Source: Spirochaetales bacterium (lineage in GTDB: Bacteria; Spirochaetota; Spirochaetia; Treponematales; Treponemataceae). Taken from it: DNA of 64,000 bases. The stretch is from positions 682,001-746,000 of the forward strand of contig QKEL01000009.1 in the NCBI GenBank assembly GCA_003252395.1, given 5' to 3'. Numbering within the stretch: position 1 is the first letter of the stretch; each line of letters begins with the position of its first letter. The notes under the pieces were generated by a model. The model saw only the letters and a program-made list of their open reading frames with translations. It ran no database searches and was not told the DNA's origin. Positions 1-64,000 of this stretch are shown piece after piece. Position numbers and translations under genes: made by a program.

Positions 1-1110
1 GCGCGGAAGAAGGCGCTGGCCAAGCTGTTGCCTTTCCAGACCAAGGATTTCGAGGGAATTTTCAAGGCCATGGACGGTCATGGCGTCACGATTCGCCTGA
101 TCGATCCTCCGCTCCACGAATTCGTGCCCCACGACGAGGCGGGGCAAAAAGCCCTCGCGAAGGCGGTGAACGTTCCGTTTGAAACGGTACGAAGCCGGGT
201 CGAGAAGCTTCACGAGGCGAATCCCATGCTCGGCCACCGCGGGTGCCGACTGGCGATAACCTATCCCGAAATCCTCGAAATGCAGGTTACCGCCATCATG
301 ACCGCCGCCTGCAACGTTGCGAAGAAGGGAATCAAGGTCCTTCCCGAGATCATGATCCCGCTGGTTATCGACGCGAAGGAGCTCGCCATCCTTGAACGAC
401 TGACGCGGGCCGCCGCCGACGCGGTGATCGCCAAAAAGGCCGTACCGGTCAAATACCTGGTGGGGACCATGATCGAGACGCCGCGCGCCGCCCTTCTCGC
501 CGACGAGATCGCGCACGTTGCGGAGTTCTTCTCCTTCGGCACCAATGACCTCACGCAAATGACCTTGGGCATGAGCCGCGACGACGCCGGGAAGTTCCTC
601 CCCGATTACGTGGACGAACACAAGGCCGCGGTTTTCGCGAAAGACCCCTTCCAGAGCCTGGACGTGAACGGCGTCGGCTTGCTGGTCGAAAGCGGCATAG
701 AGTTGGGTCGCTCGGTTCGCGCGGGGCTCAAGGTAGGAATTTGCGGCGAGCACGGAGGCGATTCGGCTTCCGTCAAGTTCTGCTACGCCGCGGGCATGGA
801 TTACGTTTCGGCCTCTCCCTTCCGCGTCCCCATAGCGCGGCTCGCCGCAGCCCAGGCGGTTATCGAGGAAGCGCAGAAGAGCGCCGCGCCCCTAAAGGCC
901 GCTCGTGGGCCAAAGAAAGGCGCCGCTACGGCCAAGAAGGGCACAACCGCCAAGAAGACTACGACGGCGAAGGCAGCCCCGAAGAAAGCGGCGAAGGCAA
1001 AGCCCGAAACCGCCAGCAAGGCGCCGGCCACGGCAAAAAAAGCGCCGAAGGCAAAGCCCAAAGCGCCGGGGAAGGCTCAGGCGAAAACGGTAAAAACCGT
1101 AAAGAAATAA
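1..1110 (+). CDS. ppdK: Pyruvate phosphate dikinase, C-terminal part, with Lys/Ala-rich tail
   Basis: The frame is open from base 1, so the 5' part lies outside the window; 369 residues are visible. PPDK interconverts pyruvate, ATP and Pi with phosphoenolpyruvate, AMP and PPi. The visible part is the PEP/pyruvate-binding TIM barrel: [14 protein letters not shown] near fragment residue 79, [25 protein letters not shown], and GICGEHGGD with the catalytic cysteine codon at 742-744. The barrel ends with [15 protein letters not shown], where the family normally stops. About 80 further residues follow, almost only Lys, Ala, Pro and Thr, resembling histone H1 tails. The tail is in frame and ends at a strong terminator, so it is a real C-terminal extension. 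Family assignment is certain; the role of the tail is unknown. Confidence 0.96.
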
Positions 1111-1117
1111 TTGAAGA

Positions 1118-1152
1118 AAGCCGTTCGGATAGGCTCCGAACGGCTTTTTTTT
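1118..1152 (+). terminator. Rho-independent terminator of ppdK
   Basis: A GC-rich hairpin with arms AAGCCGTTCGGA and TCCGAACGGCTT and a short loop is followed by a run of eight T. It begins eight bases after the ppdK stop codon. Confidence 0.93.
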
Positions 1153-1381
1153 CGTGAGGACCGCTCAATCAGAATCCCGCAAGCCGGAATGAATCGCACC
1201 ATCTTCCTCGAAACAATATAAGCATGTGCAATATTTTATAACATCGCCAAGGTCGCGGTGACAGCTCTCAATCTCGCCCATTAAAAACCGAAAGCGTTCT
1301 TGCGTACGATACCGCTATTGCCCGAAGCGTTTCGTATCGGTATGATTAAGAAACGATACACTGTATAATCGGAGATACACC

Positions 1382-2374
1382 ATGACCAAACGCCTCTTCG
1401 CTCTTATCCTTACCGTACAGCTCGTGACGGTATCTTTCGCCAGCGGCAAGCTCGACGCCCCGCGCAAAGCCCAACCCGATACGTTGCGGGTGGGGGTTCT
1501 CGCCGGACCTTCGGGATTGGGCATGGCGCGATTGATCGATAATCCGCCAACCCTGGGCGACGGCACGGTCTGTACGTTCGAAATTATCGGGTCGGTCGAC
1601 GCTCTTTTGCCGAAACTCGTTAACGGGGATTTGGACGTAGGAATTCTTCCCCCAAACGTCGCCGCAAAACTTTATAACCTTAATCCGACATCGGTCGTCG
1701 CGACCGCCATCGTGGGCAACGGCATGATTTCCTTGGTGACTAGGGACGCTTCCGTACGCGCCCTCGGGGATCTAGAAGGAAAAACCGTTTCGGTAGCGGG
1801 GCAGGGCGCCACTCCGGAATACGTGATGAAAACCCTTTTGGACGCCGCCAAGGTTCCCTCGAATTCCGTTACCCTGGACTTTTCGATTCCTACCCCCGGC
1901 ATCGCGGCGGCCCTGGTAAGCGATAAAATAGGGTACGCCCTGTTACCGGAGCCCTTCGCCACGGTCGCGGTAATGAACGGTAACTCGGGCGATCGTCCCG
2001 TGGTGCGCGCCCTTTCCATCCGCGAGACGTGGAAGGACTACGGCTTAGGCGAGGATTTTCCCATGACCCTGTGCGTCGCGGCCGCCGGCTTCGCCCGGGA
2101 TTACCCGGAATTGACGAAAGCCTTTCTCGATCAATACCGCCAATCCATCGAGTGGACCGTCGAAAACCCTGCGGAGGCCGGACCGCTCGCGGAAAAGGTA
2201 GGCCTCGGCCTCAAAGGGGCAATCGCCGCCAAGGCGATTCCGTCATGCAACTTTACGTTCGTGAATGCGGAAGAGGGTAAACGGTCGATCGAATCGCTGC
2301 TTGCGACCTTTCTGGCCTATGCGCCCGCCTCGATCGGCGGGAAGCTTCCCGACGAAGGCTTCTATTTTAAATGA
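1382..2374 (+). CDS. ABC transporter substrate-binding protein (NMT1/SsuA-like)
   Basis: 330 residues with an N-terminal signal peptide (MTKRLF, hydrophobic core, SFASG) for export to the periplasm. The pattern of a short beta-alpha start (DTLRVGVLAGPSGLGMARLI), then LVNGDLDVGILPPNVAAKL and LEGKTVSVAGQGATPEYVMKT is that of the NMT1/SsuA/ThiY solute-binding family, whose members bind nitrate, sulfonates or thiamine precursors. A GGAG ribosome-binding site at 1371-1374 supports the ATG at 1382. The stop overlaps the permease start as ATGA, so the three genes form one transporter operon. The ligand cannot be told from sequence. I see no TPP-riboswitch motif in the 229-base leader. Confidence 0.88.
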   Translation: MTKRLFALILTVQLVTVSFASGKLDAPRKAQPDTLRVGVLAGPSGLGMARLIDNPPTLGDGTVCTFEIIGSVDALLPKLVNGDLDVGILPPNVAAKLYNLNPTSVVATAIVGNGMISLVTRDASVRALGDLEGKTVSVAGQGATPEYVMKTLLDAAKVPSNSVTLDFSIPTPGIAAALVSDKIGYALLPEPFATVAVMNGNSGDRPVVRALSIRETWKDYGLGEDFPMTLCVAAAGFARDYPELTKAFLDQYRQSIEWTVENPAEAGPLAEKVGLGLKGAIAAKAIPSCNFTFVNAEEGKRSIESLLATFLAYAPASIGGKLPDEGFYFK

Positions 2375-3156
2375 AACGTTCGATAGTCGCGGCGACCGTC
2401 GTCTCATCGGCCGTTCTCGTTCTCATGTGGGGATTTGCCGCCTACGCGGTTCATGCCCCATTCATATTGCCGGGACCGATCGCCGTTTTGGGGGACTTCC
2501 TGGACTTGATCCAGGACTCGGGTTTCCACCGAGAGATCGTCGCGACTATAGCCAGGGGCCTGGCGGCCTTTTGCCTTTCATTGGGCCTCGCCCTGGTGCT
2601 GGGGTGCGTCTCCGGCGTATCCGACGCGGGCGCGGCGGCCTTACGCCCCTGGCTAGCGGTAATAAAGTCAACGCCCGTCGTATCCGTCATTTTGATAGCG
2701 CTCTTATGGTTTGGCTCCTCCGTCGTACCGGTATTCGTCTCGGTATTGATGACCTTGCCGGTCATGACGGAAGCCCTCGCGAAGGGAATACGGGAGACGG
2801 ACCGGAAATTGCTCGAAATGGCCAGGCTCTATCGGTTTAGGAAGCGGGATATTTTATTGAGAATTCAATTGCGCTCGGCCGTCCCGTTTCTCCTCGCCGG
2901 CGCCGGTTCAGCGCTCGGATTGACCTGGAAGGTCGTGGTGGCGGGGGAGATCCTCGGTTTGCCGAAAACAGGGTTGGGAACCGCCATCCAAACCGCGCGG
3001 GTTCAACTGGAAAGCCTTCGGGTTTTTTCCCTGACGATTATGGCCATACTATTGTGCGTCATAAGCGAGTTCGTTTTTTCCAGATTGACCGCGCGGTATT
3101 CGGCGCCCAACGCCGCGAAAGGCGTAAAGCCATACCGTACCGAGGCCCGCCCTTGA
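2371..3156 (+). CDS. ABC transporter permease (SsuC/TauC-like)
   Basis: 261 residues with about six membrane segments and the cytoplasmic coupling (EAA) loop, seen as EALAKGIRETDRKLLEMARLYRF followed by the conserved G spacing near residues 130-155. This is the BPD_transp_1 fold of the nitrate/sulfonate/taurine importer class. It overlaps the binding-protein gene by four bases, and its own stop overlaps the TTG start of the ATPase gene. It forms the inner-membrane channel of this importer. Confidence 0.9.
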   Translation: MKRSIVAATVVSSAVLVLMWGFAAYAVHAPFILPGPIAVLGDFLDLIQDSGFHREIVATIARGLAAFCLSLGLALVLGCVSGVSDAGAAALRPWLAVIKSTPVVSVILIALLWFGSSVVPVFVSVLMTLPVMTEALAKGIRETDRKLLEMARLYRFRKRDILLRIQLRSAVPFLLAGAGSALGLTWKVVVAGEILGLPKTGLGTAIQTARVQLESLRVFSLTIMAILLCVISEFVFSRLTARYSAPNAAKGVKPYRTEARP

Positions 3157-3800
3157 ACGTAAACCGACTGTCCGTCAGCTATCACTCGGGACCGGTGTTC
3201 CGCGATTTCGATGCTTCCTTCGACGACGGCGCGATCACCCTCGTCCTGGGCGCGTCAGGCTGCGGAAAGACCACGCTTTTACGCTCCATAGCGGACCGCG
3301 AGATGCGTAATGGCGCGGTGTCTTTCGTGTTTCAAGAACCTCGGCTCATACCCTGGATATCCGTACGCGCCAATTTGGCCCTGGCGCTCGCGGCCTCGAA
3401 TATTGACGGTCCGGCGCGGAAGTCCCGCATCGATTACTTTCTGGATTTAGTCTCGCTCTTGTCCAGGGCCGAGGATAGCCCAGAAAGCCTTTCGGGAGGC
3501 GAAAGGCAGCGTGTCTCGATCGCCCGCGCCTTCGCAAATCCGGCGCCGGTCCTCTTAATGGACGAACCGTTTCAATCCCAGGATCCAGCAACGAAAAGGC
3601 AATTGATAGGCCTCGTTCGAGAGCTCCAAAAATTGGAGCGACGGACTATTATCGCCGTAACCCACAACCTCGATGAAACCGAACTCTATGGGGACGCCCT
3701 TATGTTGCTTTCGGGAAAGCCCGCTTCGATTCTATTTCAATCAGGCAACAACGCGGAAAACAGAAAGAAAATCGCGAATCTTTTTCACCCCGAACCATAA
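3153..3800 (+). CDS. ABC transporter ATP-binding protein (SsuB/TauB-like)
   Basis: 215 residues from a TTG start at 3153 that overlaps the permease stop (TTGA). An upstream in-frame ATG at 3054 would put 33 non-homologous residues inside the permease gene, so I reject it. Walker A GASGCGKTTLL is at about residues 33-43, the Q-loop is FVFQEPRLIPW, the signature LSGGERQRVSIARA is near 113, Walker B is VLLMDEPF near 133, and the H-loop histidine is in VTHNLDE. The protein is short for the family, ending soon after the H-loop, but all catalytic motifs are present. It energises the importer encoded by the two preceding genes. Confidence 0.9.
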   Translation: MNVNRLSVSYHSGPVFRDFDASFDDGAITLVLGASGCGKTTLLRSIADREMRNGAVSFVFQEPRLIPWISVRANLALALAASNIDGPARKSRIDYFLDLVSLLSRAEDSPESLSGGERQRVSIARAFANPAPVLLMDEPFQSQDPATKRQLIGLVRELQKLERRTIIAVTHNLDETELYGDALMLLSGKPASILFQSGNNAENRKKIANLFHPEP

Positions 3801-3990
3801 TAAAAAGAGGGGACAGCCGTTCGGTAAACCCAAAGCACCAATACATTCTACTGCGCATAATGTATGTTCTGTCGAGTTATATGCGGTATAAGGTAGTTTT
3901 TTTGACTATTGTATACAGGTTAAGTCTGTTTCCGGGTGAAGAATACGGGCGGACCCCGTCAAGAAACAAGATCCGCCCGGTCCTCGTATA

Positions 3991-6510
3991 TTACAACGCC
4001 GCTTCGTTTGCCTTGGCCACTTCGCCGAAAACGCTGAAGAAATCCGTTGGTGTTTCATCATCGTCGTTCCCCGGTACCGCCAAAGCCTCAAGTTTCGTTA
4101 TCTCGGCGACTCGGTATAGGGGAAGAGCCGTCTCTGTCTCGAGCATGTCGCGGAAGGGCCGATCCGCGCGGAACGGCATCGTTACCGACCAAAGGAACGG
4201 ATCGTGGGCGTCGGCTTCCACCGATGCGCCGGGAATCCCTTGGGCGTAGGCGGACGCGAGCCCCAGAAGGGCGCTGAAACCCCGTCCTTCTTCGCGTATT
4301 CGATACCGATACCGATTGCCCCATAAATACTTCGAAAGCGATTCCCTGCGAAGGCGCGTGGAAAGCGGATACGCGAACACGCGGTTTACGCCAATGTTCG
4401 CCGGAAGGCTTTTTTTCAGCGCCGCCTCGATAACGGCGGGATCCACGGGTTCCGAAAGAAGGAAGGATGCGATTTCATCCTTGGACGAAACGCCGACGGA
4501 CATGCTTTGCGCTAGTTCAAACCGGGGCAGGGGGTTAAAGCCCTCGGTGAAAATCACGGGAAGCGCGCTGCGTTGGAACGCCTTATGCCATATTTCCAAT
4601 AAGCCGAGATGGGGGACCCAAGGGGCTTCTTTCGTCTTTGAGAAAGAAAGCAGTACCCGGTGGGTAGCTTCCTTCCCGCGGCTTTTCCCCGGAACGAAGG
4701 CTTCTTCCCGCGGCTTTTCCGCGGTGACCGATTCCTTTTCCGGGGGCGTCGGTTTTACGACCTTGACCGTTTTGCCGCAGACGCCGCAGCGATCCTCGCA
4801 ATCGGTATCGCATGCCGCGGTGAGGGTTTGCGCGTCCGAGCGTTCCTTTTCGCGCCATAGCCATGACTTGCTAACGCCGACCGAAACCCCGTCCCAGGGA
4901 AGGACTTCGTCCCGGCTTCTTTCACGAATCGTCTCCGCCTCCACGTCCCAAGACGCCCCGGCGATCACTTCTTTCCAAACCTCGGGTTTCGCCCAGTCCT
5001 CCCAGGCGTCCAATCTGCAACCCCTTCGGTACGCCTCGATCGCGAGGTCCCCTACCCGTTCGTCTCCCCGCGTTATCATCGCCTCGAGAAAGGAATTGAA
5101 CGGGCGGTGCGTGCTCACCTTAAAGCGGCCCTTCGGCAAGGCGCCGTGAATGTACGATAGCTTGCGGTCGGCTTCCTCCGAAGAAAGCTGCCGCGCCCAT
5201 TGGTACGGGGTATGGGGCTTGGGTATGAACGTGCCGATATTCGCGTTGCATTGCATGCGCGTCCGTTCCTGAATGTCCAGGAGGAACCGAACGATCTCCT
5301 CTTCCTCGCGCGAGCCTTCCGACTCGACGGGCAGCCCGATCATGAAATAGAATTTGACCTTGTTCCAGCCGCGTCTCTTCGCCTCCGTGAGGATATCGAG
5401 AATACGGTCCCGATAGACTTCTTTGTTGAGGGACCGCTGCCAACCGTCTACGGGGGTCTCGATCGCCAGCGTCAATCCGCCCTTTCGGACTTCCGCCATA
5501 CGTTCCAAAAGCGGCAAGGTAAAGGTATTGACCTTGAGAGAAGGAAGCTGGAAGGAAACGTGCTTCCCGGCCCATTCCGCGGTCAGGGAATCAAGAAGGC
5601 CGTCTATTCCCTCATAATCGCCCGAAGAGAGGGACATCAGGCTAATTTCCCGGTACCCGCCCTCGTTAACCAGAAAGGCGACGTCTTCCAAGACGCGTTC
5701 CCTGCTTTTCATCCGTTGCGGCCGGTAATTGACCCCCGCGTGGCAGAAGCGGCACCCATTGGGGCAGCCCCGCATGATTTCAACGCTGCCGTGGTCTTGC
5801 ACGACCCGCATATGCGGTACGGGAAAGCAAACCTGACGGTCCCCTTCCCCGCCGAAACCGGAAAATACGGCCCGCTTGGCCCTTGGCTTATTCGCCGTCC
5901 AGATCGACGGATGGCTTTCAAGCCTTTCCAATAGCCCGTCGCGGCCTACCCCGTTTTCGCGCATGAGGGCGAGTTCCGCGAGTAAATCGAATAACCCGGC
6001 CTCTGCTTCGCCGATAAACACCGCGTCGAGGATGTTGGAGAAGGGGGCGGGATTCGTCACGCCGCAACCGCCCGCGATCACGATCGGATCGTCGGCGCCC
6101 CGGTCGGCGCGAAGGAACGGTATTCCGGCGGTATCGAGGATAGAGAGCAATCCGGTAATGCCGGGCTCATAGCCGATAGAAACGGCCAGGATATCGCATT
6201 CCCTGACGGGGATTCCCGACTCAAGGGTGTAAAGGGGAACCTGGCGACGCTTTAATACCTCTTCGAAGTCGGGGGCGGGCGCGAAGACCCGTTCGCACCG
6301 GACCTTTTCGAGGCGGTTCATTCCGTCGTAGAGGATTTTTATGGCGAGGTTCGACATGGCGATCTCGTAAAGGTCGGGAAAGGCCAGCGCGACGGTCAGC
6401 GGGGCGCTGGCCTTGACGATCTGTCCGTATTCCCCGCCGAGATAGCGGGCGGGATTCTGGACGGACGCGAGGTCCGGCCCCAGAACCGATAGGGGGTCTA
6501 TGTTGTGCAC
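3991..6510 (-). CDS. B12-binding radical SAM protein fused to DUF2344
   Basis: 839 residues. Order: an N-terminal region starting NPARYLGGEYG, a B12-binding-like fold (residues about 40-170), a radical SAM core with the 4Fe-4S motif CPNGCRFC (cysteines at about 249, 253, 256), a cysteine-rich linker (CDTDCEDRCGVCG), and a C-terminal DUF2344 domain (SHL-like PHLGLLEI, then EGFNPLPRFELA). This architecture matches the TIGR03960-TIGR03936 fusion, whose reaction is unknown to me. A TTG at 6520-6522 is in frame, but GGAG (6516-6519) is spaced six bases from the GTG at 6508-6510, so I take the GTG. It lies 13 bases after mrdB and is probably the last gene of the mre/mrd operon. Confidence 0.9.
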   Translation of the reverse strand: MHNIDPLSVLGPDLASVQNPARYLGGEYGQIVKASAPLTVALAFPDLYEIAMSNLAIKILYDGMNRLEKVRCERVFAPAPDFEEVLKRRQVPLYTLESGIPVRECDILAVSIGYEPGITGLLSILDTAGIPFLRADRGADDPIVIAGGCGVTNPAPFSNILDAVFIGEAEAGLFDLLAELALMRENGVGRDGLLERLESHPSIWTANKPRAKRAVFSGFGGEGDRQVCFPVPHMRVVQDHGSVEIMRGCPNGCRFCHAGVNYRPQRMKSRERVLEDVAFLVNEGGYREISLMSLSSGDYEGIDGLLDSLTAEWAGKHVSFQLPSLKVNTFTLPLLERMAEVRKGGLTLAIETPVDGWQRSLNKEVYRDRILDILTEAKRRGWNKVKFYFMIGLPVESEGSREEEEIVRFLLDIQERTRMQCNANIGTFIPKPHTPYQWARQLSSEEADRKLSYIHGALPKGRFKVSTHRPFNSFLEAMITRGDERVGDLAIEAYRRGCRLDAWEDWAKPEVWKEVIAGASWDVEAETIRERSRDEVLPWDGVSVGVSKSWLWREKERSDAQTLTAACDTDCEDRCGVCGKTVKVVKPTPPEKESVTAEKPREEAFVPGKSRGKEATHRVLLSFSKTKEAPWVPHLGLLEIWHKAFQRSALPVIFTEGFNPLPRFELAQSMSVGVSSKDEIASFLLSEPVDPAVIEAALKKSLPANIGVNRVFAYPLSTRLRRESLSKYLWGNRYRYRIREEGRGFSALLGLASAYAQGIPGASVEADAHDPFLWSVTMPFRADRPFRDMLETETALPLYRVAEITKLEALAVPGNDDDETPTDFFSVFGEVAKANEAAL

Positions 6511-6523
6511 TGAGAGCTCCAAA

Positions 6524-7834
6524 TCAATGATCGAGCCGACGGATATTTACGCTCATAAGCATACCGACGGACATCATGGCGGTCCAGAGCGAGGACCCGC
6601 CATAGGATAGGAATAGCAACGGAATACCGGTAATGGGCATCATACCCATCACCATCCCGATGTTTACGACGAAATGGAAAAAGAACATGGCGGTTATGCC
6701 CGTCGCGATTAGGGAACCGAAACCGCTTTCGGTTTTCCTCATGATTATCACGCCGCGGAATACGACGATCGCGTAGAGGGCAAAAACGGCGAGGCCGCCC
6801 ATAAAGCCCCACTCCTCGGAAAGTATGCTGAAAATGAAGTCGGTACTTTGCTGCGGCAGGAAGCGGTAATGGCTTTGGGTGCCCTTCAGAAAGCCGACCC
6901 CGAAAGGACCGCCGGAACCGATCGCGGTTATGGACTGTATGATATTCCAGCCGGAGCCCAGGGGATCCACGTTCGGATCGAGAAAGACGATAAGCCGCAT
7001 GATCTGGTAATCCTTGAGCACCTGGGAGGCGGCCAAAGACAGGGCGAGCGAAGCGGCGATTATCCCGGTCATATAGGCTATCCAGAAATAGTACCGCGCC
7101 TTGGAAAGCATGTAGCCGATGAACGCCAATAGGGTGATCATGCCGAGGGAAAAAAGCGCGACGAGGGTATATCGCAGATCGGTCAGGATGCGGATGGCGG
7201 GTATTTTCACGTGGGCGATATTGGTTTCCCAGGGCGGCAGCACGGTAAAGACGATCGTAAGGCCGCCGCCAAGGAGAACCAGGCCAAGATATCGCAGGGG
7301 AATGCCGGCGACGAAACACATGGCAAGGAAAATCGGCACGTACACGGAGGCGGTTCCCAGGTCGGGCTGCGAGAGAATGAGCAACATCGGGGCGACCATG
7401 ATCAACCCCGACCGGATAAAGCGCTCAAGCTGACTACGCGCGTTCTGGGATCGATCAAGGTAATAGGCAAGAAAGAGGATATAGACGATCTTCGTGAACT
7501 CGGAGGGTTGGATTCCGAGCTCGCCCACCCCGAGCCAGCTTTTCGCGCCATTGACGTAGCGCCCGAATAGGCGCGTATAGACCAAAAGCAGCAGCGCGCC
7601 GACGTACAGGAGCAAGGTACGGTCGGCGAAGCGCCGATAATCGACGAACGTCACCGTCAGGAGGAATCCGATGCCCGTAACGACCCAAATGATCTGCTTC
7701 ACGTATTGGTTCGATACGAGCATGCCCTCCGAATTGATTCCCGAGGAATAGATAAAGGATATCCCGATGACGGACAGCAGGATAACGGAAAAGAACAAAA
7801 GAAAATCGAAATACGTGAAGCGGCGAATATTCAT
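6524..7834 (-). CDS. mrdB: Rod-shape peptidoglycan polymerase RodA
   Basis: 436 residues, SEDS family, about ten membrane segments. RodA polymerises glycan strands from lipid II in the elongasome together with PBP2. Visible signatures are VDYRRFADRT, the NGAKSWLGVG and IQPSEFTKI block, SQPDLGTA, and the C-terminal FLSYGGSSLWTAM. The ATG at 7834 has a GGGGGAGG Shine-Dalgarno and overlaps the mrdA stop (ATGA). Open frame upstream of it belongs to the mrdA 3' end. Gene position next to mrdA and mreBCD favours RodA over FtsW. Confidence 0.95.
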   Translation of the reverse strand: MNIRRFTYFDFLLFFSVILLSVIGISFIYSSGINSEGMLVSNQYVKQIIWVVTGIGFLLTVTFVDYRRFADRTLLLYVGALLLLVYTRLFGRYVNGAKSWLGVGELGIQPSEFTKIVYILFLAYYLDRSQNARSQLERFIRSGLIMVAPMLLILSQPDLGTASVYVPIFLAMCFVAGIPLRYLGLVLLGGGLTIVFTVLPPWETNIAHVKIPAIRILTDLRYTLVALFSLGMITLLAFIGYMLSKARYYFWIAYMTGIIAASLALSLAASQVLKDYQIMRLIVFLDPNVDPLGSGWNIIQSITAIGSGGPFGVGFLKGTQSHYRFLPQQSTDFIFSILSEEWGFMGGLAVFALYAIVVFRGVIIMRKTESGFGSLIATGITAMFFFHFVVNIGMVMGMMPITGIPLLFLSYGGSSLWTAMMSVGMLMSVNIRRLDH

Positions 7835-9681
7835 TCCTGCCTCCCCCGGGTTCCCGTTAAATACCGGAAGCCCAACGCGTCCACCGCCTCGTCGTAGGTC
7901 TGGTCGGCGAAGATGCCCTGGAAAATGATATTGTTCGCGTAAGGGGCCCACCATTCCCAGTTATTGACCGCCTCGACCATGACCACGACGATTATCACGT
8001 CCTCGGGCGGCGCATCGTACGGACCGAAGGCGACCATCCAGGAATGCCACCGGTCAACGAAACCGACCTCGGCGGTTCCGGTCTTTCCCGCGAGCTCTAC
8101 CACCTTGTTTTTCATCGGGAACTGGGCGGTACCGTTCGTGATCATGTATCGCATGTATTCCCGTACCGTCTGAAAGGTTTCTTTGGAAATATTGCTCGTC
8201 CTGAGAACTTCCGGCTGGGTTACCGATAGCACGGCGTTTGTCACCGGGTCGCGGACTTCCTTTAAAAGGTGAGGGCGGTAAATCGTCCCGCCGTTCACGA
8301 TCATGGAGACCCAGTCCGCCATTTGCAAGGGGGAGACCAAAAGATAGCCCTGCCCGATCGACATGTTCATCGTGTCGCCGCCGAGCCATTTTTCGTGAAA
8401 ACGGCGCTCTTTCCATTGGGGCGTCGGAACGAAGCCGGCGGTTTGCGTGGGCAAATCTATGCCCGTCTCGTAACCAAGCCCCATTTCCTGGGAGTACGAC
8501 GCGATGCGGTCCACCCCGAGATAGTCACGACCTGCGACCCAAAAATATACGTCGCAGGATTGGGCGAGGGCCTCGCGCAGGTCCACGGGGCCGTGACCGG
8601 GTTTCTTAATCCAGCACCGGAAGAGCCTGTCTCCGTAATTGATCTCGCCGTCGCAGTCGATGGTCTTCTCGGGCGGGATGGCCTTTTCCTCGAGAAGGGC
8701 CGTGGTAACGATGGTCTTGAACGTCGAGGCAGGGGGATAGCTGGCGTTCACGACGCGATTCAATAAGGGGTTGTTGGGATCGGCGAGGAGGGTCTGATAC
8801 AGCTTGCCGGAATTATCCTGGCTAAAGAGGTTCGGGTCAAAGTACGGATAGGAAACCATGGCCAGCACCTCGCCGGTGGCGGGCTTGAGGACCACGGCTG
8901 ATCCGATCCGGTGCCCCAGGGCGTTTTCCGCGAGGGACTGAATTTTCTGGTCGATCGTGAGGATAAGGTTTTTGCCCATCACCGGGGGAGCTATATTCGC
9001 GCTGTTCTCGATATAGCGGCCCTTCACGTCCACGGTTCGGTATTCATACCCGTCGACGCCGCGGAGGAGCTCGTCGTATTGCTTTTCGATCCCCGCCTTT
9101 CCGATAATGCTGTTGGTCGTATAACCCTTGTTGTAGAAGATCTTCAGCTCTTCCTTGGTAATGTCGCCGACATAGCCGAGTACGTGCGAGATCGAGCCGG
9201 TTTCGACGTAATTCCTGATGGGTTTGGACCGCCAGGAAACGCCGGGGAGCTCGTCGATATCTTCCGCCACGGAAGTCACCATCTCGAAGGGAACGTTGGA
9301 CTTTATTTCCACGGTTTGGAAGGAGCGGCGGATGGACGCGGGAACCCGGCCGTCGATCTCGCTTTCGTTCATCCGCAATAGCTTCGCGAGCCGCGTAACC
9401 ACGTCGGCAAACCGGTCAGGGGGTATTTCTCCCGGGGTAATGTCGATCGCGAACGAATCGATATTGAGCACCATCGGGACGGTGCCGTTTCGGTCGAATA
9501 TCTCCCCACGCTGTGCCGGAAGCTTCTTTGAGCGCTGGGAAATGGATTGGGATTGCTTGCGGTATTTATCGCCCTCGATGATCTGCATGGAAAAAAGCCT
9601 GACGAGGAATAGGCCCATCGAGATTGCCATGAAAGCGGTCATGGCTACGACACGCAGACCGCGGTTCGCGGCTTGACTCAT
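7831..9681 (-). CDS. mrdA: Penicillin-binding protein 2 (elongation transpeptidase)
   Basis: 616 residues: one N-terminal membrane anchor (residues about 8-32), a dimerisation domain beginning after LPAQRGEIFDRNG, and a C-terminal transpeptidase. The SxxK motif is STFK (serine about 319), the second motif is SCD in the place of SxN (about 375), and KTG is in AGKTGTAEVG. It cross-links peptidoglycan during side-wall growth as partner of RodA. The ATG at 9681 overlaps the mreD stop; the upstream in-frame extension lies inside mreD. Confidence 0.95.
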   Translation of the reverse strand: MSQAANRGLRVVAMTAFMAISMGLFLVRLFSMQIIEGDKYRKQSQSISQRSKKLPAQRGEIFDRNGTVPMVLNIDSFAIDITPGEIPPDRFADVVTRLAKLLRMNESEIDGRVPASIRRSFQTVEIKSNVPFEMVTSVAEDIDELPGVSWRSKPIRNYVETGSISHVLGYVGDITKEELKIFYNKGYTTNSIIGKAGIEKQYDELLRGVDGYEYRTVDVKGRYIENSANIAPPVMGKNLILTIDQKIQSLAENALGHRIGSAVVLKPATGEVLAMVSYPYFDPNLFSQDNSGKLYQTLLADPNNPLLNRVVNASYPPASTFKTIVTTALLEEKAIPPEKTIDCDGEINYGDRLFRCWIKKPGHGPVDLREALAQSCDVYFWVAGRDYLGVDRIASYSQEMGLGYETGIDLPTQTAGFVPTPQWKERRFHEKWLGGDTMNMSIGQGYLLVSPLQMADWVSMIVNGGTIYRPHLLKEVRDPVTNAVLSVTQPEVLRTSNISKETFQTVREYMRYMITNGTAQFPMKNKVVELAGKTGTAEVGFVDRWHSWMVAFGPYDAPPEDVIIVVVMVEAVNNWEWWAPYANNIIFQGIFADQTYDEAVDALGFRYLTGTRGRQE

Positions 9682-10187
9682 TGCGTATCCCCGATGCCGG
9701 CGACGTACAAAGAGGGAAACAGCGAGAGCAACGCGAATACCGGCGGGGCGCATAATGCATTAATCACGATTTCCCACCAAAATCGCGCGTCGGCCAACCC
9801 GTAGGCGGCAACGCCGGATCCGAAGAAAAGGGAGGCAAGGAACACCAGCAAGGCCTTCACCGCCGTGGCAACCGCCGCGACGAACATGGGAAGCGAAAGC
9901 CGGTTCATATTAAAGGACCCGGACAGCCGGCCCCCGATGAAGCCCGTAACGCTCTTCGTGAGCGCGTTTAAGCCGATCGGCGCGGCGGAAATAAAATCGA
10001 GTATCAGGCCGGAGACGAAACCGGTCGTTGCTCCGGCGGAACCGCCGTTCATTATCGACACCCAGACCACGATGAGCAGGACCAGGTCGGGCACTGCCGG
10101 CAAGAAGGCCAAGCGGGCCAATATCGTCGACTCAACGAGCGTAACGAAGAATACGGTAATCGTGCTCCACAAAACGACGCGCGTCAT
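9678..10187 (-). CDS. mreD: Rod-shape determining protein MreD
   Basis: 169 residues, about five membrane segments, with the typical MreD features: LVESTILARLAFLPAVPDLVLL at the start, then GATTGFVSGLILDF and a glycine/leucine-rich middle. It belongs to the elongasome membrane complex. The ATG at 10187 overlaps the mreC stop (ATGA). Upstream in-frame codons lie inside mreC and do not look like protein of this family. Confidence 0.9.
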   Translation of the reverse strand: MTRVVLWSTITVFFVTLVESTILARLAFLPAVPDLVLLIVVWVSIMNGGSAGATTGFVSGLILDFISAAPIGLNALTKSVTGFIGGRLSGSFNMNRLSLPMFVAAVATAVKALLVFLASLFFGSGVAAYGLADARFWWEIVINALCAPPVFALLSLFPSLYVAGIGDTQ

Positions 10188-11050
10188 CGCTCCACCCCCG
10201 CGGAAACGCCGCTGCGATCCAGTACGAAAACCGTCTCGAGCCGAGAGAAATCGATAACGGGTTCCACGTCGAGCTCGAGGGAAGTCTCGTAATCGAGTCC
10301 CCGCACCGCGGAAACGAAGCCGATGGGCACGTCCTTGGGATACATGGGATTCTCGCCCGAGGTAATAATCTCGTCGCCAACGGATATTTCGTCCTTGGCG
10401 CGCTTTTTTACGTATTTCATCAATAACGGCGTATCCGAATCGCCCTGCCCGTTCACCAACCCGTCGTACCTCGATCGCTCGAGCCGGGCGGAAACGAAAC
10501 AATCAAAATCGAAAATGGGCATCACGAGGCTCGTCGCGCGGCCAACGTCTACGACTTTCCCGACCAATCCGGTTTTCCCTCCCTGAAAGGAGATCACCGC
10601 CATGTTTTTCCGTATTCCCTGCTTTGAGCCGCGGTTAATGGTAATGCCCGAATAGAGATTGTTCGGGTCGCGGCCAATCACTTCCGCGGGGATGTTGCGC
10701 GTGCCGATGGATTCGGAAAAGCCGAGCAAGGCCTTTAACCGCTCGTTCTCGATTCTAATGTCCGCATTGGCGCGCTGTAGAAGCTCGTAATCGCTTAAGC
10801 GCTCGGAGAGCTCACGATATTTCTCGCGAAGGTCAGAGAGCTCGCGAATCGCCGTGGCCGTGCCGGTAACGAAGCCGGTTACGGCGTAAAGCCCGCGCTG
10901 GGAACCGGACATAAGGGAAAAACCGATGCTTTTAAAGTCCACGACGAAGCCGCCCGACGAAAAAGCGAGCAATATGCCCGAAACGAGCACATATCCCGCC
11001 AAGAGGTACGAGTCAAGCTTGGCCCGGAACGAAAAACGCGGCCGGTTCAT
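10184..11050 (-). CDS. mreC: Rod-shape determining protein MreC
   Basis: 288 residues: a membrane anchor near residues 13-33, a coiled coil (about 65-105, LREKYRELSERLSDYELLQ), then the beta-rich MreC core with EVIGRDPNNLYSGITINRGS, GLVGKVVDVG and DEIITSGENPMYPKDVPIG. It is the periplasmic scaffold that activates PBP2-RodA. The ATG shares one base with the mreB stop (TGATG), implying translational coupling. Confidence 0.94.
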   Translation of the reverse strand: MNRPRFSFRAKLDSYLLAGYVLVSGILLAFSSGGFVVDFKSIGFSLMSGSQRGLYAVTGFVTGTATAIRELSDLREKYRELSERLSDYELLQRANADIRIENERLKALLGFSESIGTRNIPAEVIGRDPNNLYSGITINRGSKQGIRKNMAVISFQGGKTGLVGKVVDVGRATSLVMPIFDFDCFVSARLERSRYDGLVNGQGDSDTPLLMKYVKKRAKDEISVGDEIITSGENPMYPKDVPIGFVSAVRGLDYETSLELDVEPVIDFSRLETVFVLDRSGVSAGVER

Positions 11051-12084
11051 CAGTTGTTAAGGCTATCGTATACGCTGCGGTCGATGGACATATCCTTGAA
11101 AATGTCGAAGTACTGTCCCGCACCGATAGCGACGCAGTCCATTGGATTCTCGGCGAGAATGACCGGTACGCCGGTCTCCTTGGAAATAAGCTTGGGCAAC
11201 CCCTTAAGCAGGGCGCCGCCGCCGGTCATGACGATGCCGCGTTCGACGATATCCGCGGCAAGCTCGGGGGGCGTTTGGGCAAGGGTGCGCTTGATTTCCT
11301 CGACGATTTGGGTAATCGGGTCCTTCAGGGCCTCGCGGACCTCAACGGAATCGATTTCCAATCGGCGGGGAAGACCGGTAATCGCGTCGGTTCCCTTAAT
11401 CTCTACCTTTTCGATGTTTTTCTCGGGAGAGGCGTTTCCGATCTCGATTTTCAGGCGTTCCGCGGTCTGCTCGCCGATTATAAGGTTGTGGACCGAGCGC
11501 ACGTGCTTGATGATGGACTGATCGAACTCGTCGCCGCCCAGGCGGATCGCGTTGGTGACGACCATGCCGCCCAGGGAAATTACCGAGACCTCGGTGGTAC
11601 CGCCGCCGATATCGCAAATCATATGCCCGGCGGGCTCGTGAATGGGAATTTGGGCGCCGATGGCCGCGGCGAGGGATTCCTCGATCACGTGCACTTCGCG
11701 GGCGCCGGCCTTGTACGCGCTTTCCTTGACCGCCCTATTCTCCACGTCGGTAATGCAGCTCGGAATCCCGATAACCATGCGGGGCTTTATCAGGCCGTGA
11801 CGCGGCATGATTTTCGACACGAAGTACCGAATCATCTTTTCGGTGGTGTCCATGTCCGCGATCACGCCGTCTTTCAGCGGGCGGATGGCGATGATATTTC
11901 CCGGGGTCTTCCAGAGCATTCTTTTTGCCTCGGCGCCCACGGCCACCACGCGTTTGGTGCCGCGCTCAACGGCCACGACGGAAGGCTCGTTGACCACGAT
12001 GCCCTTCCCGCGAATGTAGATTAATGTATTGCAAGTACCGAGATCGATTCCGATATCGGCTGAGAGTCGTTTGAAAAAACCCAT
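11050..12084 (-). CDS. mreB: Actin-like cell-shape protein MreB
   Basis: 344 residues with the actin/Hsp70 nucleotide-binding signatures: phosphate 1 [19 protein letters not shown], phosphate 2 [19 protein letters not shown], and the adenosine loop [18 protein letters not shown]. It polymerises beneath the inner membrane and directs the MreCD-RodA-PBP2 machinery encoded by the next four genes. Full length for the family. It is 28 bases downstream of the TPR gene. Confidence 0.97.
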
Positions 12085-12112
12085 GAGTTCAATCCCCCCG
12101 AAGTGCCTCTAT

Positions 12113-13051
12113 TTACAGTTTCAGCTTTTCCCGGGCGCCCGGATGGACGGGGTTCAGACGGATCGTTTTTCTCCATTCCGCCCGGGCCCGTACCAAGTCG
12201 CCCTGAGTTTCATATATTACACCAAGTCCATAATGCGCGTCAGCAAAATTCGCGTCTTTTTCCAGGATCGCGGAAAATTCCGCAGTGGCCCCGGCCGTAT
12301 CGCCCTCTTCCACGAGTATCATGGCCAATTCGTTCCGGCTCCTTAATTCCAGGTTTTCGTCCTTGGTGGACCGGATCGTTTCGGAATAGTATTGTTTCGC
12401 CTTCGGTATGTCGCCCGTTTTGCGATACGTCGCGGCGATCGTAAAAAGGAGCAAATCCGAGGGATTATTCGCGAGGGCATCGGTGAAGGCGACGATCGCC
12501 TTTGAATAATCCCCCAGCACCGAGGCCGCCAAGCCGCGGTATTCTTCAAGGTCGGGATACCTAACTCCGGCGTTCCAGGCATATTCAAGGTATTTTTGCG
12601 CGAGGTCAGCGTAATAGTACCCCCGTTGATAATAGGCCTTTCCGAGAATATACGCGATTTGGGGGCGCTCCGACTCCGAAACGCGGTACCAGGCGTTCCG
12701 CATGCTCACGATCGCCGCGTCAAGGAGGGCGGTCGCGCTGGAAGGATCGGTCTGCGCTAACTGGAGATAATAGGCGGAAAACCCGTTCAAGGCGAGAACC
12801 GCGCCGTCCAGCGGACGTTTACCCAAAATCGCGGAAGTGCTTTCGTATACCTTTGGGTAATCCCGGTTTTCCCACGCCTTATAGAGGCTCGCGTTCGAGG
12901 GAAGGGTCTCGCTGGACCGCCGAACGTAAAAAAACGCGGCGATGGCCAGGATCAACGCTACCAGTATGAGGAACAAGGCGACAAAACTCGATGAAAAAAC
13001 CGAGTGTTTCGACGACAAGGTATATCGTTTCCTATAACTGTTGCTCTTCAT
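12113..13051 (-). CDS. Membrane-anchored TPR protein upstream of mreB
   Basis: 312 residues. A short basic N-terminus (MKSNSYRKRY) precedes one membrane segment (about residues 20-42), so most of the protein should be extracytoplasmic. The rest is tetratricopeptide repeats, clear as DYSKAIVAFTDALANNPSD, ATYRKTGDIPKAKQYYSETI and a last repeat YGLGVIYETQGDLVRARAEW. TPR proteins are docking scaffolds; with mreB directly downstream it may assist the elongasome, but this is inference. I chose the ATG at 13051 because the longer frame runs into rnpB. Confidence 0.85.
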   Translation of the reverse strand: MKSNSYRKRYTLSSKHSVFSSSFVALFLILVALILAIAAFFYVRRSSETLPSNASLYKAWENRDYPKVYESTSAILGKRPLDGAVLALNGFSAYYLQLAQTDPSSATALLDAAIVSMRNAWYRVSESERPQIAYILGKAYYQRGYYYADLAQKYLEYAWNAGVRYPDLEEYRGLAASVLGDYSKAIVAFTDALANNPSDLLLFTIAATYRKTGDIPKAKQYYSETIRSTKDENLELRSRNELAMILVEEGDTAGATAEFSAILEKDANFADAHYGLGVIYETQGDLVRARAEWRKTIRLNPVHPGAREKLKL

Positions 13052-13082
13052 CCGTCCGTCTCCGCGTCCGCATATAAAAAAA

Positions 13083-13565
13083 GGCAGAGGGCTAATAAGC
13101 CGGGTTCTGTAAGTTCTTCGGGCCCCGAAGGACCCGAAGAACCGGGAACCATCTATCTTGGGACGCACGTCGCCGTGCCCCTCACGCGGTCAACCCGTAG
13201 ATTGGCCCGAGCCAAAGGCTCGGACTTGAAGCAATACGGGAAACCCGTATTGCTTCACGGCGGACTACCGCCCGTCGACTCGGAAAAGCCTCTACTGCGC
13301 GACCTTGCTCCTGATGAGGTTTGCCATGCCGTACCGTTACCGGACACGCGGTGGGCTCTTACCCCGCCTTTTCACCCTTACGCCTCAAAGGCTAAAAACC
13401 TTCGAAGCGCGGTATATTTTCTGTGGCACTGTCTGTAAAACGGACCTTGCGTTCCGTCCTCCCGGCCGTTAGCCGGCATCATTCCCGATGGAGCCCGGAC
13501 TTTCCTAACCCAAGAGCGTGCGCGCTAGCGCACGTTCCCGAGCTCGGTTCCCACTGCCCTCTGCC
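13083..13565 (-). ncRNA. rnpB: RNase P RNA
   Basis: Catalytic RNA that matures tRNA 5' ends. Read on the minus strand, the 5' end GGCAGAGGGC (13556-13565) pairs perfectly with the 3' end GCCCTCTGCC (13083-13092) to form P1. The conserved 5' core is present (GGAAAGTCCGGGCTCC near 13489-13504), as are the 3' core (ACAGTGCCACAGAAAATATACC near 13412-13433) and the terminal GAACCCGGCTTATTAG element. At about 483 nt it is long for a type A RNA because of extended hairpins. The 3' end runs into TTTTTTTATA, which may terminate it. Its 5' end is two bases after the stop codon of the zinc-ribbon gene. Confidence 0.95.
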
Positions 13566-13567
13566 GT

Positions 13568-14428
13568 TTATTCGTCGTAGTCCATCTTGTCATCGGACGA
13601 ATCGGAATCGGAATCGTCGTCGCCGTCATCCTCGTCTTCGTCCTCGTCCATGAAGTCGTCAAGGTCGGACAGGCTGCCCGCCTCGTCCTCGTTGAAATAA
13701 TCGTGCTCGCCCTCGCCGCTCTCGACGTAATAGAGAATGCGGCTGCAATAGGGGCAGTACACGATTTTGTCGCCGATGCGCACCTCGTTGGCGAATTGCG
13801 CCGGGAGTATCATGTGGCATCCGTCGCAAACGTTTCCGTGTATCGGAACGATACCCACGCCCTGCTTGCTCCGGATAATGCGCTCGAGCTTGAATTTCGT
13901 CTCGGGATTGATGCCCGGGGACACTTCCTCCTCGGCGGCGTTCAGCTCGGCGAGCTCCGCCTTCATGCCGCCGATTTCCTCGGCGAGCTTGGCCTTGCGC
14001 TCGTCCAATTCCTCTTCCTGCTGCTTGATCAGGCCTTCCTCGCGCTTCAGCTCCTCGTCCAGGTCCTGGAAAGAACGCTCCTCGCGCTGCAGTTCCTTGC
14101 GGACGGATTGTTCCCGCTCGCCGGCGTCGCGGATTTCCTTATCCAGGGCCTCGTATTCGCGCTGGGTGCTGATGGTATCCATCGCCTTTTCCGCCTTTTC
14201 TCGGGCGCTTTCCGCCTCAAAAAGCTGGGATTTCAACTCGGCGATATGCTGACGAACCTTTTCATACTGTTCGTTTTTCTCGATATAACCCTTCTTGAGA
14301 CGGGCAAGCAACTCCTCCTGCGTCGAAAGGAGTTTCGGCGCGTCGCCGATAGACGCTTCCACCACGTTTTTTTGCGCGAGGATATCCTGCAGCGCCTTTA
14401 ACTTGTCCAATACTTCGGTCATCATCAT
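13568..14428 (-). CDS. Coiled-coil zinc-ribbon protein (C4 type) with acidic tail
   Basis: 286 residues. Residues about 1-180 are a long charged coiled coil (EREQSVRKELQREERSFQ and similar). A zinc ribbon follows with CDGCH near residue 208 and CPYC near 235, the zf-RING_7 arrangement. The last 40 residues are almost only Asp, Glu and Ser. Function is unestablished in the sources I know; some relatives are annotated as nucleic-acid-binding. Starts at 14428, 14425 or 14422 are all ATG; GGAGAGGG just upstream fits any. It lies between rpoD (20 bases upstream) and rnpB. Confidence 0.85.
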   Translation of the reverse strand: MMMTEVLDKLKALQDILAQKNVVEASIGDAPKLLSTQEELLARLKKGYIEKNEQYEKVRQHIAELKSQLFEAESAREKAEKAMDTISTQREYEALDKEIRDAGEREQSVRKELQREERSFQDLDEELKREEGLIKQQEEELDERKAKLAEEIGGMKAELAELNAAEEEVSPGINPETKFKLERIIRSKQGVGIVPIHGNVCDGCHMILPAQFANEVRIGDKIVYCPYCSRILYYVESGEGEHDYFNEDEAGSLSDLDDFMDEDEDEDDGDDDSDSDSSDDKMDYDE

Positions 14429-14448
14429 ATTATTCCCTCTCCAATCGG

Positions 14449-16197
14449 TTAATTATCGAGATAATCCTTGAGTTTTCGGCTACGCCGCGGGTGTCTGAGC
14501 CTACGGAGCGCCTTGGCCTCTATCTGCCTGATTCGTTCGCGGGTTACGTTGAAATACAGTCCCACTTCCTCGAGGGTGAGCGAATAGCCGTCGTCCAGGC
14601 CAAAGCGCATCTTGAGCACTTCCTGTTCCCGGGGAGGCAAGGTGGAGAGAACCGAACGCAGCTGCTCCTGAAGCAGGGTAAACGCCGTCTGGTTCGCCGG
14701 ATTCTCCACGTCCTTGTCCTCGATAAAATCGCCGAGTAGGGAATCCTCTTCCTCGCCGATCGGGGTCTCGAGGGATATGGGCTCGCGGGCGACGTTTTTC
14801 ACCTGCTTCACCCGGCTCACGTTCCAGCCCAATTGCTCGGCGATTTCCTCGTCGGTGGGTTCCCGGCCCAGACGCTGCATCAGTTGGCGCGACTCGCGGA
14901 CCACCTTGTTTATCTGCTCGATCATGTGGACGGGAACTCTAATCGTTCGCGCCTGATCGGAGATTGAACGCGTGATGGCCTGACGGATCCACCAGGTCGC
15001 GTAGGTCGAGAATTTATAGCCCTTGCGGTATTCGAACTTCTCAACGGCCTTGATAAGGCCAATGTTGCCTTCCTGGACGAGATCGAAGAAGTGAAGCCCG
15101 CGGTTCGTGTATTTTTTGGCGATGGACACCACCAGGCGGAGGTTCGCGTTGATGAGCCTGTCCTTGGCGTTCTTCATCATCACCCGGCCCCGGTGAATTT
15201 CACGGGCCATCGAGATGATTTCCTCTACGGAATTCTCGAAATCGTACTCAAGCCGACGAAGCTTCCGGTTGATGACCTGAATTTGGGTATAAATCTCTTT
15301 TATGTCGTTGGCGCTGATCCCGAGTTCTTCCTCGAGCACCGCCCGCTCGCGCGCGATGGCCAAACGCTTGCCAAGATTCCGAAGCTCGCCATAGTCGGAA
15401 AGGCGGAGCTCCTTTTCCTTTTTTTCCTGTCGCCTGCGGTATTCGCGGATCTTTCGGGTTGCCTCGATGAATTTATCGGAGAAGCGCTCGATCTCTTCCG
15501 ACTGTATTTCGATTTCCTGCAAGGCAGGGAGCATGCGGTTCCGAAGTTCGAGCAGTTCCTCGTTTTCCAGGACATTGGCCACCCTATCCCGCTCGTGCAG
15601 TTTTTTCTTGAGCGCCATATAGAGTTTCATGTCCGCGAGCAAGGGCTTAAGGGCCTCGCCGTACAGCTGCTTGAGGCGGCGTTTTTCGGCCATTTCCTCA
15701 TTGAGCTCCTTGCGGGGCTTATTGCTCTCGTGGGGATCGATTTTGGAAAAGGCCTTTTGGGCAATGGAAAAGAATTCGGGGATGATCATGCCTGAATGCT
15801 TGATCACGCTTTTAATGATATTTTCCCCGTCTTCCATTTTTTTCGAAAGCTCTACCTCCTGCTCGGCCGTCAGGAGGTTTTCCTTTCCTATCTCGCGCAG
15901 GTACAGGCGAATGGGATCGTCGATCGAAGAGTCTTTCTCGCTGTACACCAGACGCTTACGCTCGCCCTCGTCGCCCTTTTTGCTTTCTTCGCGCGTCTCT
16001 TCCTCATCCCCCGCGGAGTCCTCTTCCAGGACCTGGATCTTGTTTTTCTCCAGCAGTATGAGCACCTGATCCATTTTATCCGAGTTGATGATGGTCTCGG
16101 GGAGGAGATCGTTCATCTCGTCCCAACTGAGCACCTTTTTTTCTTTTCCGTATTCGAGCAGTTTTACAACCGCGGGATCAAGCTCGAGATCCGTCAT
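14449..16197 (-). CDS. rpoD: Primary sigma factor RpoD (sigma-70)
   Basis: 582 residues: region 1.1 at the N-terminus, region 1.2 ([20 protein letters not shown], about residues 95-115), a non-conserved charged insert, then region 2 with [17 protein letters not shown], the -10-binding [17 protein letters not shown], region 3, and region 4 ending in the helix-turn-helix [19 protein letters not shown]. It directs RNA polymerase to housekeeping promoters, consistent with the good TTGACA/TATAAT-type elements elsewhere in this window. The ATG overlaps the dnaG stop (ATGA), as in the classic macromolecular-synthesis operon. Confidence 0.97.
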
Positions 16198-17984
16198 TCA
16201 TTCATATCCTTCAATTTGGCAAGCTCTTCGTCGATTCTCTGTTTTTCGGATATCAGTTCGCCCAATACCCGGGCCTCGTCTTGATCCGCGCCTTTTAGCA
16301 TCGCGAGGCGGGCGACGAGACGGTCCCGCTTCTTTTCGAGAACATTTTTTCGGACCAGTTGGATACTGTCTTCCACCGTTTTTTGGGCATTTTCGGCAAA
16401 CTCCCCCCCGGTCAGCGTTTCGGTGACTATTCGGCGGGTTTCTTCGTCCGGGCAACGTTCCAAAAGGCTCTCGACGCTGGTCGCGTCGGTTCGATAGCAT
16501 TCCTCCAACACGATATACAGGTCCCGCGCAAAGGAATCCTCAAAGTCGTCCGAGGTAAGGCTCGACCGCATCAACGGAAAAAAAGCCGGATTGGCAACCA
16601 CGGCAAGCACGGCGCGCAATTCGGCGTTTCTTTTAACGTTTCGCGCCTTAACCGGCTTATCGGCTATTTGCCCTGATTGCATTACCGGGCGCGGCTGCTT
16701 TCTGTTCCTATAGTCGGAAAGCAGCGCTTGTTCTCTTATGCCAAAAGCAGCGGAAAGGTGCTGAATGGTCGACTCCCTCTGAATATCAGACTCGAGTGCT
16801 TCAATGTACGGAAACAAGAAGGCAGAAGCACGTGACTTGCCTTCCGGACTCGTTATATCGAACCGTTTACCGGCTGACAATACAAGATAGTCCAGATCGA
16901 TTATAGAAATTTCCAGCGTTTTGATCAAGGCTTCAGGGCCCTCATTGAGTAAAATATCCGCAGGATCCTTTCCGTTTTTTATTTCCACTACCTTTACTTG
17001 AAATCCGGCCGACCGGCACATGAGAATCGCCTTATACGTCGCCGTCTGCCCGGCGGTATCCGAATCGAAGGACAGGTATACGGTATCCGCGAACGATCTG
17101 ACGAGTTTTGCCTGATCCTCCGTGAACGCGGTCCCCAGGGGGGCCACGGCCCGCTTCATCCCTGCCTGATGCCATGCGAGGACGTCCATGTAGCCTTCGC
17201 AAAAAATGACCGATTTGGTTTGCCGTATTTCGGGAAGGGCGCGATCGAAGGCAAAAAGGGTTTCGCCCTTTTTATACTGCGGCATATCCCCCGAATTAAG
17301 GTATTTGGGCCCTTCCCCTTCCAGTATGCGCCCGCCGAAGGCGACGACCTGGCCCTTCCGGTTCATGATCGGAAACATGAGACGATCGGAAAAAAAGGAT
17401 GATTCCGGAAACTTCTTCGAGAAAAGCCCAGATTTCGCCAAAAAATCCCTTGAATACCCTTTTTTTGTCAAAAAACCGTACAGCCAACGACGGTCGGCCG
17501 GCGAATATCCCAGGCGAAATTCCTCGATAATTTCCGGCGAGACCTTCCGGGACCGAAGGTAGTCCAGGGCTTTTTTGCCGTGGGGCGACTCGAGCAGCAA
17601 CCAGTGAAAACTGCCCGCGACCCGATCGTAAAGCTCAATGAGCTTATCCTTCGTATCGTCCCGGGGAATCGGGGGACCGGCGTTTCCTTCGTACACCACC
17701 TCGATCCCCGTTTTCTTCGCGAGGGTCTCCACGGCTTCCACGAAGGAGAGCTTGTCCATCTCCATGAGAAAATTGATGACGCCGCCGCCCTTGCCGCACC
17801 CGAAGCAATGATACATCTTCCGGTCGGGAACGACGTGGAAAGAGGGCGATTTCTCGTTATGAAACGGACAGCATCCCCACCAGTCAGCGCCTCTCCGCTC
17901 GAGTCGCGTGTATTCCCCCACCAGGGAAACGATATCGGTTTGCGCGTTGACGGCGTCGATCGTCGCCGGGCTGATTCGTGCCAT
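16194..17984 (-). CDS. dnaG: DNA primase
   Basis: 596 residues. The N-terminal CHC2 zinc finger has CPFH and CFGC about 20 residues apart (residues about 40-65). The Toprim catalytic core follows, with [15 protein letters not shown] and [13 protein letters not shown]. The C-terminal helical part that contacts DnaB is less conserved. Primase makes RNA primers at the fork. The ATG at 17984 shares one base with the mltG stop (TAATG). Upstream in-frame codons are inside mltG. Confidence 0.96.
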
Positions 17985-19003
17985 TAGCGGCTCGCGTCCC
18001 TCTTGAGAACGAGCTGACGGCCGGCCTTGACGTGCTCGTCCAAGGATCGGGTAAAGGCGTGGGTACCCGCCTCGGGATCGACCAGGCGGAAATACAGATA
18101 ATCCGTGTCCGCAGGGGCAAAGGCAGCCTTGAGGGAAACGAGGCCGGGACTGCAGATCGGTCCGGGAATCAACCCCGCCCACAAATACGTGTTATAGTCG
18201 CTGGGAATGGTCAGGTCGGAATCCAGCAGTCGGTAAGGATGCGGCTTGCCCTGTATTTCGGTGATGATGTACTCGATGGTGGCGCAGGATTGAAGGCCCA
18301 TCCCGATTTTCAGCCGATTGGCGAAAACGCTGGCGATTAGGGGGGCCTCTTCCGGGACCTGATATTCCCGTTCCACCACGCTCGCGAGAATGACCGCGGA
18401 ACGGATTTTGGCCGGTTCCGAGGGAGCGCCGGGAATGGATTTCAGGCGGGAAAAGAAGGTGGACACCATCATATCGACCAAATCGTCGGCCGAAATGCCA
18501 TACGGAAAGAAGTAGGTGTCGGGGAAAAGATAACCTTCCGCGGTACCCTCCTCGATCCCGTAAGGGGCCAACACCCCCGGCTTCCTGGCGGCCGCCGCGA
18601 ACGCTTCCGCCGACAAGATACCCTCGGCCTCGAGATGCCGCGCGGTTTTGGAAATTGACAGCCCCTCGGGTATGGTAACCCTCCGGGTTTCTTCCTTCCC
18701 GGAGGCGATCAACGAAAGGATCTTCAGGGTTCCCCAGGAGGAGGAAAGGCGATAGGTTCCCGCCCTGAGGGAAATGCCGCGAAGGCGCACCACCGCGTAT
18801 GCCGCCGTCCCGGAGCGGATGAAGCCGCGGCCTTCCAGGCCATTCACGATAGCCCGGGCGGTTTCGCCTTTCGATACCGTAAAGAGTTCCGAGTCCGCGG
18901 CGGCGCTTCGGGGGGAGAGGGACCAATACGTTATCGCGATGCCCGCCGCCCCGGCGAAGAGTAAAATGGCGAGGAGCGTTATCAGCGCTTTGGAGAATTT
19001 CAT
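17984..19003 (-). CDS. mltG: Endolytic murein transglycosylase MltG
   Basis: 339 residues, YceG-like family, with one N-terminal membrane segment (residues about 5-27). The catalytic region is visible as ASVVEREYQVPEEAPLIASV followed by FANRLKIGMGLQSCATIEY, with the family's catalytic glutamate in VVERE. MltG cleaves nascent glycan strands and limits their length. The ATG at 19003 has an AGGTGAG Shine-Dalgarno; an in-frame ATG eleven codons upstream lacks one and overlaps the preceding small gene. Confidence 0.93.
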   Translation of the reverse strand: MKFSKALITLLAILLFAGAAGIAITYWSLSPRSAAADSELFTVSKGETARAIVNGLEGRGFIRSGTAAYAVVRLRGISLRAGTYRLSSSWGTLKILSLIASGKEETRRVTIPEGLSISKTARHLEAEGILSAEAFAAAARKPGVLAPYGIEEGTAEGYLFPDTYFFPYGISADDLVDMMVSTFFSRLKSIPGAPSEPAKIRSAVILASVVEREYQVPEEAPLIASVFANRLKIGMGLQSCATIEYIITEIQGKPHPYRLLDSDLTIPSDYNTYLWAGLIPGPICSPGLVSLKAAFAPADTDYLYFRLVDPEAGTHAFTRSLDEHVKAGRQLVLKRDASR

Positions 19004-19007
19004 AGGC

Positions 19008-19172
19008 TCACCTGAAAAAAAGCTCCGCTTCCTCAATCGTCATGGTCGAATACACGTACTTCTCCAGGAATTGAAGGAAGCCGTCCAGCGCAGGATCGAG
19101 GCCCTCCTCATGCTTTCTCAGCAGGAGCGCGAGGCTTTTTAATTCCGTTTCGGAAAATGAGTAATCGTTCAC
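19008..19172 (-). CDS. Small conserved-looking hypothetical protein (54 aa)
   Basis: 54 codons from GTG at 19172, with GGAG eight bases upstream. The GTG overlaps the stop of the metallo-beta-lactamase gene (GTGA), and the stop lies four bases before mltG, so the gene is embedded in the operon. The sequence is helical and charged (SETELKSLALLLRKHEEG, then LDGFLQFLEKYVYSTMTIEE). I do not recognise a family. The tight overlap and a ribosome-binding site are the main evidence that it is real. Confidence 0.65.
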   Translation of the reverse strand: MNDYSFSETELKSLALLLRKHEEGLDPALDGFLQFLEKYVYSTMTIEEAELFFR

Positions 19173-20134
19173 AATGTCAGCTCCATACCCTCGCGGGCTA
19201 TCGTTATTTCCACGGGACTGCTGCCCGCGTATTCGCGGTACCATTCAGCCGATTGCCGCAGGGAGAATATTTTCTTGTCCGTATAGGTGGGTTCGTGATG
19301 AAAGAGCACCAGTTTTTTCACGCGCCAATTCAGGGCGAAATCCACGGTAATTGAAAAGGACGAATGACCCCACCCCGTTTTTTCAAGCGCCTCATCCATG
19401 GTGTATTGAGAATCCATGATCAACACGTCCGCGTCGGAGAAGAATTTCCGGTTTTCGTCGGTATCCAGAAAATCGTCTCGCGCCAATTCGGTATCCGTGG
19501 CGTAAATGAGCGATTTCCCGTTTTCCTCGAACCGATAGGCGGTACACCCGCCGGGATGGTTGACCCGCTTCCAGAAAACGGAGGTATCGCCGATGCGCAG
19601 GGGACCGGTTTCGGGCGAGAGCGCCACGAATTCCAGCGAGGCGCGAAAACCCATGGGGCCTTCCATGGGAACGGGAAAGAAGGGGGGCTTCATTTGGTAA
19701 TTCAGCCGCTCGCGCAAATCTTCTTCGGTGCCGTAAAAAACGATACGGTTGCGCGGGTCAAAGGCCTGCCCGAAAAAGGGAAGGCCCTGCAGATGGTCCC
19801 AGTGGTAGTGGGAAAAGAAAAGGTGATAGGTCATGCCGCCGCTGGAATGGCCGGGCCGGTTTCTCAGGTTGAGGGAAAGCTCGCGCAAGCCGGAGCCCGC
19901 GTCCAAAATGATGCAATCGCCCTGGCCGTTTTCCAGCTCCACGCACGAGGTGTTCCCCCCGACGGTCCCGAACAGCCATTCCGGCAGGCTGGCCAAGAAT
20001 TTTTCACGGGCGTCGGCGGAGGTCACGTCCTTCGCGGTAACGCGCTGAACCACCGCGGCGATTCTATTCTGGATCTGGAGCGGCGAAAGCGGGGTCGGGA
20101 TAGAACCCCGGACACCCCAGAACGAAATCTTCAT
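19169..20134 (-). CDS. Metallo-beta-lactamase-fold hydrolase
   Basis: 321 residues starting MKISFWGVRGSIPTP, typical of the branch related to RNase Z and PqqB-like proteins. The metal motif is FFSHYHWDHLQGLPFF (HxHxDH), with further ligands likely in ATDTELARDD and HHEPTYTDK near the C-terminus. GNTSCVELENG precedes the strand carrying the first aspartate. Substrate is unknown; relatives include phosphodiesterases and nucleases. It is co-directional with mltG and the YkgJ-like gene (13-base gap). Confidence 0.88.
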   Translation of the reverse strand: MKISFWGVRGSIPTPLSPLQIQNRIAAVVQRVTAKDVTSADAREKFLASLPEWLFGTVGGNTSCVELENGQGDCIILDAGSGLRELSLNLRNRPGHSSGGMTYHLFFSHYHWDHLQGLPFFGQAFDPRNRIVFYGTEEDLRERLNYQMKPPFFPVPMEGPMGFRASLEFVALSPETGPLRIGDTSVFWKRVNHPGGCTAYRFEENGKSLIYATDTELARDDFLDTDENRKFFSDADVLIMDSQYTMDEALEKTGWGHSSFSITVDFALNWRVKKLVLFHHEPTYTDKKIFSLRQSAEWYREYAGSSPVEITIAREGMELTL

Positions 20135-20147
20135 GCGGACCTCACCT

Positions 20148-20594
20148 TCAGACTTTCTTCCTCATAATATACGGCTCGCGCTTCCTCCGTTCAAGAAAGG
20201 ACTCGATTTCCGCGCGATCGTGCAGCTTTCCCTTGTTTACCCCCGGGCAATCGGCGGCATTGGCCGCCCACCAGTCCTCGTCCCGAAGGAGCGACGGCCA
20301 AAAGGGGTATGAAGAACATTGAAACGGGCGGGCCTCATAGGCGGTACAGCCCTGATCCCAGAAGACGCAATCGTAATTCTTCTTTTCGAGAAGGCATAGG
20401 TTTTCGGTTCCGTCGCCCCGGTCGACCCAGCGACAGTATCGTTCGATAAAGCGTTCCCGGCTCAGGCCTGCCCATTCGATCAAGCTTGCAAGGTCCCGCT
20501 CGGAAAGCCTCACCACCCCCGGATCATGACGGCAACAAAGCGAGCACCGCTGGCAGCTGAAATGCAGCCCCTCGGCGTAAAAAGGTTCATTCAT
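20148..20594 (-). CDS. YkgJ-family cysteine-cluster protein
   Basis: 148 residues. The N-terminal cluster CQRCSLCCRHDPGVVRL and the later CVFWDQGCTAYEARPFQC plus CLLEKK supply the eight or more cysteines of the CxxCxxCC (YkgJ, zinc- or iron-chelating) family, found in proteins of poorly defined function. ATG at 20594 has AGGGGG upstream. It is the first gene of the long minus-strand run that continues to mltG, dnaG, rpoD and mre. Confidence 0.85.
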   Translation of the reverse strand: MNEPFYAEGLHFSCQRCSLCCRHDPGVVRLSERDLASLIEWAGLSRERFIERYCRWVDRGDGTENLCLLEKKNYDCVFWDQGCTAYEARPFQCSSYPFWPSLLRDEDWWAANAADCPGVNKGKLHDRAEIESFLERRKREPYIMRKKV

Positions 20595-20627
20595 TGAGTA
20601 TACCCCCTTAATGCGGGTCGCGCGAAG

Positions 20628-20658
20628 AAAAAAAAAGCCTTCCTGTGAAGGAAGGCTT
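20628..20658 (-). terminator. Terminator after tRNA-Tyr
   Basis: Hairpin AAGCCTTCC / GGAAGGCTT with a six-base loop; on the minus strand it is followed by nine T. It starts just past the tRNA-Tyr 3' end. Confidence 0.9.
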
Positions 20659-20659
20659 T

Positions 20660-20741
20660 TGGGGAGACAAGGATTCGAACCTTGGAAGGCTGAGCCAACA
20701 GATTTACAGTCTGCCCCCTTTGACCACTCGGGAATCTCCCC
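20660..20741 (-). tRNA. tRNA-Tyr (GTA)
   Basis: 82 nt class II tRNA. The acceptor arm GGGGAGA pairs with TCTCCCC, the anticodon loop holds GTA, there is a long variable arm, and the T-loop is GGTTCGAATCC. CCA is not encoded after the discriminator A. Confidence 0.97.
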
Positions 20742-20772
20742 ATGAACGATCGCGTTTGCCGTGATCCTCTCA

Positions 20773-20846
20773 AGCCAACTCAGGGATTCGAACCCTGGAC
20801 CCCGAGATTACAAATCACGTGCTCTGGCCAGCTGAGCTAAGTTGGC
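20773..20846 (-). tRNA. tRNA-Thr (TGT)
   Basis: About 74 nt. Acceptor GCCAACT pairs with AGTTGGC, anticodon TGT lies in TTTGTAA, and the T-arm is CAGGGTTCGAATCCCTG. CCA is not encoded. It is 31 bases upstream of tRNA-Tyr and probably cotranscribed with it. Confidence 0.97.
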
Positions 20847-20862
20847 ATCGCGAACGAGCAGT

Positions 20863-20891
20863 AAATTACCTTATGGCCAAAAAAAAGTCAA
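20863..20891 (-). promoter_or_regulatory. Promoter of tRNA-Thr/tRNA-Tyr
   Basis: Minus strand TTGACT, 17-base spacer, TAATTT, placing +1 about ten bases before tRNA-Thr. The -35 overlaps the last codons of glgA. Confidence 0.75.
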
Positions 20892-22471
20892 TACCGGAGC
20901 TGAAGTTTTTTTTCGTAGAGGGGAAGGTATCCCTCCCTGATTATCCGGTCCCAATCAGCCTCCCGCGCCACGAAGGCCGACGCTTCGCGGATAATGGCAA
21001 GGTATTTCCCGTCGGTAAACCGGCGCCCGCCGCACCGGAGATAGTCTCGCGCTATTTCCGTCAGGAGCGCCGATACGTCATGGGCATCGTTGGGAACGGT
21101 GTCCTCGCCATAAAGAAAACCGGTTTTACCGGGGATTATCTTATTTAAGCCGCCCACGGCCCGCGCCAGGGGTATGGTTCCGTATATTTGGCCGATATAG
21201 TCCTCAAGACCGCAGGGCTCATACTCGCTCGGTAAGACCAGAAAATCGGAAGAGGCGACCACCAGCCGCGCCAGCGAGCGTTCGTATCCCCTGAGCAGGA
21301 GGAAACGAGCCGGGAAAGCCCAAGAAAGCGCCTCAAAGGCGTTCTCGAGATCGGGATCGCCCTGCCCCATTACGATAAAGCGGGCCCGGGATTCCTGTTC
21401 AAGCAAGGTTCGTACCGCCGCGGCCAAAACCGATAACCCTTTTTGGTGGGCGATCCTGCCCTGGTAACAAAACCAAACCGCCGTATCGGAATCGCCGCAG
21501 GAACCCGACGCGACCACTTCCGGCGGCAGCCCATTTTCTGAGATAGCGGCGATTAAGGCCTCTCGGCAACGGTATTTTCCCGCCAGGTCTCCCGAACCCG
21601 GGTCAAAACCGAAGGGAAGGCCGGACTTTTCCGGGGAACGGGGACAATAGCGGTCGCTATCGATTCCGTTGGTAACGCCGTATACGACGATGCCGCGACG
21701 GCGGAGCTCCCCCGAAAGGCCTTCGGTATGCGAATCGAAGAAGGGCGAGGTCAATTCCTCCGCGTACCAGGGAGATACGGTCATGAGGGTAGCGGTATGG
21801 GAGGCGATCAAGAAGGGTTCGATCCTCGTGCCTATTCGGCCGGATTCCAGTGTCTCCCGGCCCAAGCCGGTTAATCGCGCGGCGTATTCGGTATCGCGGA
21901 GGGTTTGCCGATACCCGGGGCCCGCATTATGCACGGTGACAAAAAAGGCGGTATCGGCGAAGAGCGGCGAGACGCGGCGGTCAGAACGCGCCAAGGCGGG
22001 CAATAACGCGGCGTGGGCGTCGTGACCGTGGACGACAGCGGGCTTCTCGCCGGTTCGGGCGGCGTACTCGATAACGGATTTCTGAAAGAGAACGTTCATG
22101 ACGTCGACGTCAAAATGGCCCATGCCGCGCCGCGCCCCGGGAATGCGCGCAGCCTCTTCCTCGGTATACACGTACACCTGGTGCTTTCCGGAAAACACCC
22201 GGGAACCGACGAGAATTACGGGAATGCCGTTACAGGAAAGAGAGGCGAAATCGACATCGTAACGGTCGTCGTCGACCTCGATTGTCGCGCGGAAAAGTTC
22301 CGTCGAGGGGCTATCCATAAAGCCGTATCGGGGCAAAAAGACCGTGACCGATTCGCCGAGGCGCGCCAAGGCCTCCGCCTGGGAACGCGTTACGTTCTTG
22401 ACTCCCCCGGCTTCGGCAAGCCCGGCGTATTCCCGGACGGCCAGCCAGACCGGCCCTCCCAACGCGCTCAT
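20888..22471 (-). CDS. glgA: Glycogen synthase-like glycosyltransferase (GT5)
   Basis: 527 residues, two Rossmann domains of the GT-B fold. The N-terminus carries VREYAGLAEAGGVKNVTRSQ, where most bacterial GlgA have K-T-G-G-L; the nucleotide-sugar-binding lysine is Glu here. HGHDAHAALLPAL and TVHNAGPGYRQT match the GT5 HGHDW and TVHNxxxQG blocks. The C-terminal block PSEYEPCGLEDYIGQIYGT with the catalytic glutamate is well conserved. It would extend alpha-1,4-glucan from ADP- or UDP-glucose; the altered loop leaves donor choice open. The ATG overlaps the aroH stop (ATGA). Confidence 0.88.
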   Translation of the reverse strand: MSALGGPVWLAVREYAGLAEAGGVKNVTRSQAEALARLGESVTVFLPRYGFMDSPSTELFRATIEVDDDRYDVDFASLSCNGIPVILVGSRVFSGKHQVYVYTEEEAARIPGARRGMGHFDVDVMNVLFQKSVIEYAARTGEKPAVVHGHDAHAALLPALARSDRRVSPLFADTAFFVTVHNAGPGYRQTLRDTEYAARLTGLGRETLESGRIGTRIEPFLIASHTATLMTVSPWYAEELTSPFFDSHTEGLSGELRRRGIVVYGVTNGIDSDRYCPRSPEKSGLPFGFDPGSGDLAGKYRCREALIAAISENGLPPEVVASGSCGDSDTAVWFCYQGRIAHQKGLSVLAAAVRTLLEQESRARFIVMGQGDPDLENAFEALSWAFPARFLLLRGYERSLARLVVASSDFLVLPSEYEPCGLEDYIGQIYGTIPLARAVGGLNKIIPGKTGFLYGEDTVPNDAHDVSALLTEIARDYLRCGGRRFTDGKYLAIIREASAFVAREADWDRIIREGYLPLYEKKLQLRY

Positions 22472-22863
22472 GTACCGGATGTCCCGGCTTTCCCGGCGAC
22501 TCCCGCAAGGTCGGGGCGCAGGGCCTCGGCCCCGTTCAGGTAAACGGGAGCCGGAGACGCCGTTCCGTAATACGTGATTAAGACGCGCACTACCTTGGGC
22601 AGATACCCCTCAACGTACGGTTCAGCCGAGGCAAACAACGGAAGGGACTCGGCGAGGCCCGCCTTTCGCAGGGCGGTCGCCGGATTCATGGCCGTTAAGT
22701 CATTGGTCATGGTGAATAGAATCGAGACGATGTCCGACTCGCGTATACCGTTCCGCTTCACGATCTGGGCGTAAAGCTCGGGGACCATCTCGCCGATGGA
22801 CGTTTCCGTATTCTCGCAGCATACCGCGCCGCGAACCGCGTAAAGCCGATCTGTAGTGCTCAT
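22468..22863 (-). CDS. aroH: Chorismate mutase, AroH class
   Basis: 131 residues; begins YAVRGAVCCENTETSI and contains SILFTMTNDLTAMNPATALR and RVLITYYG, the trimeric AroH fold with the conserved Arg and the L..YL/RVL region. It converts chorismate to prephenate for Phe/Tyr synthesis. The C-terminal 25 residues (LNGAEALRPDLAG onwards) match the usual tail. The promoter at 22872-22901 puts +1 almost at the ATG and no Shine-Dalgarno is visible, so the mRNA is probably leaderless. glgA follows with a four-base overlap. Confidence 0.92.
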   Translation of the reverse strand: MSTTDRLYAVRGAVCCENTETSIGEMVPELYAQIVKRNGIRESDIVSILFTMTNDLTAMNPATALRKAGLAESLPLFASAEPYVEGYLPKVVRVLITYYGTASPAPVYLNGAEALRPDLAGVAGKAGTSGT

Positions 22864-22871
22864 GTTGGGCT

Positions 22872-22901
22872 ATAATAAGTTGCGTCGAAAAACTTTGTCA
22901 A
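22872..22901 (-). promoter_or_regulatory. Promoter of aroH-glgA, predicted leaderless
   Basis: Minus strand TTGACA, 18-base spacer, TATTAT, then eight bases to the aroH ATG. The -35 overlaps the stop of the preceding membrane-protein gene. Confidence 0.8.
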
Positions 22902-23245
22902 CGACCGGTGCCCGCGGCCAACAATAATATGCCCCGCGAAATCAGGGCGGCAGACAGGGAAAAGACCAGGCACAGAACGCTCACCGTGAACATGCCCAAG
23001 TAGGGGCCCCTCTTTCCCCCGATGAAGACCGACAGCTCGAGGACCGCGGAAGTGGCGGAAACGAGGGTAGCGAGCATAGAGGCGGCGGATAGCACGGTGA
23101 GCACGATGAATTGGGACGTATCGAGAAAATCCTGGCCGTTCCCCAAAAAAAACAGGAGAATCAACCCGAAGGAAAAAAAAGTGAGAAAGAGCGTCGCGCG
23201 ATGCAAAAAGCGGATCGTCAACTGCTTTCGGCTTTTCCTGACCAT
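22898..23245 (-). CDS. Small integral membrane protein, unknown function
   Basis: 115 residues from ATG 23245: a basic N-terminus (MVRKSRKQLTIRFLHR) and three hydrophobic segments (about 17-40, 48-72, 85-112). I recognise no family. AGGGGAG lies 15 bases upstream, longer than ideal. A longer in-frame reading to 23353 would overlap the divergent gene start, so I prefer the ATG at 23245. Confidence 0.65.
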   Translation of the reverse strand: MVRKSRKQLTIRFLHRATLFLTFFSFGLILLFFLGNGQDFLDTSQFIVLTVLSAASMLATLVSATSAVLELSVFIGGKRGPYLGMFTVSVLCLVFSLSAALISRGILLLAAGTGR

Positions 23246-23279
23246 AAAAGTACGGTATACTCCCCTTAGTGCTTCGTTT

Positions 23280-23307
23280 ACTATACTCTCAATCGGCTGA
23301 CTTGTAA
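23280..23307 (-). promoter_or_regulatory. Promoter of the 22898-23245 membrane gene
   Basis: Minus strand TTACAA, 16-base spacer, TATAGT. The -10 overlaps a plus-strand TATACT (23282-23287) that could serve the divergent gene at 23322, giving two overlapping -10 elements. Confidence 0.6.
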
Positions 23308-23321
23308 CAGGGGATTTACGG

Positions 23322-24179
23322 ATGAAAAAACTGTTCCTCGCTTTGCTTCTCATTCTTGCCTTTGCCGGAACTGCGTTTTATTTCGGCTGGACGTCTTTCG
23401 CCGTACCCTTGGGTAACTATGGGGTACTGAGCACTAAAACCGGCGGCGTTTCCCAAAACGTCATCGAAAACGGCCGCTTTTCGTGGAACTGGGAACGGCT
23501 TATCCCCACCAACGCCCGTTTGACGGTATTTTCCGACACGGCTCGAATCGTAAGAATTTCAAATTCCGGTACCCTACCCTCAGCCGAACTGTACGCCAAC
23601 GTCGCCGGGGGAAAGCCGAATTTCGCGTGGAAGATCGAGGGATCGGTTTCTGCCCGGATCAATCCGACCCGGTTGCCGGAATTGGTAAAAACGGGCGTTT
23701 CCGACCAAAACGGTCTTGAGCAATGGATCGATTCACGGGTTTCGGCCCTGGTGGATTCCGCCCTGAATAAGGCGCTCTCCCTCGCTATTTCAGGCGAACT
23801 GTCGGACGCCGGTCAAATTCCCGACGCGCGCGCCTTGGCCGAAGAAATTCGGAAAAACCTTATGGAGGCGTCGGGAGGCGATTTCATCGCGGCGGATACC
23901 CATATAGAAACCCTGTTGTTACCCGACACTGACCTGTATCGGCTCGCGAAGAAAACCTATCTGGCGTATCTGGAAGCGAAGTCGCAGGAATTTTCGGATG
24001 CCGCTGTCCGGGAGGCAACGTACGCGGCGACAGACCAATATACCCTGGACCGCTATGAGAAGTGGGGAGCGCTCCTCACCAAATATCCCATACTTATCGA
24101 CTTCATCACCGTATCGAACGGCAATCCCGAGGCCGCCCTCAAGAAGGTTCGCGCCTCCTCGGGTCAGGAAAGCGAGTAA
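23322..24179 (+). CDS. Membrane-anchored SPFH/band-7-like protein
   Basis: 285 residues. One N-terminal hydrophobic segment (about 3-22) is followed by VPLGNYGVLSTKTGGVSQ and VIENGRFSWNWERLIPTNA, the layout of the first beta-strands of SPFH/prohibitin domains, then a helical C-terminal half with repeated Ala-rich helices (about 190-250). The similarity is remote and judged by eye. AGGGGA seven bases before the ATG supports the start. It ends convergently with thiN, overlapping by 16 bases. Confidence 0.65.
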   Translation: MKKLFLALLLILAFAGTAFYFGWTSFAVPLGNYGVLSTKTGGVSQNVIENGRFSWNWERLIPTNARLTVFSDTARIVRISNSGTLPSAELYANVAGGKPNFAWKIEGSVSARINPTRLPELVKTGVSDQNGLEQWIDSRVSALVDSALNKALSLAISGELSDAGQIPDARALAEEIRKNLMEASGGDFIAADTHIETLLLPDTDLYRLAKKTYLAYLEAKSQEFSDAAVREATYAATDQYTLDRYEKWGALLTKYPILIDFITVSNGNPEAALKKVRASSGQESE

Positions 24180-24820
24180 ATCGCGCGAGAATCGAGGATA
24201 ACGATGAACGAACCTGCCTTTACCTCGATTTCGCACGGTGTTCCGTCCCTGCGGTTGCTCAGGCTATAGGCGCCGGAATCCCAGCGAAGGGCGTCTACGG
24301 GCCATCGCAAGCCCGTGCCCCGCAACGCATGGGGACCCGCGCCGACGGCAAAGACCGAAATGGGTTCGTCTTCGGGGATAGCGCTCAATTCAATACGGCG
24401 AAAGGGAAAGCGCGCGCCCAAGGTCACGGCGAGGCTCTCTTCGCCTACCCAGACGGACGGCGCGTTCACGCCGTCGAAGAGCGCGCGCAGGGCTAAAATG
24501 TGGTCCAATCGACCGCCGCTGCCGCCGATAAGCACCGTTTCCGCGCACCCCTTATCCCGAAGCAATCCCAACGCCAGCTCGGTATCCGTCGCGTCCTTGT
24601 CGCGGGGCATCGTAATCACCCTGTCTTCGCGTAAGCGCGAGAGCAAGGAGCGGTCCGTAAGGCTATCCATGTCGCCCACGGCATAATCGGGTACGATACC
24701 GGCGGCGATCGCCGTATCCAATCCCGAATCGGCAGCTACGCATAAATCGCACGCTTCGGCGTATCGGGCGATAATTCGCGGTTCGGGAGCCCGCCCTCCC
24801 GTAATTACCAAACCTCTCAC
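24164..24820 (-). CDS. thiN: Thiamine pyrophosphokinase
   Basis: 218 residues from GTG 24820 with GGGAGG nine bases upstream. Conserved blocks are VITGGRAPEP, AADSGLDTAIAAGIVPD, VGDMDSL, DKDATDTELAL and GGSGGRLDHILA, all diagnostic of ThiN/TPK. It transfers pyrophosphate from ATP to thiamine to make the cofactor TPP. In-frame codons upstream of 24820 cross into the divergent pcnB gene and are not homologous. Confidence 0.93.
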   Translation of the reverse strand: MRGLVITGGRAPEPRIIARYAEACDLCVAADSGLDTAIAAGIVPDYAVGDMDSLTDRSLLSRLREDRVITMPRDKDATDTELALGLLRDKGCAETVLIGGSGGRLDHILALRALFDGVNAPSVWVGEESLAVTLGARFPFRRIELSAIPEDEPISVFAVGAGPHALRGTGLRWPVDALRWDSGAYSLSNRRDGTPCEIEVKAGSFIVILDSRAIYSLS

Positions 24821-24844
24821 CTGAACCAGCCTCCCTTCCCGCCC

Positions 24845-24874
24845 TTGTGAATCAACGGGCGAACGCAGTATAAT
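24845..24874 (+). promoter_or_regulatory. Promoter of the CCA-adding enzyme gene, predicted leaderless
   Basis: TTGTGA, 18-base spacer, TATAAT, then nine bases to the ATG at 24884, so +1 falls within about three bases of the start codon. No Shine-Dalgarno is visible. Confidence 0.75.
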
Positions 24875-24883
24875 AGACCGGCG

Positions 24884-26260
24884 ATGAATAGAATACCCGT
24901 ACCCGGAATACTCAAAGACCTTTCGCGAACCTTTACCGAGGCGGGGTACCGCGTATACCTTGTCGGGGGCGCCGTTCGGGATATCTACCTGTGCAGGGCC
25001 GCGGGCGACTGGGACGTCGCCACCGACGCCCCGCCGGAATCGGTCATGCGGCTCTTTCGCCGCGTCATCCCCACGGGCATCGCGCACGGAACCGTTACCA
25101 TCCATCATAAGGGCGCCATGATCGAATGCACCACCTTCCGAACGGAAACCGGTTATTCCGACGGAAGGAGACCCGATTCCGTCGCCTACGCGGCGACCAT
25201 CGAAGAAGACCTGTCTCGCCGCGACTTTACCATGAACGCCATCGCCGTCTCCCTGCCCGACGGCGAAGTGGTCGACCCCTTCAACGGGAGGGGCGATATC
25301 AAGGCGGGCCTCATCAAGACCGTGGGAAACGCCGAGGAACGGTTCGGAGAGGACGGGCTGAGGCCCCTACGCGCGGTCCGTTTTTCGGCACAACTCGATT
25401 TCCGTCTCGACGACCGCACCAAAGACGCCATTCGGCCCGCCCTTGGCGTTACCGCCCTCGTCGCGAAAGAACGGGTTAGGGACGAATTGAGCAAGCTACT
25501 CCGGTCGCCCGTTCCCTCCACCGGCCTTCGCATCATGGAAGAAACGGGCCTCCTCGATTTGCTCCTGCCGGAACTGGCTGCCTGCAGGGGCGTGGAACAA
25601 AAGGGGCTGCATCGATTTGACGTTCTAGACCACCTGTATCTCGCGTGCGACGCCTGTCCGCAAAACAGCCTCGAGCTTCGCCTTGCCGGCCTTTTTCACG
25701 ATATCGGCAAGCCGGAAACCCGCGTTACCGACGAGCACGGCATCCACAGCTTCCATCACCACGAAGTCGCCTCCGCTAAAATCGCGGAAAAAGTGCTCAA
25801 CCGCCTGCGGTATCCCCAGAAAACCGTGCGTACGGTAGCGCATCTGGTTGCGCAGCATATGTTCCACTACGAACCCAATTGGTCCGACGCCGCGGTGCGC
25901 CGTTTCATAGTACGCGTGGGAAAGGAGAGTATTCCCGCCCTCTTCGACCTGAGACGGGCCGATGGCTGGGCCATTTCGGGAGTACGGGGGGAACCGCTTC
26001 ACTTAAGCGAATTCGGCGAACGCATAGACGGAGTTCTGGCCCGCGACCATGCCTTTTCCCTTAAGGATTTGGCGGTAAACGGGAATGACCTGATCCGCTC
26101 GGGAATTCCCGCGGGACCGGAAACGGGCATGGTATTGAAAGAATTGTTCGAGGCCGTGCTCGACGATCCGGAACTCAACGACCGTAACCGCCTGATGGAG
26201 ATCGCCCGAGCCTTTTATAACCGAATCACGGGGCTGGGGACTGCGGTTGCTCGAGAATAG
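24884..26260 (+). CDS. CCA-adding tRNA nucleotidyltransferase with HD domain
   Basis: 458 residues of the class II polymerase-beta superfamily. The head domain has YLVGGAVRDIYLCR, GDWDVATDA with the two catalytic Asp, and TFRTE; RRDFTMNAIA and DPFNGRGDI follow. An HD domain (GLFHDIGKPETR and FHHHEVAS, about residues 265-300) is in the C-terminal half. It adds or repairs CCA on tRNA, needed here because the three tRNA genes in the window lack encoded CCA. A poly(A) polymerase role is possible but less likely. Its last 35 bases overlap rnc on the other strand. Confidence 0.92.
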   Translation: MNRIPVPGILKDLSRTFTEAGYRVYLVGGAVRDIYLCRAAGDWDVATDAPPESVMRLFRRVIPTGIAHGTVTIHHKGAMIECTTFRTETGYSDGRRPDSVAYAATIEEDLSRRDFTMNAIAVSLPDGEVVDPFNGRGDIKAGLIKTVGNAEERFGEDGLRPLRAVRFSAQLDFRLDDRTKDAIRPALGVTALVAKERVRDELSKLLRSPVPSTGLRIMEETGLLDLLLPELAACRGVEQKGLHRFDVLDHLYLACDACPQNSLELRLAGLFHDIGKPETRVTDEHGIHSFHHHEVASAKIAEKVLNRLRYPQKTVRTVAHLVAQHMFHYEPNWSDAAVRRFIVRVGKESIPALFDLRRADGWAISGVRGEPLHLSEFGERIDGVLARDHAFSLKDLAVNGNDLIRSGIPAGPETGMVLKELFEAVLDDPELNDRNRLMEIARAFYNRITGLGTAVARE

Positions 26261-26975
26261 AGAGGGCGTGCGCGGCAACGGAAGCCGCAGCCTGTTCTGC
26301 TTCCTTTTTGTTTTTTCCCTGTTCAGGCCCATACGTATTGCCGTTGATTTCCACGTTTACCCAAAAGGTACGATCGTGGTCCGGACCGCTTTTCCGTACC
26401 AACGTATACTTCGGCACCGTCTTATACGTCTTTTGAACGTACTCCTGTAACAGGGTTTTATAGTCCCGATGATGCCGGTTTTCCATTACGAGGGTAATGC
26501 GGGGATCCATTAAATCAAGGACAAAGCGTTCCGCGGCCCGAAAGCCCGAGTCGAGATACAGGGCGCCGATTACCGCTTCGGTGGCGTCGGCCAGAATTGC
26601 TTTTTTCTTTCGCCCGCCCGAAAGCTCCTCTCCCTTACCGAGAATGAGGCATTCGTCAATGCCGATCTGGAGCGCTAGTTCCGAAAGCGTATCCTCGGAA
26701 ACCACGACGGACTTAGTCTTAGCGAGATCCCCTTCGGGGCGATCGGCCATGCATTCGTAAAGGCGCGCGGCCACGGCCATGCCCAAAACGGCATCGCCTA
26801 AAAATTCCAGGCGCTCGTTATTGACGCGTTCCTTGGTCGTTTCATTGGAATAGGATCGATGATGGAAGGCCAAATCAAGAAGGCCGATATCGCGGAAGCG
26901 TATACCGGCCTTCTTCTGGAAATGGTGGAGCACTCGCTTGCGTTCCCCATCCGACTGAGGGATAAACGGAAACAT
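26226..26975 (-). CDS. rnc: Ribonuclease III
   Basis: 249 residues. The catalytic signature NNERLEFLGDAVLGMAVA is near residues 48-66, with the second acidic cluster at LADATEAVIGALYLD (about 120). A double-stranded-RNA-binding domain follows (about 165-240: DYKTLLQEYVQKTYKTVP through GKNKKEAEQAAA). It processes rRNA precursors and structured RNAs. It is the last gene of the rpmF-acpP-rnc set and ends convergently inside the CCA-adding enzyme gene. Confidence 0.95.
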   Translation of the reverse strand: MFPFIPQSDGERKRVLHHFQKKAGIRFRDIGLLDLAFHHRSYSNETTKERVNNERLEFLGDAVLGMAVAARLYECMADRPEGDLAKTKSVVVSEDTLSELALQIGIDECLILGKGEELSGGRKKKAILADATEAVIGALYLDSGFRAAERFVLDLMDPRITLVMENRHHRDYKTLLQEYVQKTYKTVPKYTLVRKSGPDHDRTFWVNVEINGNTYGPEQGKNKKEAEQAAASVAAHALSILEQPQSPAP

Positions 26976-27001
26976 ACCGAGACGCTCCGACGTTTCGTTG
27001 C

Positions 27002-27238
27002 TTATTTCTGAACCGACTTGATAAAGTCGTAGGCGTCGCGCACGGTTTCGAACTCGTTCGCCTTCTCGTCGGGAATGCTCACGCCCATCTCTTCCTCGAT
27101 GGCATAGACCAGCTCATAGGTATCGAGGCTGTCCGCGCCAAGGTCCTGGCGGAAGGAGGCGTCAAGGGTGATCTTGGATTCATCGATTTCGAGTTTGTCG
27201 GCGATAAGCTTTTGAATCTTCTGGAATAATTCGTCCAT
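27002..27238 (-). CDS. acpP: Acyl carrier protein
   Basis: 78 residues, full length. The phosphopantetheine attachment site is the serine in LGADSLDTYELVYAIEEE (about residue 37). It carries acyl intermediates for fatty-acid and lipid synthesis. It sits between rpmF (18 bases upstream) and rnc, a common bacterial order. coaD, which makes the CoA precursor of its prosthetic group, is just upstream. Confidence 0.97.
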   Translation of the reverse strand: MDELFQKIQKLIADKLEIDESKITLDASFRQDLGADSLDTYELVYAIEEEMGVSIPDEKANEFETVRDAYDFIKSVQK

Positions 27239-27256
27239 TATGATGCTCCTATCGGT

Positions 27257-27445
27257 TTAACCGTTATTTTCGGGTGTGATGACCTGACGACCGCGGTAAA
27301 AACCGCACTTGGGGCACACACGGTGTGACATAATTAGGTTTCCGCAATTTCCGCATTCAGTCAGGGTCGGCGCGGTTAGGCGCATGTTGATTCCCTGGCG
27401 GCGGCGGGTTCGGGCCTTAGACGTTTTCGCTCTGGGCACTGCCAT
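27257..27445 (-). CDS. rpmF: Ribosomal protein bL32
   Basis: 62 residues, MAVPRAKTSKARTRRRQG at the start and a zinc ribbon with CGNC and CPKC. GAGG nine bases before the ATG supports this start. A longer frame to 27493 lacks support. It is a structural protein of the 50S subunit. Confidence 0.96.
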   Translation of the reverse strand: MAVPRAKTSKARTRRRQGINMRLTAPTLTECGNCGNLIMSHRVCPKCGFYRGRQVITPENNG

Positions 27446-27504
27446 ATATTCAACCTCACATAAAAAATTGTTCCAAACACAAGTTAGACACAAAGATACA
27501 GCAG

Positions 27505-27533
27505 ATACTAAATAGTTTCCGCAAAACTGTCAA
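27505..27533 (-). promoter_or_regulatory. Promoter of rpmF-acpP-rnc
   Basis: Minus strand TTGACA, 17-base spacer, TAGTAT, leaving a leader of about 50 bases with a normal Shine-Dalgarno before rpmF. Confidence 0.8.
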
Positions 27534-27566
27534 GCCGTGCCTTACATTTTTTCAGAATTTGTCGAA

Positions 27567-28055
27567 TTAGGACGTAGAACGATGGTATCGTTCCTTCAGG
27601 GCCCGCGCTACCGAATCGGGGACCATGGTGGAAACATCGCCGCCGTAACTGGCCAATTCCTTGATGGCGCTGGACCGGAGCACAAAGTACTGCGGTTCGG
27701 TAGAAAGGAAAATCGTTTCGATTTCGGGGTTTAAGCCATGATTCATCATGGCCAAGTCAAATTCGTAGGAAAAATCCGCAAGATTTCGCACGCCCCGTAT
27801 AAGAACGCGGGCCCCGGCTTCCCGGGCGTATTCCACGATAAGGCGGTTCCAGGAGTGGACCTGGACATTATCCCATTCGGATACCAGATCACGCATGAGG
27901 GAAACCCGTTCATCCGCGGAAAAAAGGTAATCCTTCTCGCTATTTACCGCCACAACCACGTGCACTTCGTTGAAAATCGCGCGCGCCCGCTCAATGACGT
28001 TCAGGTGTCCCCACGTAGGCGGATCGAAAGATCCCGGAAAAACTGCTTTTACCAT
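27567..28055 (-). CDS. coaD: Phosphopantetheine adenylyltransferase
   Basis: 162 residues. The nucleotidyltransferase motif is [17 protein letters not shown] (T/HxGH), followed by [20 protein letters not shown] and [20 protein letters not shown]. It forms dephospho-CoA from 4'-phosphopantetheine and ATP. The promoter places +1 at the ATG and no Shine-Dalgarno is seen, so translation is predicted to be leaderless. Confidence 0.96.
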
Positions 28056-28062
28056 AGCCGAT

Positions 28063-28092
28063 ACTGTACGGCCTACCCTTCTTGTCCGTCAA
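28063..28092 (-). promoter_or_regulatory. Promoter of coaD, predicted leaderless
   Basis: Minus strand TTGACG, 18-base spacer, TACAGT, then seven bases to the coaD ATG. Confidence 0.75.
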
Positions 28093-28114
28093 CACCGCGT
28101 AACCAAAAAGTTAT

Positions 28115-28143
28115 TTGACGGAAATCAAGCCTCGGAGTAGTAT
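28115..28143 (+). promoter_or_regulatory. Promoter of the 28150 lipoprotein, predicted leaderless
   Basis: TTGACG, 17-base spacer, TAGTAT, then six bases to the ATG at 28150. It diverges from the coaD promoter; the two -35 elements are 22 bases apart. Confidence 0.75.
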
Positions 28144-28149
28144 GTCTAT

Positions 28150-28746
28150 ATGAAGAATCCGGCGTACTATTCCATTCTGTGCTCACTCGTCGTTCTCGCT
28201 TCCTGCACTACCCAACCCGCTACAGAAACCCCGCAGCCGCCCGCGGAACCGCCTGCGGTATCGGCAACGAATGGCCAGCCGGAAGCGGGAACGGAGGAAA
28301 CGCCCGCCGCGACGACTCCCGCCGCGACGGATGGGGACATCGTAGCCCAGTTCGAAAACGTGACCATCACCAAGCAAACCTTCATCACGACCAAAACCGA
28401 GCTTGAAGCGGTCGTGAACGACCTGAACCGGATAACCTTTTCCCGGGATTACAACGCGTGGCTCGAATACCTTTCGCCCGAATACCGCGAGAATTTCTCC
28501 GATCCCGCCGTTTTGGCGGAGGTTTCGGCGAATCTTCCCATTAAGGGAATTCAGCTTCGCTCCATAAAAGATTACTTCAATTACGTATTCGTGCCGTCGC
28601 GCCAGAATATGCGCGTGGACGATATCAAATTCGTTTCACCTACCCGGGTATACGTGATCATGGAAATTTCGCCCGGAAATCTCGCGGCCATATACATCAT
28701 CGAGAAATTCGGGAATACCTGGAAGCTGGTTCCCAAGAATCAATAA
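28150..28746 (+). CDS. Lipoprotein, unknown function
   Basis: 198 residues with a signal peptide ending in the lipobox LASC (cysteine about 19). A Pro/Thr/Ala-rich linker (about 20-65) follows, then a compact domain (about 75-198) with ITFSRDYNAWLEYLSPEYRE and a beta-rich end, INKxxK-free but reminiscent of NTF2-like or treponemal lipoprotein domains. I cannot name the family. Probably anchored in the inner leaflet of an envelope membrane. Confidence 0.8.
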   Translation: MKNPAYYSILCSLVVLASCTTQPATETPQPPAEPPAVSATNGQPEAGTEETPAATTPAATDGDIVAQFENVTITKQTFITTKTELEAVVNDLNRITFSRDYNAWLEYLSPEYRENFSDPAVLAEVSANLPIKGIQLRSIKDYFNYVFVPSRQNMRVDDIKFVSPTRVYVIMEISPGNLAAIYIIEKFGNTWKLVPKNQ

Positions 28747-28767
28747 TGGCGTGAAAAGGGTAAATAC

Positions 28768-28798
28768 TTGACTTATACTTGGAGTTACCGAGTATAAT
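28768..28798 (+). promoter_or_regulatory. Promoter of the 28835 HEAT-repeat gene
   Basis: TTGACT, 19-base spacer, TATAAT; the transcript would have a leader of about 30 bases carrying GGGAGG. Confidence 0.7.
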
Positions 28799-28834
28799 AT
28801 CATATTAGATAAAGATGACCAGGGAGGTCTCCAT

Positions 28835-29560
28835 ATGCGTATCAAGTCGTTGCCAGTTGTTGTCGCGACCCTTCTCGTTTCGGCCTTTTCCGCCTACGCG
28901 GAAGGCTCCGATTCCATTATGACCGTAGAGGAAGCGTATCTGAACTCGGTCGAGGGAGTCATAATCAAGGAACTCGCGACATCCGAGGGACGGGACAGCA
29001 AAATGGTCGCCCTGCAGTATATCGAAAACGCCATCGGCGCGGGCCGCACCTCCGAGGACATACAGGTCGCCCTGGACAGCCTCGCTTCCGAGGGAATCAC
29101 CAGCGTGGTGAAGGAAAACGGCCGAACCATGAACAATTTCCCCGACGTTCGCATGAAGGCTTGCGAGCTTCTCGGCAAAATGGGTACGACCGAGGCGAAA
29201 GACACCCTGATCACGGTCATGTATTCCGACAACGAGCCCGCGGTTATTACCGCCGCGGTACGGTCTCTCGGAGAGCTGGGCTATAACGATAACGACGAGG
29301 TGGTCGAGATGATCAACTGGATCACCAGAAAGTTCGACATAATCCTTCCGACCAGTTCACTCGCCCTTGAGGTTCTCAATACCTACGAAAAACTGGCTCC
29401 CCAGGTCGAGGACAAGTCGGGCATGATCAACGCGATAATTCGCATTGCGAACAATTACAATTACGTTACGCCGGTACGAAATCGCGCCTATGAAGTATTG
29501 AAATCGGTAAGCGGCAACGGCGGAAAAAGCGGTACCGCCAAGAGCGGCAGCGGGAAATAG
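28835..29560 (+). CDS. Secreted HEAT-repeat protein
   Basis: 241 residues. A signal peptide (MRIKSLPVVVATLLVSAF, cleavage after AYA) leads to a helical repeat protein with HEAT-like units such as DVRMKACELLGKMGTTEAKD and VITAAVRSLGELGYNDND. The C-terminus is Gly/Ser-rich. HEAT repeats are protein-binding scaffolds; the partner is unknown. GGGAGG eight bases before the ATG supports the start. Confidence 0.8.
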   Translation: MRIKSLPVVVATLLVSAFSAYAEGSDSIMTVEEAYLNSVEGVIIKELATSEGRDSKMVALQYIENAIGAGRTSEDIQVALDSLASEGITSVVKENGRTMNNFPDVRMKACELLGKMGTTEAKDTLITVMYSDNEPAVITAAVRSLGELGYNDNDEVVEMINWITRKFDIILPTSSLALEVLNTYEKLAPQVEDKSGMINAIIRIANNYNYVTPVRNRAYEVLKSVSGNGGKSGTAKSGSGK

Positions 29561-29590
29561 TCGTTCGGCGCGGAAAGGCGTTTCCGCGCA

Positions 29591-29632
29591 GGCAATAAAA
29601 AAACCCGGCGTAAACCGGGTTTTTTTATTGCC
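29591..29632. terminator. Bidirectional terminator between the HEAT gene and tRNA-Arg
   Basis: A perfect inverted repeat with 18-base arms (GGCAATAAAAAAACCCGG and its complement) and a six-base loop. It has T-runs on both strands, so it can end the plus-strand HEAT gene and the minus-strand tRNA. Confidence 0.93.
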
Positions 29633-29635
29633 TGA

Positions 29636-29709
<74 letters not shown>

Positions 29710-29723
29710 GTGACTCATGTCCA

Positions 29724-29751
29724 TTTATACGGAAAACTGAAGTTTTGTCAA
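29724..29751 (-). promoter_or_regulatory. Promoter of tRNA-Arg
   Basis: Minus strand TTGACA, 16-base spacer, TATAAA, with +1 about seven bases before the tRNA. Confidence 0.75.
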
Positions 29752-29770
29752 TCAATCGCAAGGTGAAAAT

Positions 29771-30358
29771 ATGGAACCCATCGTTTTAGCGTCTACGTCT
29801 CCCCGTAGGCAGGAAATACTGAAGGAACTCGGAATACCCTTCCGGGTAATGACCCCGGACTATGACGAGCCCGATATGCCCGGTCTTGAACCCGAAAGCG
29901 TGGCGGAACTCCACTCGATGAAGAAGCTCGAGTCGGTAATGCGCGCCCAGACCGATATCAACGCGCCCTGGATATTGGGAGCCGATACCCTCATTTCGCT
30001 GGACGGTAAGGTGTACGGAAAGCCCGCGGACCGCGACGACGCCGAGCGGATGCTGCGAGATTTTTCGGGTAAATCGCATTCGGTCATCACCGGCATTAGC
30101 CTTTTCGACGCAAAAATCAACTTTATCTCGTCCCGCACTTCGGTCAGCACGGTCACCTTCATGAAGCTGGACGACCGGCAGATAGAGGCGTACCTGGATA
30201 CCGGCGAGTGGCAGGGAGTCGCGGGGGCTTACCGGATACAGGGCTTGGCGGCCTGTTTTATCGAACGGATCGAGGGATCCTGGAGCGGTATCGTAGGCTT
30301 GCCAATACACGATTTATATGCCATACTGCGCGAGCACGGCTACGAATTCACCGTTTAA
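29771..30358 (+). CDS. maf: Maf-family nucleotide pyrophosphatase
   Basis: 195 residues; starts with the Maf signature LASTSPRRQEILKELGIPF, then ADTLISLDGKVYGKP and GVAGAYRIQGLAACFIE. The protein hydrolyses non-canonical nucleoside triphosphates such as dTTP/UTP or modified pyrimidines. AAGGTG before the ATG supports the start. It precedes rpsB by 90 bases. Confidence 0.94.
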   Translation: MEPIVLASTSPRRQEILKELGIPFRVMTPDYDEPDMPGLEPESVAELHSMKKLESVMRAQTDINAPWILGADTLISLDGKVYGKPADRDDAERMLRDFSGKSHSVITGISLFDAKINFISSRTSVSTVTFMKLDDRQIEAYLDTGEWQGVAGAYRIQGLAACFIERIEGSWSGIVGLPIHDLYAILREHGYEFTV

Positions 30359-30412
30359 CGGCGGTTCCGGCCGGCACATCTTCCGGTTTTCATACCGAGA
30401 AACAGAGAAGGG

Positions 30413-30433
30413 GTATTCCTATAGTAGGAATAC
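30413..30433 (+). promoter_or_regulatory. Hairpin in the rpsB leader
   Basis: GTATTCCT / AGGAATAC with a five-base loop ends just before AAGGAG, the rpsB ribosome-binding site. It could modulate rpsB translation. There is no direct evidence beyond position. Confidence 0.45.
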
Positions 30434-30448
30434 ACGAAGGAGAATCTC

Positions 30449-31324
30449 ATGGCAGTAGTAACCATGAAAAGCCTGCTCGAGTCCGGCGTACATTTCGGAC
30501 ATCAGGTAAAGCGCTGGGACCCCCGCATGAAGAAGTATATCTTCGCGGAACGGAACGGCATCCACATCATCGATCTTCAGAAGACCATCCTTTCCATTAA
30601 GGAAGCCTACGAAGCCGTCCGCAAGACCACGGCTGCCGGCAAGAGCGTGCTCTTCGTCGGAACCAAGAAGCAGGCCCAGCAGACCATCGCCAAAGAGGCG
30701 GAACGCTGCGGCATGTTCTACGTGAATAACCGCTGGCTCGGCGGTATGCTCACCAATTTCACCACCATCAAGAAAAGCCTCCTCCGCCTGAAAAAGATCG
30801 AAAAGATGGAAATCGACGGCACCTTCGAGAGTCTCACCAAGAAGGAAATCGCCGCCGCGCTCAAGGAAAAGGCAAAGCTCGAGAAAAACCTCGGCGGTAT
30901 CAAGGAAATGAAGGATCTCCCCGGAATCCTCTTCATTATCGACACCCGCAAGGAATCCATCGCCGTGGCCGAAGCCCGCCGCATGGGCATTCCGATCGTG
31001 GCCGTCGTGGATACCAACTGCAACCCCGAGGGAATCGATTATCCGATCCCCGGAAACGACGACGCCATCCGCGCCATCTCCCTGTTTACCCAGATCATCG
31101 CCAACGCCGTCGTCGAAGCCGACAACGAGAACGGGCTCAAGATCATCGAGAACCTCCAGGACGACGATGAGGACATGACCGAAACCGTTGCCGCGAAGGT
31201 CGCCGAGGACGAAGAGATCGAGGATTACAGCAACTATACCCCCACCGATGCCAAGGTTTCCGAAGCCGTTGCCGAAGAAACCGAACCCCTCGTCGACGAA
31301 GACAAACTCTACGACGAGAAATAA
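30449..31324 (+). CDS. rpsB: Ribosomal protein uS2
   Basis: 291 residues; [20 protein letters not shown], then [15 protein letters not shown] and [24 protein letters not shown] are S2 signatures. The last 50 residues form an acidic tail ([14 protein letters not shown] and beyond), longer than in E. coli. Structural protein of the 30S subunit; tsf follows by 14 bases. Confidence 0.97.
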
Positions 31325-31338
31325 GGAGACGAGCACTC

Positions 31339-32178
31339 ATGGACATCAAAGCTTCCGACGTTAAGGCGCTGCGCGAGAAAACCGGCGCCGGCATGATGGA
31401 GTGCAAGAACGCGCTCGTCGAAACCAAGGGCGATGCCGCCGCCGCCGAGAAACTTCTCAAGGAAAAGGGCCTGGCCGCCGTTGAAAAACGCGCAGGTCGC
31501 GCGACCAGCGAGGGCCGCGTGGTAGTGAAGACCGACGGCAAGAAGGCCGTTATGGTTGAAGTTACCTGCGAAACCGACTTCGTGGCCAAGAACGTCGACT
31601 TCATCGCCCTGTGCGAAGACGTGGTAACCACCGCCTGGGACAAGGGCGTTACCGAGGTAACTCCCGAGCTTTCCGCGAAGGTACTCGACCTCGCCACCAA
31701 GATCCGCGAGAACATGAGCCTGAACCGCATCGCCACCGTCAATTGCGCCGCCGACGAAAGCGTCACGAGCTACGTGCACTCCGATCAGAAGACCGGCGTT
31801 CTCATTACCCTGAAGGCAGATAAGAGCGAGGTTCTCGCTTCCGCCGCGGTCAAGGAATTCGCCTACGACTGCTGTCTGCACGTCGCCGCCTTTACCCCCC
31901 GGTACGTCGCGGTCGCCGACGTGGATCAGGCCTATATCACCGAGCAGACCGAAATCTTCATGAAGCAGACCGCCGAGCTTGATAAGCCCGAAAACGTGAA
32001 GTCCGGTATCGTGCAGGGCAAGATCAAGAAGCACCTAGCCGAAATTTGCTTCCTGGAGCAACCCTTCGTCAAGGACGATAAGGTCTCCGTTTCCAAGAAA
32101 ATGGAAGAAGTCGGAAAGGCGGCTGGCGGGAAACTGACCCTCTCCAAGATGGTTCTTTTCCAGCTCGGCTCTAACTAA
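31339..32178 (+). CDS. tsf: Elongation factor Ts
   Basis: 279 residues: an N-terminal UBA-like part with [19 protein letters not shown], the core signature [12 protein letters not shown], and a C-terminal dimerisation module with [11 protein letters not shown]. It exchanges GDP for GTP on EF-Tu. Cotranscribed with rpsB. Confidence 0.97.
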
Positions 32179-32198
32179 TATCCGGTAAACCGACGCGT

Positions 32199-32224
32199 AA
32201 CCGGCTCCCACCCGGGAGCCGGTT
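32199..32224 (+). terminator. Probable terminator or attenuator after tsf
   Basis: Stem AACCGGCTCCC / GGGAGCCGGTT with a four-base loop, followed by ATTCATTTT. The T-run is interrupted, so termination may be partial and some readthrough into frr is likely. Confidence 0.6.
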
Positions 32225-32259
32225 ATTCATTTTCAGCTATAAGCGGTTTATACCAACAC

Positions 32260-32381
32260 GCCGCCCCTCGGGACGGCGCAGTTTCAAGGAATTGTCCAAC
32301 GAGCCGCCCCTAAGGCGGCGCAGTTTCAAGGAATTGTCCAACGAGCCGCCCCTCGGGACGGCGCAGTTTCAAGGAGTAACC
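32260..32381 (+). repeat. Three tandem copies of a 42-43 bp palindromic repeat
   Basis: Copies at 32260-32302, 32303-32344 and 32345-32381 (the last one truncated at its 3' end). Each has a hairpin head, GCCGCC-CCTCG-GGACGGC in copies 1 and 3 and GCCGCC-CCTAA-GGCGGC in copy 2, then CGCAGTTTCAAGGA and ATTGTCCAACGA. The AAGGAG of copy 3 is the frr ribosome-binding site. The array is also an open frame continuous with frr ([10 protein letters not shown] when read). I know of no function. Confidence 0.9.
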
Positions 32382-32936
32382 ATGTCGGATACCATCGCGC
32401 CCCACCTGGAGCGCATGAAAAAATCGATCGCCGCCCTGAAAGACGAGTTCAATACCATACGAACGGGACGTGCCTCCGCATCTCTTTTCGATAAGGTGCG
32501 CGTGGATTATTACGGGGATAAATCTCCCCTTTCGCAGGTTGCCACCATCTCCATTCCGGAAGCCCGCCTCGTGGTTATCCAACCCTGGGACAAGGGCTTA
32601 ATAGGCGAAATCGAAAAGGGAATCCAAAAATCCGAGTTGGGATTGAATCCCTCCAACGACGGAAAAGTCATTCGCATACAGATTCCGCCCCTCACCGAGG
32701 AACGCCGAAAGGAACTCGTGAAAACGGCGAAAGGCTATGCCGAGCAGAGCCGCGTCGCGATTCGCAACATCCGCCGCGACGGGAACGACGACTTGAAAAA
32801 ACTGCAAAAAGAGGGCCTTTTGACCGAGGACGAACTGAAAGTCTCCGAAGAGGAACTCCAGAAATCCACCGACCGCTTTATCCAGGATATCAATAAGATC
32901 CTGGAAGAAAAAGAAAAAGAGATACTCGAGGGTTGA
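32382..32936 (+). CDS. frr: Ribosome recycling factor
   Basis: 184 residues; [20 protein letters not shown], then [34 protein letters not shown] and the C-terminal [19 protein letters not shown] are typical of RRF. It splits post-termination ribosomes with EF-G. AGGAG six bases before the ATG at 32382 decides the start. An in-frame TTG at 32292 would add 30 residues encoded by the repeat array and is unlikely. Confidence 0.96.
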
Positions 32937-33622
32937 TGGAAGCCTTACCCGCCCACGTGGCGATCATTATGGACGGCAATGGCCGCTGGGCAAAGCTCCG
33001 CGGCCAAAGCCGGACCCAGGGTCACAAACAGGGCCTCGAAGCCGCCAAGGCCGTGGTCAAACGATCGGCTGAGCTTGGCATTCCCTTCGTTACCCTCTAT
33101 ACCTTCTCGACCGAAAACTGGAAGCGCGCGGCCGACGAAGTGGGCTTTCTCATGACCTTAATCAAGACCCATCTCCGCGCCGAACTCGATTTTTACGCCA
33201 GAAACGGCATACGGGTACGCCACGCGGGGGACTTATCGGGGCTTCCCGCCGACATCGTAAAGGAAATCCAGGACGTTAGCGAGCGTACGGCACAATACAC
33301 CAATACGACCGTGGTACTCGCCATTAACTACGGCGGCCAGGACGAATTGGTCAGGGCCATCAAGAAAATACCGGAAAACGAACGGGGCTCAATTACCGCA
33401 AAGACGCTTGAGTCCTACTTAGATATACCCGAGCTACCCCCGGTGGATTTAATGATCCGCACCGGCGGAGAGAAACGCATCAGCAACTTCCTTCTTTGGC
33501 AATCCGCGTACGCAGAACTATATTTCAGCGACAAACTTTGGCCGGACTGGACCGGGAACGACCTGGACGAAGCCATTAGGGACTTTACTTCCCGCAACAG
33601 GAGATTCGGATCCGTACCATGA
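32936..33622 (+). CDS. uppS: Isoprenyl (undecaprenyl) diphosphate synthase
   Basis: 228 residues. The catalytic block HVAIIMDGNGRWAK is at residues 7-20, then TLYTFSTENWKR and DLMIRTGGEKRISNFLLWQ with the substrate-binding Arg residues. It makes the C55 carrier lipid for peptidoglycan and glycan assembly. The ATG overlaps the frr stop by one base (TGATG); TTG at 32933 is an alternative. Confidence 0.95.
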   Translation: MEALPAHVAIIMDGNGRWAKLRGQSRTQGHKQGLEAAKAVVKRSAELGIPFVTLYTFSTENWKRAADEVGFLMTLIKTHLRAELDFYARNGIRVRHAGDLSGLPADIVKEIQDVSERTAQYTNTTVVLAINYGGQDELVRAIKKIPENERGSITAKTLESYLDIPELPPVDLMIRTGGEKRISNFLLWQSAYAELYFSDKLWPDWTGNDLDEAIRDFTSRNRRFGSVP

Positions 33623-34467
33623 GAAAAATTATTGAACGCCTGCTTTTATTTTTTATCGGATTGCCCCTCATTCTCGCGTCCGTTTTCTTCTTTCCCCAAC
33701 GGCATTATCTCCTTCTCAATATCGAGCTTATCGTGTTTACCCTCCTCGCCATAATTGAGATGCGAGGAATGCTCGCCGCCCGGTTCGCCGTGTTTCCCCT
33801 TCCCCTCCTTATGCTAACCGGCGTTATGATTCCCCTGGCGGCGGTATTATACGCCTCCTTCGGCTTCCCGTACCGGCTCATAACGTTTTCTATCGCCATA
33901 GCGAGCGTTCTGGTGCTGTTCCTTGAATTCGTCCAGGGGATGAAAGGCGACTTTGACCGTTCCCTTGAACGTATCCTCACCGGCTTCGCGGTTGTTTTAT
34001 ATCCCGGATACCTCGCCATGTATTTGACCATCATGACAAAGTGGGACAATGCGGGTATCGTGCTCTCCCTGTTTTTGCTGATGGTCTTCGGTTGCGATTC
34101 GATCGCCTGGCTCTTCGGCGTTTTGCTGGGGAAAAACAACCGCGGTATCATTCCCGCCAGCCCGAATAAAAGCGTAGCCGGCTTCATCGGGGGGTACGTC
34201 GGAACCTTCCTCGCGGGGGGACTCGGGCAATACTTCTTCCCGGAAGTTTTTGCCGGCCCGCTATGGAAGATGGGCGTTCTGGCCCTGATGACCGCCACCG
34301 CCTCGATCGTGGGCGATATTATCGAATCGATAATGAAACGTTCCGCCGGAATAAAGGATTCGGGGGCGCTCATTCCCGGAAGGGGCGGAGTGCTCGACAG
34401 CATCGACTCCATCCTCCTGGCGGCGCCGGTATTCTACATACTCGGCGACTTTTTGTTTGGATTATGA
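33619..34467 (+). CDS. cdsA: Phosphatidate cytidylyltransferase
   Basis: 282 residues, about seven or eight membrane segments. The CDS signature is near the C-terminus: SIVGDIIESIMKRSAGIKDS followed by GRGGVLDSIDS. It makes CDP-diacylglycerol for phospholipid synthesis. It overlaps uppS by four bases (ATGA). Confidence 0.95.
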   Translation: MRKIIERLLLFFIGLPLILASVFFFPQRHYLLLNIELIVFTLLAIIEMRGMLAARFAVFPLPLLMLTGVMIPLAAVLYASFGFPYRLITFSIAIASVLVLFLEFVQGMKGDFDRSLERILTGFAVVLYPGYLAMYLTIMTKWDNAGIVLSLFLLMVFGCDSIAWLFGVLLGKNNRGIIPASPNKSVAGFIGGYVGTFLAGGLGQYFFPEVFAGPLWKMGVLALMTATASIVGDIIESIMKRSAGIKDSGALIPGRGGVLDSIDSILLAAPVFYILGDFLFGL

Positions 34468-34468
34468 G

Positions 34469-35584
34469 ATGAGCGATTCAAAACGCATTCTCGTGCTTGG
34501 CGCGACCGGCTCGATCGGTTCCAGTACCCTCGATATCGTCAGGAATGATCCCGAACGCTTCGTCGTCTCGGGCATGACCGCCCATCGCGATACGTACGGA
34601 CTGAACGCCCTCGGGGCGGAATTTCCCCTAGCGGACACCCTGTTGACCGCCTCGGCCTCCGAATCGGAAATAGTGGAGTTCATTCACCGATCCGACGCCG
34701 ATATCGTGGTAAACGGCATTGCCGGCGCTGCCGGACTCATTCCCTCCAAGGCGGCGCTGGAATCCGGGAAAGACCTCGCCCTTGCGAACAAGGAAACCAT
34801 CGTTATGGCGGGCGCCCTCGTCCGCCGATTGGCCGCCGAAACGGGGAAAATGATTCTTCCCGTGGATTCAGAGCATTCCGCGGTTTTCAATCTCGTTGCC
34901 GCCCATGGAGCCGAAGCCGTCGAATCGGTGATCCTCACGGCTTCCGGAGGCCCTTTTAGGAACCGGCCCGCCGAAAGCCTCGCAACGGTGACGCCGGAAG
35001 ACGCCCTGAAGCATCCTACCTGGTCCATGGGATCGAAAATAACGATTGACTCAGCCACGCTCGCCAATAAGGGCCTGGAAGTGATAGAGGCATGCCGGCT
35101 CTTCGACCTTAAAGCCGAGGCGGTGCGCGTGGTCGTGCATCCGGAAAGCCTCGTGCATTCCTTTATCAGGACCAGGGACGGTGAGCTGTACGCGCAAATA
35201 TCCAAGCCCGACATGCGGCATCCGATCCTCTCGGCCTTGAATTGGCCTGAGATACGGCCGAATCACCTTCAGCCGTTCGACCCCGAAACCCTCGGGACCC
35301 TCCATTTCGAACGGCCCCGCTACGAGGATTTTCCCCTCCTGGGAATGGCCTATCGTTCCGTCGCCATGGGAGGCTCGTATACCATCGCGTTTAACGCCGC
35401 CAATGAGGTGGCCGTGGCAGCGTTCCTCGCCCGCTCGGTCCCTTTTCCGGGAATCGGCGAAATAACGGCGAAGGTGCTGGAGCGGGATTGGTCGGGGGAA
35501 CCTTCGGATTTCAAGGCCGTACAGGAAGCCGACGACGTGGCCCGCGCCTATGCGGAAGAGGCGGTAAAGGAATTTTCCCGATGA
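34469..35584 (+). CDS. dxr: 1-deoxy-D-xylulose 5-phosphate reductoisomerase
   Basis: 371 residues. The NADPH-binding loop is LGATGSIGSSTLDIVR; catalytic and metal region VDSEHSAVFN; LTASGGPFR; and HPTWSMGSKITIDSATLANK. It commits carbon to the MEP pathway for isoprenoids, feeding uppS two genes upstream. ATG 34469 is preferred over an in-frame TTG at 34457 that lies within cdsA. Confidence 0.96.
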   Translation: MSDSKRILVLGATGSIGSSTLDIVRNDPERFVVSGMTAHRDTYGLNALGAEFPLADTLLTASASESEIVEFIHRSDADIVVNGIAGAAGLIPSKAALESGKDLALANKETIVMAGALVRRLAAETGKMILPVDSEHSAVFNLVAAHGAEAVESVILTASGGPFRNRPAESLATVTPEDALKHPTWSMGSKITIDSATLANKGLEVIEACRLFDLKAEAVRVVVHPESLVHSFIRTRDGELYAQISKPDMRHPILSALNWPEIRPNHLQPFDPETLGTLHFERPRYEDFPLLGMAYRSVAMGGSYTIAFNAANEVAVAAFLARSVPFPGIGEITAKVLERDWSGEPSDFKAVQEADDVARAYAEEAVKEFSR

Positions 35585-36903
35585 TTAGCTACCTTCTCGG
35601 AATACTCGCGCTGGGCCTCGTCATACTCACCCACGAACTTGGACATTTCGCGGCGGCCCGCCTGTTTGGGGTAACCGTAGAAACCTTTTCCCTGGGATGG
35701 GGTCCGGTAATCTTCCGGAAAAAAAAGGGCGATACTGAATATAGAATATCGGCCCTTCCCATCGGCGGATATTGCGGAATGAAAGGCGAACGCGCGTTTC
35801 GCGATGCGCTGGACAAAAACGCCGACCGAATCGAACGGGAACAGGACTCCTTTTACGCCGCGCATCCTTTGAAACGCATGGGAATCGCCTTTGCCGGCCC
35901 GCTTGCCAATTTGCTTTTCGCGGTGCTCGCCTACGCGTCGGTCAGCGCAATCGGATACGGTTATTTTACGTGGGAGAACAGGATCGTTCCAGCGTGGACC
36001 TATGACGGGCAAACGGGCACGCCGGCGCAAAAGGCGGGTATCCAAACAGGAGACCGCATTATTGCCCTCGACGGCCAGCCGATTTCGAATTATTCCGAAT
36101 TACAGCAGTATATTTCCATTAGACCGCAAGAGGCCATTACCGCGACGATCGAACGGAACGATACGGTACTCGCGGCGGAAATAGTCCCCGCGTTGGACAA
36201 GAAGACGGGCAGCGGGAAAATCTTCATCTATCCGTATATTCCCCTCGTCGTGGGGACCGTAAAGCCCGGTTCCGCCGCGGATACGGCGGGCATAAAACCA
36301 GGCGATACCGTGCTTGAGATCGACGGCAAGCCCGTTTCCCACTATCTCGAGCTCGAAAAGGCCCTGGATACGAAGCCGGCGGAAGTTACCGTCGCGCTGG
36401 ACCGGAACGGCATAAAGCTCGTTAAGCGGGTCGTCGTGCTGTATGGTGAAAGCGGCCCTGAAATCGGGCTTGGTTGGCAGCAAGTGTCGGTTCGCGTTCC
36501 CGGAACGGGTCTATGGGCCAGTTTTCGCGCCGGGATAAGCCAAACGGCGCAAACGTTCGCGCTGACCGTCAAGGGAATTAGCCTCCTTTTCAAGGGAGTC
36601 AACGTGACCGAGGCCGTTTCGGGCCCGGTACAGATAACCCATTTACTCGGCGAGGTAGCGCAGAGCGGTTATACGGCCCTGGCCCAGCTGCTCGGGATTA
36701 TCTGCGTATCCCTTTTTCTGATGAATTTACTCCCCATTCCGGTTCTGGACGGGGGACTTATTTTGGTTACGTTAATCGAACTGTTCCGCCGAGAGCCACT
36801 GAAGCCGCGGACCCTTTATTACGCGCAATTCATCGGTCTGGCGTTTATCGTATGCATTTTCGCAGTCGCCTTACTGAGCGATTTTCACTTCCTGACGAAC
36901 TGA
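35581..36903 (+). CDS. rseP: Site-2 membrane metalloprotease RseP
   Basis: 440 residues. Zinc motif ILTHELGHFAAARLFG (HExxH, about residues 17-22) lies in the first membrane segment. Two PDZ domains follow (about 140-210 and 225-300; QKAGIQTGDRIIALDGQPI and DTAGIKPGDTVLEIDGKPV), and the second active-site motif is NLLPIPVLDGG (about residue 385). Such proteases cleave anti-sigma factors and signal-peptide remnants. The start overlaps the dxr stop (ATGA). Confidence 0.94.
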   Translation: MISYLLGILALGLVILTHELGHFAAARLFGVTVETFSLGWGPVIFRKKKGDTEYRISALPIGGYCGMKGERAFRDALDKNADRIEREQDSFYAAHPLKRMGIAFAGPLANLLFAVLAYASVSAIGYGYFTWENRIVPAWTYDGQTGTPAQKAGIQTGDRIIALDGQPISNYSELQQYISIRPQEAITATIERNDTVLAAEIVPALDKKTGSGKIFIYPYIPLVVGTVKPGSAADTAGIKPGDTVLEIDGKPVSHYLELEKALDTKPAEVTVALDRNGIKLVKRVVVLYGESGPEIGLGWQQVSVRVPGTGLWASFRAGISQTAQTFALTVKGISLLFKGVNVTEAVSGPVQITHLLGEVAQSGYTALAQLLGIICVSLFLMNLLPIPVLDGGLILVTLIELFRREPLKPRTLYYAQFIGLAFIVCIFAVALLSDFHFLTN

Positions 36904-36922
36904 ACAGGACGGAGGCACCCGA

Positions 36923-37543
36923 ATGAGAAAGATTACCTGCAATTGCGAACAAACCTTTACCGCTGACCTCCCCGATGAGGTTGATCTCGACCAATCGCCC
37001 GACACCGTACAAAGCATAAACGAGGGGACCTTTTTATCCTGCATTTGCCCCGCTTGCGGCGCGGAACTGCATACGGACCTCGAGACCCGCGTCGTGTGGC
37101 CCTCACGGTCGATGAAACTGGTTCTCGTCCCGGAATTATCGCGTTTCGCGGTGCTTTCCGGTCGCTACGAGGCGGCTGAGGGCTATGATCTGGTCGTCGG
37201 TTACGCCGAGTTGGCCGACCGAGTGACCGTCTACCGTGATGGCCTTGATCCCCTGGCGGTGGAAGCGCTTAAATTTCACCTCGTTCAAAAGGCCCTTGAG
37301 TCTTCCCCAGAATCCGCGCCGATCATTTCCTTTGAGGGCGTCGATGCCGATTCGAACCTCGTTTTTCATGTCCATGGGCTGCGGGATTCTGAAATAGCGG
37401 TCATGAAAGTTCCCGAAAAACTCTATCAAACGGTATACGGCTCCGTTACGGCTAAACCGGACGAAGAGCCCCACTCACTCCTGCGGAACGGCGCGTACCT
37501 CTCGGTGCAGAATCTCGCGTTCGGGGGTTCCGACAATGATTAA
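36923..37543 (+). CDS. CpXC-domain protein
   Basis: 206 residues. The N-terminus holds two cysteine pairs, ITCNCEQTF and FLSCICPACGAEL (about residues 5-50), which fits the CpXC putative zinc domain. The remaining alpha/beta part (WPSRSMKLVLVPE, then YDLVVGYAELADRVTVYRDG) is also seen in such proteins. Function unknown. GGAGG is seven bases before the ATG. It overlaps the next gene by eight bases. Confidence 0.8.
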   Translation: MRKITCNCEQTFTADLPDEVDLDQSPDTVQSINEGTFLSCICPACGAELHTDLETRVVWPSRSMKLVLVPELSRFAVLSGRYEAAEGYDLVVGYAELADRVTVYRDGLDPLAVEALKFHLVQKALESSPESAPIISFEGVDADSNLVFHVHGLRDSEIAVMKVPEKLYQTVYGSVTAKPDEEPHSLLRNGAYLSVQNLAFGGSDND

Positions 37544-39563
37544 GCGAACCGTACTGTCGATCCTGTCTGCCGCCATGGCGCTCACCGTTTCCTGCGCGAC
37601 GGCCAGCGCAAAACAGCCCGTAACCCTCGACCCCATCGAAAACCTTGCCAAACCCGGCGTGGTCACGCCGGATATCGGCGATTCGCCGGGATCGTTCGGG
37701 ACCGACGAGCGTTCGGCATCCGTAACCGGCGGCTCGGTCAAACGGCATCTTGGCGCGGTTTTGGCATTGGCGCCCATTCCGGAAACGCCCTATTTCGTTT
37801 CGGGCGACGAACTTGGGTTCGTAACCCGTCACGAGGCGGGGAACGGCGATTCCTGGCAGGTTTCCGACCTCCCCGTCCGCCGGATTGCCGTGCACCCGAA
37901 CGGGAACTTAATCGCGATCTATGAATCGGACGGCTTCACCGTACATCGGGTGTCGCTGTGGAACTGGAACGAAAAGCGCCGCCTGTACGCGAAACGCTTT
38001 AAGGATTCCGTCCTTTCCCTTTCCTGGTCCGCCAAGGGGAGCTGGCTCTTCGTGGGGAACAGTTCCTTGGAGGGCATTACCGCCCTCGCAGGCACTACCG
38101 GCGATACGGCGGACCTTTTCAAGGCGCAACCGGGCATGGTTTCCTTTTCGGTTACCGGCAAAACCGAAAGCAGCGTAATGACCTTCGGCCCTTCGGGCAG
38201 GTTCGTGTATACCGACCTATCGACCGGCTCTACCCGCGCGACGTATCAGGCGCCCGCGGACATGAGCGAGCCCATATCGCTCAATAACAACCGCGCCATG
38301 GCGGGCATCATCGACGGGGGCATAAACGTTCTCGACGCGACGAGCGGAAAGGTTATCGCCTATTGGGATTCGCCGTTTCCCGCGCAGCTTCCCGCGGCGT
38401 CCGACGCCGATACCGCGCCCTATTGGCTGGAACATGACAGCGAAAACGGTTGGATCATGCGCCATGGGGACCTTTCCTCTGCCTCATTTGAATTCCCCGC
38501 GGACGGCAACCCGGTTTCAGCCCTGGCGCTCGGGGACAGGATCCTCCTCGGCGCCTCGGACGGGGCCATATACGCCACGGGCAAGGACGTGGCGGCGGAC
38601 AGGGTACCCTCGCTTGACGCGGTGGATTCCGTACCGGTGAGAAGGATTGACGACGCGGTAAGCGACGGAGAACGGCTCTTTTTGCTGACCGGCGGCACGG
38701 TGCTTATTTCCGCCGGTCCCGGTAAGGCGCCCCTGTTCGCCTTCGACGGGGTAACGGGGAACCGCCTTGCCCTGAGCGATGGATCCCTTCTTTTTTGGTC
38801 GGACGGCGAGATAGCCCCCATAACCCGGTCCGCGTTGGACGGCGATACACGCGAAACCCTCTATGCGCCCAGCGAGCCGGTTACCGCCCTTACCGCGAAA
38901 CCGGGAATGCTCGCTTTTATCGAAGGAAGTTCCAAGGTAACCGTGCTCGACACGGGAGCCTCGCCCTCCGTTTCTCCGCCGTTCAGCTATCGGGGAATCG
39001 GGTTGCAGGATATCCTGATCCTTTCTGAGAATACGGTGATCGTCACGAAGTCCGCCACGTCCCGATCCCCGAACCCGGTGGTTAAAATCGATACCAGGAC
39101 CGGGGAAACCGTACCCTATAAAATTGAGGGTAATCTGTGTTACGGCATTCGGCCGACGAAAGCCGAGATAGCCGGCTTCACCGGCTTTATCGTCGGGACC
39201 GGCGATTCTGGGCCGGTTACCCGGCTGGTTACGGTCAACGGCCTTGATTCCCTCGGGGGGAACGCGCCTCCCGTCAAGATCGAGGCGTCCTACGCCGACG
39301 AGGACCTTTCAGCCACCGCGCTGTCGGACGGGCATCTTATATTCACCAATCTCGGGAAAGGCGCGGTCGTGGAAATCGACGGCGCCAAGGGCACCGCCCG
39401 CAGGTTCCAAAGGGGATACGCCCTGCCGAAGAGGATCGTGCTCATGTCACAGTGGGTAGTCACCGTCAACTACGACGGCTCCGTAAGTTGGCTAACCAGG
39501 CCCGCGGGAAAACTGGATTCCACCTCCTCCATCACCGCGGACGGCTACTGGAAAGAGGAATAG
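37536..39563 (+). CDS. Exported beta-propeller (WD40-like) protein, probable lipoprotein
   Basis: 675 residues. A signal peptide ends LTVSCATASA, where the cysteine at about 20 could be lipidated under the loose spirochaetal lipobox. Repeated four-strand units of propeller type are visible, for example VRRIAVHPNGNLIAIYESDG and LSLSWSAKGSWLFVGNSS. No enzymatic motif seen. It is the last gene of the rpsB-rseP run and is coupled to the CpXC gene. Confidence 0.78.
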   Translation: MIKRTVLSILSAAMALTVSCATASAKQPVTLDPIENLAKPGVVTPDIGDSPGSFGTDERSASVTGGSVKRHLGAVLALAPIPETPYFVSGDELGFVTRHEAGNGDSWQVSDLPVRRIAVHPNGNLIAIYESDGFTVHRVSLWNWNEKRRLYAKRFKDSVLSLSWSAKGSWLFVGNSSLEGITALAGTTGDTADLFKAQPGMVSFSVTGKTESSVMTFGPSGRFVYTDLSTGSTRATYQAPADMSEPISLNNNRAMAGIIDGGINVLDATSGKVIAYWDSPFPAQLPAASDADTAPYWLEHDSENGWIMRHGDLSSASFEFPADGNPVSALALGDRILLGASDGAIYATGKDVAADRVPSLDAVDSVPVRRIDDAVSDGERLFLLTGGTVLISAGPGKAPLFAFDGVTGNRLALSDGSLLFWSDGEIAPITRSALDGDTRETLYAPSEPVTALTAKPGMLAFIEGSSKVTVLDTGASPSVSPPFSYRGIGLQDILILSENTVIVTKSATSRSPNPVVKIDTRTGETVPYKIEGNLCYGIRPTKAEIAGFTGFIVGTGDSGPVTRLVTVNGLDSLGGNAPPVKIEASYADEDLSATALSDGHLIFTNLGKGAVVEIDGAKGTARRFQRGYALPKRIVLMSQWVVTVNYDGSVSWLTRPAGKLDSTSSITADGYWKEE

Positions 39564-39590
39564 TATTTTGGCCTAAAAGGCCCGCGGGCC

Positions 39591-40928
39591 TTACCCGTGG
39601 GTCTTTGACACGAATTTGGTGTAACGGGGAAGGAAGAGAATATCGATGTCGCCGATGGGGCCATTGCGCTGCTTCGCGACGATCAGTTCGGTATCGATGG
39701 CCTGCTCGTGATCGCCTCCGTCCTTGTTGGAACTGACCCGCTCTCGGTGCAGGAACATGACCACGTCGGCGTCCTGCTCGATAGAACCGGATTCCCGAAG
39801 GTCCGCCAGGTTCGGTTTTTTGCCCTCTGCGTCGCGCCGTACCTGGGATAAGGCGACAACGGGAATATCCAGCTCGCGCGCAAGGCTTTTCAGGGACCGC
39901 GAAATCTCGGCGATCTGTTCGTGCCGCGGAATGAGCGAATTCTCGCTGGTAATAAGCGTAAGATAGTCAATAAAGATGATTTGAACGTCGAATTGCGCCT
40001 TAAGCCGCCGGGCCATGGCCCGTAAATCGAGCAGCTTCATGTTGGGCATGTCGACGATATACAGGGGAGAATCGTAAATATAGCCGGCGGCGTCCTGTAT
40101 GCTCTGGAAGTCGCTCATTTTCAAGAGGCCCGTCCTGATCTTCTCCGAGGGGATTTTCGATTCCTGGGAGATCAGGCGCTGCATAAGCTGCATATCCGAC
40201 ATTTCAAGCGAAAAGAACGCGGTGGGGATTTTCTCCTTAACCGCGGTATGCGCCGCCATGGTCATGGCAAGGGCCGTTTTACCCACGGAAGGCCGCGCGC
40301 CTATGATAATCAATTCCGATTTCTGGAAACCGCTCGTCATTTGATCGAGCTCAATCAGGCCGGAAGGCACGCCCGTAAAGGAATCGCGGGTGTGGTACAG
40401 CCGTTCTATCGCCTCGATCGCCCGGGGAATGATTTCCTTCGGGGTTTTGAACGTCGCGGACTGATTCGCGTCGGTCAGCTCGAATATCCGCTTTTGCGCG
40501 TCCTCGAGGACCGCCCTACTTTCCGTGGAATCGTCGTGGGCCGAGGCGATAATCTTATGGGAGATGGTCAGGAGCGACCGTCGCACCGAATTCTCGAGCA
40601 CGACTTTCGCGTAATACTCAACGTTGGCGCTGGTGGGTACCGTATCGGTCAGGGAGGCGACGTAGGCGGGGCCTCCCGCCGACTCGAGGGCGCCGGATTG
40701 ACGGAGCTCCTCGGACAGGGTAATCAGGTCGACTCTCTGACCCTTATTGAAAAGGCCGATAATCGCCTGAAATATCTTCTGATTTTGGAGCGAGTAGAAA
40801 TTGTCCGGCCGCAGGTACCGTATAACGGTACCCACGGCTTCCGAATCAAGGAGCAAGGCGCCCAGGGTAGCGATTTCTGCCTCGAGATTATGCGGAGGGA
40901 CCTTGTCCTTGAGGGAAGACGGACTCAT
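39591..40928 (-). CDS. dnaB: Replicative DNA helicase DnaB
   Basis: 445 residues: an N-terminal helical domain (PHNLEAEIATLGALLLDSEA), a linker, then a RecA-like motor with Walker A GARPSVGKTALAMTMA (about 211-226), Walker B VQIIFIDYLTLI, and the DnaB4 motif DLRESGSIEQDADVVMFLHR. It unwinds DNA at the fork with DnaG, whose gene is elsewhere in this window. Last gene of the rpsF operon. Confidence 0.97.
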   Translation of the reverse strand: MSPSSLKDKVPPHNLEAEIATLGALLLDSEAVGTVIRYLRPDNFYSLQNQKIFQAIIGLFNKGQRVDLITLSEELRQSGALESAGGPAYVASLTDTVPTSANVEYYAKVVLENSVRRSLLTISHKIIASAHDDSTESRAVLEDAQKRIFELTDANQSATFKTPKEIIPRAIEAIERLYHTRDSFTGVPSGLIELDQMTSGFQKSELIIIGARPSVGKTALAMTMAAHTAVKEKIPTAFFSLEMSDMQLMQRLISQESKIPSEKIRTGLLKMSDFQSIQDAAGYIYDSPLYIVDMPNMKLLDLRAMARRLKAQFDVQIIFIDYLTLITSENSLIPRHEQIAEISRSLKSLARELDIPVVALSQVRRDAEGKKPNLADLRESGSIEQDADVVMFLHRERVSSNKDGGDHEQAIDTELIVAKQRNGPIGDIDILFLPRYTKFVSKTHG

Positions 40929-40952
40929 GTTTTTTTTACTGAATGCCGCGCT

Positions 40953-41516
40953 TTATTCAGCGTCCTCGGCGGGTTCTTCGGCATCGGCCGCATCGGTCTC
41001 GACGGTTTCTTCCTCATGCCGATGGTGGCGCTTTTCGTGCTTGGGGGCGTGGGATTCGGTCTTCGCCTCGGGCTGGGCCTCGACGTATACCTCGACCTCA
41101 GCGAGCGTACCCTCGTAAAGGCGGACGCTCACGCGGTACTTACCGACGCTCTTGAAGGTAAGGCCGGGAAGCTCGATCCGCTTCCGCTCGATCTCGAAGC
41201 CGAGCTTGATGAACTCGTCGGCGATGGTTTGGTTCGTAACCGCGCCGTAGAGCTTGCCGTTGGCGCCTGCGGGCATGACGAGCTTAATGGCGGTGGCTTC
41301 GAGTCTTTCCTTGAGACCGGCGGCCTCGGAGCGCTTGACCTGCTTCTTAGCCTCGATTTCGGCCTTGCGGCTTTCGAAATGGGCAAGGGTCATGTCGTTG
41401 CAGGGAACGGCCAGTCCCCGGGGGAACAGGTAGTTCCGGGCATACCCCATGGCAACGTCTTTTACGTCGCCCTCTTCGCCCAGGTGCTTTACGTCCTGGT
41501 TCAGAATTACTTTCAT
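40953..41516 (-). CDS. rplI: Ribosomal protein bL9 with charged C-terminal extension
   Basis: 187 residues. MKVILNQDVKHLGEEGDVKDV and GYARNYLFPRGLAVPC define the N-terminal L9 domain; the C-domain ends near residue 148. A tail of about 40 residues follows, rich in His, Glu and Ala (HEKRHHRHEEE, then DAADAEEPAED), which typical L9 lacks. ATG 41516 chosen from homology; upstream frame is inside the membrane-protein gene. Confidence 0.95.
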   Translation of the reverse strand: MKVILNQDVKHLGEEGDVKDVAMGYARNYLFPRGLAVPCNDMTLAHFESRKAEIEAKKQVKRSEAAGLKERLEATAIKLVMPAGANGKLYGAVTNQTIADEFIKLGFEIERKRIELPGLTFKSVGKYRVSVRLYEGTLAEVEVYVEAQPEAKTESHAPKHEKRHHRHEEETVETDAADAEEPAEDAE

Positions 41517-41526
41517 CTCTAGCTCC

Positions 41527-42585
41527 TTACTCTTTGTTTTGGTCGCCGCCGCGTCCAGGAGTTGGATCGACGACGCCTTTATCGATAAGTCTTCGGCGTA
41601 TGGGAACGAATAGTTCCACGGCGCCAAGGATCATCAATGCGCTCAATACATAGGGCCACCCGACGGTGACCACCACCAGGATCAGCAGGGGGCCGATCCA
41701 CAGATACGGACGCTTGCCCCGTTGTGAGAGGCGGCGCACGAACGATCGGGTTATCCCGTATCCCTGTAGGATTAAGGGAAAACCCGAGCCAAATATGGCA
41801 TTCCAGGAAACGGTTTCCAGATAGCCGTTGGGGGCGAATCGGTTGGCGATCACGCCCATCATACCGAGCGCCAGGGGCACAAAAACGGGGAATCCCGTAT
41901 AAAAGCCCTCCAGCGAAAAAACGGGCAACCGGCGGGGCCGCGCGAGCGAAACGGCAAAACGACCCATACGCCAACCCGCGGCATAGGCGATAAACGGAGC
42001 GGGAAAGACCGACCATGAGACCGTTTTTCGCGCGATACCATAAAGGTTTTCTTCTGACAATCGGGCGACCAGCAGCGATGAATCGGGAAGGTCGTTCAAA
42101 GCCTCCCGAAAAAAAGAGGCGGATTGCGCGGCGAAATCCCGTATAAAGTCGTCAACCTCGCGCCCCAGGGGGGTAAACAGGGCCAAACCGGCCCAAAGCA
42201 ATGCCGAAACGAACGCGGCGGCCGCGAGACGGTATTCATCCCTGCGCAAGAACGGAAGGGCGAGCGCCGCAAGGGGAAACGCCACGAGGGCCGTGCCCAA
42301 TGCCGATAGGCCCAAGGCGTTGGCGGTAAGCCCGCCCGTCGCCCCAAGCGTCGCGCCGGTCAATACCGAGTCAAGAATAACGACCGCCGGAAGGCTGAGC
42401 AGGAAAGCGCGGTTTCCGTACCGGAACCGGATAAAAAAAAGGGGCGCCGCGAAAAGCAGCGAAAGGAACGGAAACCAGTGAAAAATCGAAACCGCCACCG
42501 CGGCGGCGGCGAAGGCCGCGCCGACAGCGGCGGCGGGAGAGGAAACGGCGTTACCGTCGCTTCCCGGCAGTCCCGTTCCGTTCAT
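41527..42585 (-). CDS. Polytopic membrane protein between rpsR and rplI (DUF2232/YybS-like)
   Basis: 352 residues, eight or more hydrophobic segments. Position in the rpsF-ssb-rpsR-x-rplI-dnaB order is like that of YybS (DUF2232) proteins of other bacteria, and the hydrophobic layout agrees, but I identified no strict motif. Function unknown. The gene starts two bases after rpsR and ends 10 bases before rplI, so it is part of the operon. Confidence 0.72.
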   Translation of the reverse strand: MNGTGLPGSDGNAVSSPAAAVGAAFAAAAVAVSIFHWFPFLSLLFAAPLFFIRFRYGNRAFLLSLPAVVILDSVLTGATLGATGGLTANALGLSALGTALVAFPLAALALPFLRRDEYRLAAAAFVSALLWAGLALFTPLGREVDDFIRDFAAQSASFFREALNDLPDSSLLVARLSEENLYGIARKTVSWSVFPAPFIAYAAGWRMGRFAVSLARPRRLPVFSLEGFYTGFPVFVPLALGMMGVIANRFAPNGYLETVSWNAIFGSGFPLILQGYGITRSFVRRLSQRGKRPYLWIGPLLILVVVTVGWPYVLSALMILGAVELFVPIRRRLIDKGVVDPTPGRGGDQNKE

Positions 42586-42587
42586 GG

Positions 42588-42890
42588 TCAGCTTACGACG
42601 TAGGGAAGCATCGCGAGGGCGCGAGCGCGCTTGATCTCGAGGGCGAGACGGCGCTGATGCTTCGCGCAGGTACCGGTAATGCGGCGGGGAAGGATCTTGC
42701 CGCGCTCGGTGGTATAGCGGCGCAAGCCATCCGCGTCCTTATAGTCGATTTTCGCCTTCTGGGTGCAGAAGCGGCATACTTTCTTGCGGAAGAACATTTT
42801 TCCCTTGCGGGGAGCGCGTTCTTCGCCGTCGCGGCTCGAGTCCTGGGCCTGAACTTCAACATCCATATCTTTCATCTTTTCATCGGACAT
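42588..42890 (-). CDS. rpsR: Ribosomal protein bS18
   Basis: 100 residues. The S18 core is [21 protein letters not shown] followed by [20 protein letters not shown]. An acidic N-terminal extension of about 30 residues precedes it. It pairs with S6 on the 30S platform. Confidence 0.96.
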
Positions 42891-42927
42891 AATAAGAGCT
42901 CCTTAGAAATATTCGTTTTGACAAACC

Positions 42928-43437
42928 TTAAAACGGAATGTCGTCGGGATAGTCCGGGGGCGCCGGATAATCCTGATCGCCGGGATCGCGCGCGGGGGCG
43001 TCCGGACGACGCTGGTACCCGCCCGAGGGCGCGCCCTGGGGCTTGGCTTGATAACCGCCGGAAGAGGGAGCCTGGCCGTAGGAAGACGATCCGCCTCCCG
43101 GGCCGCCGCCCTGATTGCCGCCAAGCAGCTGGACGTTATTGGCCATAATCTCGATTTTGCTTCTGGCCTGTCCGTCCTGCTCCCAACGGTTCTGGTGCAG
43201 TTCGCCCTCGACGGCAATCTGTTTTCCCTTGACCAGATACTGGTTCAGGGATTCTCCGGACCGTCCCCACAGGACGATATCGAAGAAATTGGCTTCCTCA
43301 ACCCATTGGTCGCCTTGTTTTCGTCGCTTGTTCACCGCGATGGCGAATTTGCAGACGGCCATGCCGCCGGACGTGTACTTGAGTTCAGCGTCCCGGGTGA
43401 GTCGTCCGATCAATATTACGTGATTAACGTCCGCCAT
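42928..43437 (-). CDS. ssb: Single-stranded DNA-binding protein
   Basis: 169 residues: OB fold (NHVILIGRLTRDAELKYTSGG, then VEGELHQNRWEQDGQARSK), a Gly/Gln/Pro-rich linker, and the acidic protein-binding tip ending DDIPF. It coats single-stranded DNA and recruits repair proteins. Encoded between rpsF and rpsR as in many bacteria. Confidence 0.97.
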   Translation of the reverse strand: MADVNHVILIGRLTRDAELKYTSGGMAVCKFAIAVNKRRKQGDQWVEEANFFDIVLWGRSGESLNQYLVKGKQIAVEGELHQNRWEQDGQARSKIEIMANNVQLLGGNQGGGPGGGSSSYGQAPSSGGYQAKPQGAPSGGYQRRPDAPARDPGDQDYPAPPDYPDDIPF

Positions 43438-43455
43438 GGGGTGCTCCTTTATCGC

Positions 43456-43737
43456 TTATTCGTCCACCCGAACGAACAGGAAGGTCAGCACGGCTTCGTT
43501 GAGCTTGAGCTGGCGGTCCATCTCGATGATCTTCTCGGGAGAAGCGTTGATGTTGAAAAGCACGTAGCGGCCGCGGGTGCGCTTTTTGATTTCATAGGTC
43601 AGGTCGCGGTCGCCATAGGGTTCTTCGCTCAGGATCTGAGCGCCGAAATCGCCAAGGATCTTCCGGACGCCTTCGCTTCCGGTCTTGAACAGGTCTTCTT
43701 CCAGCGGGAAAACGACCATCAGTTCATACTTTCTCAT
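43456..43737 (-). CDS. rpsF: Ribosomal protein bS6
   Basis: 93 residues, MRKYELMVVFPLEEDL, then DRDLTYEIKKRTRGRYVLF, and NEAVLTFLFVRVDE. First gene of the rpsF-ssb-rpsR-membrane-rplI-dnaB operon. GAGGAGG precedes the ATG. Confidence 0.96.
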   Translation of the reverse strand: MRKYELMVVFPLEEDLFKTGSEGVRKILGDFGAQILSEEPYGDRDLTYEIKKRTRGRYVLFNINASPEKIIEMDRQLKLNEAVLTFLFVRVDE

Positions 43738-43764
43738 GTTTCCTCCTCACGGACACATTTCTGG

Positions 43765-43790
43765 GCCCGTCGCATGGTATCGCGGCGGGC
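43765..43790 (-). promoter_or_regulatory. Hairpin in the rpsF leader (candidate S6:S18 binding site)
   Basis: On the minus strand GCCCG / CGGGC encloses CGC / GCG around an eight-base loop, with an offset C opposite A between the helices. It lies in the roughly 85-base leader between the promoter and rpsF. Leaders of rpsF in other phyla bind the S6-S18 dimer; whether this hairpin is that motif is inference. Confidence 0.4.
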
Positions 43791-43830
43791 GGGAGTTTTT
43801 AACGCGCGGCATGCACCGACACGGTCTCTC

Positions 43831-43859
43831 AATGTACCCTTTTTGCCGGCTTTGGTCAA
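43831..43859 (-). promoter_or_regulatory. Promoter of the rpsF operon
   Basis: Minus strand TTGACC, 17-base spacer, TACATT, with a leader of about 85 bases. Confidence 0.7.
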
Positions 43860-43900
43860 GAATGGAACCGCTCCTGCCGATAGAAGTAGAAGGAGTTACC

Positions 43901-44341
43901 ATGCTTCAAAACATCGTCTTTCAGGACAATATATTCCAGCTTGTCCGAACAATCGATACGCTTAGGGAAGGCTTGCTACTCGATCTTTCCCCGGACTATT
44001 TCTTCGAGAAAACCGTGGATGATATGCTGTTTTTCGATTCAGCCATACAGAAAATATACCGCCAGTTAACCGAGAACCAACGAATCGCCGGATTTTTGAC
44101 CATCATGCAAAACCTTCATTCCTGCGATCGACGGTTCCTCCAGCTGCTCGACGCCGTCCTTTCCGGAAATTCCGCGATGCATGACCGATTCCCGCCTTTG
44201 GTACCGAAATTGAACGCGGTTCGGGAAACCCACCGCAACTTGGTCGCGTCCATGGCCGATTCCATAGCCAAGTCCGATTTCTCGGGAGATTCCGACGATA
44301 TAGTCTCCCGGAATGAGTTGAGCGAACTCCTCAATTTCTGA
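43901..44341 (+). CDS. Hypothetical helical protein
   Basis: 146 residues, no signal peptide, predicted mostly helical (IQKIYRQLTENQRIAGF, CDRRFLQLLDAVLSG). I recognise no family. ATG 43901 has AGGAG five bases upstream; in-frame codons further 5' fall in the rpsF leader. It precedes the FAD protein by 13 bases. Confidence 0.75.
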   Translation: MLQNIVFQDNIFQLVRTIDTLREGLLLDLSPDYFFEKTVDDMLFFDSAIQKIYRQLTENQRIAGFLTIMQNLHSCDRRFLQLLDAVLSGNSAMHDRFPPLVPKLNAVRETHRNLVASMADSIAKSDFSGDSDDIVSRNELSELLNF

Positions 44342-44347
44342 TATACT
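44318..44347 (+). promoter_or_regulatory. Promoter of the 44355 FAD protein, predicted leaderless
   Basis: TTGAGC, 18-base spacer, TATACT, then seven bases to the ATG; it overlaps the end of the preceding gene. Confidence 0.65.
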
Positions 44348-44354
44348 CCCGATC

Positions 44355-45641
44355 ATGCAAACCTATGATTGCGTGATTGTCGGCTCCGGCCCGGCGGGTC
44401 TCGCTGCGGCCTTCGAGCTGCTGTTATATAAACCGGACGCCCGCGTCCTCCTTTTGGAACGGGAAAAGGTCTCTTCCGGCGGCCTGCGAAACGATTGCAA
44501 GATGAATTTCACCTATCCCATCGGGTTTCCGACCGAGTATTGGGATCCCGACACGGCGACGCGCTATCTTGAGCGCACGGAATCCTTTCTGGTACCGCAC
44601 ATATTGCCTCAGAAAAACCTCGTAACCTACCAAAAACGCGCCGCCCGTATCGGCGTAGACCTGCTTATGATACGGCAATCCCACCTCGGCACCGACGGAG
44701 GGCTGCGTCTTATCAAGGAACTGCTCGCGCGGCTCGCGGACGCCGGGGTGGAAATTAGCCTGCAAGAGGAATTGGTATCCGTGAACCGCGGCGACAAGAC
44801 GGCAAAGACCTCAAAGCGGACGGTACGCTACGACCAGCTCGTGGTCGCGCCGGGGCGCCACGGTTTCGATTTCCTCCGCCATTTCATGCGGGATAACGGG
44901 ATCGACTATTCGGATAACTCGATCGACGTGGGCGTCCGCGTGGAGACGAGGATAGAGCACTACCCCATCGTCAAAGACTACTACGATCCCAAATTCATCT
45001 TCCCTGAGAGAACGAGAACCTTCTGCACCAATTCCGGCGCCGCGCACGTGGTGCAGGAACGGTATACGGCGGCCTCGGGACAAACCTACTACAGCGTGAA
45101 CGGCCACGCGTATTCCCACGAGAAAGAACCCAACGGATTGGTCAATTTCGCAGTCTTGCGGAGCGTGGAGTTCACCGAACCCCTCGCGTCGGGACAGGAT
45201 TACGCCGAGTTTCTCGCTTCGCTCGCCATGCTTACCGGGGGAGGACACCCCATCATGCAGCGGATCGGTGATTTCAGGCTCGGCAAGCGTTCCACCGCGG
45301 AGGCCATGAACGGCGACCTCTATGATTTCGCGCCGTCGTTGCCCAGCTGCACTCCCGGGGACATCGGGCTCGCGATGCCGTCCAAATTCCTGCGCTCGAT
45401 TTGGAAAGCGCTGAAGCAGCTCGATACCATCGTTCCGGGAATACTGCATCCGGCGACCATCCTCTATTATCCCGAAATAAAGCTGTACGCCAACAAACCC
45501 CGGTTCCTGAACGAGTATTTTATGGCGGCGGACGATATATACCTCGTAGGCGACGGCGCCGGGACCTCACGCGGGATTACCGGCGCTTGGGCTTCCGGGC
45601 TTCGCGCGGTAGACGGCATGCGAAAAAGGAAGGGCTGGTAA
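44355..45641 (+). CDS. FAD-dependent dehydrogenase-like protein
   Basis: 428 residues. N-terminal dinucleotide fold YDCVIVGSGPAGLAAAFEL, a middle substrate domain, and a C-terminal FAD motif DIYLVGDGAGTSRGITGAWASG. This matches the uncharacterised FAD-dependent dehydrogenases of COG2509. The substrate is unknown. No Shine-Dalgarno is visible; the start seems leaderless. Its stop shares a base with the rsmD ATG (TAATG). Confidence 0.85.
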   Translation: MQTYDCVIVGSGPAGLAAAFELLLYKPDARVLLLEREKVSSGGLRNDCKMNFTYPIGFPTEYWDPDTATRYLERTESFLVPHILPQKNLVTYQKRAARIGVDLLMIRQSHLGTDGGLRLIKELLARLADAGVEISLQEELVSVNRGDKTAKTSKRTVRYDQLVVAPGRHGFDFLRHFMRDNGIDYSDNSIDVGVRVETRIEHYPIVKDYYDPKFIFPERTRTFCTNSGAAHVVQERYTAASGQTYYSVNGHAYSHEKEPNGLVNFAVLRSVEFTEPLASGQDYAEFLASLAMLTGGGHPIMQRIGDFRLGKRSTAEAMNGDLYDFAPSLPSCTPGDIGLAMPSKFLRSIWKALKQLDTIVPGILHPATILYYPEIKLYANKPRFLNEYFMAADDIYLVGDGAGTSRGITGAWASGLRAVDGMRKRKGW

Positions 45642-46171
45642 TGCGTATCACCGGGGGAACCCTTTGCGGCCGAACGGTAACCGTGCCCGCGGGAGTCATA
45701 CGACCGGCCATGGACCGCATGCGGGAATCGCTATTCGCCATTTTGGGCGACCTGACCGGCAAGGCATTCCTGGATATGTTCTCCGGATCGGGAATTTGCG
45801 CCCTCGAGGCCGCATCCAGGGGCGCTAACCCGGTCTATTTGGTAGAGAAAGACCCGATCAAGGTAGAAACCATTTTTAAGAACGTTTCGATCGCCCCGAT
45901 CCGCATCGAGTGCAAAATAATGTCGGTGGAACTGTTTCTCAAGCGCTCGAAACAGGCGTTCGACATCATCTATCTGGACCCGCCCTTCCCCTATAAATTC
46001 CACGAAAGCCTTATCGATATGATCGGGCAATTGCCCGTTTTGAAGGACGGGGGGCTCGCGGTTATGCACCGCCCCAAGGAGCGGCATATGGGCGATTTGA
46101 TTGGCCGCATGAAAAAAAGCGACGAACGGGTCTATGGCCGATCTATCGTTGATTTTTACGTTAAGGAATGA
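45641..46171 (+). CDS. rsmD: 16S rRNA guanine-N2 methyltransferase RsmD
   Basis: 176 residues. RITGGTLCGRTV, then RPAMDRMRESLFAIL, SAM-binding FLDMFSGSGICALEAASRGA, and the catalytic motif IIYLDPPFPY (DPPF for the usual DPPY). It methylates a guanine of 16S rRNA (G966 in E. coli). Coupled to the FAD gene through a TAATG overlap. Confidence 0.93.
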   Translation: MRITGGTLCGRTVTVPAGVIRPAMDRMRESLFAILGDLTGKAFLDMFSGSGICALEAASRGANPVYLVEKDPIKVETIFKNVSIAPIRIECKIMSVELFLKRSKQAFDIIYLDPPFPYKFHESLIDMIGQLPVLKDGGLAVMHRPKERHMGDLIGRMKKSDERVYGRSIVDFYVKE

Positions 46172-46190
46172 AAAATCCGCTCCGTTTCGC

Positions 46191-46219
46191 TTGCACTCCC
46201 GAAAAAATAACCATATTAT
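46191..46219 (+). promoter_or_regulatory. Promoter of the 46236 gene
   Basis: TTGCAC, 17-base spacer, TATTAT; +1 near 46226 leaves a leader of about ten bases that holds only AGGG. Confidence 0.7.
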
Positions 46220-46235
46220 ATAACTAGGGTTTCAT

Positions 46236-46571
46236 TTGAGCTCAAAAATTAGCGAAGATTTTGATCGATTGAATGTGACAGGGCTTATAAAAAGCACTGA
46301 CCGACCCGTACCGAATCTCAGCACCGAACAGAAGGCGGCCCTGAACCGAAAGGGCAATCAGTTCTTCAACGAGGGTGATGTGGATTCAGCGCGACGAATT
46401 TTCATTACGACCGGGTATTCCGACGGCCTGTCAAGGGTCGGCGATTTTTTCTTAGAGAAGGGCTCTGACCTGGATGCCCTCAAGATGTATTGGCTGGCGC
46501 ATAACCGGAGAAAAGCAGACCCCCTGATCAAGAAAATCGCTATTATCATTGAAACTACGTTACTGGACTGA
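46236..46571 (+). CDS. Hypothetical protein upstream of the TPR gene
   Basis: 111 residues from a TTG start with AGGG six bases upstream. KAALNRKGNQFFNEGDVDSARRIF and KGSDLDALKMYWLAHN look like one degenerate TPR-like helical pair. It is followed after 13 bases by the larger TPR gene, suggesting a joint function. No family name recognised. Confidence 0.75.
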   Translation: MSSKISEDFDRLNVTGLIKSTDRPVPNLSTEQKAALNRKGNQFFNEGDVDSARRIFITTGYSDGLSRVGDFFLEKGSDLDALKMYWLAHNRRKADPLIKKIAIIIETTLLD

Positions 46572-46584
46572 AAGGAAAAAAAAC

Positions 46585-47736
46585 ATGACCGATTCGCTGC
46601 ACGAAATGCCCAATATTCCCGAACCAACCGAGGGATTGACCGACGAGGACAAAAAGTTCAACGAAATCGCCGAGCTATCGAAAAACGGCTACCTTTTGCT
46701 TAAGGATAATCGAATCGATGAGGCGGAACACGCGTTCAGAAAAATACTCGAATTAGAGGTTAAAAATAACTACGCGCTCGTCGGTTTGGGCGACGCCGCC
46801 CGAAAGCGGAATAAATTCCGCGATGCCGTTGACTACTATACCGAATGCCTCGCCTCTCACCCCGGCAACAATTACGCCCTTTTCGGCCTGGCGGACTGCT
46901 ATAAGGCCCTTAATCAATACAATAAAGCCATTGAAATTTGGGAGCAGTACCTTCAGCACGACGACCGAAACATTACCGTGCTGACCAGGGTCGCCGACGC
47001 CTACCGCAAAATCCGCGATTTTCGGCAGTCCAAGCTCCTGTACCTTCGCGTTCTCGATATGGAAGAGAACAATCCCTATGCCCTCATCGGGCTGGGCCAC
47101 CTGCATTACGATTTCAAGGAATACCGCGACGCCCTGTATTACTGGCAAAAAATGCTGGAAATCAACGAGGCGTCCGTGGATATCCGCGTGCTGACCTCGA
47201 TCGGAAACTGCCACCGGAAATTGAAAACCTTCGAACAGGGCATCTATTATTTCGAGCGCGCGCTCAGCATGGACGCCGATAATTTTTACGCCCTTTTCGG
47301 CCTTGCGGACTGTTACCGCGGCATGAATCAGCAGTTCCGTTCGGTCGAGTATTGGAATAAGATCCTCGCGAAGGATCCGAACAACAAGGTTATCCTGACC
47401 CGCGCGGGCGACGCTTACCGCAACATGGGCGACTATGATCTGGCCCAACAATATTATCAGCGGGCCCTGGATATCGAATTTGACGTATACGCGGTTCTCG
47501 GTCTCGCCATGATCAGCAAGATCCAGGGCCGCTACGAGGAATCGGCGACCAGCCTCTCCCGGCTCATACAGTCGGACCCCAAGAATTTCAGGCTCTATCT
47601 TGAGCTTGCCGAATGCAAAATGAACCTGAACGATCGGCAGGGCGCCATAGCGGCCCTCCAGGATTTTCAGCGGCTCGGCATCAGAAACCAGCTCGTTTCC
47701 GAAATGCTCGACCGCATTAAGCCCCGAGAAGCATGA
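46585..47736 (+). CDS. Tetratricopeptide repeat protein
   Basis: 383 residues, no signal peptide. About nine TPR units cover residues 25-370; alternating versions such as NNYALFGLADCYKALNQYNK and NKVILTRAGDAYRNMGDYDL show a two-unit super-repeat. It should be a cytoplasmic scaffold. AAAGGA precedes ATG 46585. Its stop overlaps the rlmN start (ATGA). Confidence 0.88.
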   Translation: MTDSLHEMPNIPEPTEGLTDEDKKFNEIAELSKNGYLLLKDNRIDEAEHAFRKILELEVKNNYALVGLGDAARKRNKFRDAVDYYTECLASHPGNNYALFGLADCYKALNQYNKAIEIWEQYLQHDDRNITVLTRVADAYRKIRDFRQSKLLYLRVLDMEENNPYALIGLGHLHYDFKEYRDALYYWQKMLEINEASVDIRVLTSIGNCHRKLKTFEQGIYYFERALSMDADNFYALFGLADCYRGMNQQFRSVEYWNKILAKDPNNKVILTRAGDAYRNMGDYDLAQQYYQRALDIEFDVYAVLGLAMISKIQGRYEESATSLSRLIQSDPKNFRLYLELAECKMNLNDRQGAIAALQDFQRLGIRNQLVSEMLDRIKPREA

Positions 47737-48830
47737 GTAACGAAGGCGGTACCGTAAAGGCTCTTTCGGGCATGCTGCCGGAAGAGCTTTTTTCGTCCCT
47801 GGAACTGGACAAAAAGTTCCGGGCCAAGCAAATTTTCAAGTGGATCGCCGATGGCGCGCGATCCTACGACGCCATGACCAACCTCCCCGCGGCCTTGCGC
47901 GATACCCTCTCGTCGCGCTTCCGCATCTTCTCCACCTCGATTCTCTCCACCATGAAAGACCCTGACGGTACCGTAAAACTGCAAATCGGACTATCAAACG
48001 GTTCGGCGGTAGAAACGGTGCTCCTGACCGACGCCGCCGGGAGAAAAACCGCGTGCGTTTCCTGCCAAATCGGGTGCCCTATGGGTTGCGCGTTTTGCCA
48101 GACGGGCCATATCGGCTACGAACGGAACCTCGACGCGGGAGAGATCGTGGAGCAATTCTATCATCTGGAAGACGCGGTCGGGCGATTGGACAACATCGTT
48201 TTCATGGGAATGGGAGAGCCGATGCTCAATCTCGAGGCGATCCGAAAGTCCATCGCCATCCTCACGAGCCCGGAGGGTCGAGGCCTTTCCCGCCGCCGCA
48301 TTACCGTTTCCACGTCCGGGCTGTGCAAGGGAATTCGCGACCTGGCCGATAACGGGCCGGATATCCGTCTCGCCGTATCGCTCACCGCGGCCGATCCGGA
48401 ACTCCGCGATCGCCTGATGCCGGTCAATGTTTCAAATCCCCTGCCGGAGCTTCGTTCGGCAATCGCCTATTTTACGGAAAAGACCGGGAGAAGGGTCACG
48501 CTGGAAGCCGCCCTGATGGCGGGGATTAACACCGACGATGCCCACGCTCGCCAAATAGCCGACTTTGCCCGCGGACTCAACGTTCACGTGAATCTCATTC
48601 CCTGGAACCCCGTAGAAACCCTGCCCTTCACGACGCCCAAGGGCGGCGAGACCCGCTCTTTCCTAAAAAAGCTTGAAGCGTACGGCCTTAACGTAACCTT
48701 GAGAACGCGGCGGGGAGAAACCATCGGCGGGGCGTGCGGGCAACTGGGGAGAAGCGCGGGCATCGCCGCGACGGGTAGCGGATCGCGACGACCGGAAGAC
48801 GAGGCAGATGACGAGCCCTGGATGGGGTGA
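47733..48830 (+). CDS. rlmN: 23S rRNA/tRNA adenine-C2 methyltransferase RlmN
   Basis: 365 residues. The radical SAM motif is CQIGCPMGCAFCQTG (CxxxCxxC near residues 111-118). FMGMGEPMLN and the cysteine-containing C-terminal segment TVRTRRGETIGGACGQLG, altered only slightly here, are RlmN-typical. It methylates A2503 of 23S rRNA and A37 of some tRNAs. The last 25 residues are charged and unconserved. Confidence 0.94.
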   Translation: MSNEGGTVKALSGMLPEELFSSLELDKKFRAKQIFKWIADGARSYDAMTNLPAALRDTLSSRFRIFSTSILSTMKDPDGTVKLQIGLSNGSAVETVLLTDAAGRKTACVSCQIGCPMGCAFCQTGHIGYERNLDAGEIVEQFYHLEDAVGRLDNIVFMGMGEPMLNLEAIRKSIAILTSPEGRGLSRRRITVSTSGLCKGIRDLADNGPDIRLAVSLTAADPELRDRLMPVNVSNPLPELRSAIAYFTEKTGRRVTLEAALMAGINTDDAHARQIADFARGLNVHVNLIPWNPVETLPFTTPKGGETRSFLKKLEAYGLNVTLRTRRGETIGGACGQLGRSAGIAATGSGSRRPEDEADDEPWMG

Positions 48831-48848
48831 TTAAGGCCTTGAAAAAAA

Positions 48849-49214
48849 TCAATAAAGCTCTTTAGCGGCGGAGAGGGCCTTTGACCGATCGGAAAACACC
48901 CGGATTGAGGACGCTCCTACCCATCCGTCGCCCAAATCGTACCAGGTTTCCAGGCCCTTTTCGGTTTCGATGAGCTGTACTCCGTTTATATCGTAAATTT
49001 CACCGCGTCGGCCATGGGCGACCGTAATGCCCGAGGGCCCGGATTTGTCCCGCAGCGAAATGTAGGGGTCCATTACCAGGGCTATCCTGTTTTGCGTTGA
49101 GATGACGGAAGCCGCGTCGAACGAGAGCGAGGAAAGGTTATTAGTCCGGGAATCGCAGGACACGAGCGCAAGCAAGAGCGCCGCCACGGTTATTAGGGGG
49201 GCGGGTTTACCCAT
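48849..49214 (-). CDS. Small lipoprotein, SH3-like
   Basis: 121 residues with a lipobox LVSC (cysteine about 20). The mature part is beta-rich, with VAHGRRGEIYDINGVQLI and WYDLGDGWVGASSIRVFSD reminiscent of bacterial SH3 modules. Function unknown. ATG 49214 overlaps the MutT-like gene by eight bases. Confidence 0.75.
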   Translation of the reverse strand: MGKPAPLITVAALLLALVSCDSRTNNLSSLSFDAASVISTQNRIALVMDPYISLRDKSGPSGITVAHGRRGEIYDINGVQLIETEKGLETWYDLGDGWVGASSIRVFSDRSKALSAAKELY

Positions 49215-49602
49215 GGGCCGACCATTTCTTGAGGAAGGGCAGCAGCAATTTGTCGGAATCGACAAAATCCAAGGTTTCAATTTCGTCCAAGGACGCCCAC
49301 CGAAGCTCGGTATGCTCGGTTAACCGTGACGGAAGCTCGGTAATGCCGAATACGCGATACGCGAGAAGCCGGGCGGGACCGTGTTTATTCGTGAATTCCA
49401 CCGTGGCGAGGAGCTCGCCGGGGGTCACCCTCACGTCCATTTCCTCGTAAAACTCCCGGACGATGGCTTGTTCAGCCGTCTCGCCCGGGTCAACCTTACC
49501 GCCGGGGAATTCCCACCGGTTCGCCATCTCTCCCGTGTCGAAGCGATGGCCGATGAGAAACTTATCGTCGTGAACAATTATTCCGGCAATGGATTCCTTC
49601 AT
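49207..49602 (-). CDS. Nudix hydrolase, MutT-like (8-oxo-dGTP diphosphatase)
   Basis: 131 residues. Complete Nudix box GGKVDPGETAEQAIVREFYE with EEMDV (about residues 34-57), preceded by RWEFPGG, the MutT substrate-recognition segment. Members of this branch sanitise 8-oxo-dGTP; the substrate is inferred from similarity only. It starts five bases after the 49608 membrane gene. Confidence 0.87.
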   Translation of the reverse strand: MKESIAGIIVHDDKFLIGHRFDTGEMANRWEFPGGKVDPGETAEQAIVREFYEEMDVRVTPGELLATVEFTNKHGPARLLAYRVFGITELPSRLTEHTELRWASLDEIETLDFVDSDKLLLPFLKKWSAHG

Positions 49603-49607
49603 GGCTC

Positions 49608-50015
49608 TCAGAGAAAGAGAACGACCGGGAAAAGGAAATGCAGTATCGCGACCGCGATGCAGGCGATTCCGATGTACTTTTTCGAACCGACCATGGAGCG
49701 CACGACCGGAGCGAGGGTTTCATCCGATATATCGTTTCGGGATTTATAGAATTCATAGAGCAGCACGAACGCACCGGCAAGGCCGGCCAGGGCAGGCAGT
49801 AAATCGCCCACGACGGGTACGTCGCCTCGGACGACGGTCAAGAACTTGAAGAAACCGACCACTCCGGCGAGGGTGCCGAGCACCAAACGGAAGGTTTCGT
49901 CGTACAGAACATCCGGGATTTTGCCAGGGGTCCGCTCGTCGTCGCGGTCCGCGAAGAGAATCACGACACCGGTAAGGGCGTTGAGAAGCACCGAAAGCAG
50001 ATAGAACTGTACCAT
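49608..50015 (-). CDS. Four-helix membrane protein, unknown
   Basis: 135 residues with four hydrophobic segments (about 3-22, 45-62, 70-88, 112-133). No family recognised. AGGAGA upstream of the ATG supports the start. Confidence 0.72.
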   Translation of the reverse strand: MVQFYLLSVLLNALTGVVILFADRDDERTPGKIPDVLYDETFRLVLGTLAGVVGFFKFLTVVRGDVPVVGDLLPALAGLAGAFVLLYEFYKSRNDISDETLAPVVRSMVGSKKYIGIACIAVAILHFLFPVVLFL

Positions 50016-50051
50016 TCTTTTTCTCCTGATACGCTAAGAATAGTGAAAAGA

Positions 50052-50621
50052 TCAGTTACGGTCAACAGCGGCGACCAGTTCGGCGTCCGTTTCCCCGAAG
50101 CGAAGCGCGACGCGAACCTTGGTCAATTCGTAATCGCGCAAGGGGGCGCGAAGGACGTATGTTTGGCCGGCCCAGGTACCGCTCACGCTTTGGTTCGCTA
50201 CCGCCTCGCCCGCGGCGTCCAGGCCGACGATGGAGGCGGAAACGGGCAATAAGGCGCCGGTCGCGCCCTTTTCCGGCTCAATGGACAGGGAAACATAGAC
50301 CGTGTCGCCGTACAAAAACGCCTTAAGGCGGGCGGTCGCTCCCGGAAGCCGGGCCGTGTCGGGGTTGTCCGCGAATACGGAAAGGCCCACGATCACCACG
50401 CTCAGCAACACGATGACGAATAAGATGCTTCTGAGGCCGGCGTTGGCGGTCAAACCCTTGATAAAGCCCTTGTTCGGCGTATAGCCCCGACGATAGGTCT
50501 CGCGAACGATATCGGGGGCCTGCTCGAGGCGACGCGCGCGATTATAGCGGAAATTGAGCGAATCGGGATCAACGCGGCCAAAGTCGCCTCCCCGCGGGTT
50601 ATTCGGGTCGTCCCGACTCAT
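50052..50621 (-). CDS. Single-pass membrane protein, unknown
   Basis: 189 residues: a basic cytoplasmic N-terminus of about 65 residues with RYNRARRLEQAPDIVRETYR, one membrane segment (about 66-85), and an external beta-rich domain (about 90-189). Not recognised. ATG 50621 overlaps the stop of the 51847 lipoprotein gene (ATGA). Confidence 0.75.
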   Translation of the reverse strand: MSRDDPNNPRGGDFGRVDPDSLNFRYNRARRLEQAPDIVRETYRRGYTPNKGFIKGLTANAGLRSILFVIVLLSVVIVGLSVFADNPDTARLPGATARLKAFLYGDTVYVSLSIEPEKGATGALLPVSASIVGLDAAGEAVANQSVSGTWAGQTYVLRAPLRDYELTKVRVALRFGETDAELVAAVDRN

Positions 50622-51847
50622 CGGATCTCTCCGAGAATGGAATCGGTGCGCCACCACACCACCGAGGCGTCGTATTCGCCGGCGAGCAAGGCCGACAGTA
50701 TGCCGTCCCGAGAGAGGGACAGGGCATTGTACATCAATTCGTCGTCATGGACCGACAGGGTACGCGAGTAGATCCTGCGGCTTTTCATGTCCATCATTTG
50801 GAGACCGTATCCGCCTTGTATGGGAGTCGAGAGAAACACCCAGCCGCCCGCGGTAACGCCGAGGAATTCGAAGGGCTTTTTGAAATCCTGGGTGCCCAAT
50901 GTATCCCGGTCGGTGCCGCTGTAGGACGGAAGCTCCACGTAATCGCCGTACGCGCCGTCGCTTACCGAGAGGGGATACAGGCAGCTTCGGTCAAAGCTGA
51001 TGCCCGCGTCCGAACCCGTTTCGGAATCTATCACGTGCTTAAAATAATCGATCTTCAGGTAAATCACCTTGCCGTCCGGGTCGGGGATGATTTTCTCGAT
51101 GGAAGGCATCGCCTCGACGTCGCCGGCGTAGGGCGACGGGAGATTCCTGAAAAGGACGGGTATTCGGTAAATAAGGTTTCCCTCGCCGTCAAACCAAAAA
51201 ACGCGAATGCCCGATTGGCTTTTCGCGACCACGACCAGCTCGTTGCGCGAGGTAGTATACACGCCGTCGATAGGGGGAAAGGGAGTTCCGCCCGGACCCT
51301 CTTGCCCGATGTAGTCCAGGTATTTACCGTCGGAGCCGAAGCGGAGCACCACGTCGCGAAGCATCACCTGCTCGTCGGAATCGAACTCGTACCGTTCCTC
51401 GGGAACGCGGTCCACCACGTAGAGCTGCTTCCGTTCGTCGACGGAAAGGTATACCGGATGGTTAAAGGGATGGGCGATGGCCTTTCTGGTCGCGGCGGGG
51501 TTGTTCTCGCCGGATTGGGCGAAGGACGGCACGGGGTTCCGCTCCGGATTATAGTACACCGCCAGCAGGTCGCCGAAGGACGTGAGCTGGATTACCTTGC
51601 CCGGGCCCGAATTGGTGATGTAAAACATGCCGTCCTGCATGAATATTTGCGAATCGGGGCCCATGGACGAATCGTCAAGATCGAAAAGGTCTATCTCGTC
51701 CTCAAGCCTTCCGTACGACAGGGTAAACAGCTTTTGCCGGTCCATGCCTTCGACCGCCTTTTTCTCGCAGGAGACGAAACCGAGGAAGACCGACAGGGCG
51801 GCGATCGAGAGTACAGCGGTCGCGATGGGGGAACGGGAAGAAGACAT
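50618..51847 (-). CDS. Lipoprotein with beta-propeller (NHL/6-bladed) repeats
   Basis: 409 residues. The signal peptide ends FVSC, a spirochaetal lipobox (cysteine about 27). Repeats such as PVYLSVDERKQLYVVDRV, DVVLRFGSDGKYLDYIG and FWFDGEGNLIYRIPV resemble NHL/TolB-like blades. Probably a surface or periplasmic binding scaffold. GGAGG precedes the ATG by nine bases and almost coincides with the predicted +1. Confidence 0.82.
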   Translation of the reverse strand: MSSSRSPIATAVLSIAALSVFLGFVSCEKKAVEGMDRQKLFTLSYGRLEDEIDLFDLDDSSMGPDSQIFMQDGMFYITNSGPGKVIQLTSFGDLLAVYYNPERNPVPSFAQSGENNPAATRKAIAHPFNHPVYLSVDERKQLYVVDRVPEERYEFDSDEQVMLRDVVLRFGSDGKYLDYIGQEGPGGTPFPPIDGVYTTSRNELVVVAKSQSGIRVFWFDGEGNLIYRIPVLFRNLPSPYAGDVEAMPSIEKIIPDPDGKVIYLKIDYFKHVIDSETGSDAGISFDRSCLYPLSVSDGAYGDYVELPSYSGTDRDTLGTQDFKKPFEFLGVTAGGWVFLSTPIQGGYGLQMMDMKSRRIYSRTLSVHDDELMYNALSLSRDGILSALLAGEYDASVVWWRTDSILGEIR

Positions 51848-51867
51848 GGGGAAAGGCCTCCGGATGA

Positions 51868-51896
51868 AGGGTAGAATTCATTTTCGCGCTTGTCAA
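51868..51896 (-). promoter_or_regulatory. Promoter of the 50618-51847 lipoprotein, sharing its -35 with secA
   Basis: Minus strand TTGACA (51891-51896), 17-base spacer, TACCCT. The -35 overlaps the plus-strand -35 TTGTCA of secA, as TTGTCAA reads TTGACAA on the other strand. Confidence 0.7.
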
Positions 51897-51918
51897 CCGG
51901 TATATGTTTTAGTAGTAT
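51890..51918 (+). promoter_or_regulatory. Promoter of secA, predicted leaderless
   Basis: TTGTCA, 17-base spacer, TAGTAT, then six bases to the secA ATG at 51925. No Shine-Dalgarno fits. Confidence 0.78.
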
Positions 51919-51924
51919 ATACCA

Positions 51925-54720
<2,796 letters not shown>

Positions 54721-54738
54721 TACACCCCGCAAGCGCAT

Positions 54739-54785
54739 AAAAAAAGGAGAACCGGATCATGCGATCATCGGTTCTCCTTTTTTTT
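54739..54785. terminator. Bidirectional terminator between secA and the lipid kinase gene
   Basis: Stem AAAAAAGGAGAACCG / CGGTTCTCCTTTTTT with a 14-base loop that can itself pair (GATCAT repeats). T-runs occur on both strands. It overlaps the stop of the minus-strand gene. Confidence 0.93.
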
Positions 54786-55851
54786 ATCCGCGTAACCGAA
54801 GGATAGGAAGGCAGGGCTCCGACAGTTCCATGACCAGGGGGAAGTCCCCTCCTTCAAGATGTATGATTTCGCCGTCGAGCTGCAGGAGCAGCCGGGAGTC
54901 ATAGCCGATGACGACGCGATCCGCTTTCAGTAAAATCGCCTTTTCGTGGCCTGCATGCCGCCCGCTCTTAAAAAGTTCTTTCAGGGACAGTTTTTCGAAT
55001 ACGGACATTTCCCGGACGCAACAGACGTTCTCGTCGGTCGGGAGGATTTTCTGGTTTGAGCCATAGGTACGGTGCCCCGTCGCCCCCATGACGATTAGGA
55101 GCCAGCGGGAACGCTCCGCCCAGGAGGGCTGCCCTCCCCGACTGGTACGAACGTCAATGTCCCCGATCCTATAAAGCCGATTATAGAAGAGGCAGGCTAC
55201 GTCGATCATTATTTTGTACGCGTCGCCGGGGATTTTGCTTTTCATGATATTGGTCAGGTTGGCGATGAACGCGTCTATCCCCACGCTGGCGTTGTTAAAG
55301 GCGTATTTGATGTCCTGATTCCCCGAGCGACGGACCTGCACGACGGGATTTTTGACGATTTCCACCTCGGAAGTGAGCAATTCCAGGGTTTCGGCTAAAT
55401 GCCTGCCGTCGGAGCCGTCGTTGCCCGTGCCGAAAGGGAGGCGGAGGACGCACAGCCGATCGGCGAGCTCTGGATGGCCACCGCGGAGCATTCGGTTGGC
55501 GAGGGCGGTTTGGGCTTCGTGGCTCGTGCCGTCGCCCCCCGCGGTCACGAGAAGGGTTATGTCTGCCGTGAACCCGGGGGAAAGCATTTCGTCCGCGACC
55601 GCTTCCGCGATTTCCCGGGCGTGGCCCGAGCGCGCGGTCAGGTGGAGCCTCGCCGCGCACGATTTCACCAGTACGGGATTGGGGCGAGCCCACTCAAGCA
55701 CGTCGAGGAAGGCTTTCTTGTTCTCATGGGCCCTTTTCGGTATCGTAAAGCCGCCCGCGGCCGGATTGGCGATAATCACCAATTCAACCGCCTTGCCCCG
55801 AAAGGCGGGGGCCCGCTCTACCAGGTTCTTGAACCCCTCAAGATAGTCCAC
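54784..55851 (-). CDS. Diacylglycerol/sphingosine-kinase-like protein
   Basis: 355 residues. The DAGK catalytic fold shows IANPAAGG near the N-terminus, LLVTAGGDGTSHEA with the nucleotide-binding GGDGT, and RLPFGTGNDGSDG. These enzymes phosphorylate diacylglycerol or related lipids, but some members have other substrates. Three bases separate it from the SPOR gene upstream. Confidence 0.85.
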   Translation of the reverse strand: MDYLEGFKNLVERAPAFRGKAVELVIIANPAAGGFTIPKRAHENKKAFLDVLEWARPNPVLVKSCAARLHLTARSGHAREIAEAVADEMLSPGFTADITLLVTAGGDGTSHEAQTALANRMLRGGHPELADRLCVLRLPFGTGNDGSDGRHLAETLELLTSEVEIVKNPVVQVRRSGNQDIKYAFNNASVGIDAFIANLTNIMKSKIPGDAYKIMIDVACLFYNRLYRIGDIDVRTSRGGQPSWAERSRWLLIVMGATGHRTYGSNQKILPTDENVCCVREMSVFEKLSLKELFKSGRHAGHEKAILLKADRVVIGYDSRLLLQLDGEIIHLEGGDFPLVMELSEPCLPILRLRG

Positions 55852-55854
55852 GGG

Positions 55855-57108
55855 TCACGAACCCTTTTTCACGAAGGAATCGCGGAATCCGGCGGCCTTG
55901 AAACGCTCGAGCACGGCGCCGTATTCGTCGCGGGTAACCGGGCCGACGTAAACTTTATAAAGGCTCTTTCCCTTCGACGAGGCAAGCTCGACCGCCAGGG
56001 GATACTTGGCCCCCCAGGTTTTCATGACGCTGAGCACGTTCGACTTTTCGCCATAGCTCGCGATCTGGACATAGTACTTGCCTTTTTCAAAGACCGTTAT
56101 CAGGGGTATGGATTCCGAGGGGGTTTCCATGGGGATTTTCGAGACTTCGGGGACCAAAGGCGTCGGTAGCGGCGGGGCAGGCGGTAGCGGCGCGGCCGGC
56201 GGCGGAAGCATTTCCGCGGGTTCCAGGGTAACCATCGTTTCGGTTTCCTCGACGGGTGCCTCGGGAACAATGGGCGCCTCGGCGACTTCCGGTTCAGCGA
56301 CGGCTACGGGAGATTCGGGGACAACGGGAGCCTCGGGTGCCTCGGCGATTTCCGGTTCCGCGTCGGCTACGGGAGCCTCGGGCGCAACGGGAGCGACGGG
56401 TGCCTCGACGATTTCGGGCGCGACAAGGGTATCGGGCACGGTCAATTCGGGTTCGTCGTACATGACCTGAGAATCGGTAAGCTGCGGAGCTTCAGGAACT
56501 TCGGATACCGTTGGCTCCTCGGCTACCTGCTCCGGGGCCTCGGTCACCTCGGGTACGGCTGGAGGAGGCGTCGTTTCGGGAGAAACAACGGGTTCGCCTG
56601 CCAGGGGCACGAGCGGATCCGCCGCGGGCGCGGCGATGGCGGCGAGGGATTCCGGCGCCGTCGCCGTCGAGCCTGCGAGTTCATCGGCGACGAGGGAGGC
56701 CGATTCGGGGTTTGCGTCGGGATCCGCGGTTCTGGCGCCCTGCCCGCCGGAAAGAGTTCCGGAAGCGGGCGTTTCAGCGACGGGCGAGGGCACGGAAATG
56801 CGAACGCGGCTCACCGAACCGGTTTTCACGTTTAGCGCGAACGCGGCTTCGGGAGAAAGGATCGCCACGAGGCCGGGAACGCCGGAAGAACCGGTAACGA
56901 CGGCGCGAATGGCGATGTTCGTCTCAAGATTGAGGATTTCCACGATGGTGTTTTTGGGAAACATGTCGCTCTTCGCGAAATTGCCGGAACCCGGAAATTC
57001 GCTCGCGTTTCCGATCCCCGCGTTGCCTTCCCATATCGCCCATGCGGGCATAACGGAAACGAGGGCGAGTAAAACCGCCCCGAACGCAAGCTTTCTCAGT
57101 GATTTCAT
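55855..57108 (-). CDS. SPOR-domain envelope protein with Pro/Ala/Glu repeat linker
   Basis: 417 residues. Signal peptide ending PAWA, an N-terminal beta domain (about 25-95: NTIVEILNLETNIAIRAVV, resembling the double-psi fold of RlpA), a long low-complexity linker of EAPVAPEAPV-like repeats (about 100-335), and a C-terminal SPOR domain (about 340-417: YYVQIASYGEKSNV through YKVYVGPVTRDEY). SPOR binds denuded peptidoglycan glycan. Overlaps the upstream gene by four bases. Confidence 0.87.
   Translation of the reverse strand: MKSLRKLAFGAVLLALVSVMPAWAIWEGNAGIGNASEFPGSGNFAKSDMFPKNTIVEILNLETNIAIRAVVTGSSGVPGLVAILSPEAAFALNVKTGSVSRVRISVPSPVAETPASGTLSGGQGARTADPDANPESASLVADELAGSTATAPESLAAIAAPAADPLVPLAGEPVVSPETTPPPAVPEVTEAPEQVAEEPTVSEVPEAPQLTDSQVMYDEPELTVPDTLVAPEIVEAPVAPVAPEAPVADAEPEIAEAPEAPVVPESPVAVAEPEVAEAPIVPEAPVEETETMVTLEPAEMLPPPAAPLPPAPPLPTPLVPEVSKIPMETPSESIPLITVFEKGKYYVQIASYGEKSNVLSVMKTWGAKYPLAVELASSKGKSLYKVYVGPVTRDEYGAVLERFKAAGFRDSFVKKGS
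56276..56401. repeat. 63-bp imperfect tandem repeat in the SPOR gene linker
   Basis: Two 63-base units (56276-56338 and 56339-56401) and the start of a third encode 21-residue EAP/VAP repeats. The length is a multiple of three, so copy number can change without a frameshift. Confidence 0.8.
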
Positions 57109-57635
57109 CGAATTCCTCCCTTTTTCGCCTCACCCAAGGCCTTTTCTATTGACGGATACGCGCCGTCGATCAGGCGCCTCGCGTCGCCGTAAGGGTCCTG
57201 ATCCACAACGGTCGTTCGCTCGGGGCGTACCGTACCCGACGCGAGAATAACCGGATTTGACACCCGTACCAGTTTCCAGTCCAGGGACAGGATCTGGGCG
57301 TACGACACGTTTTTCTCGCTGTCCTTTATCTCGTCGACCCCGTACTTCACGTTTACGGCGATCAGGTAATCGCTCATGCCGAAAGCAGCCTCTTTGACCG
57401 CGAAGTTCGGCGCGGCGAAACCATCGTCGGCGAGGGCGAGCTCCGCGGTGGATACGATATAGCCCCGATCGAACATGATTCCGAGGATCTCATCCTCGAC
57501 GTTTTTACTCATTATAACGGCGGATTCGGGCGCGGAGGCGTTTTGCGCCATGGCGACCGTGATCGTTTGGGCCGACGGCGCGCCGAGGGCCAAGACGATA
57601 AGGGCCGCGGCGACGGTGCTTTTCAGTGCGGGCAT
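57105..57635 (-). CDS. Exported protein of unknown function
   Basis: 176 residues. Signal peptide MPALKSTVAAALIVLALG ending near SAQT, then an alpha/beta domain with DEILGIMFDRGYIVSTAELA and YLIAVNVKYGVDEIKDSE, the layout of small lipoprotein/penicillin-binding-protein-activator-like domains, which I cannot confirm. ATG 57635 has GGATGGAAG upstream. It precedes the SPOR gene in an overlapping pair. Confidence 0.75.
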   Translation of the reverse strand: MPALKSTVAAALIVLALGAPSAQTITVAMAQNASAPESAVIMSKNVEDEILGIMFDRGYIVSTAELALADDGFAAPNFAVKEAAFGMSDYLIAVNVKYGVDEIKDSEKNVSYAQILSLDWKLVRVSNPVILASGTVRPERTTVVDQDPYGDARRLIDGAYPSIEKALGEAKKGGIR

Positions 57636-57713
57636 ACTTCCATCCTTCTTCCTACAGTATCGGTACCGCGCATAAACATATGAGCGTTTTCCTATTTTCA
57701 AGGAGACTCAATT

Positions 57714-57734
57714 GTGATAGTGTTCGATTCATGA
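57714..57734 (+). CDS. Six-codon leader micro-ORF upstream of the NusG-like gene
   Basis: GTG ATA GTG TTC GAT TCA TGA, reading MIVFDS. AAGGAG (57700-57705) is eight bases from the GTG, the ideal distance, whereas it is 25 bases from the ATG of the following gene. The stop overlaps that ATG as ATGA. The NusG-like gene has no ribosome-binding site of its own, so translational coupling through this micro-ORF is the simplest reading. The alternative is a poorly placed ribosome-binding site. Confidence 0.55.
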   Translation: MIVFDS

Positions 57735-58252
57735 ACTATTACGCCCTCCAGGTAAAAACCCGGGCCGAGGATGTATACATTAAACGGGCTATCCTCTCGC
57801 TTGACCCGGAAGTCAGGGAGAAAATAAGGTTCATCTTTCCGCGCCGCAAACTGACGATCAGGCAAAAGGGCGAAAACAAAACCCAAGTCGAACCGGTATT
57901 TCCGGGCTACCTTTTCATGGAAGCCGAACGGCTCGAGAACGCCGTATATTGGAGTTTGCGTACCACGCCGGGCTTTTTCCGCTTTCTGCCCGATAACAAG
58001 GAACCGAAACCGCTCGAGGGAAGGGACCTTGCCATGCTGAGCCACTTCATGTCTTTCGGAGATGTTGCCGATAAATCCAAGGTACGGTTCGACGAAAACG
58101 ACCGTATACAGATTTTAGAAGGCCCCTTGAAGGGGCTGGAAGGATACATCGTGAAGGTAGATCGACGCAAAGGGCGAGCGCGGGTAATGCTGGACATGTA
58201 CAAGGACCATTTCGCGATTGATTTCGCGTTCGAAACCCTCGGTATGCAGTAA
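57731..58252 (+). CDS. Specialised NusG paralogue (LoaP/RfaH-like antiterminator)
   Basis: 173 residues. The NGN domain starts MNYYALQVKTRAEDVYIKRA and contains VEPVFPGYLFMEAERLENAV with FFRFLPDNKEPKPL; the C-terminal KOW domain is IQILEGPLKGLEGYIVKVDR and KGRARVML. The PLFPGYLF-type block and the position in front of sugar genes fit LoaP/RfaH-type proteins, which stay on RNA polymerase and suppress termination in long operons. A housekeeping NusG would normally be next to secE and rplK. LoaP assignment is by eye. Confidence 0.78.
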   Translation: MNYYALQVKTRAEDVYIKRAILSLDPEVREKIRFIFPRRKLTIRQKGENKTQVEPVFPGYLFMEAERLENAVYWSLRTTPGFFRFLPDNKEPKPLEGRDLAMLSHFMSFGDVADKSKVRFDENDRIQILEGPLKGLEGYIVKVDRRKGRARVMLDMYKDHFAIDFAFETLGMQ

Positions 58253-58253
58253 T

Positions 58254-59735
58254 ATGGCCAAAGACCATTCCAGCGCGAATATTTATATCATCGGCGCGGG
58301 GTTGGCGGGCACCATGCTCGCCAGGGAAATCCGCGAAAAGGGAATTTTCGGGACGGTCGTCGCCTTCCTCGACGACGATACGCGCAAGATCGGCAGGGAG
58401 ATCGACGGCATTCCGATTTTGGGCCCCGTGGCCCAGGCCGCAAAACTGATCAGGATCGGATCCAAGGACGAGGCGCTCATCGCGATTCCCAGCGCCTCGC
58501 CGGAGACCCTGAGAACGCTCTATACGGCCCTGCAAACCGCGGGCTTTACCCGCATACGGCTGCTTCCGAACATCGCCCAAATCGTCGAGGGAACGGCGCA
58601 CCTCATTCAGGCCCGCGAAATAGACCCCCAGGACCTTTTGGGCCGCGCGCCCGTCGCCATCAACCTGAAAAAGAGCCTTTCCTACCTTCGGGGCAAACGG
58701 GTACTCATTACCGGCGCCGGAGGTTCGATCGGGAGCGAGCTGGCCCGGCAACTCCTTTCGGGCGGGGCCGAACGCATCTACCTGTTCGGGCACGGCGAGA
58801 ATTCAATCTACCAGATAGACCGCGAACTGCGCCTGCTGCAGGAAGCGGGGGTCGGGGAAAAGGCGACCGTCGTACCGGTAATCGGCGAACTGAAAGACCG
58901 GGAGTACATGCGGTACATTATCCGCCAGCTTAGGTGCGACGTGGTATTCCACGCGGCCGCCTACAAGCACGTGCCGCTGATGGAAGCGAACCCGGTGGCG
59001 GTAATTGAAAACAACGTGTTCGGGACGGCGAACCTTTTGGAAGCCTGCCTCGAGTCGGGAGTAAAGCGCTTCGTGCTCATATCCACCGACAAGGCCGTGG
59101 ATCCCGTTTCGACCTACGGCGCCTCGAAGCGCATCAGCGAGCTATTGGTGCGGGAATACGCCGAAAAGGCCGCGGGAAGCGGGGCGGCGTACATGTTCGT
59201 CAGGTTCGGGAACGTGCTCGGCTCGCGAGGCTCCATTCTTCCCCTATTCGTGGACCAAGTCAGGAAGGGCGGACCGGTTACCGTGACCGATCCCGATATG
59301 GTACGCTATTTCATGACGATACCCGAGGCCTGTTCCCTGGTCCTCAAGGCCGGCGGCGTCGGGACCAACGGGGAAACCTATCTCCTTGACATGGGGGAAC
59401 CGGTAAGGATTCTGGACGTGGCGGAACAGCTCGTGCGTTTCATGGGCTACGAGCCCCACCAGGATATTCCCATTACGTTCATCGGCCGGCGTCCGGGCGA
59501 ACGATTGGACGAGCCGCTGTGGTCACGAACCGAGCGTCCGGTCCCCACGGAATTCACGAAGATACTCCGGCTCGAGGACAGGGGCGAAACCGCCCCGCCT
59601 GACCTGGGGGAATTGCTCCGCTCCCTGGAGCCGATATGCTTCAGGAGGGAGGGCGCGGACGCGAGCTTCCGCAACCGAGAGCTGCTCCAGGCCGTTCTCG
59701 CCGCCTCCCTACCCTCTTTCGGGAATAAGGAATAA
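58254..59735 (+). CDS. Nucleotide-sugar 4,6-dehydratase, CapD-like, without membrane domain
   Basis: 493 residues. An N-terminal nucleotide-binding fold (YIIGAGLAGTMLAREI) is followed at about residue 140 by the SDR catalytic domain with VLITGAGGSIGSELARQLL, HAAAYKHVPLME, STDKAVDPVSTYGASKR and the active YxxxK region substituted as SKR-type. PglF/WbpM relatives carry four membrane segments first; these are absent. It would convert a UDP-GlcNAc-type sugar to a 4-keto-6-deoxy form. Starts one base after the NusG-like stop. Confidence 0.88.
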   Translation: MAKDHSSANIYIIGAGLAGTMLAREIREKGIFGTVVAFLDDDTRKIGREIDGIPILGPVAQAAKLIRIGSKDEALIAIPSASPETLRTLYTALQTAGFTRIRLLPNIAQIVEGTAHLIQAREIDPQDLLGRAPVAINLKKSLSYLRGKRVLITGAGGSIGSELARQLLSGGAERIYLFGHGENSIYQIDRELRLLQEAGVGEKATVVPVIGELKDREYMRYIIRQLRCDVVFHAAAYKHVPLMEANPVAVIENNVFGTANLLEACLESGVKRFVLISTDKAVDPVSTYGASKRISELLVREYAEKAAGSGAAYMFVRFGNVLGSRGSILPLFVDQVRKGGPVTVTDPDMVRYFMTIPEACSLVLKAGGVGTNGETYLLDMGEPVRILDVAEQLVRFMGYEPHQDIPITFIGRRPGERLDEPLWSRTERPVPTEFTKILRLEDRGETAPPDLGELLRSLEPICFRREGADASFRNRELLQAVLAASLPSFGNKE

Positions 59736-59740
59736 ACGCG

Positions 59741-60916
59741 ATGCCGCAGGAACAAACGCACATACCTTTTTTCAGGCCCTCGTTCTCCGAAGACGAGGAG
59801 CGCGCCGTCGTCGAGGTTCTCCGGTCCGGTTGGCTTACCACGGGTAAGGTAACCCTGGCCTTTGAGGAAGAGTTCGCCCGCCTTACCGGCGCGCGGCGGG
59901 CCCTGGCGGTCAATAGCGCCACGTCGGGGCTCATGCTGGCCATGGAGGCCCTCGGCGTGCGAAGCGGGAAGAAAATACTGACTACCCCGTATACCTTCGC
60001 GTCCACCGCCATGAGCGCGCGGCATCTCGGCGCGGAAGTGGCCTACGCCGACGTGGAAAGGGATTCCTACTCGATAGACCCGCAACGGGTCGAGGACGCC
60101 CTGAAAAAGGACCGGGATATCGCCGCGATCGTTCCGGTGCATATTGCCGGAAACCTTTGCGACATGGACGCGATAACGGGGCTCGCCCGGCGGTACGGCG
60201 CGGCGGTGATCGAGGACGCGGCGCACGCCTTTCCCTCGAAGACCGAGGCAGGATACGCCGGAACCCTCGCCGACGCGGGCGTATTCTCCTTTTACGCCAC
60301 CAAGACCATCACTACCGGCGAGGGCGGAATGGTGTGCGCGCGCGACCCAAAGGTCGCCGACCGCATAGCCCTCATGCGCTCCCACGGCATTAACCGAACG
60401 GTTTGGGACCGCTATACCTCGGCCTCCGCCTCCTGGAAATACGACGTGGTGGAGGAAGGCTGGAAATGCAACCTCCCCGACGTGCTTTCCGCGATCGGGC
60501 GCGTGCAGCTCGCGAAGGCCTGGGACTTTTACCGGTCCCGCTCCGCCGTCGCCCAGGCCTATACCGAAGCTTTCTCCCGCGCCGAGGGGCTTATCGTCCC
60601 TCCCGACGGTCCGGGAAACGCCTGGCATCTGTATTTACTCCGATTGGACCTGGACGCCCTTGACTGCGACAGGGATACCTTTGCCGCGGAACTGCAGGGC
60701 GCGGGGCTCGGCATATCCATGCATTTCATTCCCCATTTCGAGCTCACCTATTTTCGGGAGCGCTACGGATTGCGGGCCGGCGACTTTCCGAACGCGGACG
60801 CGAAATACCGCTCCACGGTCACGCTTCCCTTTTGGCCCGGCATGAGCGGGGAGCAAGTCGAGCGGGTGATCGCCATCACGCTGGAAACGGCAAAAAGGCA
60901 TACGGGAAGACGATGA
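59741..60916 (+). CDS. DegT/DnrJ/EryC1-family PLP sugar aminotransferase
   Basis: 391 residues, aspartate-aminotransferase fold. The PLP lysine is in FSFYATKTITTGEGGM (about residue 188), and VIEDAAHAFPS holds the aspartate that contacts the pyridine nitrogen. It should aminate the 4-keto sugar made by the preceding dehydratase. AAGGA nine bases before the ATG supports the start. Its stop overlaps the next gene (ATGA). Confidence 0.9.
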   Translation: MPQEQTHIPFFRPSFSEDEERAVVEVLRSGWLTTGKVTLAFEEEFARLTGARRALAVNSATSGLMLAMEALGVRSGKKILTTPYTFASTAMSARHLGAEVAYADVERDSYSIDPQRVEDALKKDRDIAAIVPVHIAGNLCDMDAITGLARRYGAAVIEDAAHAFPSKTEAGYAGTLADAGVFSFYATKTITTGEGGMVCARDPKVADRIALMRSHGINRTVWDRYTSASASWKYDVVEEGWKCNLPDVLSAIGRVQLAKAWDFYRSRSAVAQAYTEAFSRAEGLIVPPDGPGNAWHLYLLRLDLDALDCDRDTFAAELQGAGLGISMHFIPHFELTYFRERYGLRAGDFPNADAKYRSTVTLPFWPGMSGEQVERVIAITLETAKRHTGRR

Positions 60917-63024
60917 ACGACGCGGGAACCTTTTATTCTGACCTGGAATTTCCCGAGCAATACTACGGCGTCTTGATTCGCTCAACGGTGCAACGCGGCC
61001 GTCTGGTTGACATTCGACCGCCGCAAATGCCGGACGGGTACCATTTGTACACCGCGGTTGACGTGCCCGGGGAAAACCGCGTGAGCGCCATGGGGACCGT
61101 CGTGCCCGTGTTCACCCCCTACGAAATCCTTTATTACGGCGAACCCCTCGGCATTCTGGTCGGCCCGGATTTGCAAACCGTCACGGAACTCGTTTCGGAA
61201 GTGCTTATCGAGACGGAAGCCCTTGAGCCCTGGACCTTCGGCGAGCGGTTTTCCGCCGCGCAGGTCGTCGGGAAACGGGTCATAGAATCCGGCGACCCGG
61301 ATGGCCCGCTTTCCGACGCGGCGCGGGTTCACGAGACCGTTTGCGAGTTGGGGCCCCAAGACCATTACTACACCGAGCCGTTGGGAGCGGCGGTCAATAT
61401 CGCGAACGGGACCCTGGTAATCCACTCGCCTACCCAATGGCCCTTTCACGTGCGCGATTCCGTTTCCGCCCTTTTGGACCTGGACCCGTCGGATATCGTG
61501 GTACGGCAAACGAATCCCGGAGCCCACCTGGACGGCAAGATTTGGTTTCCCTCGCTTATCGCCTGTCAGGCTGCCCTCGCGGCCGTCCTATGCAAGCATC
61601 CCGTGCGGGTATCCTTTTCCCGGCAGGAAGACTTCCTCTTTTCCCCGAAATCGGTCCCCGTGACGGTTCGTTACGTCACCGCCGCCGGCGAGGACGGCTC
61701 CATCGAGGCCCTCTCCGCGAGAATCCTGATCAATGCCGGCGCCTATAGCCCGCTCATCGACGAGGTCATAGACCGGGTTACCCTCGCCGCCCTCGGCTTT
61801 TACCGGGTACAGAATTGGAGAATCGAAACCTGGGGACTGCGCACCAATATGCCCCCCATGGGCGTGCTTTCCGGCTGGGGCGAATCGCTCGCCCTGTTTG
61901 CCCTGGAAAACCACCTCGCCTCGGTAATCCGCCGGGGCAAGCATTCGCCCATCGAGTGGAAACTCCTCCACGTACTGGGCACGAAGGAAGAATCGGCGCG
62001 CAATTTCGGCTTTCCCGTCGCCGCGACCATGACGGAACTCTTTTCCCAGATATGCTCCATGAGCGATTTCCCCCGAAAATATACCGCCTACGAATACCTC
62101 GCCCAATGCCGGACGGACAAACGGGACGGACCGCTTCGGGGCATAGGCATCGTGTGCGGGTATCAGGGAAACGGATTCCTCTCGAAAATCGTGGACCGGG
62201 CGCCCTACTCCATGGAGGTGACCATGGAGACCGACGGGTCCGTGACCGTGAAAACGGGAATGGCCTCACCTTCCATGCGGAACGCCTTCGCCGCGACGGC
62301 GGCGGAAATATTCGGCATAAAGCCCGACCTCGTGCGTTTCGCGGAACGGTCCACGGATACGATGAACCCAACCGGACCGGAAACCCTTTCGGCCGCCGTG
62401 ACCATACTCGCGCCGCTTTTCGAGAAATGCTGCCATACCATTCAGCGGCAACGCTTCCGGACGCCCCTCCCCATCACGGCTAAAAAGGCATGGAAACCAT
62501 CGAAAAACGATTCCTGGTCCTCGAAGGAATTCGCCGGGAATCCCTTCGTGTCCACCACGCCGGGAGCCTGCGCCCTCGAGGTCGAACTGGACCCCGTAAC
62601 CTACGAGACGTCGATACGCGGGGTTTGGATCGCCTGCGACGCCGGCAAACTGTTCTCGAAGAAGCACGCCCGATCAGAGCTGGTCAGGAACGCGCATATA
62701 GCCCTTTCGCGGGTACTGTGCGAGCGGATATCCATCAAGGAAGGGCGCTTTATCCCCTCGGACAGCGTTCAGTACGACATGCTCACGCCCGATCGGATGG
62801 TCGACGTCGATATCGCCTTTTTAGATTCGAAGGCGGAAAGCCGCGGCATCGGCACCCTCGCGCAAAACCTCATACCCGCCGCATACGCGGCCGCCCTCGC
62901 GCAAATCATCAGGCAGCCCGTCGGCCAACTGCCCCTGGGCCCGGCCTATATCCACGAACTGATTGAAACCCGCGATACAAGCGCGGAGAATCCGAAACCG
63001 GAAGCGGGGGGAGACGGACAATGA
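60913..63024 (+). CDS. Xanthine dehydrogenase-like large subunit lacking cofactor motifs
   Basis: 703 residues. The molybdenum-hydroxylase layout is clear: a/b hammerhead (FYSDLEFPEQYYGVLIRST; FTPYEILYYGEPLGILVG), QDHYYTEPLGAAV, SFSRQEDF, LINAGAYSPL, TNMPPMG, and the last helices SRGIGTLAQNLIPAAYAAAL. The cofactor motifs are altered: GGFGGK is GAHLDGK (about residue 200), RGFGxPQ is SGWGESL, the GQG loop reads GMASPSMRNAF, and the catalytic Glu of GxGE is Thr in GIGT. It may not bind molybdopterin. ATG 60913 overlaps the aminotransferase stop. Confidence 0.88.
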   Translation: MNDAGTFYSDLEFPEQYYGVLIRSTVQRGRLVDIRPPQMPDGYHLYTAVDVPGENRVSAMGTVVPVFTPYEILYYGEPLGILVGPDLQTVTELVSEVLIETEALEPWTFGERFSAAQVVGKRVIESGDPDGPLSDAARVHETVCELGPQDHYYTEPLGAAVNIANGTLVIHSPTQWPFHVRDSVSALLDLDPSDIVVRQTNPGAHLDGKIWFPSLIACQAALAAVLCKHPVRVSFSRQEDFLFSPKSVPVTVRYVTAAGEDGSIEALSARILINAGAYSPLIDEVIDRVTLAALGFYRVQNWRIETWGLRTNMPPMGVLSGWGESLALFALENHLASVIRRGKHSPIEWKLLHVLGTKEESARNFGFPVAATMTELFSQICSMSDFPRKYTAYEYLAQCRTDKRDGPLRGIGIVCGYQGNGFLSKIVDRAPYSMEVTMETDGSVTVKTGMASPSMRNAFAATAAEIFGIKPDLVRFAERSTDTMNPTGPETLSAAVTILAPLFEKCCHTIQRQRFRTPLPITAKKAWKPSKNDSWSSKEFAGNPFVSTTPGACALEVELDPVTYETSIRGVWIACDAGKLFSKKHARSELVRNAHIALSRVLCERISIKEGRFIPSDSVQYDMLTPDRMVDVDIAFLDSKAESRGIGTLAQNLIPAAYAAALAQIIRQPVGQLPLGPAYIHELIETRDTSAENPKPEAGGDGQ

Positions 63025-63500
63025 TCGTAAGGTTTAACCTGAACGGCGCCACGGTATTCATAGACGCGAATCCCGGCGAAAGGCTCGTCCATATACTCAG
63101 GCGGCGGTATAACCTGCTCGGTTCGCGGGAAGGCTGCCTTTCCGGGCGTTGCGGGGCCTGTACGGTGCTTTTTAACGGATCGCCCATACCCTCGTGCATC
63201 GTACCCGTTTTTCAGGTACAGGACGGCACGATCGTCACCATCGAGGGCTTTCGCTCCGAGGAAGACTATGCCGATATCGAGCGGGGGTTCCTCGAGGCCG
63301 GAGTAACCACGTGCGGATTTTGCGACGCGGGTAAGATACTGACGGCCCACGCCATACTCCAGGCCTACCCCCGGCCCAGCAAGGACGAGATAAAGGATAT
63401 GTTCGGCGGAAACGTGTGCCGATGCACGAATATCGACGATTTGGTCGCCGGGGTGAAAAACGCCTCGAACATACGGCGGAAGAGATACCATGCCAAATAA
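63021..63500 (+). CDS. 2Fe-2S subunit of the hydroxylase-like complex
   Basis: 159 residues. The plant-type ferredoxin domain has EGCLSGRCGACTVLFNG and SCIVPVFQ; the second cluster has CGFCDAGKILTAHA and GGNVCRCTNIDD. All eight cysteine ligands of the CoxS/XdhC-type small subunit are present, unlike the degenerate large subunit. It should pass electrons between the large subunit and FAD. It overlaps both neighbours by a few bases. Confidence 0.95.
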   Translation: MIVRFNLNGATVFIDANPGERLVHILRRRYNLLGSREGCLSGRCGACTVLFNGSPIPSCIVPVFQVQDGTIVTIEGFRSEEDYADIERGFLEAGVTTCGFCDAGKILTAHAILQAYPRPSKDEIKDMFGGNVCRCTNIDDLVAGVKNASNIRRKRYHAK

Positions 63501-64000
63501 GAACACGACGATTTACCCGGTTTCCAACGTCGCGGAAGTCTTAAGCATCCTGAAAAACGTTCGAGGCGTTTCCATCGTGGCCGGCTGTACCGAATTGGCC
63601 CGCAGGCAAACGGGACGGAACCTCAGGCTGCCACCCCTGGTCCTTCCCCTCTCGCGGGTTCCGGAACTCTGCACGGTCGCCAAAACCGAGCGGTACATCG
63701 ATTTCGGTCCGAGCGTTACCCTTGAGGCCATCCTGCAGTTGGGCGCAAAAAACCTGCCCGAAGCGCTTCACCGGGCGGTGAAAAGCGTGGCGAACCCCGG
63801 GATACGCGCCCTGGGCACGCTGGGAGGCAATATTTCCGCCAAGGGGCATCGGCTGACCGCCTTCGCGCCGCTTTTAGCCCTGGACGCGCGATTGGAAATC
63901 AAGAGTCCCGCGGAAACCCTGTGGATACCCATGAACCGGTATTTCTCCAACACCGGGAAAACCCATCGGGACCCCACCGAGTTTATCTCCAAAATACGCG
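63490..64000 (+). CDS. FAD-binding subunit of the hydroxylase-like complex (partial)
   Basis: The frame opens at ATG 63490, eleven bases inside the preceding gene, and continues past the window end; 170 residues are visible. VSIVAGCTELARRQTG (canonical VAGGTDL has Gly where this has Cys) and NPGIRALGTLGGNISAKGH are the two FAD-pyrophosphate loops of the CoxM/XdhB family. It should carry FAD and exchange electrons with the 2Fe-2S subunit. Confidence 0.88.
   Translation, partial: MPNKNTTIYPVSNVAEVLSILKNVRGVSIVAGCTELARRQTGRNLRLPPLVLPLSRVPELCTVAKTERYIDFGPSVTLEAILQLGAKNLPEALHRAVKSVANPGIRALGTLGGNISAKGHRLTAFAPLLALDARLEIKSPAETLWIPMNRYFSNTGKTHRDPTEFISKIR

Follow-up and report, generated by a model that had tools for sequence, protein, structure and literature searches.

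What could unite, in a single operon, an antiterminator, two enzymes of nucleotide-sugar synthesis and a redox complex of the xanthine dehydrogenase (XDH) type, and is that complex still a molybdoenzyme? The question is raised by the end of the window, the whole 64,000-nucleotide stretch of DNA that was analysed. In the sequence, six genes follow one another there on the + strand, encoding LoaP, a dehydratase, an aminotransferase (AT), and the large (LSU), [2Fe-2S] and FAD subunits of the complex.

57710..57734, + strand: weak extended -10-like element of the loaP promoter (TG-A-TAGTGT at 57715-57723; 3/6 bases of TATAAT)
57731..58252, + strand: loaP, specialised NusG paralog (processive antiterminator), 173 aa; NF033641 137.6 bits, PF02357
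58254..59735, + strand: nucleotide-sugar 4,6-dehydratase, FlaA1/WlaL(PglF)/PseB-like (CapD), 493 aa; PF02719, E 4.4e-111
59741..60916, + strand: DegT/DnrJ/EryC1 sugar aminotransferase, PseC/ArnB-like, 391 aa; PF01041, E 3.9e-103
60913..63024, + strand: XDH-type large subunit (D-type) without Moco-binding motifs, 703 aa; MoCoBD_1, E 3.9e-42, MoCoBD_2, E 3.8e-21
63021..63500, + strand: iron-sulfur subunit, 159 aa; PF01799 (Fer2_2), PF00111
63490..64329 (window part 63490..64000), + strand: FAD subunit, 279 aa; PF00941 (FAD_binding_5), E 2.5e-32

The junctions are, in order, +1, +5, -4, -4 and -11 nt. The dehydratase gene starts 1 nt after loaP and the AT gene 5 nt after the dehydratase gene, the AT/LSU and LSU/Fe-S junctions are ATGA overlaps, and the Fe-S and FAD genes overlap by 11 nt. 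The last 329 nt of the FAD gene lie beyond the window end (L003:9490-10329), and a queA-like convergent frame begins 11 nt past it, so that the operon ends there. The sequence-only reading had described one coupled unit running from a micro-ORF to the FAD subunit; its description holds for the six genes, with their overlaps and gaps of at most 5 nt, but not for the micro-ORF as a gene.

The large subunit keeps its fold and has lost the Moco site

The modelled large subunit (predicted with pLDDT 88) superimposes on xanthine oxidase 1fiq with a TM score of 0.85 and on 1jro with 0.86. We looked in the window's large subunit for GGxFGxK, RGFG, GQG and the catalytic Glu, and all four were absent, with a Thr at the catalytic position. 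In the tree, the 75 full large subunits without GGxFGxK, termed D, group as a single clade that includes nothing else (support 0.897; the two half-sequences of genome G271 were omitted). Since D was first defined by the absence of GGxFGxK, loss of this motif is definitional, and the test lies in the monophyly and in the other residues. The Arg of RGFG is found in 0/75 D sequences and in 31/31 motif-bearing relatives, the Gln of GQG in 0/75 and 30/31, and the catalytic Glu near the C terminus in 29/75 and 31/31; these counts are evidence independent of the motif-based split. Within the hammerhead GGxFGxK itself, D sequences keep at most two of the five residues while the 31 others keep all five. 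No single replacement motif at the former Moco site was found across the whole D clade. The large subunit is under purifying selection, with dN/dS of 0.04-0.21 in nine pairs (three more pairs were dropped for saturated LSU dS). A decaying relic was ruled out on these values.

At the active site, then, the proposal of a molybdenum-free system was supported, and the word 'hydroxylase' that accompanied it was not. In a survey of molybdopterin genes, which had been suggested as a check, 64/76 D genomes lack MoaC and MoeA and 12/76 have MoaC and/or MoeA. MoaA, MoaC, MoaE and MoeA had no match in the genome of the window (G000, 92.9% complete), and none of the four was found in G056, a 1,139,633-bp genome that we take to be that of T. 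pallidum, in agreement with the earlier suggestion that this organism lacks molybdopterin synthesis. Nine genomes with a motif-bearing LSU likewise lack MoaC and MoeA, and missing Moco genes alone are therefore weak proof; in an 80-genome panel D and Moco genes were unrelated when kinship was ignored (Fisher p = 1.0).

One alternative is that the complex is still a molybdoenzyme and uses scavenged or unusual Moco at a diverged site, as its common annotations (xanthine dehydrogenase, quinoline 2-oxidoreductase) imply. The XDH fold, the family matches, the D genomes with Moco genes, the Glu retained in 29 sequences and the nine motif-bearing genomes without MoaC and MoeA could all be read in this way. 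However, most D hosts lack both genes, and the loss of the Arg, the Gln and the hammerhead holds even for the D genomes that have Moco genes, which makes a surviving molybdoenzyme very improbable. If the Moco-free reading is true, these descriptions would be wrong.

Members of the xanthine oxidase (XO) family whose hosts lack a complete Moco pathway have been described as 'orphans' (PMC6147048). The D proteins resemble them in being XO-family proteins without the pathway. They differ in a defining loss (GGxFGxK, RGFG, GQG) and in having a usual operon partner, whereas that survey reports no sequence feature separating orphans, and neither Treponema nor Spirochaet occurs in its main text (PMC6147048). 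The D proteins form a large clade that has lost the cofactor site itself while mostly keeping the electron chain, among orphans that the survey leaves unexplained by sequence (PMC6147048).

The electron-transfer subunits are mostly intact

The window's Fe-S subunit has all eight Cys ligands (8/8) for two [2Fe-2S] clusters, and its best solved match is nicotinate dehydrogenase 3hrd_D; the FAD subunit carries the loops VAGCTEL and IRALGTLGGN. Across the D clade the Fe-S ligands are intact in 44/74 genomes, shifted at one position in 23/74 and lost in 7/74, and the FAD loop T[hydrophobic]GGN is present in 56/75 under a strict and 72/75 under a loose definition. G056 lacks all four of the plant-type cluster Cys and G130 seven of eight Cys, so that by this sequence criterion not every member of the clade has a full electron path.

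These losses bear on the possibility that the LSU has ceased to be an enzyme. The complex might then act as a scaffold or in regulation, for instance by binding the dehydratase or AT and sensing redox state or a metabolite. Such a role would suit a former active-site pocket that varies freely, the seven genomes with lost cluster ligands (G056 and G130 among them), and an LSU that, at 22-45% identity to the window's in aligned large subunits, is more diverged than the adjacent CapD (52-69%). A pure scaffold, however, needs neither Fe-S ligands, which are kept or just shifted in 67/74 genomes, nor the FAD loop, and we consider this explanation unlikely.

Compared with the XDH/XO family (XDH, nicotinate dehydrogenase 3hrd, quinoline 2-oxidoreductase 1t3q, 4-hydroxybenzoyl-CoA reductase 1rm6), the D complex shares the three-part architecture, the large-subunit fold, the two [2Fe-2S] clusters and the FAD_binding_5 subunit. 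It differs in having no Moco-binding motifs and a variable catalytic Glu, in being encoded with nucleotide-sugar genes, and in that most hosts have no detected Moco synthesis genes.

Conservation of the gene block

An LSU match was found in 132 genomes, from which 106 loci in 104 genomes were taken, the window's own included; the 28 genomes left out had mostly weaker or redundant matches (among them G149 of family f9 and G286 of family f7). The AT gene lies directly upstream of the LSU gene in 63/76 D-clade genomes from ten families (61/76 scored by script, and G063 and G271, whose LSU frames run far upstream, by eye), and in 0/29 genomes with a canonical, motif-bearing LSU. The fact that this adjacency recurs in ten families despite the low LSU identity indicates more than chance, and judged from the sequences the operon block is ancient. 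A second set, the best 80 of 95 relatives from a search that finds only sequences with QRFRxPLPI, had AT upstream in 62/73 loci with more than 1 kb of upstream sequence (61/73 by script, L153 by eye); GGxFGxK was present in 0/80 and 77/80 were longer than 600 aa.

The T. pallidum gene order given in the sequence-only reading was supported by G056, which has CapD>AT>LSU>FES>FAD, without LoaP. TPASS_0079 and TPASS_0081 are annotated as xanthine dehydrogenase (PMC4403809), which supports the oxidoreductase annotation mentioned there.

Adjacency is not complete. AT is not next to the complex in 13/76 D genomes, including both of f9, all four of f12 and the single one of f15, and G096 (f7) has CapD and AT with no LSU match. 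The expected co-occurrence of the redox and sugar genes stands for the majority, but the separation that had been named as evidence against it does occur in part. Three of the 13 loci (G260, G268, G138) lie near a contig end.

Alternatively, the complex might be a flavo-iron-sulfur oxidoreductase that serves general metabolism on its own and shares with the sugar genes only its transcription, via LoaP. In favour of this, it lies apart from AT in f9 (with LoaP adjoining), f12, f15, G215, G177 and G295; G177 carries its CapD, and G295 its CapD and AT, elsewhere in the genome. Against such independence stand the AT-LSU adjacency across ten families and the rarity of CapD without D, which was seen in only 3 of the 80 panel genomes (one with a weak CapD match, one with a weak LSU match). 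We regard a general-metabolism enzyme as improbable, to about the degree of a scaffold.

Sugar enzymes and the flagellin glycan

The dehydratase scores 176 bits against the PseB model TIGR03589, below the cut-off of 407.75, and its best match among solved structures is WlaL. The best model of AT is PseC (TIGR03588), at 329.8 bits and below the cut-off of 423.5, followed by ArnB. In pairing a dehydratase with an aminotransferase the two enzymes resemble PseB/PseC of pseudaminic acid synthesis and the WlaL/PglF dehydratases, and PseB and PseC are their best equivalog models. They differ in that both fall under the equivalog cut-offs and are tied to a redox complex, and the dehydratase has an N-terminal domain in addition.

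The 3,6-dideoxysugar pathway has an E1/E3 system in which a DegT enzyme works with an FAD/[2Fe-2S] reductase. The operon places the same kinds of parts directly side by side, which could make AT and the complex a PMP-dependent deoxygenation system. Yet at the position where E1-type DegT dehydratases have His, AT retains the PLP Lys, which aligns with the Lys of ArnB 1mdo; PseC and ArnB are the models that it matches best, and the FAD/Fe-S parts are XDH-type. We rejected E1/E3-type deoxygenation on the retained Lys and give it very little probability.

Panel CapD and AT were called at similarity thresholds of 1e-100 and 1e-60, at which diverged copies can be missed (for example the adjacent AT of G203). 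CapD was found in 50/80 panel genomes, and with kinship ignored all 50 had flagellin and Maf and 49 a strong NeuB. D occurred with CapD in 47 genomes and without it in nine, and CapD without D in three; of these three, G018 has a weak CapD match and G286 a weak, unexamined LSU match. At these thresholds neither CapD nor AT was matched in G215 and G260, two genomes that carry flagellin and the complex. The operon AT is the only DegT gene of G056 that reaches the full score, and this genome also has NeuB and PF01973 genes.

The occurrence of CapD follows that of flagellin, NeuB and Maf, which makes a role of the sugar genes in flagellin nonulosonate synthesis plausible, and this part of the earlier suggestion of a glycan product can be retained; its 'oxidised amino sugar' was not supported. 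The flagellin glycan of T. denticola is reportedly a pseudaminic-type sugar that bears a long acyl group at N7. The T. denticola FlaB proteins carry a 450.2-Da glycan that the cells require to assemble filaments and to move (PMC9481697), and the operon supplies candidate enzymes for it.

The six D genomes of f9 and f12 keep the complex and have no CapD, AT, Maf or flagellin matches. This weakens the idea that the complex serves a flagellar glycan and nothing else, and since the complex survives in these flagella-less families without sugar genes, a joint product of sugar genes and complex is likely rather than firm.

A proposed Moco-free redox enzyme of the sugar pathway

What was computed directly is the gene order and how widely it is conserved, the missing Moco site alongside a preserved fold and mostly preserved Fe-S/FAD motifs, and purifying selection. 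We favour, at a probability of about 0.42, an operon that joins LoaP to the first two UDP-amino-sugar enzymes and a Moco-free XDH-fold redox complex of the same pathway. The dehydratase and AT would convert UDP-GlcNAc to a UDP-4-amino-4,6-dideoxy sugar, which would feed a nonulosonic acid (through NeuB and Maf) put on flagellin. Less surely, the complex may be a redox enzyme of this pathway, with NAD(P)H or a carrier as the partner in electron exchange with its FAD and the two [2Fe-2S] clusters as the relay. The substrate might be the nucleotide sugar, or the acyl group decorating its new amino group, held in the remodelled former Moco pocket and reacting without metal-pterin.

Tentatively, we would go further: the XDH-fold complex may have lost Moco once, early in Spirochaetia, and now be a metal-pterin-free enzyme that builds the unusual part of the treponemal glycan. 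It is an equally speculative part of this extension that the enzyme performs a redox step on the nucleotide-activated amino sugar or its acyl group, in the syphilis spirochaete too. The usual metabolic context of the D clade suggests candidate substrates, and it provides a functional frame for two T. pallidum genes predicted to encode xanthine dehydrogenase (PMC4403809). A literature search found no title on this operon.

LoaP and its promoter

The operon's LoaP exceeds the NF033641 cut-off of 125 and is predicted to be the antiterminator of the operon. It resembles LoaP antiterminators in passing this cut-off as the first gene of a sugar operon, and differs in heading a short six-gene unit, apparently from a near-leaderless promoter. 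The micro-ORF proposed as the operon's first gene exists as a frame (GTG 57714 to TGA 57734). Under a permissive test, however, such a frame lies upstream of loaP in only 20/70 loaP upstreams, and its stretch coincides with the position of extended -10 sequences in relatives. Across 65 loaP upstreams the mean extended -10 score was 8.38, compared with 7.34 in shuffled sequence. A score of at least 8 was reached in 56/65 loaP, 14/46 AT and 21/51 LSU upstreams, the latter two being imperfect controls of mostly coding sequence (CapD, with n = 1, gave no score), and 8/65 loaP upstreams had an SD-like sequence. We rejected a coupled micro-gene in favour of the -10-like element; the stretch is more readily explained as part of the promoter of a loaP that has almost no leader. 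This element is weak in the window's own loaP upstream. LoaP adjoins the complex in only 24/76 D-clade genomes, and the host genome of the window has a second NusG match besides loaP, on contig 5.

Layout of the operon and its promoter

The sequence-only reading had proposed that the genes from loaP to the FAD subunit form one closely coupled unit, and the junctions found in the window (G000:C1:682001-746000, in a 3.4 Mb genome that is 92.9% complete) bear this out, at +1, +5, -4, -4 and -11 nt in succession. Sequence reading together with domain and model matches gave the following order:

From 57731, + strand: loaP, PF02719 dehydratase (CapD), DegT aminotransferase (AT), then the large (LSU), [2Fe-2S] (FES) and FAD subunits of a xanthine-dehydrogenase-type complex

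The FAD gene ends at 64329, past the window, and faces a convergent queA-like frame 11 nt further on, so the operon is complete with six genes. The best equivalog models of the dehydratase and AT were PseB and PseC, both scoring below cut-off. A stand-alone NeuB-type nonulosonate synthase gene lies nearby (L003:15093-16235, ~5 kb past the window end), and 10-20 kb downstream of the window (L004:1-10000) translations judged by eye suggest a second polysaccharide-type cluster, with genes resembling dehydratases and DegT enzymes on the - strand.

A micro-ORF before loaP had been taken as the first gene of the unit. The frame (GTG57714-TGA57734) exists, but its status as a gene did not hold up, since such a micro-frame occurs in only 20 of 70 loaP upstreams and relatives carry extended -10 sequences at its position: TGATATAAT (L038), TGATACAAT (L172) and TGTTATTAT (L050, L057). 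Extended -10 scores of at least 8 were found in 56/65 distinct loaP upstreams versus 14/46 for AT and 21/51 for LSU, and the mean best score was 8.38 against 7.34 for shuffled sequence (AT, 7.04 against 6.82; LSU, 7.43 against 7.40). These elements mostly end 6-12 nt ahead of the ATG, and SD-like motifs were present in 8/65 loaP, 21/46 AT and 36/51 LSU upstreams. The element is weak in the window itself. We read the stretch as the putative promoter of a near-leaderless loaP message.

Conservation of the block

Among 296 genomes of the phylum, 132 matched LSU at E <= 1e-10, and 106 loci from 104 of these, the window's own included, were examined. LSU sequences were split by the Moco motif GGxFGxK, present in 31 and absent by definition from the other 75 (termed D). 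In a tree of 104 full LSU sequences with E. coli XdhA and PaoC, the 75 D formed a single clade with no other member inside (support 0.897). Counting two halves from G271, D occurs in 76 genomes of 13 families, every one in the window's class. In 63 of the 76, LSU is immediately preceded by AT (61 by script, with G063 and G271 added by eye); 57 have CapD and 24 LoaP upstream, and the downstream genes FES and FAD are in place in 74 and 75; neither CapD nor AT was found beside motif-bearing LSU (0/29 genomes). Three of the 13 D genomes lacking an adjacent AT have the locus near a contig end (G260, G268, G138). That the complex and AT form an E1/E3-like pair is a reading this adjacency might recall, and we consider it quite improbable.

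For a second comparison, 80 loci were taken from named genomes (the best 80 of 95 relatives). AT was upstream in 62 of the 73 loci with more than 1 kb upstream (61 by script, L153 by eye), GGxFGxK occurred in none, and 79 titles were spirochaetes. The exception is a contig of a termite-gut MAG binned as Candidatus Fibrimonas termitidis (L224), whose D-type complex may reflect bin contamination or transfer. Locus L157 is titled Treponema denticola, a label that may be wrong given only 29% LSU identity to G165, which we take to be T. denticola. Three loci of genus g2 (L037, L038, L042) carry one to several extra genes between CapD and AT or upstream of AT, and in three f3 loci (L036, L041, L059) AT matches the window's well only from residue ~126 on, hinting at a diverged N-terminal part.

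Loss of the Moco site

No D sequence retains more than 2 of the 5 fixed hammerhead residues; all 31 motif-bearing LSU keep 5/5. Of residues outside the split criterion, the RGFG Arg is present in 0/75 D versus 31/31 others, and the GQG Gln in 0/75 versus 30/31. The window's LSU has PGAHLDGK, LSGWG and Thr instead of Glu at the corresponding sites, and the loss is seen also in D genomes with Moco genes. Judged by its residues, the Moco site is gone in the D clade. The catalytic Glu persists in 29/75 D; set beside the other losses, a true molybdoenzyme is very improbable.

A molybdenum-free system had been proposed, and agrees with these losses and with the lack of matches to both MoaC and MoeA in 64/76 D genomes. 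In a panel of 56 D genomes and 24 others, MoaA, MoaC and MoeA were unmatched in 44/56 D genomes. The missing genes call for caution, because MoaC and MoeA are likewise unmatched in 9/29 genomes with motif-bearing LSU and MoaE matched in only 3/80 panel genomes; D and Moco genes showed no association in the panel (Fisher p = 1.0, without phylogenetic correction). Ten genomes have an intact GGAFGGK LSU (f12: L071, L087, L088, L089, L092, L098, L101, L102; f32: L133, L134); nine gave no MoaC or MoeA match, for which Moco scavenging or diverged synthesis genes are possible, and one (G240/L087) has MoaC.

For T. pallidum, a xanthine dehydrogenase identity has been predicted for TPASS_0079 and TPASS_0081 (PMC4403809), and no distinguishing sequence feature was reported for orphan XO-family proteins (PMC6147048). 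A literature search, with most subscription papers outside its reach, returned no title on the operon or its Moco loss.

What the complex retains

The AlphaFold model of LSU (pLDDT 88, pTM 0.88) has xanthine oxidase and dehydrogenase as its top Foldseek matches (TM 0.85, 20% identity). Of 74 D sequences, 44 have the full set of eight Fe-S cysteines, 23 (every one from genus g4) have a single Cys displaced by one residue, and seven have lost ligands: 7/8 are gone in G130, the four of the plant-type cluster in the reduced genome G056, three each in G276 and G260, two in G293 and one each in G288 and G291. A strict FAD loop (T-hydrophobic-GGN) is present in 56/75 D, and 72/75 keep it at least loosely. 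LSU dN/dS was 0.04-0.21 in nine pairs, with AT much alike. A decaying relic is therefore ruled out by the kept fold, the Fe-S and FAD motifs and the low dN/dS. A scaffold, for which the scattered ligand losses could speak and the widely kept cofactor motifs could not, we regard as unlikely.

Probable link to flagellin and nonulosonate

CapD matched in 50 of the 80 panel genomes (compared without phylogenetic correction), all 50 with flagellin and Maf and 49 with strong NeuB. The seven Borrelia-like genomes (f6) have flagellin, with NeuB, Maf, CapD, AT and LSU all unmatched; in the three f9 and twelve f12 genomes flagellin, CapD and AT were unmatched. The single full-score DegT gene of G056 is the operon AT, in a genome that also has NeuB and PF01973 (Maf-type) genes. 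This tracking, with the sole full-score DegT gene of G056, points to CapD and AT as most likely supplying a nonulosonate of flagellin. The FlaBs of T. denticola are described as bearing a glycan of 450.2 Da that filament assembly and motility require (PMC9481697).

Our leading reading, at a probability of roughly 0.4, is that the D complex works without molybdenum as a redox enzyme for the CapD/AT product. From its motifs it would hold a FAD and Fe-S electron chain and would act on that product, with electron donor, substrate and chemistry all conjectural. Against a joint role, the complex is retained without flagellin or sugar genes in six D genomes (f9 and f12), flagellin and the complex occur in G215 and G260 with no CapD or AT match, and G096 (f7) matches CapD and AT but not LSU. 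An unrelated oxidoreductase that merely shares a transcript with the sugar genes could accommodate the f9, f12 and G215 genomes, and the frequent adjacency in D less readily; we hold it improbable, on a par with the scaffold. The redox complex serving the CapD/AT product must also accommodate G276, G288 and G295, where some or all sugar genes lie away from the complex, and G286 (f7), with a weak LSU match. In the two f9 D genomes among the six, LoaP still adjoins the complex.
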